NCBI GenBank assembly: GCA_023053685.1
Contig: JALIGW010000001.1
Span: 49,147,859-49,211,858 of the forward strand
DNA from: Diadophis punctatus similis
Lineage: Eukaryota; Chordata; Lepidosauria; Squamata; Dipsadidae
Length of the DNA: 64,000 nucleotides
Direction: 5' to 3'
The first letter of the stretch is position 1; the number at the start of each line of letters is the position of its first letter. The translations under genes and the position numbers were made by a program. The notes below the pieces were generated by a model. That model searched no databases. It saw nothing but the letters and a program-made list of their open reading frames with translations, and was not told where the DNA came from. Below are positions 1-64,000 of this stretch, piece by piece.

Positions 1-229
1 CAAATGTTTATTTTTTAATATTGTGATATTTATTACAACTTTACTATAATAATTATCCTATACTTAAGTCCCAGTACAAATTAACTGTAAATTTAAATAT
101 CTAGCTGAAATCCAAAAGCCTAAACATGCTGCAATCTCAGTCATATATAGCTGGTTTATCTGACCCTGAACATCATGCTAGTTTTGCCAAAATCTCTTGC
201 TGAGTTTTTGTTCTTTTTATTTATTCTAG

Positions 230-4667
<4,438 letters not shown>

Positions 4668-4742
4668 ATGATGTTCTATAGTATCTGACATTAATTCAGA
4701 TTATTTAAATTAATGTAATTACTGGTACATCAAATGTATAAT

Positions 4743-4748
4743 ATTAAA
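4743..4748 (+). promoter_or_regulatory. Possible TATDN3 polyadenylation signal (ATTAAA)
   Basis: ATTAAA lies 76 bases after the TATDN3 stop codon in an AT-rich stretch. It is the first variant of the canonical hexamer after the stop. Assignment is by position only; no cleavage site can be seen. Confidence 0.4.
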
Positions 4749-4911
4749 ATATCTAATAGAAGAGCATTTGTGTAGCTCAGAGTTGAACTGTGGAGTCCTT
4801 GCTGCTCTCTAAGCTTGGTTGTTTGCTTGCAGATGTTTTATTATCCGACCAGGTAACATCATCAGTACAAGTGAATGTAGCTTACTCCCTGTTTATACAC
4901 AGTAGGTTTCT

Positions 4912-5505
4912 CTGGAGGCATGATGGCTCAACAGTTAAAGATGCCAAGCTTGTTAGAGGGAAAGCTGACAGTCTGGGTCCAAAAGTGTCGTGCAATGGAG
5001 TAAGCCAGAAGTGGGTTCCTGCCGGTTCAGACCGGTTCTATAGCACTGGTAGCGGGAATCCCCCCCCCCCGCTCGCCAAACCGGCAGTGATGGCTGGCTG
5101 GCCATGCACCCAAACTGGCTCTCTCGGCAGCGCCATAGGCGCCGCCATCTTGTTTTTCGCTTCTGTGCACGTGCAGAAGCTGGTTTTTGCTTCTGCGCAT
5201 GCGCAGAAGCTGGGTTTTCATCACTTCATGCACGGCCATACTGCGCGGCCATGTGGCGCAGGTGGAAGCGAACTGGCAGCGAGGTAAGTTAGAACCCACC
5301 CCTGAAGTAAGCTCCCTTTACTTTCACCACCTCCTGCCCACCTAGCAGTTTGAAAACATGGAAATGCAAGTAGAGAAATAGGTACCATTTTGGTGGAAAG
5401 GTAACAGCATTCCGTGTGCCTTGGTCTATAGTCATGCAGGCCACACATGACCACAGAAATGTCTTTGACAATGCTGCCTCCCATGACTAAGAAACAGAAA
5501 TGAGC
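4912..5505 (+). mobile_element. Older copy of the same SINE family, split by a hAT MITE
   Basis: The plus strand holds ATGATGGCTCAACAGTTAAA and GTCTGGGTCCAAAA (decayed promoter boxes), then after the hAT at 5006-5304 continues with CCCACCTAGCAGTTTGAAAA and GTCATGCAGGCCACACATGA, matching the body of the SINE at 25.9 kb. Confidence 0.78.
5006..5304. mobile_element. hAT MITE, CAG-AGTGGGTT family, copy 1
   Basis: Termini CAGAAGTGGGTT and AACCCACCCCTG; flanks GAGTAAGC and AAGTAAGC (7 of 8). It is inserted in a plus-strand SINE. The core includes TTCTGCGCATGCGCAGAAGC repeats. Confidence 0.85.
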
Positions 5506-5882
5506 ACACACACACCCAGAGCCGCAAAAGACTGGTCAGGGGAAACTTTTACCTTTATCTTTAGGTTGCCCTGCCAGTTTTGTTGGGGATGTGGTTTTAT
5601 CCTTGGTAGTTCCTTAATTAGAGTATTGTTTTCTGCTTGTGTGCCTGTTGTTAATCCCTGCTTATCTGGATGTTGGCTGCAGGAGAGGATGTCTTCTGCT
5701 TTTTGTTTCCTTCTTAGCTTTTCATTTTGTGTGAATGTGGTTTATCTCTGTGTCTAGGGATTCTTCCAGGAATTTTTTGGATCCAGCTTGGTCTAGGATG
5801 CTCAGTTTCCCAGTTGAAACTATGGTTAAGCCTGTACATGTGTTGTCAATTGCAATGTACATCAACATACGTTGGTATAGAA

Positions 5883-7315
5883 CCATGATGGTGAACATAT
5901 GGCACGTGTGCCACAGGTGGCACACGGACCCATATCCGAGGGCATGCGAGGCGTTGCCCTGTCAGCTCCAGTGCATATGCGCGCGCTGTCCAGCTGATTT
6001 TCGGCCTTCCGGAGAGGGGAGGCCGTTTTCGCCCACCCCGGGTTTCAGGAAAGCCTCCTCCAAAAGCTGTGCGAGTGTGTCGAGCAGCAGAGTGCCAGAG
6101 TTGGGCTGCCCTGCCAGAGGGACGAAGCGAGGCGATATCAGCTGTTTCCTGGCGCCAGATCCGAAAGGGCCCGGCGGAGCAGCTATGAAGGCGCACCAAA
6201 GGTAAGGGGCTGGGATGCCAACAGGGCTGGAGTCGGTCTGCGAGGGAGTGACAGGCAAACTCCATTTTGGCTGAAACAACGGGTGTTTGTTGGGGTCCGG
6301 GGTTTTTTTTGTGTGTAAGGGGAGTTTGATAAAAATGGTGGTGGTGCAAAGTCAACTGCAGGCAGCGCGATGCCCCCGCCCGACCCCTGCCATGCCTGCC
6401 GCCAGCCGAGCCGAGCCGGGGAAGGAGCAGCGGGCAGGCAGGTGGCTGCCCAGCCAGCAAATGCTGCCCCGTGTGCCTGAGTCGGCTCCCAGCATTCCTT
6501 GTGCGCAGCCCCGCCACCCCAGAAAAGCTGCAGGGGGAAGGGCAAGAGCTCAGGCGCACCTTGCCCTCCTCCCGGGCATCCCTCGGGCACCCCATCTTCT
6601 TCTCTGCTTTCGCCGCTGCTGCTACTTCCACAAGTGCACGCGTGCCAGGCCGCTAGCCAGCTCTCTCACCTGCCTGAACCACGGTTGCCGCAAGGAGAGC
6701 GAGATCCGAAAGGCAGGCGGGTCTTGCCGTAGCCCTCTCTTCCTCCTCTATCTGCACCCAATGCTCACTGGAGCCTTTCGGATTTCGCTCTCCTTGTGGC
6801 AACCACGGTGCAGGCAGGCAGGCGAGCTGGCCAGTGGCCTGGTGCGCGTGTGCTTGTGGAAGCAGCAGCAGCGGCGAAAGCAGAGAAGAAGACGATGGAG
6901 TGCACAAGGGAAGCCCGGGAGGAGAGCTCTTGCCCTTCCCCCTGCAGCTGCCGCTGCTTTTCTGAGGTGGCGGGGCGGCACACGAGGAATGCTGGGAGCC
7001 AGCTCAGGCGCACAGGGCAGCATTTGCTGGCTGGGTGGCCACCTGCCCCGCCCTCTGCTCTTTCCCTGGCTCGGCTCAGCTGGCGGCTGGCAGCAGGCAT
7101 GGCGGGGGTCAGTCAGGGGTGCCGCGCTGCCTGCGGTTGACTTTGCACCTCCGCAATTTTTATCAAGCAAATTCTGAATGATGTGCATGCGCAGTGCGGC
7201 GTGCGGGCGGAGGGGGTTGTGTGCGCATGTGGGGTGTGTGTTTGCATTATGGGTACTGGCACGCATGCTCGCTGCCATTTTTGGCATGCAAGAACAAAAA
7301 GGTTAGCCATCACTG
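5883..7315. mobile_element. hAT element, GTGATGGCGAACC family, copy 2, with long foldback
   Basis: Duplication GTATAGAA flanks it on both sides (5875-5882, 7316-7323); the termini are partly decayed. The GC-rich core has two long inverted arms, about 6327-6714 and 6772-7168, with a loop near 6715-6771. Long open frames on both strands follow from base composition and have no recognisable protein. Confidence 0.88.
6327..7168. repeat. Long imperfect inverted repeat (hairpin) inside hAT copy 2
   Basis: AAGTCAACTGCAGGCAGCGC near 6350 pairs with GCTGCCTGCGGTTGACTTTG near 7127, and CAAGGAGAGCGAGATCC near 6690 pairs with GGATTTCGCTCTCCTTG near 6780. Pairing is visible at several points along arms of roughly 390 bases, so one GC-rich segment has been duplicated in inverted orientation. 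Confidence 0.8.
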
Positions 7316-7323
7316 GTATAGAA

Positions 7324-9893
<2,570 letters not shown>

Positions 9894-10441
9894 CATCTAT
9901 ATGGAAAATAAAATTCATATAGACAAAGTTATATGCAAGCAGAACAACCAGTTTCAAAATTCAAATAAAATCTGGGTAGCTATTTTGCATTCTAATGACT
10001 TTTATATCTTTCATCGGTGTGCTAAAAAAGCACAATACCCAAGAACTTTATGTAAGCATAGAGGAGAATAAAACATAGTAGAAATGTGATTTTTTAAACA
10101 AATGCTACCACTCAGCTTTTTTCATTTTATCTCACGTGAATTAAAAAAAATGATGTAATTGTAACTAGACTTTTTTTTTAAAGTTCAGCTGTCAAAAATT
10201 ATTCTGTTCAGGCATGATAGCAACTAGTGCAGACAACCTTTAAGGAAACTTTGGAAGATTACCATGTGAATAGGCTTTGATAGTGTAACATAATAATACA
10301 TTAAACTGAAAACTAATCTGTGACTCCAATTTTTTTCTGTATGTTCCGGTAACTTGGGGAAAACCAGCATTATATAACGATACTGCCCAGCCTTATATGA
10401 TATGGAGAATATTGAAAAAATAATTCGGAAAGGAAGGACGT

Positions 10442-10467
10442 TTTATTTCATCATACTATGTTTTATT
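10442..10467 (-). promoter_or_regulatory. Possible SPATA45 polyadenylation signals
   Basis: Two minus-strand AATAAA hexamers lie at 10462-10467 and 10442-10447, about 155-180 bases beyond the SPATA45 stop codon. Either could end the transcript. Position is the only evidence. Confidence 0.4.
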
Positions 10468-10619
10468 TTGTATAATCCATGCAAATCCATTTTAAAAATT
10501 AACCATAATCGTGTAGCTAAATTCATTCTCAAGAATGTGTACACACACAGACAATAGTTTTTTTTTCAATTAGGCAAAATGCACACAACTTCAGTACTTC
10601 AGCAGGGAAACTGCTTCTA

Positions 10620-10947
10620 TTAAGGCCTCCATCCAAAAATTGCATTGTCTGAAAGATAAAATAAATACAAAGTAAAAAACAGAATCACCTGGTTATATAA
10701 TTTTTTTCTTATCATTAGTTAACAATATAATAATCTTAGAGCATGTCATGGTAGTTGAAATGTGTTATACAAGTTATACAAGACTTCTGAAATCATCTAT
10801 GATGTCTGTTTCATATCAGAACAATCCAATTCACTCTGCCAGGAAATGATGATGTGTTAATGGGACAATGTGTGACAATGTGTTACAAATAACCCACAAT
10901 GATCTTGCAGTGTCTTATTAGGGTTACTCTTAGGCAATGAAGTAATC

Positions 10948-10991
<44 letters not shown>

Positions 10992-13900
10992 TAGAGTACA
11001 CACAGAGGCATTGGGGGTCCTTGGTGCTCTCTAAACTAAGTTGTTTTATTGCAGACATTTCATTACCTAATCTAGGTAACATCATCAGTGCTAGATTACT
11101 TTGAAATGTCTGAAAGAAAACAACTCAGCTCAGAGAGCACCAAGGACCCCTGAGTTTCAACCCTGAGTTACAAATATTCTCTTTTATTGGTACACAGAGA
11201 CATAATTTATCAAATATATATAGCCACCCCTCTCAGAAGAATACATAGATGCAGATTATTTACCGTTGTTCGATATCTTTAAATATAAATATTCTAAAAG
11301 ACATTTCACATAGTCAAGAGAGCTTATTGCCAAGGAATCTGGGGGCTGCTTTATTCTAACTGGGATGGAAGTTCCAGGGCTCTCTTTTCTTGCTGTCTTT
11401 TGAAAAAAATCATACAAACAATGGCATGACATAGTACGGTACCAACAACACCCAGCTGCTGTGGCGTAGAGGTAGAACTCTTGCCTCACAATCAGGAGGT
11501 TGTGAGTTCGATCCTAGGTAGAGGCAGATGTAAGGGTCTCCTGCTTGGGCAGGGGGTTGGACTAGATGACCTGCAAGGTCACTTCCAACTCTGTTAATCT
11601 GCTATCTGTTAATGAGGCAATGGAATATCTGCAAGATAAATCATTTGTCTTCCAGTGGCGGGACCAAAAATAGAGAAAGCAATAGAAGATGATGCTAACA
11701 TGATCTGAGACTTTGGAATTCAAACAGGCAAACATCTGCCACATAATTCCTCAAGATTTAGTAATTGTTGATAAGAAAGACAAAAAAGTTTGGATAGTGG
11801 AGGTGGCAGTGCCTGGAGACAGCAGAATAGAAGAGAAAGAACTGGAGAAAATCACAAAATACAGTGATGGTGGCAAAAGAAAGCAAAGATAATACCAATT
11901 GTAATAGACACCATGGGTACAATCCCAAAACATCTGGAGTACCACTTGAACATTAATATTAACAAAATTACAAAAGGCAAGTTTCTTTGAAATAGCTTAC
12001 ATCTTAGAACAATACCTTTAATACCATCAAACAACACATCTGCTTAAGTGGTGGGTTGCTCCTGGTTCTGCCCGGTTCTAAGAACTGGTAGCGCTGGTGG
12101 CGGGAGGCTCCGCCCACCCACCCAGGACACTTCTGCACATGCGCAGAAGCATCACACACGCACGCAAGCGCACGCACCAGTAGTAAAGAGTTTTAGAACC
12201 CACTACTGATTTGCTTATATCCCAGATCCTTGGGAAGGACTTGATAGGTGGATAAAAATGCCAAATCCAGCCTAAACATCTGGCTAAGTGCAACTAACCT
12301 TGATGATAATGCTTTTGATTTTTACCCTATTTTTCCTTTAAGTCTTTTTTTTCTTCTGTTCTATCATGTCTAATTCTCGGAGACTGCCTAGACAAATCCT
12401 TGCAGTTTTCATGGCAAGTTTTTTCAGAAGTGATTTGCCACTACCTCCTTCCTAGGGCTGAAAGAAATTGACTGGCCATAGGTTACCCAGTTGGCTTCAT
12501 GCCCATGGTGGGATTGGAACTCACAGTCTCCCAGTTTCTAGATGGATGCCTTAAGCACTACACTAAACTACTGTATTTTTTGGAGTATAAGACGCACCTT
12601 TTTCCCCCCTAAAAGAGGCTGAAAATTTGGGTGTGTGTTATACTCCGAATGTAGTTTTTTTGAAGCTATTTTTTCCAGCCCTAACGAGGTGCTAACGATC
12701 TTCCCGGCTTGCAGGATTTTTTCATTGCTACTCCCTCCAAAGAAGTTTTTTCCAGCCCTAAGTCTTTGCAGGCTTGTTTTCATTGCTACTCCCTACGAAT
12801 ATTTTTTTTCAGCCCTAACCAGGGGATAAAATAATGTGCTGACCAGACTAAGAACGCTAGCCAGATGAATACCTAGTAGGTAGATCCTATTTTCCTCCCC
12901 CAAAACTAAGGTGCATCTTATACTCCGGTGCATCTTATACTCCGAAAAATACGGTAACTATTACAGTTTTAGAAGCATAGGCAGAATGAGTAAGCAGTTT
13001 CTCCTCCATTTTCTCTATGATAGCCCAGCCCCATGAGATAAGCTGGACTTAGTGGGAGTGGCTGTCTAAAGGTCATCTAATGAACTTCTGACTGCCAGGA
13101 GATGTGATCTTGGATTCCCCAGGTCCTATTCCAGCATCTTAATTACATTACGCTGAACAACCCTTAAGAGAAAAGAGCAAAGCCTAACAGATAACAGATT
13201 AACAGAGTTGGAAGGGACCTTGCAGGTCATCTAGTCCAACCCCCTGCCCAAGCAGGAGACCCTTACATCTGCCTCTACCTAGGATCGAACTCACAACCTC
13301 CTGATTGTGAGGCAAGAGTTCTACCTCTAGGCCTAACTAGAGGACAGTCTTTACTGAGGATTCTTGGCCATTTTACTTGTACATTTTCTGGGCTTCTCCT
13401 ATATTTCACTGAAACAGTTTTGAACATGGATTCCTGAAAATAGATAGGCTTCTGAATGCTCAGGTGATAAGGCTAAATCAAGCCAACAAACTAAATGGAT
13501 TTCTTGGCTCACAGGATGCTGAACTGAAAGGATCCAGGAGGGTAATTCATAAGTTCCCATATTCTACTCTAGCATTTATTTTAGGTAAAAACCCCTAAGT
13601 CTTTTTTTAAAGAAATCCTATGCTTTCTCAAAGAGATAAAATATAATGGATGCCGTTCATAGCTTTTCAATATCTTTCTCTGAAAATAAGCAAATAGTAA
13701 AAATTATTGCAAGGCTATAAAATCATCTTTGAAGATTTGAAAGTGAAAAGCTACTTCAGCAGGATTTCCTCTGATCATAAAAATGAATTGTGTAATTATG
13801 AGCCAAGCAAGATAAAATTATGGCTAGAAAAACAACCCCTAGGTTTCTCCATAGTGTTCTGAAATAAATTCAATAGGGATAATGTAGTAGCTTATTCTAT

Positions 13901-16353
13901 TATATATTCAACATCAGTATTTGTTTTACAAAAAAGTTGGTGATTAAGACCAGAGAGTTCTCAGCAAAATAGAATGCCTGTTTCAGTAGTGGGTTTTAAA
14001 TGCCATTGCTACCGGTTCGCTCGTGCGCATGTGCGCACTTGTGCGCAGAAGCGTCCTGGGCAGGTGGGCGGAGCGTCCTGGGTGGGTAGGCAGAGCCTCC
14101 CTCAACCGCCGCTACCGGTTCGCCGATCCAGGCCGAAACGGTAGCAACCCACCGCTGGCCTGTTTGCTTCATCACAAGACACATTAACGCATAAAGGGCG
14201 ACCACTGGAACTGGGCAGCCAATAAATTTATATTAATAAATAATGAAAGAAGAGAGCATAATTATTTTTCCATCACTGAATAATATTTTGGAGCACATAC
14301 TAAAAGCAACAGTAATGATATTGACTAATGCATTGGCAGAATAACATATAATATTGACTCTTAAAAAACTAAATTGGTTCTTTTGTCATAGTTTTAATGT
14401 GTGAAAATCAGTGTAATATAATGTTTAGACCAGAGGAGCAGGTTCAAGTCCCAATTCAACCATAGACCTCCCTGAATGACTCTGGACCAATCATTCTCTC
14501 CAAGCCCAACCATATTCATTACGGGGATACAATTAGGGAACACCCTTATTTAATCTGGCCTGAACTGTTACAAGACAAATAAAGAACAGTAACATAAAAG
14601 AAACAAGAATAACAGCACCAGCAATCACAAATGGCTTATAATCTACAGTAGCTAGTTAAAAAGCATTTCTTCCTGTATTATCAGTGCCTGTGATGTGCTG
14701 AGGAAGCCATTTTGCTTACATGTCCACAAATGGGCACTTAGAAGAGGTGCCAGTGTTTTAAGGCATGCTTGAAAGATGAGGAATTGGGATCATGTGGACT
14801 TTAGGAGGTAACCAGGAGCAGGTGTGATGATAGAGAAGGGTGTCTGTTAGATCCTATTAAGATGACACTGATATGGAGAGACGTCTATGCATCATATATT
14901 TCTATATCCAGATTTATTTATTAAATAATATATAGTTCTCTACCCAGAGAACATGTTTTCAGACACATTTGCTGGAGCAAACTGCAGGTAAATGGTCAAG
15001 AATGCTAGGAGAATTGTTTATTGATTACAAACCATTTATATTGCAAGGACTCCAAGGAAATAGCTGGAGAAGATAATTTGTCATTGTCTCCTTTCAACCA
15101 GAGAAACAATAGAAACATTAATGTATGCTACGAGCATTTGGGGAGGAAGCTTTTAATCATGCAACCAACTTAGAATTTGTTTACAGAACTGCGTTAGGTC
15201 TAATGTCATCTTTAATCTCCCTGTATTCTCACCATTGCATCTGTTGGGAAGGAAAATGAAGTATAATTTAAAGTGTTTTCTGATTGTTTTTAGAAGGAAA
15301 AGGATGTCTACAACTAAAGATATTAGCCTTTCAGGGAAAGTGTGTGATCTTCAGAGAATGCTTTTCAGAGAACTGCATCTAGATCAGTGGTTCCCGTGTG
15401 GCCCACGCCCCACAGGGGGTAATTTGATTTTTAATGGGGGCAATTGGAACCTTGTTTAAACCAAGTTAATGGCCTTTTAGACTTTCTTCATATGAGTATG
15501 AGTTCACTTTTTGAATAGTAAGAATTTGGGAAAAAGGTTTTTCAACCAATTCTCGCATTTATGGCCATCACAAAGGTTACATAATTGACATTTGTGTGCT
15601 TCATAACCAGCTTCCAAACAAGCCTATGGATATTCTCAGTCATCCAAGTCATGGTTGTCCCAAAGATGCTTTTTCTCAAGAAGTGGACTGGACTTTCTGT
15701 TTTTTTCTTTGAAGACGTTTCACTTCTCATCCAAAAAGCTTCTTCAGAGCTGAAGCAGCTTCTTGGATAAGAAGCGAAATGTCTTCAAAGAAAAAAACCA
15801 GAAAGACCAGTTGCCTGTTGGAAAAAAAAGCACCCTTGGGACAGAGTAAATGGAGAAAACAGCAGTAAAATTGCAAGTTGTGGTCATGTGATATCTTACT
15901 TAATGACCTATGCTGATTTGCTTAACAACAAAAGCAGAAGTGATGCAAGTACACACACATGTAGTGTACACACACACTCAGTACACTAAAATATCTTGAC
16001 CTATAAAATTTAGTTTGCAGCAATAGGGTAATGGACCCATCACAAGTGAATTCCTCCTCTTAATTTTAAGAAGAAATTACAGATGTGTGAAGTTCAATAT
16101 ATGCAAACTTACTTTTTTCAGGAAAATGCCGTTTTTCTTTAGGATGAGGAGGAGTTATTTTTATCCAGGATGTCCTGCCACTGTCATACTCCTTTTTTTC
16201 TTCTTGGTAGTTCTCTACTGAAGCCCGATTACTTTGTGGATAATGTTTTTTCTGGGGCCTTAGCCACGAAGTTTCACTCTTTCCTTCTAGCAAGCATCTC
16301 GATTCCCTCATCTTATTATATTCAAGCAAGCGCTTTTTCACATCTTCAGCCAT
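10620..16353 (-). CDS. SPATA45: SPATA45 (spermatogenesis-associated 45), two coding exons
   Basis: Minus-strand gene. The main exon is 16353 down to 16113: 80 codons plus one base, ending at a GTAAGT donor (16112-16107). The last exon is 10648 down to 10620, after a pyrimidine-rich acceptor ending CTTTCAG, and encodes NAIFGWRP and TAA. Joining in phase 1 rebuilds Asn, giving a tail HFPEKNNAIFGWRP and an 89-residue protein. Human SPATA45 as I recall it has 98 residues, ends in NNAIFG, and shares the motifs KRES.CL, LR.QK.H.P and GR.SWIK. The match at the split codon and in the tiny exon is strong support. The ATG at 16353 is preceded in frame by TAA, so the start is constrained; a probable acceptor at 16380-16381 implies an upstream noncoding exon. 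The protein is small, soluble and highly charged, with no domain I can assign. Function is unknown; human expression is testis-biased. The 5.5 kb intron holds two inverted SINEs, two hAT MITEs and a TA-flanked MITE. Confidence 0.87.
10951..10989. repeat. (AC)n microsatellite
   Basis: About 19 AC units, inside the SPATA45 intron. Confidence 0.95.
11021..11155. repeat. Palindromic repeat, GGTGCTCTCT family, copy 1
   Basis: GTCCTTGGTGCTCTCTAAAC at the left is inverted as GCTCAGAGAGCACCAAGGAC at the right. CATTTCATTACCTAATCTAG lies inside the left arm. The design recalls Penelope-like element termini, but the assignment is tentative. Confidence 0.6.
11455..11625 (+). mobile_element. tRNA-derived SINE with CR1-like tail
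   Basis: GCTGCTGTGGCGTAGAGGTA and GGTTGTGAGTTCGATCC look like pol III A and B boxes; the region between resembles a tRNA anticodon arm. The 3' half, GGACTAGATGACCTGCAAGG and CTTCCAACTCTG, matches CR1 3' ends, suggesting CR1 mobilisation. Confidence 0.8.
12046..12208. mobile_element. hAT MITE, CAG-AGTGGGTT family, copy 2
   Basis: Termini AGTGGTGGGTTGC and AGAACCCACTACTG, with flanks ATCTGCTT and ATTTGCTT (7 of 8). The core has CTTCTGCACATGCGCAGAAG. It lies in the SPATA45 intron. Confidence 0.83.
12350..12568 (-). mobile_element. Squamate tRNA-derived SINE
   Basis: On the minus strand: GTGTAGTGCTTAAGGCATCC (A box), AGACTGTGAGTTCCAATCCC (B box), then AGCCCTAGGAAGGAGGTAGT in the body. This body is shared with 1815-2000. 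Confidence 0.7.
12571..12954. mobile_element. TA-flanked MITE, GTATTTTTCGGAGTATA family, copy 1
   Basis: Starts CTGTATTTTTTGGAGTATAA after TA and ends with TACTCCGAAAAATACGG before TA, consistent with Tc1/mariner-type insertion. The core holds repeated TTTTTTCCAGCCCTAA units. It lies in the SPATA45 intron. Confidence 0.75.
13178..13340 (-). mobile_element. Inverted second copy of the CR1-tailed SINE
   Basis: Almost identical to the complement of 11455-11625, lacking only the first few bases. The pair forms a 1.7 kb-spaced inverted repeat in the SPATA45 intron. Confidence 0.8.
13984..14157. mobile_element. hAT MITE, CAG-AGTGGGTT family, copy 3
   Basis: Termini CAGTAGTGGGTT and AACCCACCGCTG with a perfect 8 bp duplication GCCTGTTT (13976-13983, 14158-14165). 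It contains CTACCGGTTCGC near both ends. It lies in the SPATA45 intron. Confidence 0.88.
14166..15639. other. SPATA45 intron, little recognised
   Basis: AT-rich. A fragment near 15385-15460, CAGTGGTTCCCGTGTGGCCC, resembles the terminus of the hAT at 21009. Nothing else stands out. Confidence 0.45.
15640..15815. repeat. Palindromic repeat, GAAGACGTTTCACTTCTCATCC type
   Basis: CTTTGAAGACGTTTCACTTC is inverted as GAAGCGAAATGTCTTCAAAG about 70 bases on, and the flanking arms also pair. Repeats with this phrase are common near Penelope-like retroelements as I recall; no coding part is present. Confidence 0.55.
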
Positions 16354-16563
16354 GATAGTGAAATGTGCTTCTTGTTACCCTGAGACAAATTCCTGTTTTA
16401 TAAAAGAACAATGCATATAATACAAAATACTCAGACCTCATTTGCTTAATACTTTTTATCACTGAAAACAGGCAAAACTGATCTGTTCTTACGAGAAATA
16501 CTCGCTACAAAAGATGATGCAGCTGATCTCAAGGGAGAAAAATATTCATTTCCAATGCAGATA

Positions 16564-17137
16564 AGGGTGAGTCAAAAAGTAATGCCATTTTCTTTAGGAC
16601 AGGTATAATTACCAACATAGGAACATGTAGCATACATAAAAATGAAGCTAGTCCTCTGTGGATCACATCCCTACTTCTCAACATAGTCACCGTTTCTCTC
16701 AATAGCAATGTTCCATCTTCGAATGAGAGCATGTATCCCTGCCTCGTAAAATTTTGTTGGATGTTCTTTGAGCCACTTCTTCACTCCAGTTTTCACTTCC
16801 TTGTCACTGGAATAATGTTTGCCTCTCAAACCCTCTTTCATGGGGCTATAATCTAAAGTATTGTCCTCAAACACATTTTGTAATCATCTGTGAATGTTCA
16901 CAGGGGTTTTGCCCTCAGCAACAAGGAATTCAATCACTGCTCTTTGTTTTTGACGCAACTCTAAGGGACAGCCATTTTGAATTTTCCTTGCGAGTCCAAA
17001 AACCTGACAAGTAAGAAACAAAATATTTCAGAACGTAAATGATATAATCATTTATAACTGGGAAAAATTTCAGGTATTTTTTATCAAAAACTTCACCTGA
17101 AATAAAGAAAATGGAATTACTTTTTGACTCAACCTCG
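16564..17137 (-). mobile_element. Deleted mariner element
   Basis: Termini GAGTCAAAAAGTAATGCCAT and its complement are flanked by TA. At 574 bases it is under half the usual 1.3 kb. The minus strand keeps N-terminal transposase pieces (RQKQRAVIEFLVAEGKTP, and LRGKHYSSDKEVKTGVKKWL) and the extreme C-terminal piece FYEAGIHALIRRWN; the catalytic middle is missing or rearranged. It lies about 200 bases upstream of the SPATA45 coding exon. Confidence 0.8.
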
Positions 17138-20100
17138 TACTAATTGGCCTGAAATCCATTCCTAACAGCAGCTAGTATACAACAATGGCCCTAATGGATG
17201 AGGCCAAAGCTGATATTAGTCCTGCACTGTTTTTCATAATAATAAACCAGATGCCTCTGAGGAGATAGAGATATAACCATCTCCCACCACTATCATCTGC
17301 AAGTGGTCTTGGTTTTTTCAAACCCAACAGCCTTTGTTAGATCTGTCCTCCATGCATTTAACCAATTTGCTGTTAAAGCCATCCAATGTAATAGACTACC
17401 AGGGTTTTATAGTAATTATTTCCTCAGTTAATACATTTTGGGGGAAAGCACTGTTGACTGTTTTGAATCTCCCCCTAGTCAGCATCATTGGATGACCCAC
17501 CATCATTTTGTGAGAGAGGAACAAAATTCTCTGTTCATTTTATCCATCATGTGTGGTTTTATTCCTCTCAAGAACTTTCCACATCAGTGGCTATTTTCCA
17601 AGTGAAGATGTCCCAAAGCCTTTCTTGTAGGGAAGATGTTCAAGTGTTCCAGCTGGATAGGTACTGATTTATCAAATGTATATGGCCACCTATCTCAGAA
17701 ATGTGATTCTGCATGGTGTACAAAAAAACCCTAAAACATTCTTCAAAGACCCACTAAAAACAAATTAGATATAAATAGAAACAAGATCAGGAGACAGTAA
17801 TTCTAATTCCCAAGATCTAGAAGATCCAGAATACCCATCAACTGAATAGTAGAAGTTTGGTTCTGGAGAAGGCTGCCACAAAGATATTGCTGGATAGGGT
17901 AATGTAAAACCCCATTCCATCAAAGATGCTGCATTAGTCCTCTTAACTCAGCTATGGAATTCTCTGGCCAGCCAATTCATTTGATTAGAATTGTTCCGCA
18001 TTTCTTCTGCCCTATTTATTTTTGAGCATTTTTTCAATTCTACGTACATGTGCTTGGTCAGCAAGGGCTCTTTGGAATTCTTCAAGCTAGAAAGATCATA
18101 TATAGTTCATCTGCATGAACTATAAATCCATATACCACTCTTTCATCCCTTGTCCCTATTCTGTGATTATGAATATTTCCTTCATGTGGGTATCCTGATA
18201 GCCCTTTTCAAATCTTTCCTTCCTTCTGGATAGTCTGATGTGATTTCCCATGTTAATATATTTCTCCTTCCTTTTGGGTTCAGTTTTCCCCTATATAGTA
18301 ATTCTTATTTACATGTCCTGTTCATTAGACAAAATTTGCAACCCTATGAATAATAAATACAACTGTAGCTCTGAAGAATATCAGCCAAAATGTCCATGTT
18401 CCAGTTGGTATTTCTAGCTACTTGTAAAGTATCTCCAGAGTTTACTGTTCAGGATAGTCACCTGAGAGTGATAAATCCTGTAATGTTCTAAAAGTTTCTT
18501 TAGAGAATGTTAGTAATTTAGGGGGCATGTATCCCGTTTAGAAAATATTCTGAAAGGTGTAGACTACCTCTTTTCCTGTCTTGTCAGATAAAGGTTCAGG
18601 CATATTTACACTGATGCCTATCAACAATATAATTACCTTTTTATTTGAAAATTGCTGAAAAAATTGTGAGAGTAATCTGATCTGGAGTATATAGTATATA
18701 GACCACTGCTTTATTTTCTAGAGAAACTGACACTTGTGAGATTATGAAGATTATAAGCCTCTTGCATGGAAATGCAAGTCTTAGATCTTTTTCCTGGTCA
18801 AGGAATAAACATGATAAATCTGTTTTTCCCCTCTTGCTAAAGATAATGCACGCACACCATTGTTAACTTCCTACATGACCAAATTATAATAAAAGCTGTT
18901 TAATAATCTTATGCCAACATATTGAAGGATTATAGCGGAATGATAAAACATTAACTTAAAAATGTAATTGAATATAGTATGGTATGGTATAAATATAAAG
19001 TTCAGAGGGGCATTTCTAATGCAATGGGTGCAAACCCCTCATCTTCAACCTCAGAAGTTGTGACACATCATTTTAGTTTAATATTTTAAAAAGATTCATA
19101 GAATTTTTAAGCTCCTCTTTGGTATCTGAGGTTGCCATCTCTAGAACTATAAGCTATTGTTTTTCAAAAGCATAAAGAATTTTAAAACACATGGCTTCTG
19201 CCCAGACATGCCAGGAGAGGTCATGCCAGGAGAGGTCATTACTTCCATCCTTTAGGGATGGAAGTATTTTCAGATTCGCAGGACTCTGTTAACTTCACAA
19301 TAAAGGTATAACTAGTACATCTGGTTGCGCTGTTTGGATACCTTGCAAGGCTAACATCAATCTAAAAAGTCTCTAACTACCTCTCCCTTTCACTCTCCAG
19401 AAAACTAGGAATGCTTTCATCACCCCTCCTCCTTCGGACTCAAGTTTTGCTAACTGATCATCGTTGGGGGCTCTTCCTCCTGGTCTCTCAAGATCATTAT
19501 CATATACCATTGTTGCTTATGGTTTTATGGGCAACACCAACACATCTTGTTTACTCTAATATCGATTAAAACTACTGATATCTTCAACTGTTAGAAGCAC
19601 TATAAAAAACTGTCAGAAGCACTACTGGTGTCTCCCCTAGCAACTCATACTAGCACCAAGACAAATAGCCATTAATAGCCCCATCCTTCACGAATCTGTG
19701 TTTTTAAAGCTATGTGTCTATTATACACTTGGCAGCACTTCATTTAATAGTTTAACCATTTATTTACATTATTTAAAGTGTTAAAACTGCTGAGGAACTT
19801 TTTATTGGTCCGGATTACACTAGCGCTCAAGCCACTGATCAATAATTTAAGATATATTGGCCGAGTTGGCTCCCACTATTTGTATAGTTCTATCCATTGA
19901 AATAACATTTAAAAAGAACTTTCAGACTTTTGTTCTTTAACAAAAGAGGAAGTTTGCTTAGAAATCTTTGATGAGAGGCTTCATTAGCCTTTTGAAATCC
20001 AAACAAACAATGATTCCTTGATCTTTCTAATCCACATGCTCACTGACACGTACCTATGCTTTGCAGAACTGCATTTTTCGCTGAAATGAAGTTCCCAAGT

Positions 20101-21000
20101 TTTAATAGCTGTTGAGAAACGGCCACTCTTCACTAAGAATCTTAGGAGGTTCCAGAAATGCTTGGCAACCAGCAATTCAAATCATGGATAAACCAGTACA
20201 CAGGCATCTATTTTAATCAATTGTTGGTAAGTTGAATTATATGTTGCACAATAAAGCAAAGGACCTATGTTATCACAAGACACAAAGACAAGAACTGTCA
20301 GCAGACAAATGAAATAAAAAAACCCATGGAGATCATTTGCAACTAGTCAAGAAATTAATTTGTCCTGGCAATCTATTCAGCCACGTCCCATGATAGTGCC
20401 TTTATTTCATTCTTAGCTCATGGCTGAAAGAAACTTGTCAATTCTGGTTTAAAATAAGTGTCCCCACCCAAAACAAAACAAAACTGGCAGAAATCCATAG
20501 CAGATCAGTTTGTAGAATATTCTCAACTGAGCTGTGGGGAAGGGGATCAATCCACTCCTGTTGGCTGCTTCAGGTGCACCCTTCTCCACAAGTCCTGAGC
20601 CCAGCTCTCTATCACCATAGTTGCTTTGCTCCAGATAAGGTGAGTAACACAACAGCCAAGGGTGGCTATACCCACAGCTCCCTACAGTCTGCCAAACAGC
20701 TTTTGGTTAGGCTGTGGGAACTACACAGCAAAGCTTTCCCACTTACCATGCGGGTTCCTCAATATTCCCAACAACAGTGAAGGGGAGCTGCTGAGTTTTG
20801 GGATAGGCAGCTCTCCTGCTTTATTTTTATCACTTCTGCTCCATCTTTATACAAGTCGTATTTTATCCCACAGGGTAATATAGGAGAGGCGAGTAAGCAT
20901 CTGTCAAAACTTTCACATTGTTGCATATCTGTTCTTAGTAGTGAACACTGTTCCGTGATGATATTTAGGGCAAATACAGCCAAGGAATTTAACCAGTAAA
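17138..21000. other. Intergenic stretch between SPATA45 and the RSPH14-bearing hAT
   Basis: Mostly unique AT-rich sequence with no supported exon. At 19207-19238 a 16 base unit GCCAGGAGAGGTCATG is duplicated, followed at 19240-19270 by the short hairpin ACTTCCATCC-GGATGGAAGT. A 5' noncoding exon of SPATA45 may lie here but cannot be located. Confidence 0.45.
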
Positions 21001-21143
21001 GTTTACACCAGTGGTTCCCAAAGTGGGCGGTACCGCCCCCCGGGGGGTGGTGGAAACCCTTAGGGGGGCAGTGAGAGGCAAGAGTGGCAACAGGGGGGCG
21101 GTGAGAGGGGCCAGGGGGGCGGTAGGTGGTTTGTCATGCTTTT

Positions 21144-21277
21144 GCACTTGAAGCTCCCTCGCGTTCCACGCTCTTGTGTGCAGAGCAGCCCATTCTGAAA
21201 GAAAACACGAGATGTTTTCTTTCAGAATAGGCTGCCCTGCACCCAAGAGCGTGGAATGTGACGGAGTTACAAGTGCT
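21144..21277. repeat. Imperfect palindrome in the hAT element
   Basis: The left arm, from about 21144 through GAAAGAAAACA, is the near complement of the right arm, from TGTTTTCTTTCAGAAT to ACAAGTG at about 21277. It could fold into a hairpin with arms of about 60 bases. It directly precedes the captured gene fragment. Confidence 0.7.
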
Positions 21278-21409
21278 AGATACTGAGCACGGCACAGCGA
21301 TGAGGAAAGCCGACCGCTCCCGAAGCTGCTCGGGCAAGCACTCGCAGACCCATGGGAAGGCCCCACTGCGGGACCTGCATGTGCGCGGACTTTCCCGCCC
21401 GGCGTCCCC

Positions 21410-21422
21410 ATCGCCTAGCAAC
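21410..21422 (+). promoter_or_regulatory. Near-consensus RFX X-box in the captured fragment
   Basis: ATCGCC-T-AGCAAC matches the RFX X-box consensus GTNRCC(N0-3)RGYAAC at every position except the first base. It lies 31 bases before the RSPH14 ATG. X-boxes close to the start codon are a hallmark of ciliary genes, so the capture probably includes the original promoter as well as the exon. Confidence 0.5.
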
Positions 21423-21453
21423 CAGCGTGCAATTTGGTGGGCTCCCCTCCGGA

Positions 21454-21652
21454 ATGGGGCACCCACAGATCTCAGCCCAACTGCCCCCCAACATCGACCC
21501 CACCAAGGCGCCTGTGGCCTTCGGCCGCCAAGGCCTCCCCAAGCTCAATGAAGAGCTGCAGCACCCCGAGCTGCTGACGCGGCAGCCGGCCTTGATGGTG
21601 CTCTGCGACCTGGTGCACGACCCGGAGAATGCTTACCAAGCCATCGGTCTGG
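21454..21652 (+). pseudogene. RSPH14: RSPH14 first coding exon fragment inside hAT element
   Basis: Reading from ATG 21454 gives MGHPQISAQLPPNIDPTKA, then GLPKLNEELQHPELLTRQPA, then LMVLCDLVHDPENAYQAIGL, ending at a GT donor (21653) within a glycine codon. My recall of human RSPH14 has PPDIDPTKA, LNEELQ, LLTRQKALMALCDLMHDPE and a glycine at the matching place. RSPH14 is an armadillo-repeat protein of the radial spoke of motile cilia and sperm flagella. Only this exon is present; no downstream exon was found here. The frame is intact across 66 codons, so capture or insertion may be recent or the frame simply short enough to survive. It also stays open upstream to 21352, but that part does not resemble RSPH14. 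It is a fragment, not a functional gene, though it could feed a chimeric transcript. Confidence 0.88.
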
Positions 21653-21683
21653 GTGAGCGGCAGCGGCCTGGCCACAGCTGGTG

Positions 21684-21933
21684 GGAGGGAAGAAGGAAAG
21701 AAAAAGGAAAGGAAGAAAAAGAAAGGAAGAAAGAGGGAGGGAGGAAGACAGAAACAAAGAAGGAAAGATGGTAGGTAGGAAGGAAGACAGACAGAAAAAG
21801 AAAGGAGGGAGGGAAGGGAAGGGAGGGAAGAAGGAAAGAAAAAGGAAAGAAAGAAGGAGGGAGGGAGGAAGAAAGAAAGAAAGATGGTAGGAAGGAAGAC
21901 AGACAGAAAGAAAAAGATGGTAGGTAGGTAGGA

Positions 21934-21964
<31 letters not shown>

Positions 21965-22080
21965 AAGAAAAGATGTTAGGAAAGAAGGAAGACAGAAAGA
22001 AAGAAAGAAAAGAAAGAAAGATGGTAGGAAGACAGAAAAAGAAAGAAAGAAGGGGGAAGGTAAAGAAAGAAAGAACGAAA
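21684..22080. repeat. Purine microsatellite (GGAA, GAAA, GACA units)
   Basis: About 400 bases of imperfect GGAA/GAAA/GACAGACA repeats on the plus strand, inside the hAT element just after the RSPH14 donor. It lies in what would be intron 1 of the captured fragment and explains the long open frames of Ser/Phe/Leu on the minus strand. Confidence 0.95.
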
Positions 22081-22997
22081 GACTTATGACCACAATTGAG
22101 CCTGACATTTTGGTTGCTAAGCAAGAGCGTTATTAAGTGAGTTTCACCACACTTTACAAGTTGGCCACGCCCACCCGGTCACCTGACCACTAAGCCATGC
22201 CCACCTGAGGGGGTGGGGTGGGGGGTGGTGAGGATGAGTTTGTAGCACCATTGGACTGAAAAAGTTTGGGAACCACTGGTTTACACAGCAGCTGGTAGGA
22301 AAGCAAAATGGAGGAGTTTGCTATAGCTTTGGGATCAGCAAATAGGACTGGAACTTTTATTGCTTTTTGCCATTTCAAAAACTGATGGTTAGTACTTTAA
22401 TGTGACAGTGCAAAAATGCCTTAAGTAATTGCAATTCTTTCACCCAGTAAAGATGTTTCCAGACATTAGTGGTGGACTGGTGGTTTCTACCAATAGATCA
22501 TAAGAAATTTGCATTGGGTTAATTGATGGCCAATATGTATGACTATCATAGCAAAACTATATCTCTTCCAATACTGTAGAAACTAACAGAATCCCAGTTC
22601 TGTACTATGAAAAATCATATAGAATTGTTTTCAGTTTTTTAAAGAAGCAAAAAAAGTAAAATAACATAAAAATGCTGAAATTGCCAATTTTCCCAGTGTA
22701 CTCTGGAACAAAATCAAGATTTTGCAACAAAATCTTGCAAAAATTGTGGTTTTGGAGAATTTGCTCAGAAGTGATAATAGTTTGCATATCAGGTCATCGG
22801 GATAAAAAGCTATTTAAAACTTTAATTGGGTTCTTTAGATTTTTTTAAAAAAATTCAAGCCTGAATCCAATGCCTTTCAAGAGCCAACTATATATATAAA
22901 AAAGCAGGAAACAGCACCAGATAATAATCAGAAAGGAAATAAAATTCTATTATTTAAGACTGGCAGGGCAAGGGGCTACATATAAACACTGACAGAA

Positions 22998-23135
22998 GAG
23001 ACGGTGGAGTCCTTGGTGCTCTCTGAGCTCAGTCAATAAACCCCACTCCTTAGCAATGATGTTACATAGCCAGGTAATGAAACATTTGCAAAAAGCAACC
23101 AAACTCAGAGAGGAGCAAGAACCCATTCACCGTCA
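22998..23135. repeat. Palindromic repeat, GGTGCTCTCT family, copy 2
   Basis: GTGGAGTCCTTGGTGCTCTC at the left and CTCAGAGAGGAGCAAGAACC at the right form partly decayed inverted arms with GCCAGGTAATGAAACATTTG between. Confidence 0.55.
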
Positions 23136-23223
23136 ATTCCTTTTTTGCCCATTATCTCTACTGAAGACTACAAAACGTTTATCGGCCCCTAAAAATAATT
23201 CTCAACCCGATGAGGGCTTTTCT

Positions 23224-23462
23224 CAGTGGTGAAATCCAATTTTTTTTACTATGGGTTGCATGGCTTGGTGGGCGTGGCAGGGGAAGGATACTGCAAAATC
23301 CCCATTTCCTCTCCACTCCTGGGGGAAGGATATTGCGAAATCTCCATTCCCACCCCACTCTGGGGGCCAGCCAGAGGTGGTATTTGCCAGTTCTCCGAAC
23401 TACTCAAAATTTCCGCTACTGGTTCTCCAGAACCTGTCAGAACCTGCTGGATTTCACCCCTG
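23224..23462. mobile_element. Probable hAT MITE with GGTGAAATCC ends
   Basis: Starts CAGTGGTGAAATCC and ends GGATTTCACCCCTG, complementary ends about 240 bases apart. Flanking octamers match poorly. It carries two copies of a GGGGAAGGATACTGC-like unit. It lies about 440 bases before the FLVCR1 promoter block. Confidence 0.6.
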
Positions 23463-23899
23463 ACTTTTTCTCAACCTGAAGCATTTTCAGTCCAGACGTC
23501 CTAATCTTTCAGATTCTCTTTTGTAGCGTGCTGCCTCCATAAATTAGATATTCCCTCCCAGTGTCTGCAATACCCTGAGCTGGTTTAGATTGCAAGAAAT
23601 TGTAGTCCAACGCTTTTTTTAGGACAAAACGGCGAAGGTGGCGGCAAGAAACAGCTGCTTTTACATAAGGCAAGAGAAGCCGAGGTCTAACCGTAACGTG
23701 AAGAAAACTGGGTGTGGATCTCCATCAGTCTTTTCCTCCAACCCAACTACCCTCCTCTTAATTTTCCAGAAACAGTTTAGGAACCTTTTTTTTAATATAC
23801 CGTCGAAACCTAGGAAGGATGCTACGAACGAGGAGCGCATATATAGCTTACTCCTGCCGCCCCCTCCCCCGATACCCGACGAGTTGCGTCTGAGGGATT

Positions 23900-24590
23900 A
23901 GACGCATGATGTAGCAATCTGTGAAAGCTGAGAGCCTCTCAAAATGACGCGGGACCAGCTGCCACGCCAAACCTTTCCACGTAGCCGAAGGGGAGGCCTC
24001 GGCGAACGAGACGCACCACAACCCCAGCCCCTAATCGAGGCCGGGTAGCCTGGGAGCCCTTTTGGCGCAGGACCCAGCCCGGCCTCGTTTCTCCACGATT
24101 GGCGGAGCCGCGATAGCGCCAACACGTCTCCGTCCCCTTATTGGCTTAGAACCTCTCCTTTGGAACGGCTCCCGATCGCAGAGGAGACTAAGTGCGCATG
24201 CGGAAGCCGGCATCGATTCTTTGGTGACTCCGAGGTGCCCGAATTGAGATGCGCTCTTCCTTCAATCTCTGCCTGGAGTCACTGGGATGACCGTTGGCGG
24301 GTGGGGGAAGCGAGATTGAGCTCAGCCAATCTTAAGAGATGGTTGAGATGAGAAGTGAGGGCTAAATGCAAAGCGCGCCGAGGAGAGCAAGCGAAGCATC
24401 CCCAAAGCGAAGGCCGGGCGGGAAGGCAGGTTGGAAGTGGCCGCGGGCACACCTGCGTGGGGAGGCGGAAGGGAAAGGGGGCGGCGCGTGTAGCGGTTCT
24501 GCTTGCGGTAGACAAGAGAGATTCCTAGCAGGGGAACCTGCCGGCAGGTAGGCTTGGGCGGGGCGAAGGCCTCAGGTCGGGGGAGCGAGA
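23900..24590 (+). promoter_or_regulatory. FLVCR1 CpG-rich, TATA-less promoter and 5' UTR
   Basis: The 690 bases before the FLVCR1 ATG are GC- and CpG-rich, unlike the AT-rich surroundings. Inverted CCAAT boxes (ATTGG) lie at 24098-24102 and 24140-24144, and an Sp1-type GGGCGGGGC at 24556-24564. No TATA box is visible. Transcription probably starts between about 24150 and 24450. CCAAT boxes in this orientation also suit bidirectional promoters, and human FLVCR1 has a divergent noncoding transcript, but no such RNA can be shown here. Confidence 0.75.
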
Positions 24591-43487
<18,897 letters not shown>

Positions 43488-44362
43488 TGGAGAATCACAA
43501 GAACTATAAGCCTAAAAATTGTGCTGAATGGCAGCAATTAGTAGTGATTGTACACTAGATAAAGGAAAGATTTGTATATGCTTAATGAACACATTTTAAC
43601 TTTAAAATTGTAATTTTCAACAATTGTTTTAAGTTTCAGTGATAAAATTCCCAGGAATCTTCCATTTCTTATTTGGAAATTGTTCACTTTCATAAAATAT
43701 ATTAAGCTGTAAGTGGTAAATTAGAATCTCTTTTATCAAAATCTGTGCCACTAGCTAATCCACACTTGGAATTCTCATATAGAATGTGTTCAGTGAGCAG
43801 TTTGATATCAATGAAATATGTGTTTTAACTTGTTTTAATTTGAAATATTCAAAACTGCCCTTCCTATAGGAGGATGTTGTCTTTAGCACAATAGACAGTA
43901 TAAGAAATTCATTTTTTTGGATGTGATATACTGTAAATCCTGGATTTTGCCATTTTTTTGGCTTTGAAAGAATTGTGGCTTTTGAAATCTCTTTGTTTTG
44001 AAACAGAAATGAGTGAATGGTAAACCCCCAATTTCCAAGAAGTATTTTATATTCTAAGTTATTGAAGATGAAGGTCTTCTGAATTTTTGATCACAGAACT
44101 AGATATTCATGATTTCTGGATTTTTTTTTACATTCTGAAAATGAAAACACATCCTTTTTGTATTATGTGAATCACAAGAAAGTATTGCCAGATCATACAA
44201 AGGCATATGCATGCCAATGTGTTCTTTGCATCAATTTTGTGAATTTGTGAAAAGTAAATGAAGATAATTTCTGGCAAATAAAATATAATAAAATAAGGCA
44301 GAGCTCACAATGGACTCTCTATTTCATTAGTTAGGAATGTGTGTAGATTTAAAATAACTCTA
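43488..44362 (+). other. FLVCR1 3' UTR with polyadenylation signal
   Basis: AT-rich sequence without recognisable repeats follows the FLVCR1 stop. AATAAA occurs at 44277-44282, with overlapping variants just after it, about 790 bases past the stop, a plausible transcript end. The SINE fragment at 44363 marks the return of repeat-rich DNA. Confidence 0.55.
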
Positions 44363-44435
44363 AAGGTAAAAGGTAAAGGTTCCCCTCGCACATACATGTG
44401 CTAATCGTTCCCGACTCTAGGAGGCGGTGCTCATC
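44363..44435 (-). mobile_element. SINE fragment
   Basis: AAAGGTAAAGGTTCCCCTCG and TTCCCGACTCTAGGAGGCGG match the 3' end of the SINE at 25.9 kb, in the same orientation. Only about 70 bases remain. Confidence 0.75.
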
Positions 44436-46223
44436 TCCTGCATAACAAAAAGTGGATTTACATGATATGGAAAATTGCCAATGACTGTTTTCAGCCTATT
44501 AGTTCGATAGAAGTATGGCAATATTTTGTGTACATTTAAGAAAAATTACCGTATGTTAAATGTTCTCATCATGTCCTTTGGCTTACCTAGAAGTAAATCA
44601 AGATAAACCTTTAGATTTTTTTCACCTTTAGAAGAAGGGTGAAAGTGAATGGCTTGCTGCTTTGCTGAGTCCACTGGTCCTGATGTTCTTGTTTTACAAA
44701 TAAGTAAGCATGGTAATAATAAGTCTTCATTTTCACATGAGGAATAAATGTTGCTTCAAGGCTAACATAGTATACGTACATCTGTGCCTAATAATTTATA
44801 AGGAAAAGCATAATCAAATCACATTTCTACCCCAGGTATCAGAAAAAAACCTAAGTCTATCCTCTTTTTCTTTCTTTAAAATTTATAGGATGTAAAAGTA
44901 CTTAGATTTCACTAGATCATACCAATATTTGCAACAATCAGTATTTATCAACATGGCCAACATATGGTGGCATTAGACATATTTACTGTTCTTTTCTGCA
45001 TTCTTCTTTAGTGAGACAAATGGAACAATTATCCCAAACTCCTAAATAACTATTCTGGTTGTTCAGCAATCTGCTTTTTTTATCTTGTTGAATGTTGAAT
45101 AACCTTATTTTAGGTATTGAACAAATGAATTGTATGAAGAGTAATTAATTTAATTTAATTTATTGTATTTCTATGCCGCCCATTTCCCGAAGGACTCTTC
45201 GGAGTACATTTATATAATTTATGAGAACAGTTCAGTGGTTGTCTGGTGGCTAACTAGCTTGCTTGCTTATTTGTAATCACATTTCTATGATATGAACTCC
45301 AGCCACTCAGCTGGACAGCTTAATATACACAAACAGCAAAATAAAATAAAACTGCAAAGATAGCATCATTTGGAGGAAATATCAAGCAATTTTCTCCCCC
45401 ATCAGCAGACATGGCCCTCAAAATCATCCTAACCCAAGGCATAGGGAAAACACCATGTTTTTAACACAGTATAACACACTCAAGGACTAATATTGTTAAA
45501 ACTGCTGTGCTGTGCTAACTAAGTAAGAGTTGATGAGCAATACATCTGCCCTGCTTTGCCTCATCTAGGTGGCTTCACAGTGCATTTAAAAGTCCACAGA
45601 GCTGATGGAACTGACTGCCTCCAGTAAGATTGTCGTGGTCTGCCTGACACTTATGCCAATGACATGGTTCAGCAATTCAGCTCAAGAGGAATTGTAGCAA
45701 AGATGTTTGTTGATGAGAAATTGCATGCTGGCAGTTTGCATTGGGGACTGTATATAGACTGACATGAACATAATTTGTCAGTGTTAATGATTCAGGTGCT
45801 ACAAAGCAAAATTCTCAAAACGTCAGTACTAACCCCAGTACTAACCCTAATCAGTGGATTCCTTGAATAGCCATCAAGTTATTTTCAACTCTTAGCAACC
45901 ACAGATAATTATTCTTCATAATTGTCCCTAATCTGATTTTCAACATTGTTATTGTCACGAAGTCCTATCATGCGCGCCCAGTCAACTCTTTCTCCTCTTT
46001 CCTTGTCTTTATATAATGTGTTTGAGGTAGAATAATTTGATTCTGGTCATTTTTGCCTCGACTGATAACTTGGCCTTGATTTGTTTGATGGTCCATTAAT
46101 TTGGTTTTTTGGTAGTCCCTACAATTCACAGAAATCTTCTCCAATACCAGTGTTCAAAAGCATCAATACTCATTAGATTTCTTAAATCCCGTTTTTATTG
46201 CTTTATAAGTAACTCAAGGTGGC
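44436..46223. other. Intergenic, little recognised
   Basis: AT-rich sequence between FLVCR1 and the Tc1 stack. A worn SINE-like phrase (GCCATCAAGTTATTTTCAAC) is at about 45871. No gene is supported. Confidence 0.45.
45147..45205 (-). mobile_element. LINE 3' end fragment
   Basis: TTAATTTAATTTAATTTATT followed by TATGCCGCCCATTTCCCGAA is the complement of a CR1/L2-type 3' end and tail. Confidence 0.6.
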
Positions 46224-46590
46224 AAACATACAGTATATCACAGGTGAGTAAACCCTCTCACATTTTATAAATAAGTATATCTTTTCATGTGACAACACTG
46301 AAGAAATGACACTTGGCTACAATGTAAAGTAGTGAGTATACAGCTTGTATAACAGTGTAAATGTGCTGTCCCCTCAAAATAATGCAACACACAGCCATTA
46401 ATGTCTAAACAGCTGGCAACAAAAGTAAGTACACCCCTAAGTGATAATGTGCAAATGGGGCCCAAGTAGCCGTTTTCCCTCCCTGGTGTCATGTGATTCG
46501 TTAGTGGTACAAGGTTTTAGGTGGGAAGGAGCAGGTGTGTTAAATTTGGTGTTATCGTTTTCACTCTCATATTGGTCACTGGAAGTTCAA

Positions 46591-47893
46591 CATGGCACCT
46601 CATGGCAATGAACTCTCTGAGGATATGAAAAAATGAATTGTTGCTCTACATAAAGATGGCCTAGGCTATAAGAAGATTGCCAAGACCCTGAAACTGAGCT
46701 GCAGCATGGTGGCCAAGACCATACAGCAGTTTAACAGGACAGGTTCCACTCAGAACAGGCTTCGCCATCATTGACCAAAGAAGTTGAGTGCCCGTGCTCA
46801 GCATCATATCCAGAGGTTGGCTTTGGGAAATAGAGGTATGAATGCTGCCAGCATGGCTGTAGAGGTTGAAAGGGTGGGTGGGTGTCAGCCTGTCAGTGCT
46901 CAGACCATATGCCGCATGCTGCATTAAATTGGTCTGCAGGGCTGTCATCCCAGAAGGAAGCCTCTTCTAAAGATGATGCACAAGAAAGCCCGCAAACAGT
47001 TTGCTGCAGACAAGCAGACTAAGGACATGAATTTCTGGAACCATGTCCTGTGGTCCGATGAGACTAAGAGAAATTTATTTGGTTCAGATGGTGTCAAGCG
47101 TGTATGGCGGCAACCAGGTGAGTACAAAGACAAGTGTGTCTTGCCTACAATCAAGCATGGTGGGAATATCATAGTCTAGGGCTGCATGAGTGCTGCCGAC
47201 ACTGGGGAGTTATAGTTCATTGAGGGAACCATGAATGCCAATATGTACTGTGACATACTGAAGCAGAGCATGATTCCCTCCCTTCGGAGACTGGGCCACA
47301 GGGCAGTATTCCAACATGATCACATGACCCCAAACACACCTCCAAAACGACCACTGCCTTGCTAAAGGTGAGGGAAAAAGTGATGGACTGGCCAAGCATA
47401 TCTCCAGATCTAAACCTTATTGAGCATCTGTGGGGCATCCTGAAATGGAAGGTGGGGGTGCGCAAGGTCTTTAACATCCACTAGCTCTGTGATGTGGTCA
47501 TGGAGGAGTGGAAGAGGACTCCATGTCAACCTGTGAAGCAGGGGTGGGTTGCTTATTTACTGGTGCTGGTGCACTGCGCGTGCATCTCCATGTTTCAGGG
47601 GTGTGCACGCTCGCTACCCACGCGTGCTCCCTTGCGCGATTTTGCTTCCGTGCATGCGCAGAAGCAAAATCACCCAAAAATTCACTGAAAAAGATGGCAA
47701 CGTGCATGACGGACTGGCGGAGAGGGCTCCGGAGCAGTCGCACGCAAATTGCGCAATTGGCACCTCCCTACCGGAACTACGCACTGGACAGCTCCGGCAG
47801 GAACCCACCTCTGCTGTGAAGCTCTAGTGAACTCTATGCCCAAGAGGGTTAAGACAGTGCTGGAAAATAATGGTGGTCACACAAAATATTGAC
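46591..47893 (+). pseudogene. Tc1 transposase pseudogene
   Basis: Reads MAPHGNELSEDMKK, stop, then IVALHKDGLGYKKIAKTLK (helix-turn-helix domain), then the catalytic region with WSDETKRNLFGSDGVKRVWR near 47055 and VLPTIKHGGNI before another stop. The tail MPKRVKTVLENNGGHTKY is recognisable after the hAT insertion. At least four in-frame stops, one or more frameshifts and a 275 base hAT insertion rule out function. Tc1 transposases cut and paste DNA at TA sites with a DDE active site. Confidence 0.88.
47539..47813. mobile_element. hAT MITE, CAG-AGTGGGTT family, copy 4, inside a Tc1
   Basis: Termini CAGGGGTGGGTTGC and AACCCACCTCTG with a perfect duplication CTGTGAAG (47531-47538, 47814-47821). 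It interrupts the C-terminal part of a Tc1 transposase pseudogene, so it is younger than that element. Confidence 0.88.
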
Positions 47894-47976
47894 ACTTTGG
47901 GCCCCATTTGGACATTATCACTTAGGGGTGTATTCACTTTTGTTGCCAGTAGTTTAGACATTAAGCTGTACGATTA

Positions 47977-50171
47977 AATTGAAAACAAACTAAAAATCTT
48001 TTGTTTAGGGTCATTGTTATTGGGCCATTGTTGTTGAAGCTGAAATTCCTCTTAATCTTTCGCATTTTAGCAGAGGCCTGAAGGTTTTGTGCCAAAATTG
48101 ACTGAAATTTGGAACTATTCCTAATTCCCTCCACCTTGACTAAAGCCCCAGTTCTAGCTAAAGAAAAGCAGTCCCAAAGTATAATGCTGCTGCCACCATG
48201 CTTCATTGTGGGTATGGTGTACCTTTGGTGATGTGCACTGCTGTTTTTGTGCCAAACATAGTTTTATGGCAAAAAAAGTTCAACCTTGGTCTCATCAGAC
48301 CATAAGACATTTTCCAACATGCCTTTGTCAGACTTGATGTAGGCTTTTACAAAATGTAGCTGGCCTTGGGTGTTCTTCTTTGTAAGAACTTCTGTCTTGC
48401 CATTTTATTTTTATTTTTTTATTTTTTTATTTTGTCATGCATGTACAGTATAGTAGTTGTTTGTATAAACATAAGTAAAAAGTACCAATAACAGAGAACA
48501 ATAGGGCAGTAGGACAGGGATGGTAGGCACGATGGTGCGCTTATGCACACCCCTTACAGACCTCTTAGGAATGGGGTAAGGTCTATTGTAGACAGTCTAA
48601 GGTTAAAGTTTGGGGGGTTAGGGGAAGAAACCAGAGTCAGGTAGTGCATTCCCGGGATTGATCACTCTGTTGCTGAAGTCATATTTTCTGCAGTCGAGTT
48701 TGGAGCGGTTTACATTAAGTTTGAATCTATTATGTGCTCATGTATTGTTGCGGTTGAAGCTGAAGTAATCATGGACAGGAAGGACTTTTTGATATATGAT
48801 TTTATGAACTACATTTAGATCAGATCGGAGGTGACGTAGTTGTAAATTGTCTAATCCCAATATTTCAAGTCTGGTGGAATAAGGTATTTTATTGCGAGCA
48901 GAGGAGTGGAGGACTCTTCTTGTGAAATATTTCTGGACTCTCGATTGTATTAATGTCTGATATGCAGTGCGGGTTCCAGACAGGTGAACTGTATTCCAGA
49001 ATTGGTCTAACAAATGTTTTGTATGCTCTGGTTAGCAGTGTAATATTGCCAGAGAAGAAGCTAAGCAAGATTAGATTAGCAACTCTTAGAGCCTTTTTGA
49101 CAATGTTGTTACAGTGGGCTCTAGCACTTAGGTCGTTGGATATGAGTACTCCAAGGTCTTTGACAGAGTGAGGGTCATCTACAAGTTCGTTTCGTCCAAG
49201 TTTGTATTTTGTATTCTGATTCTTTTTGCCATGTGTAAGACAGAGCATTTGTTGGTTGAAATTTGAAGTTGCCAGTTGTTTGACCATTCTGTTACATGGT
49301 CAAGGTCTTTTTGAAGGGTAGTAGCATTGTCAGTGTCAGTGTCATTGTCAGATGATGTTAAACTATTTAACATCATCAGCAAAGAGAATGCAGTTGCTTA
49401 TAATATGATCACAAAGATCGTTTATGTAGAGTATGTAGAGTGTTGGTCCTAGAATACTGCCTTGAGGGACACCACTGTTGACAGGAGCTTGACAGGAGTT
49501 GACATCCTGCCCTGCAGTCCAGATGTATTCTTGTAGCTCCTTTAATGTTGCTGTAGGACCCTTGGTAGCCTCTCAGACCAGTTTTATTCTTGTTTTTTCA
49601 TCAATTTTTGATGGACATCCAGTTCTTTATAATGTCACTGTTGTGCCATATTTTCACCACTTGTTGATGACTGTATTCACTGTGTTCAAGGGTATATCCA
49701 ATGCCTTGGAATTTTTTTTGTACTTTTTTCCTGACCGATACCTTAACAATGAGATTCCTTTGATGCTTTGTAAGACCATGCCTTCAATGCCTCTTACAGC
49801 TTTTGCTGTAAGAGGCAACTGAATAAATGCCAGAAAAAAATCCTACTAAAACAGCTGAACTTTATGTGAGCTTGATCAGAGTCACTTTAATTGATGGCAG
49901 GTGAATACTGCTACTATTTAGCAAAAGTTTGAATGTGATTGGTTAATTCTGAACAGAGCTATATCTCTACTTATAAGAGGGTGTGCACACACTCATGCAG
50001 TCATATTATTCTAGTTTTTTTTACCCCCTTTAAATATTTGTTTGTTTTTCAATTGAATTGCACAGCTTGTTATATTAAAGGTGGAAAAAATCAGAAGTAA
50101 TTTTTCTTGCACTGATTCTTTTACATCTCAAAAATTTGTCATTTTAACAGAGGTGTGTAGATTTTTTTATA

Positions 50172-50175
<4 letters not shown>
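47977..50175 (-). mobile_element. Second Tc1-type element, minus strand, split by a LINE
   Basis: The minus strand near 48206-48060 reads MKHGGSSIILWDCFSLARTG and further transposase-like sequence. Plus-strand phrases such as ACCTTGGTCTCATCAGACCA and AGAGGTGTGTAGATTTTTTT match Tc1 elements as I recall them. The segment is broken at 48405-49495 by a LINE and its left end abuts the other Tc1. Confidence 0.7.
48405..49495 (-). mobile_element. CR1/L2-type LINE, 5'-truncated
   Basis: The minus strand encodes the C-terminal part of a non-LTR reverse transcriptase: WSNNWQLQISTNKCSVLHMA, DDPHSVKDLGVLISNDLSAR, YKTFVRPILEYSSPVWNP and a final NLQLRHLRSDLNVVHKIIY. Frameshifts and stops are present. The 3' end is the (ATTTTTTT)-rich tail at 48405-48440. 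The clade (CR1 or L2) is my judgement from these motifs. Confidence 0.82.

Positions 50176-50226
<51 letters not shown>
50174..50226. repeat. (GT)n microsatellite
   Basis: About 25 GT units directly at the right end of the second Tc1 element. Confidence 0.95.
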
Positions 50227-50227
<1 letters not shown>

Positions 50228-50429
50228 CACATTTAGAAACCACTCATCCCACTCACAGAGATATTCTGGGCAGTGTACAAGACATTAAAACATAAATGCT
50301 ATATATATAAATGCTATAACAGGAGGCATTTGAAACAAGAATAGTATAATTAAAATTAAATAGAAAGAACATTCAAGGCCCTAACCAGCCCCATGAGTGC
50401 CTGCTCCTCTGTGGCCCCAAGGGAGAGTC

Positions 50430-50448
50430 TCTCTCTCTCTCTCTCTCA

Positions 50449-50514
<66 letters not shown>

Positions 50515-50536
50515 TGTATGTATGTATGTATGTATG
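50430..50536. repeat. (CT)n, (AT)n and (ATGT)n microsatellite
   Basis: A compound run of CT, then AT, then TATG units upstream of the VASH2 CpG island. It explains the Tyr/Ile and Tyr/Val/Cys frames. Confidence 0.95.
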
Positions 50537-50739
50537 GTATATAATATCTATCTCTATATCTCTATCTATGTATCTATGTATCTATATTGGAGAATTCAGA
50601 TGAATTATTTGTGTGTGTGTACATATAAAATATATATGTATAATATGTATTATACATATTCAATTATTTGAAAAATAATAAAGTGGGATATAAATAATCA
50701 AATAGTTTACTTACCGGTAACTATTAATGTACTTCGTGG

Positions 50740-51620
50740 GTGCAATGTCACCTATAAATTCTTATTTCCTGAGGAAAGCCCCCTGTGCGAGCTCGTATTG
50801 ATATGACTGAGGGGTTGGAGATGCTAACCGATTAGATTTCCCGGGCTGGCCTTGTTAGCCTGCCGAGGTTCCGACCAATCAGAAGTGTGCAACGCCTCTA
50901 TGAGCTGCTTCCCGACTCTCTTAAGTCCGCCTCTCTTTGTTGCGGCGCCCAATGGGGACGCTCCGAATGTCGGCAGCTGCCGGGTAACATGGTTACATGT
51001 CAGAGAGTAACACTTGATCATGGAACATGGACTAAGGCGAAGGCGTCCGAGTCAGCTGCAGGAGCAGCATCAGCCGCAGCCGCCTGGAGAGGCTCCGGTG
51101 CAATGAATCCTCTCGCGATCGGGTAAGACTAACCGGCGGCGCAGCGGGAACGGGAGAATGGGTGGGGTCCTCGTACCGAGCGAGCGATGGAGGGGGGGGG
51201 GGAACCCTCTCCTTGAGGAAAAGGCTTGCGGTGGCTGGGCCAGCCAGCCAGGCAAAAAACACACACAACCCGCCTCCCTTTGGCTTCGTTTCACACGTAT
51301 TCCAGAACTCAAACCATCCCGCCTGGAGGTTGCCAAAACGATGCGGAAGCGTGCTTGCGTTTTCCTTGACCCTGGTTGCTGCGCGCCGTAGAGCTTTCCA
51401 ATCTCCGAACAATGAGTAGGGGTGGTGAACGTGGGAATGCGCACGGAGAGCTGCTGGAATCTCCCCTCAGGACTCTCTTTGTGCGCGCGCGTATGTGTGT
51501 GTTTCCCTTTGTGGGTCCCCAACCAAAAGCTGAGCCCGGATGCGGCGCCAACCGTCCTCTGTTGCAGATTCTCATTTAACCGAGGATCTGGGCTTCGAAA
51601 CCTTGGCGCTATAGCCCGCA
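50740..51620 (+). promoter_or_regulatory. VASH2 CpG-island promoter and noncoding first exon
   Basis: A GC- and CpG-rich block rises out of AT-rich, microsatellite-laden DNA. CCAAT boxes are at 50875-50879 and 50949-50953. A strong donor (CGG/GTAAGA) follows 51122, ending a probable first exon whose start I place loosely between 50980 and 51050. No TATA box is seen. Long open frames on both strands here are typical of CpG islands and are not proposed as genes. Confidence 0.75.
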
Positions 51621-52400
51621 ACGGCGAGGCGTCCCGTTCCTTTTGTGAGACATTTCTCAGACTGAAAGGCTTTTTGGCTGGCTGCTGTCGCCCCCTGCCG
51701 AGAGGCAGCCTGAGGATTGCTGTAGCAGAGCAAGCTCTTCTGGTGTCCTTTTGTTTAACAAGTGAATGGAGTAAAATCGGGCTTTTGAGGAAAGGCCCTT
51801 CTGTCGTTTGCTATTTCCAGCTGATAACAAGGATGCCCGGTGGCTGTGTTCACACCACCCGCTTAATCGGGTCAAAGATCTCAGCTGCATGTACACAGCA
51901 TGCAGCATCCTAAGCTTGGTTACTATTAACCTTGCTGTGAATTGGGGTGGGGGTGGGGGTCGAGGCTTGCCCTGTTTTGTTTTGCTCATTTGGTTAGTAG
52001 AGGATTCCGTGTAAACATGCAAACCAAGCAAGGTTTGTGAGGGAGATGGGTGGTTTTAGAATGTTGATGAATAAAAATAAAAAACCATGATATAAGGAAG
52101 GAATGTGACCGTCCCTGCAAAGTATCTGAAAAGGGATTGTTTTCTCTAACCCTGTCTTCTCCAACCTGATGCTCTCCATATGTCTTTGATTGTAGTGTTC
52201 ATCATCCCCAGCCACCCTGGATTGTACCGCTACACTGGGGATAATAGAAGTTGTAGTTTGACATGGCTGGAAGGCACTTGGTGGGAAGGTTGAGCTGGGC
52301 TGCTTGATGCTGCTGATACCATGTTCTCCACTCCTTGTGTCTTTGTAGATTCTGCTTCTATAAGGAACAAGCCCTCCACCACCTGCTTGGTGGCTGCTAG
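51103..52400 (+). other. VASH2 5' UTR with probable spliced 23-codon upstream ORF
   Basis: An ATG at 51103 opens MNPLAI in the first exon before the donor at 51123. A good acceptor (TGTCTTTGTAG) ends at 52348, so the second exon starts at 52349. Splicing these continues the frame to TAG at 52398-52400, 125 bases before the VASH2 ATG at 52526. The exon borders are inferred from splice signals alone. Confidence 0.5.
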
Positions 52401-52525
52401 CAAGCAATTTCATGTCAGCCTCATTCATTTGGCGGGAGCAGGGGGCAGAATGGAGCAGGCTTGCTTGACGGGACACTGACCAGGGTCTGTCTTCTGTCGG
52501 ACTGCTGGTTCCTTGAGAGCTCACA

Positions 52526-61141
<8,616 letters not shown>

Positions 61142-61766
61142 GTATGTAACATTGTGCAGAAAGAATGATTTTCTAACTGACTTGTGATTGTTACACAGGG
61201 GCTTGCAAACCCAATAAAGGGCCCCAACAGATAAAATAGCGCAATGCTTTTTGACAGCATGTATCACAGACTCTTCTTGAATACTTCATCATCTCTCAAA
61301 TTACACATCCAACCCGTCTCTATTCTCAGTCTTCAATGATGCATCACTATCAAACCACAAAGTCAACAGTTTATACGTCTTTTGTTGCATGTATTGTCTG
61401 CGGTTTTCCTTCTGCTGCACAAGAACTAAAGAAGAATCTAATATAAATGTAGTTAACCTGTGGCCGTGAGGCCATATGTGGCCCCAAAAAGCACAGATCT
61501 CAAATTTTAGATCCCCTTTTCCATTTGGACTGGTGGTGGTGGTGAGACGTGAAAAAGCTAAGAATGAAATGAATGCCTTAAACCTTGGGACTTCTTAAAA
61601 CACCTACAGAGTCCCCAAAATGGGGGAAATGATTCTGAAAATGTTATTTCCTCTCATCCTCTGGTGATGTAACAGTGACACTGAGCATGCTTCTGTGTCT
61701 CTAAGGCAGGGCCGAAGGGGGAACTGCAGCATGTCTGAAAAACATTTTCTTACTTTTGGTCTAGAA

Positions 61767-62256
61767 CAGTGATGGCGAACCTATGGCACATGTGCCACAG
61801 GTGGCACGCGGAGCCATATCTGAGGGCACGTGAGGCGTTGCCCTATGTCAGCTCCAGCGCGCATGCGCACGCTGGCCAGCTTATTTTTGGCCTTTTTTTC
61901 AGCTGTTTTCGCTCTCCCCAGGCTTCAGGAAAGCCTCCTGAACCCTGGGGACGGTGAAAAACGGCCCAGCGGGCCAACCGATGAACATCTGGTTGGCCTG
62001 TTGGCCTGTTTTTCACCTTCCCCAGGGCTTAGGAAAGCCTCCTGAACCCTGGGGACGGCGAAAAACGGCCCAACCGGAAGCTTCAGTGAGGCCTGTGCAC
62101 ATGCACGGGGGGAGCTGTGCAGGGGGGATTGTGCACATGTGCGGGGGGCAGCACGGGGGATTGTGCGCATGTGCGGGGGGAGAGCATTGCATTACGGGTG
62201 TGGGCACACACGCACACCCTTTTGGCACCCGAGCCGAAAAAGGTTCGCCATCACTG
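61767..62256. mobile_element. hAT element, GTGATGGCGAACC family, copy 5
   Basis: Lies in the VASH2 intron after the third coding exon. Flanks GTCTAGAA and GTCTAGAG agree at 7 of 8. The subterminal GGCACGTGTGCC-like block is shared with the other copies; the core holds two copies of a GGCTTCAGGAAAGCCTCCTG-like unit and GTGCACATGTGCGGGGGG repeats. Confidence 0.87.
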
Positions 62257-62498
62257 GTCTAGAGGAAAAGTCATGAACCTAGATAGCCTTTCTCAACCTT
62301 TCAGATGTTTAGACTTTAACTGCTATAATACTCAGCCATCATGTTTATCAACACCCCAGGTACAAGCATCTATACTAGAGACATAAAAAACCAATTGATA
62401 TGGAGTCCTGCTATTGGCTTGCCTCGTTGGCTGTGGTGGTAGCTTCCCAACATCTTCAATAGACTGTCTCACTTAGAGCTGTGAAGATTGGACTAGGA

Positions 62499-62590
62499 CA
62501 GTGTTTCTCAAACTGGCCAGCATGGCTGTTTGGGGAATTCTGGGAATTGAAGTCCATGCATCTTAAAGTTGCCAGGTTTGAGAAACACTG
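62499..62590. mobile_element. Short hAT MITE, CAGTGTTTCTCAAAC family
   Basis: A 92 base element with termini CAGTGTTTCTCAAAC and GTTTGAGAAACACTG and flanks GACTAGGA and GATTAGGA (7 of 8). Its interior holds GGAATTCTGGGAATTGAAGT, also found in the palindromic block at 38.56-38.97 kb. Confidence 0.82.
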
Positions 62591-62598
62591 GATTAGGA

Positions 62599-63729
62599 CC
62601 TTTGTCCACAGAAGATGTGTGAGTGTATTCATTCTGAAAACAAAGGGAAAAAAGAAAACAAAGATTTTTTTGGTACAAGCAACATTTGCACAGAACTTCA
62701 CAGTTGTCTTCGCTGAAAAATGTTCCCATTGTTACTGAATGCTTTGCTTACCCATTTGTGATGAGATGCATATTAAAGTTTACATGCTGCTTTTTCTATT
62801 GACAGTGAAAGTGGCCCTGGTATAAACCATCTAACTTACTCAAAAAGCTTTTTATTAAGATTTGTCACATAGTCGGTCAGATGTTTAAACTGGATTTGGC
62901 ATTTTTATTTACCTATCAAGTCATTATTATGGTTGCTCACAGAGTCAGCCAGATGTTTAGACTGGAGTTGGCATTTTTATCCACTTACTGTGTCTTTCTC
63001 AAGGACGTGGGATTGGCAGATGATGTTGTTTGATGATGTTAAAAGTATCATTGCAGGATGTACTTAAGTTGTTCCAAGTAAAGCTGCCTTTTGCAATTGA
63101 CTGATAGTGATTTTTTTAGTGCTGATGGTGTTCAGGTGGTACTCCAGTTGTTTTGTGATATTATTAAAAAAAACTTTGTAGGGTAGTTAAAGTGCCCTCC
63201 CCTCCTTCAAAATAAATCACACATAATGAAATTATTTCACACATAATGAAATCATACATAATGAAACTGTTATCTTGCAATTTACATATGGAAGAACCAG
63301 CAACATCTGATGACATAGAACAGAGATAGCTAGTTTCTTTTCAGTCTTTCAATACTTAGCAGGAAGAATTTATCCTTCATTTATCCCACAAATGACAAAT
63401 GAAAAACTAAATAATGCTTAACTTTAACAAGTGTGGTGTAGGATTAATGTAATTAGGAAAGAATAGAAATTTGCTGAGGTCACATTTGAATGTGAACATA
63501 CACTCTGAATGTATCCTAAAATATGCCCAAGAGAACTCATGTTATTTTCTTGCCCATGGAAATAATTCAAAGGATTCTGAGTTCCAGTACTTGCAGCCTG
63601 TAAGATGTGTTTGCAAATATGGAAGGATCCTCTTAATGCAGCCCTATATTTTTAATAATATAGGATAAGATGACCTGTCTCTGCCCCCAAGTAGGATACC
63701 ACAGAGGTACAGCAAGAGAGGTATATATA
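62599..63729. other. VASH2 intron, short local repeats only
   Basis: A segment of about 60 bases is tandemly duplicated near 62870-62995: GTCGGTCAGATGTTTAAACT and GTCAGCCAGATGTTTAGACT, each followed by TTGGCATTTTTAT. A shorter CACACATAATGAAAT repeat is at 63218-63255. No further VASH2 exon was found. Confidence 0.5.
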
Positions 63730-63835
63730 CCGCATTTTTCGCTCCATAAGATGCTTCAGACCATAAGACGCACCTAGCTTTGGGGGAGTAAAACAAGAAA
63801 ACAATTTTTTTTGTTTCAGCCACGAAAATCTTGCA
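63730..63835. mobile_element. TA-flanked MITE, GTATTTTTCGGAGTATA family, fragment
   Basis: Begins CCGCATTTTTCGCTCCATAA after TATATATA, with ATAAGACGCACCTAGCTTTG following. The other end was not found before the window closes; the right limit is approximate. Confidence 0.5.
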
Positions 63836-63892
63836 CGGCTTTGTCTAAACCTTTTAAGACTTTTTCTTTGCCTCTTATAACATGCTGTTATA

Positions 63893-64000
63893 CAGAATAA
63901 CAGAGCTGGAAGGGACCTTGGAGGTCTTCTAGTCCAGCCCCCTGTTCAGGCAGGAAACCCTATAGCATTTCAGACAAATGCTTCCCCAATCTCTTTTAAA
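63893..64000 (-). mobile_element. CR1 3' end, continues past the window
   Basis: AACAGAGCTGGAAGGGACCT, GGAGGTCTTCTAGTCCAGCC and CAGGCAGGAAACCCTATAGC are the complement of the common CR1 3' region. Confidence 0.75.

Follow-up and report, generated by a model that had tools for sequence, protein, structure and literature searches.

An apparent high-copy hAT-type transposon family carrying the start of RSPH14 in a snake genome

Gene pieces captured by DNA transposons

DNA transposons that carry pieces of host genes reportedly include Turmoil-1 of C. elegans and the Pack-TYPE elements of plants, which belong to other host groups and apparently to other element families than the one described here. 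In excerpts of a study of animal Pack-TIRs, 370 such elements are counted in 100 genomes, of which 208 are hAT elements and four are multicopy, and gap filling is proposed as the route of capture for most of the single-copy cases (PMC8277862). The same excerpts describe hAT-N8_XT of the western clawed frog, which captured the CAPSL 5′ UTR and is present at three loci (PMC8277862). In bats, Helitrons have amplified the promoters of 15 genes to 4,690 copies, and one of them, HelibatN3, carries the NUBPL promoter, six codons, and a splice donor, for which exon trapping was shown experimentally (excerpts of PMC4778049). Hundreds of decayed copies of a hAT element with histone H3 have been described from Pseudocercospora fijiensis (excerpts of PMC6710886). 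For snakes, a repeat review places hAT-Charlie among the transposons that dominated snake genomes, and its available excerpts contain no word beginning with "captur" and no phrase "gene fragment" (PMC8303610).

We analyzed a window of 64,000 nucleotides (C1:49147859-49211858) and searched the Diadophis punctatus similis genome from which it comes (1.78 Gb in 419 contigs). Very probably, the window holds a member of an apparently non-autonomous hAT-type family of high copy number with a 407-bp piece of RSPH14, which was likely caught once and spread by cut-and-paste transposition. The host-gene piece lies between the ends of the element and the parent gene lies elsewhere, on contig C362, as in a Pack-TIR of the hAT kind (Pack-hAT).

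Like hAT-N8_XT, this is a hAT element with a host-gene piece between its ends, with different duplications, and with a parent gene that persists. Unlike the frog element with its three loci, however, its exon pattern is found at 928 places, and its piece comprises a start codon in an open exon, preceded by a likely promoter and followed by a splice donor (frog element from excerpts of PMC8277862). With HelibatN3 it shares the state of a high-copy transposon that carries a host promoter, first codons, and a splice donor, whereas HelibatN3 is a Helitron with six codons and the present element has terminal inverted repeats and 66 complete codons and is known from DNA alone (bat element from excerpts of PMC4778049). 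The fungal histone H3 element resembles it in that a captured host-gene piece was amplified and then decayed, but a transcript or retrocopy was inferred as the source of the histone piece, whereas the piece described here is genomic, with upstream and intron sequence (fungal element from excerpts of PMC6710886).

A preliminary description of this locus had regarded capture by DNA transposons as little documented in vertebrates. That view has to be corrected, because animal Pack-TIRs are published, although few of them are multicopy (excerpts of PMC8277862). The Pack-hAT kind is already known; this element stands apart by how many copies a vertebrate genome has of it and by its combination of likely promoter, exon, and donor. 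Among the papers inspected by title and start of abstract, in the literature outside subscription journals and Repbase, none reports a transposon that carries RSPH14, and literature of this range, again outside subscription journals and Repbase, yielded no capture of a gene start by a vertebrate hAT element at such a copy number. A hAT exon at 928 places would show that gene starts can be distributed in mass by cut-and-paste transposons and not by Helitrons alone.

The element in the window and its copies in the genome

At their termini, hAT superfamily elements have short inverted repeats that follow the CAGNG type. Inverted ends of this type and 8-bp duplications are both present at the locus (Table 1), as the preliminary description had claimed, and the duplication in the window is perfect. 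The element is one of two pairs of ends with duplications that were recovered from the 64-kb window in a scan for 12-bp inverted ends (at most three mismatches, 150 to ~4000 bp apart) flanked by TA-centred 8-bp duplications. The second pair delimits a 557-bp hAT-type element (2086-2642; duplication GTATAGGT, ends CAGTGATGGCGAACCT), and a hAT-like end CAGTGGTTCCCGTGTGG at 15377-15420 is preceded by ATCTAGAT, its partner end being absent from the scan. Rfam at gathering score gave no matches across the window.

Table 1. Features of the hAT-type element and its captured RSPH14 piece, in window coordinates
Feature	Position	Strand	Evidence or remark
hAT-type element with 14-bp terminal inverted repeats at both edges	21009..22278	+	
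Left 8-bp target-site duplication GTTTACAC	21001..21008	.	sequence inspection
5′ terminal inverted repeat CAGTGGTTCCCAAA	21009..21022	+	also in 39 other copies, at most 2 mismatches in 22 bases
Palindromic module whose two 64-nt arms are 88% complementary	21144..21276	.	stops just 5′ of the captured piece
407-bp captured RSPH14 piece with upstream stretch, exon 1, and start of the intron	21283..21689	+	collinear with donor on C362
X-box-like site ATCGCCTAGCAACC, likely bound by RFX (GTCGCCTAGCAACC in the family consensus and the donor)	21410..21423	+	
Open first coding exon of RSPH14, ending in phase 1	21454..21652	+	protein similarity
GT splice donor	21653..21654	+	kept in 39 of 40 copies
Purine-rich simple repeat 3′ of captured piece	21684..22082	.	
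3′ terminal inverted repeat TTTGGGAACCACTG	22265..22278	-	sequence inspection
Right 8-bp target-site duplication GTTTACAC	22279..22286	.	sequence inspection

A 33-mer from the exon, allowing up to three mismatches, matched 928 places genome-wide and a 34-mer made of the left junction and upstream sequence matched 698, with none for the reversed-pattern control in either case; both figures are counts of pattern matches rather than of whole elements, and the 928 should include the donor exon (two mismatches) and count two-piece variants such as L068 twice. Because the exon pattern matches at 928 places, we conclude that the gene start was likely captured a single time and then likely spread by the element through cut-and-paste transposition. 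A pattern from the 3′ end of the window copy matched two places in the genome, and this count is uninformative on the size of the family because the window copy is without ~10 bases near its 3′ end that other copies carry.

With the element as query, the best 40 of 5084 candidates were scored and gave 125 matching pieces at 40 loci. We read 40 copies (39 fetched loci and the window copy), which are the best matches to the window and not a random sample. A perfect 8-bp duplication flanks 37 of these copies, seven of eight bases agree in two (L029 and L034), and five of eight agree in one (L047); for five copies, the duplications were read from extra stretches at their 3′ ends. Among the 34 duplications that were tallied (perfect or with one mismatch, the window included), all have a central TA and 31 are different. 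All 34 have the form nnnTAnnn, the target described for TcBuster, as for a Buster-type element (excerpts of PMC3499496). The same span is captured in 40 of 40 copies, which fits a single founding capture, as we infer. The genome therefore holds what the preliminary description had anticipated for a multicopy element, namely several copies that have the same ends and RSPH14 piece, with 8-bp duplications that are perfect in 37 of the 40 read.

Several copies vary in layout. L068 (C1:263838500-263841000) has a second captured piece in inverted orientation. Extra units of the palindromic module are present in L016, L017, L018, L020, L021, L022, L023, and L024, where query positions 136-274 matched more than once. 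The longest copies read, L029 and L035, are related, exceed 2.2 kb, and owe the excess mostly to simple repeat as far as seen.

The captured exon and its donor gene

Comparison of the exon translation with PDB sequences by phmmer gave E=2.8e-22 to 9fqr_Fj (query residues 3-67) and E=7.6e-18 to 8j07_T (residues 1-67), both of them Radial spoke head 14 homolog. Exon residues 1-67 were also scored against protein candidates, of which 99 of 103 matched, the most similar protein being P0001 (90%), and the named snake RSPH14 proteins were similar at 89% (Naja), 88% (Laticauda), 85% (Candoia), and 84% (Erythrolamprus). These PDB and snake matches bear out the earlier proposal that the element contains the first coding exon of RSPH14. 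The proposal that this exon is intact and ends in a GT donor likewise holds, with its limits now refined to those in Table 1: the coding part is 199 nt long, comprises 66 complete codons, and ends in phase 1 (CTG G/GTGAGC). The captured piece also includes 171 bp upstream of the ATG.

A genome search with RSPH14 residues 68-340, in which each of the 12 candidates was scored, found five matches within ~105 kb of C362, every one of them on the minus strand. The remainder of RSPH14 thus matches C362 only and not the surroundings of the element, and the single donor gene with its exons elsewhere, which the preliminary description had looked for, is present on that contig. Combined, the C362 matches span residues 1-340 of P0002. 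A stop is listed inside two of the five stretches; the one in the exon-2 stretch falls beyond the residues that match, probably outside the exon, and no stop interrupts the alignment of the other stretch. Donor exon 1 is located at C362:2772408-2772608 (L054), and its protein is 95.5% identical to the family consensus.

The element consensus and the donor align from the upstream stretch through the exon to 37 bp into the intron, and similarity ends at both junctions. The left junction is the end of the palindromic module and the right junction is the start of the simple repeat, with short shared sequence at the junctions (CTGAGC; GGGAGGG). Gaps aside, the element differs from the donor at 9 of 146 upstream, 7 of 199 exon, and 0 of 37 intron positions; the exon differences are nonsynonymous at codons 36, 45, and 65 and synonymous at codons 7, 20, 32, and 47. 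The upstream stretch of the donor is without 28 bp that the element has. Because the captured piece has upstream sequence and an intron start collinear with the donor, its origin is genomic rather than from mRNA, in agreement with the preliminary description.

In ten 10-kb stretches of C362 around the donor, we found no further members of the element family beyond the donor itself. By eye, a short palindromic hAT-like insert was noticed in donor intron 1 (L054), a few hundred bases 3′ of exon 1; CAGTGTTTCCCAACC and ATCTAGTC form its ends on either side.

Origin, decay, and likely promoter of the family

The capture likely occurred by template switching into the RSPH14 donor while a hAT element was being repaired or replicated, aided by short homology; this proposal follows the mechanism put forward for animal Pack-TIRs (excerpts of PMC8277862). 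The captured piece then likely spread by cut-and-paste transposition in trans, predicted to be driven by a hAT transposase supplied from elsewhere. Among 984 candidates for hAT dimerisation domains in the genome, 150 were scored and all of these matched, several in frames of more than 600 codons. The ends of the element were found at none of 22 hAT loci inspected (1.5 kb on both sides of the domain for 12 and ~1 kb on one side for 10).

Since a genuine RSPH14 first exon is present, one could in theory take the locus for the RSPH14 gene or for a copy of it made by processing, by Helitron capture, or by segmental duplication instead of a hAT element, an idea to which we give next to no credence. 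The gene itself is rejected because RSPH14 residues 68-340, and with them the later exons, match C362 only, and a processed copy or pseudogene is rejected because upstream and intron sequence are included. Helitrons make no target-site duplication and have no inverted ends. Inverted ends with their own 8-bp duplications, 37 of 40 of them perfect, fit neither a Helitron nor a segmental duplication, and both were rejected on these grounds. A capture by a hAT element could also have had a different history, in which the element acquired the RSPH14 piece within a different snake lineage before it entered this genome by horizontal transfer. The family exon consensus equals Crotalus adamanteus P0114 except at codon 45 and is thereby closer to it (one residue) than to the RSPH14 of its own genome (codons 36, 45, and 65), and the 28-bp upstream gap of the donor is not shared by the element. 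Nevertheless, the same pattern is expected if the capture predates changes in the own RSPH14 lineage, and the upstream and intron sequences are otherwise very similar to those of the donor (9/146 and 0/37 differences), so we judge horizontal transfer to be unlikely. In the captured piece, copies differ from the consensus at a median of 2.0% of non-CpG and 17% of CpG sites, and the donor differs from it at 13 of 282 non-CpG and 3 of 100 CpG sites. From this divergence of the donor versus the copies, it is likely that the capture predates the average insertion. The close copy pairs L013/L014 and L019/L032 are separated by a tree path of ~0.02 and have different duplications.

Another account would have the captured exons kept by selection as coding sequence, as a family of new short genes, and an intact exon frame is indeed found in 25 of 40 copies, in 24 of them together with the GT donor. 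Exon changes amount to 189 nonsynonymous, 135 synonymous, and 12 stop changes versus 250, 154, and 12.6 under a neutral expectation that was drawn from the noncoding part of the same copies, with shared changes counted per copy and six long copies shortened. The nonsynonymous deficit arises mainly at non-CpG sites (48 versus 99 expected), and this shortfall may reflect weak constraint on source copies. However, stops occur at the neutral level, and synonymous changes are below expectation too, including those at non-CpG sites (34 versus 54 expected). Four copies (L018, L020, L021, and L023) share a stop at codon 26, and because they group together (97/97 support) and have four different duplications, this subfamily spread without need for an open frame. 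The motif RQPxLM, which represents the family state at codon 45, was found in 0 of 175 proteins collected from database searches. In view of these observations, selection for a coding function is very improbable, and the captured exon of the hAT-type family decays about near-neutrally.

The 171-bp upstream stretch is likely a promoter. The motif GTCGCCTAGCAACC, common to the consensus and the donor, begins 47 bp upstream of the consensus ATG and 44 bp upstream of that in the window copy, and it resembles an X-box, the type of site that RFX factors bind. The site is exact in 12 of 40 copies, and GTYRCCN1-3RGYAAC fits 18; the other 22 copies, including that in the window, do not fit. A search of the literature outside subscription journals and Repbase found no paper on RSPH14 with an X-box and RFX.

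We predict that a sense insertion would be able to act as a mobile promoter with an exon, initiating transcripts in ciliated cells or testis and joining its exon to a neighbouring gene by splicing. That the genome holds hundreds of RFX-responsive copies of a ciliary promoter with a first exon, whose sense insertions give ciliated or testis expression and an RSPH14 N terminus, is a tentative and rather doubtful proposal. If true, a mobile ciliary regulatory module would have been seeded through a snake genome by a cut-and-paste transposon. The donor gene and many copies of different ages are together in one genome, and with junctions that are fixed and readable, the origin of the capture becomes testable, as does the frequency with which host transcripts take up a mobile first exon.

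In the window, the element copy lies on the + strand ~2.3 kb before an open frame on the same strand (24552-25304) that contains the first exon of FLVCR1 (E=6.5e-72 to Heme transporter FLVCR1). In principle, splicing from the element to FLVCR1 would be possible. An open frame at 52517-52954 on the + strand resembles the start of vasohibin-2, which would fit FLVCR1 synteny, and a frame at 48889-49299 on the - strand looks to us like the end of a LINE reverse transcriptase. At 39002-39911, the window also contains a GC-rich tandem repeat that is open in several frames on both strands.
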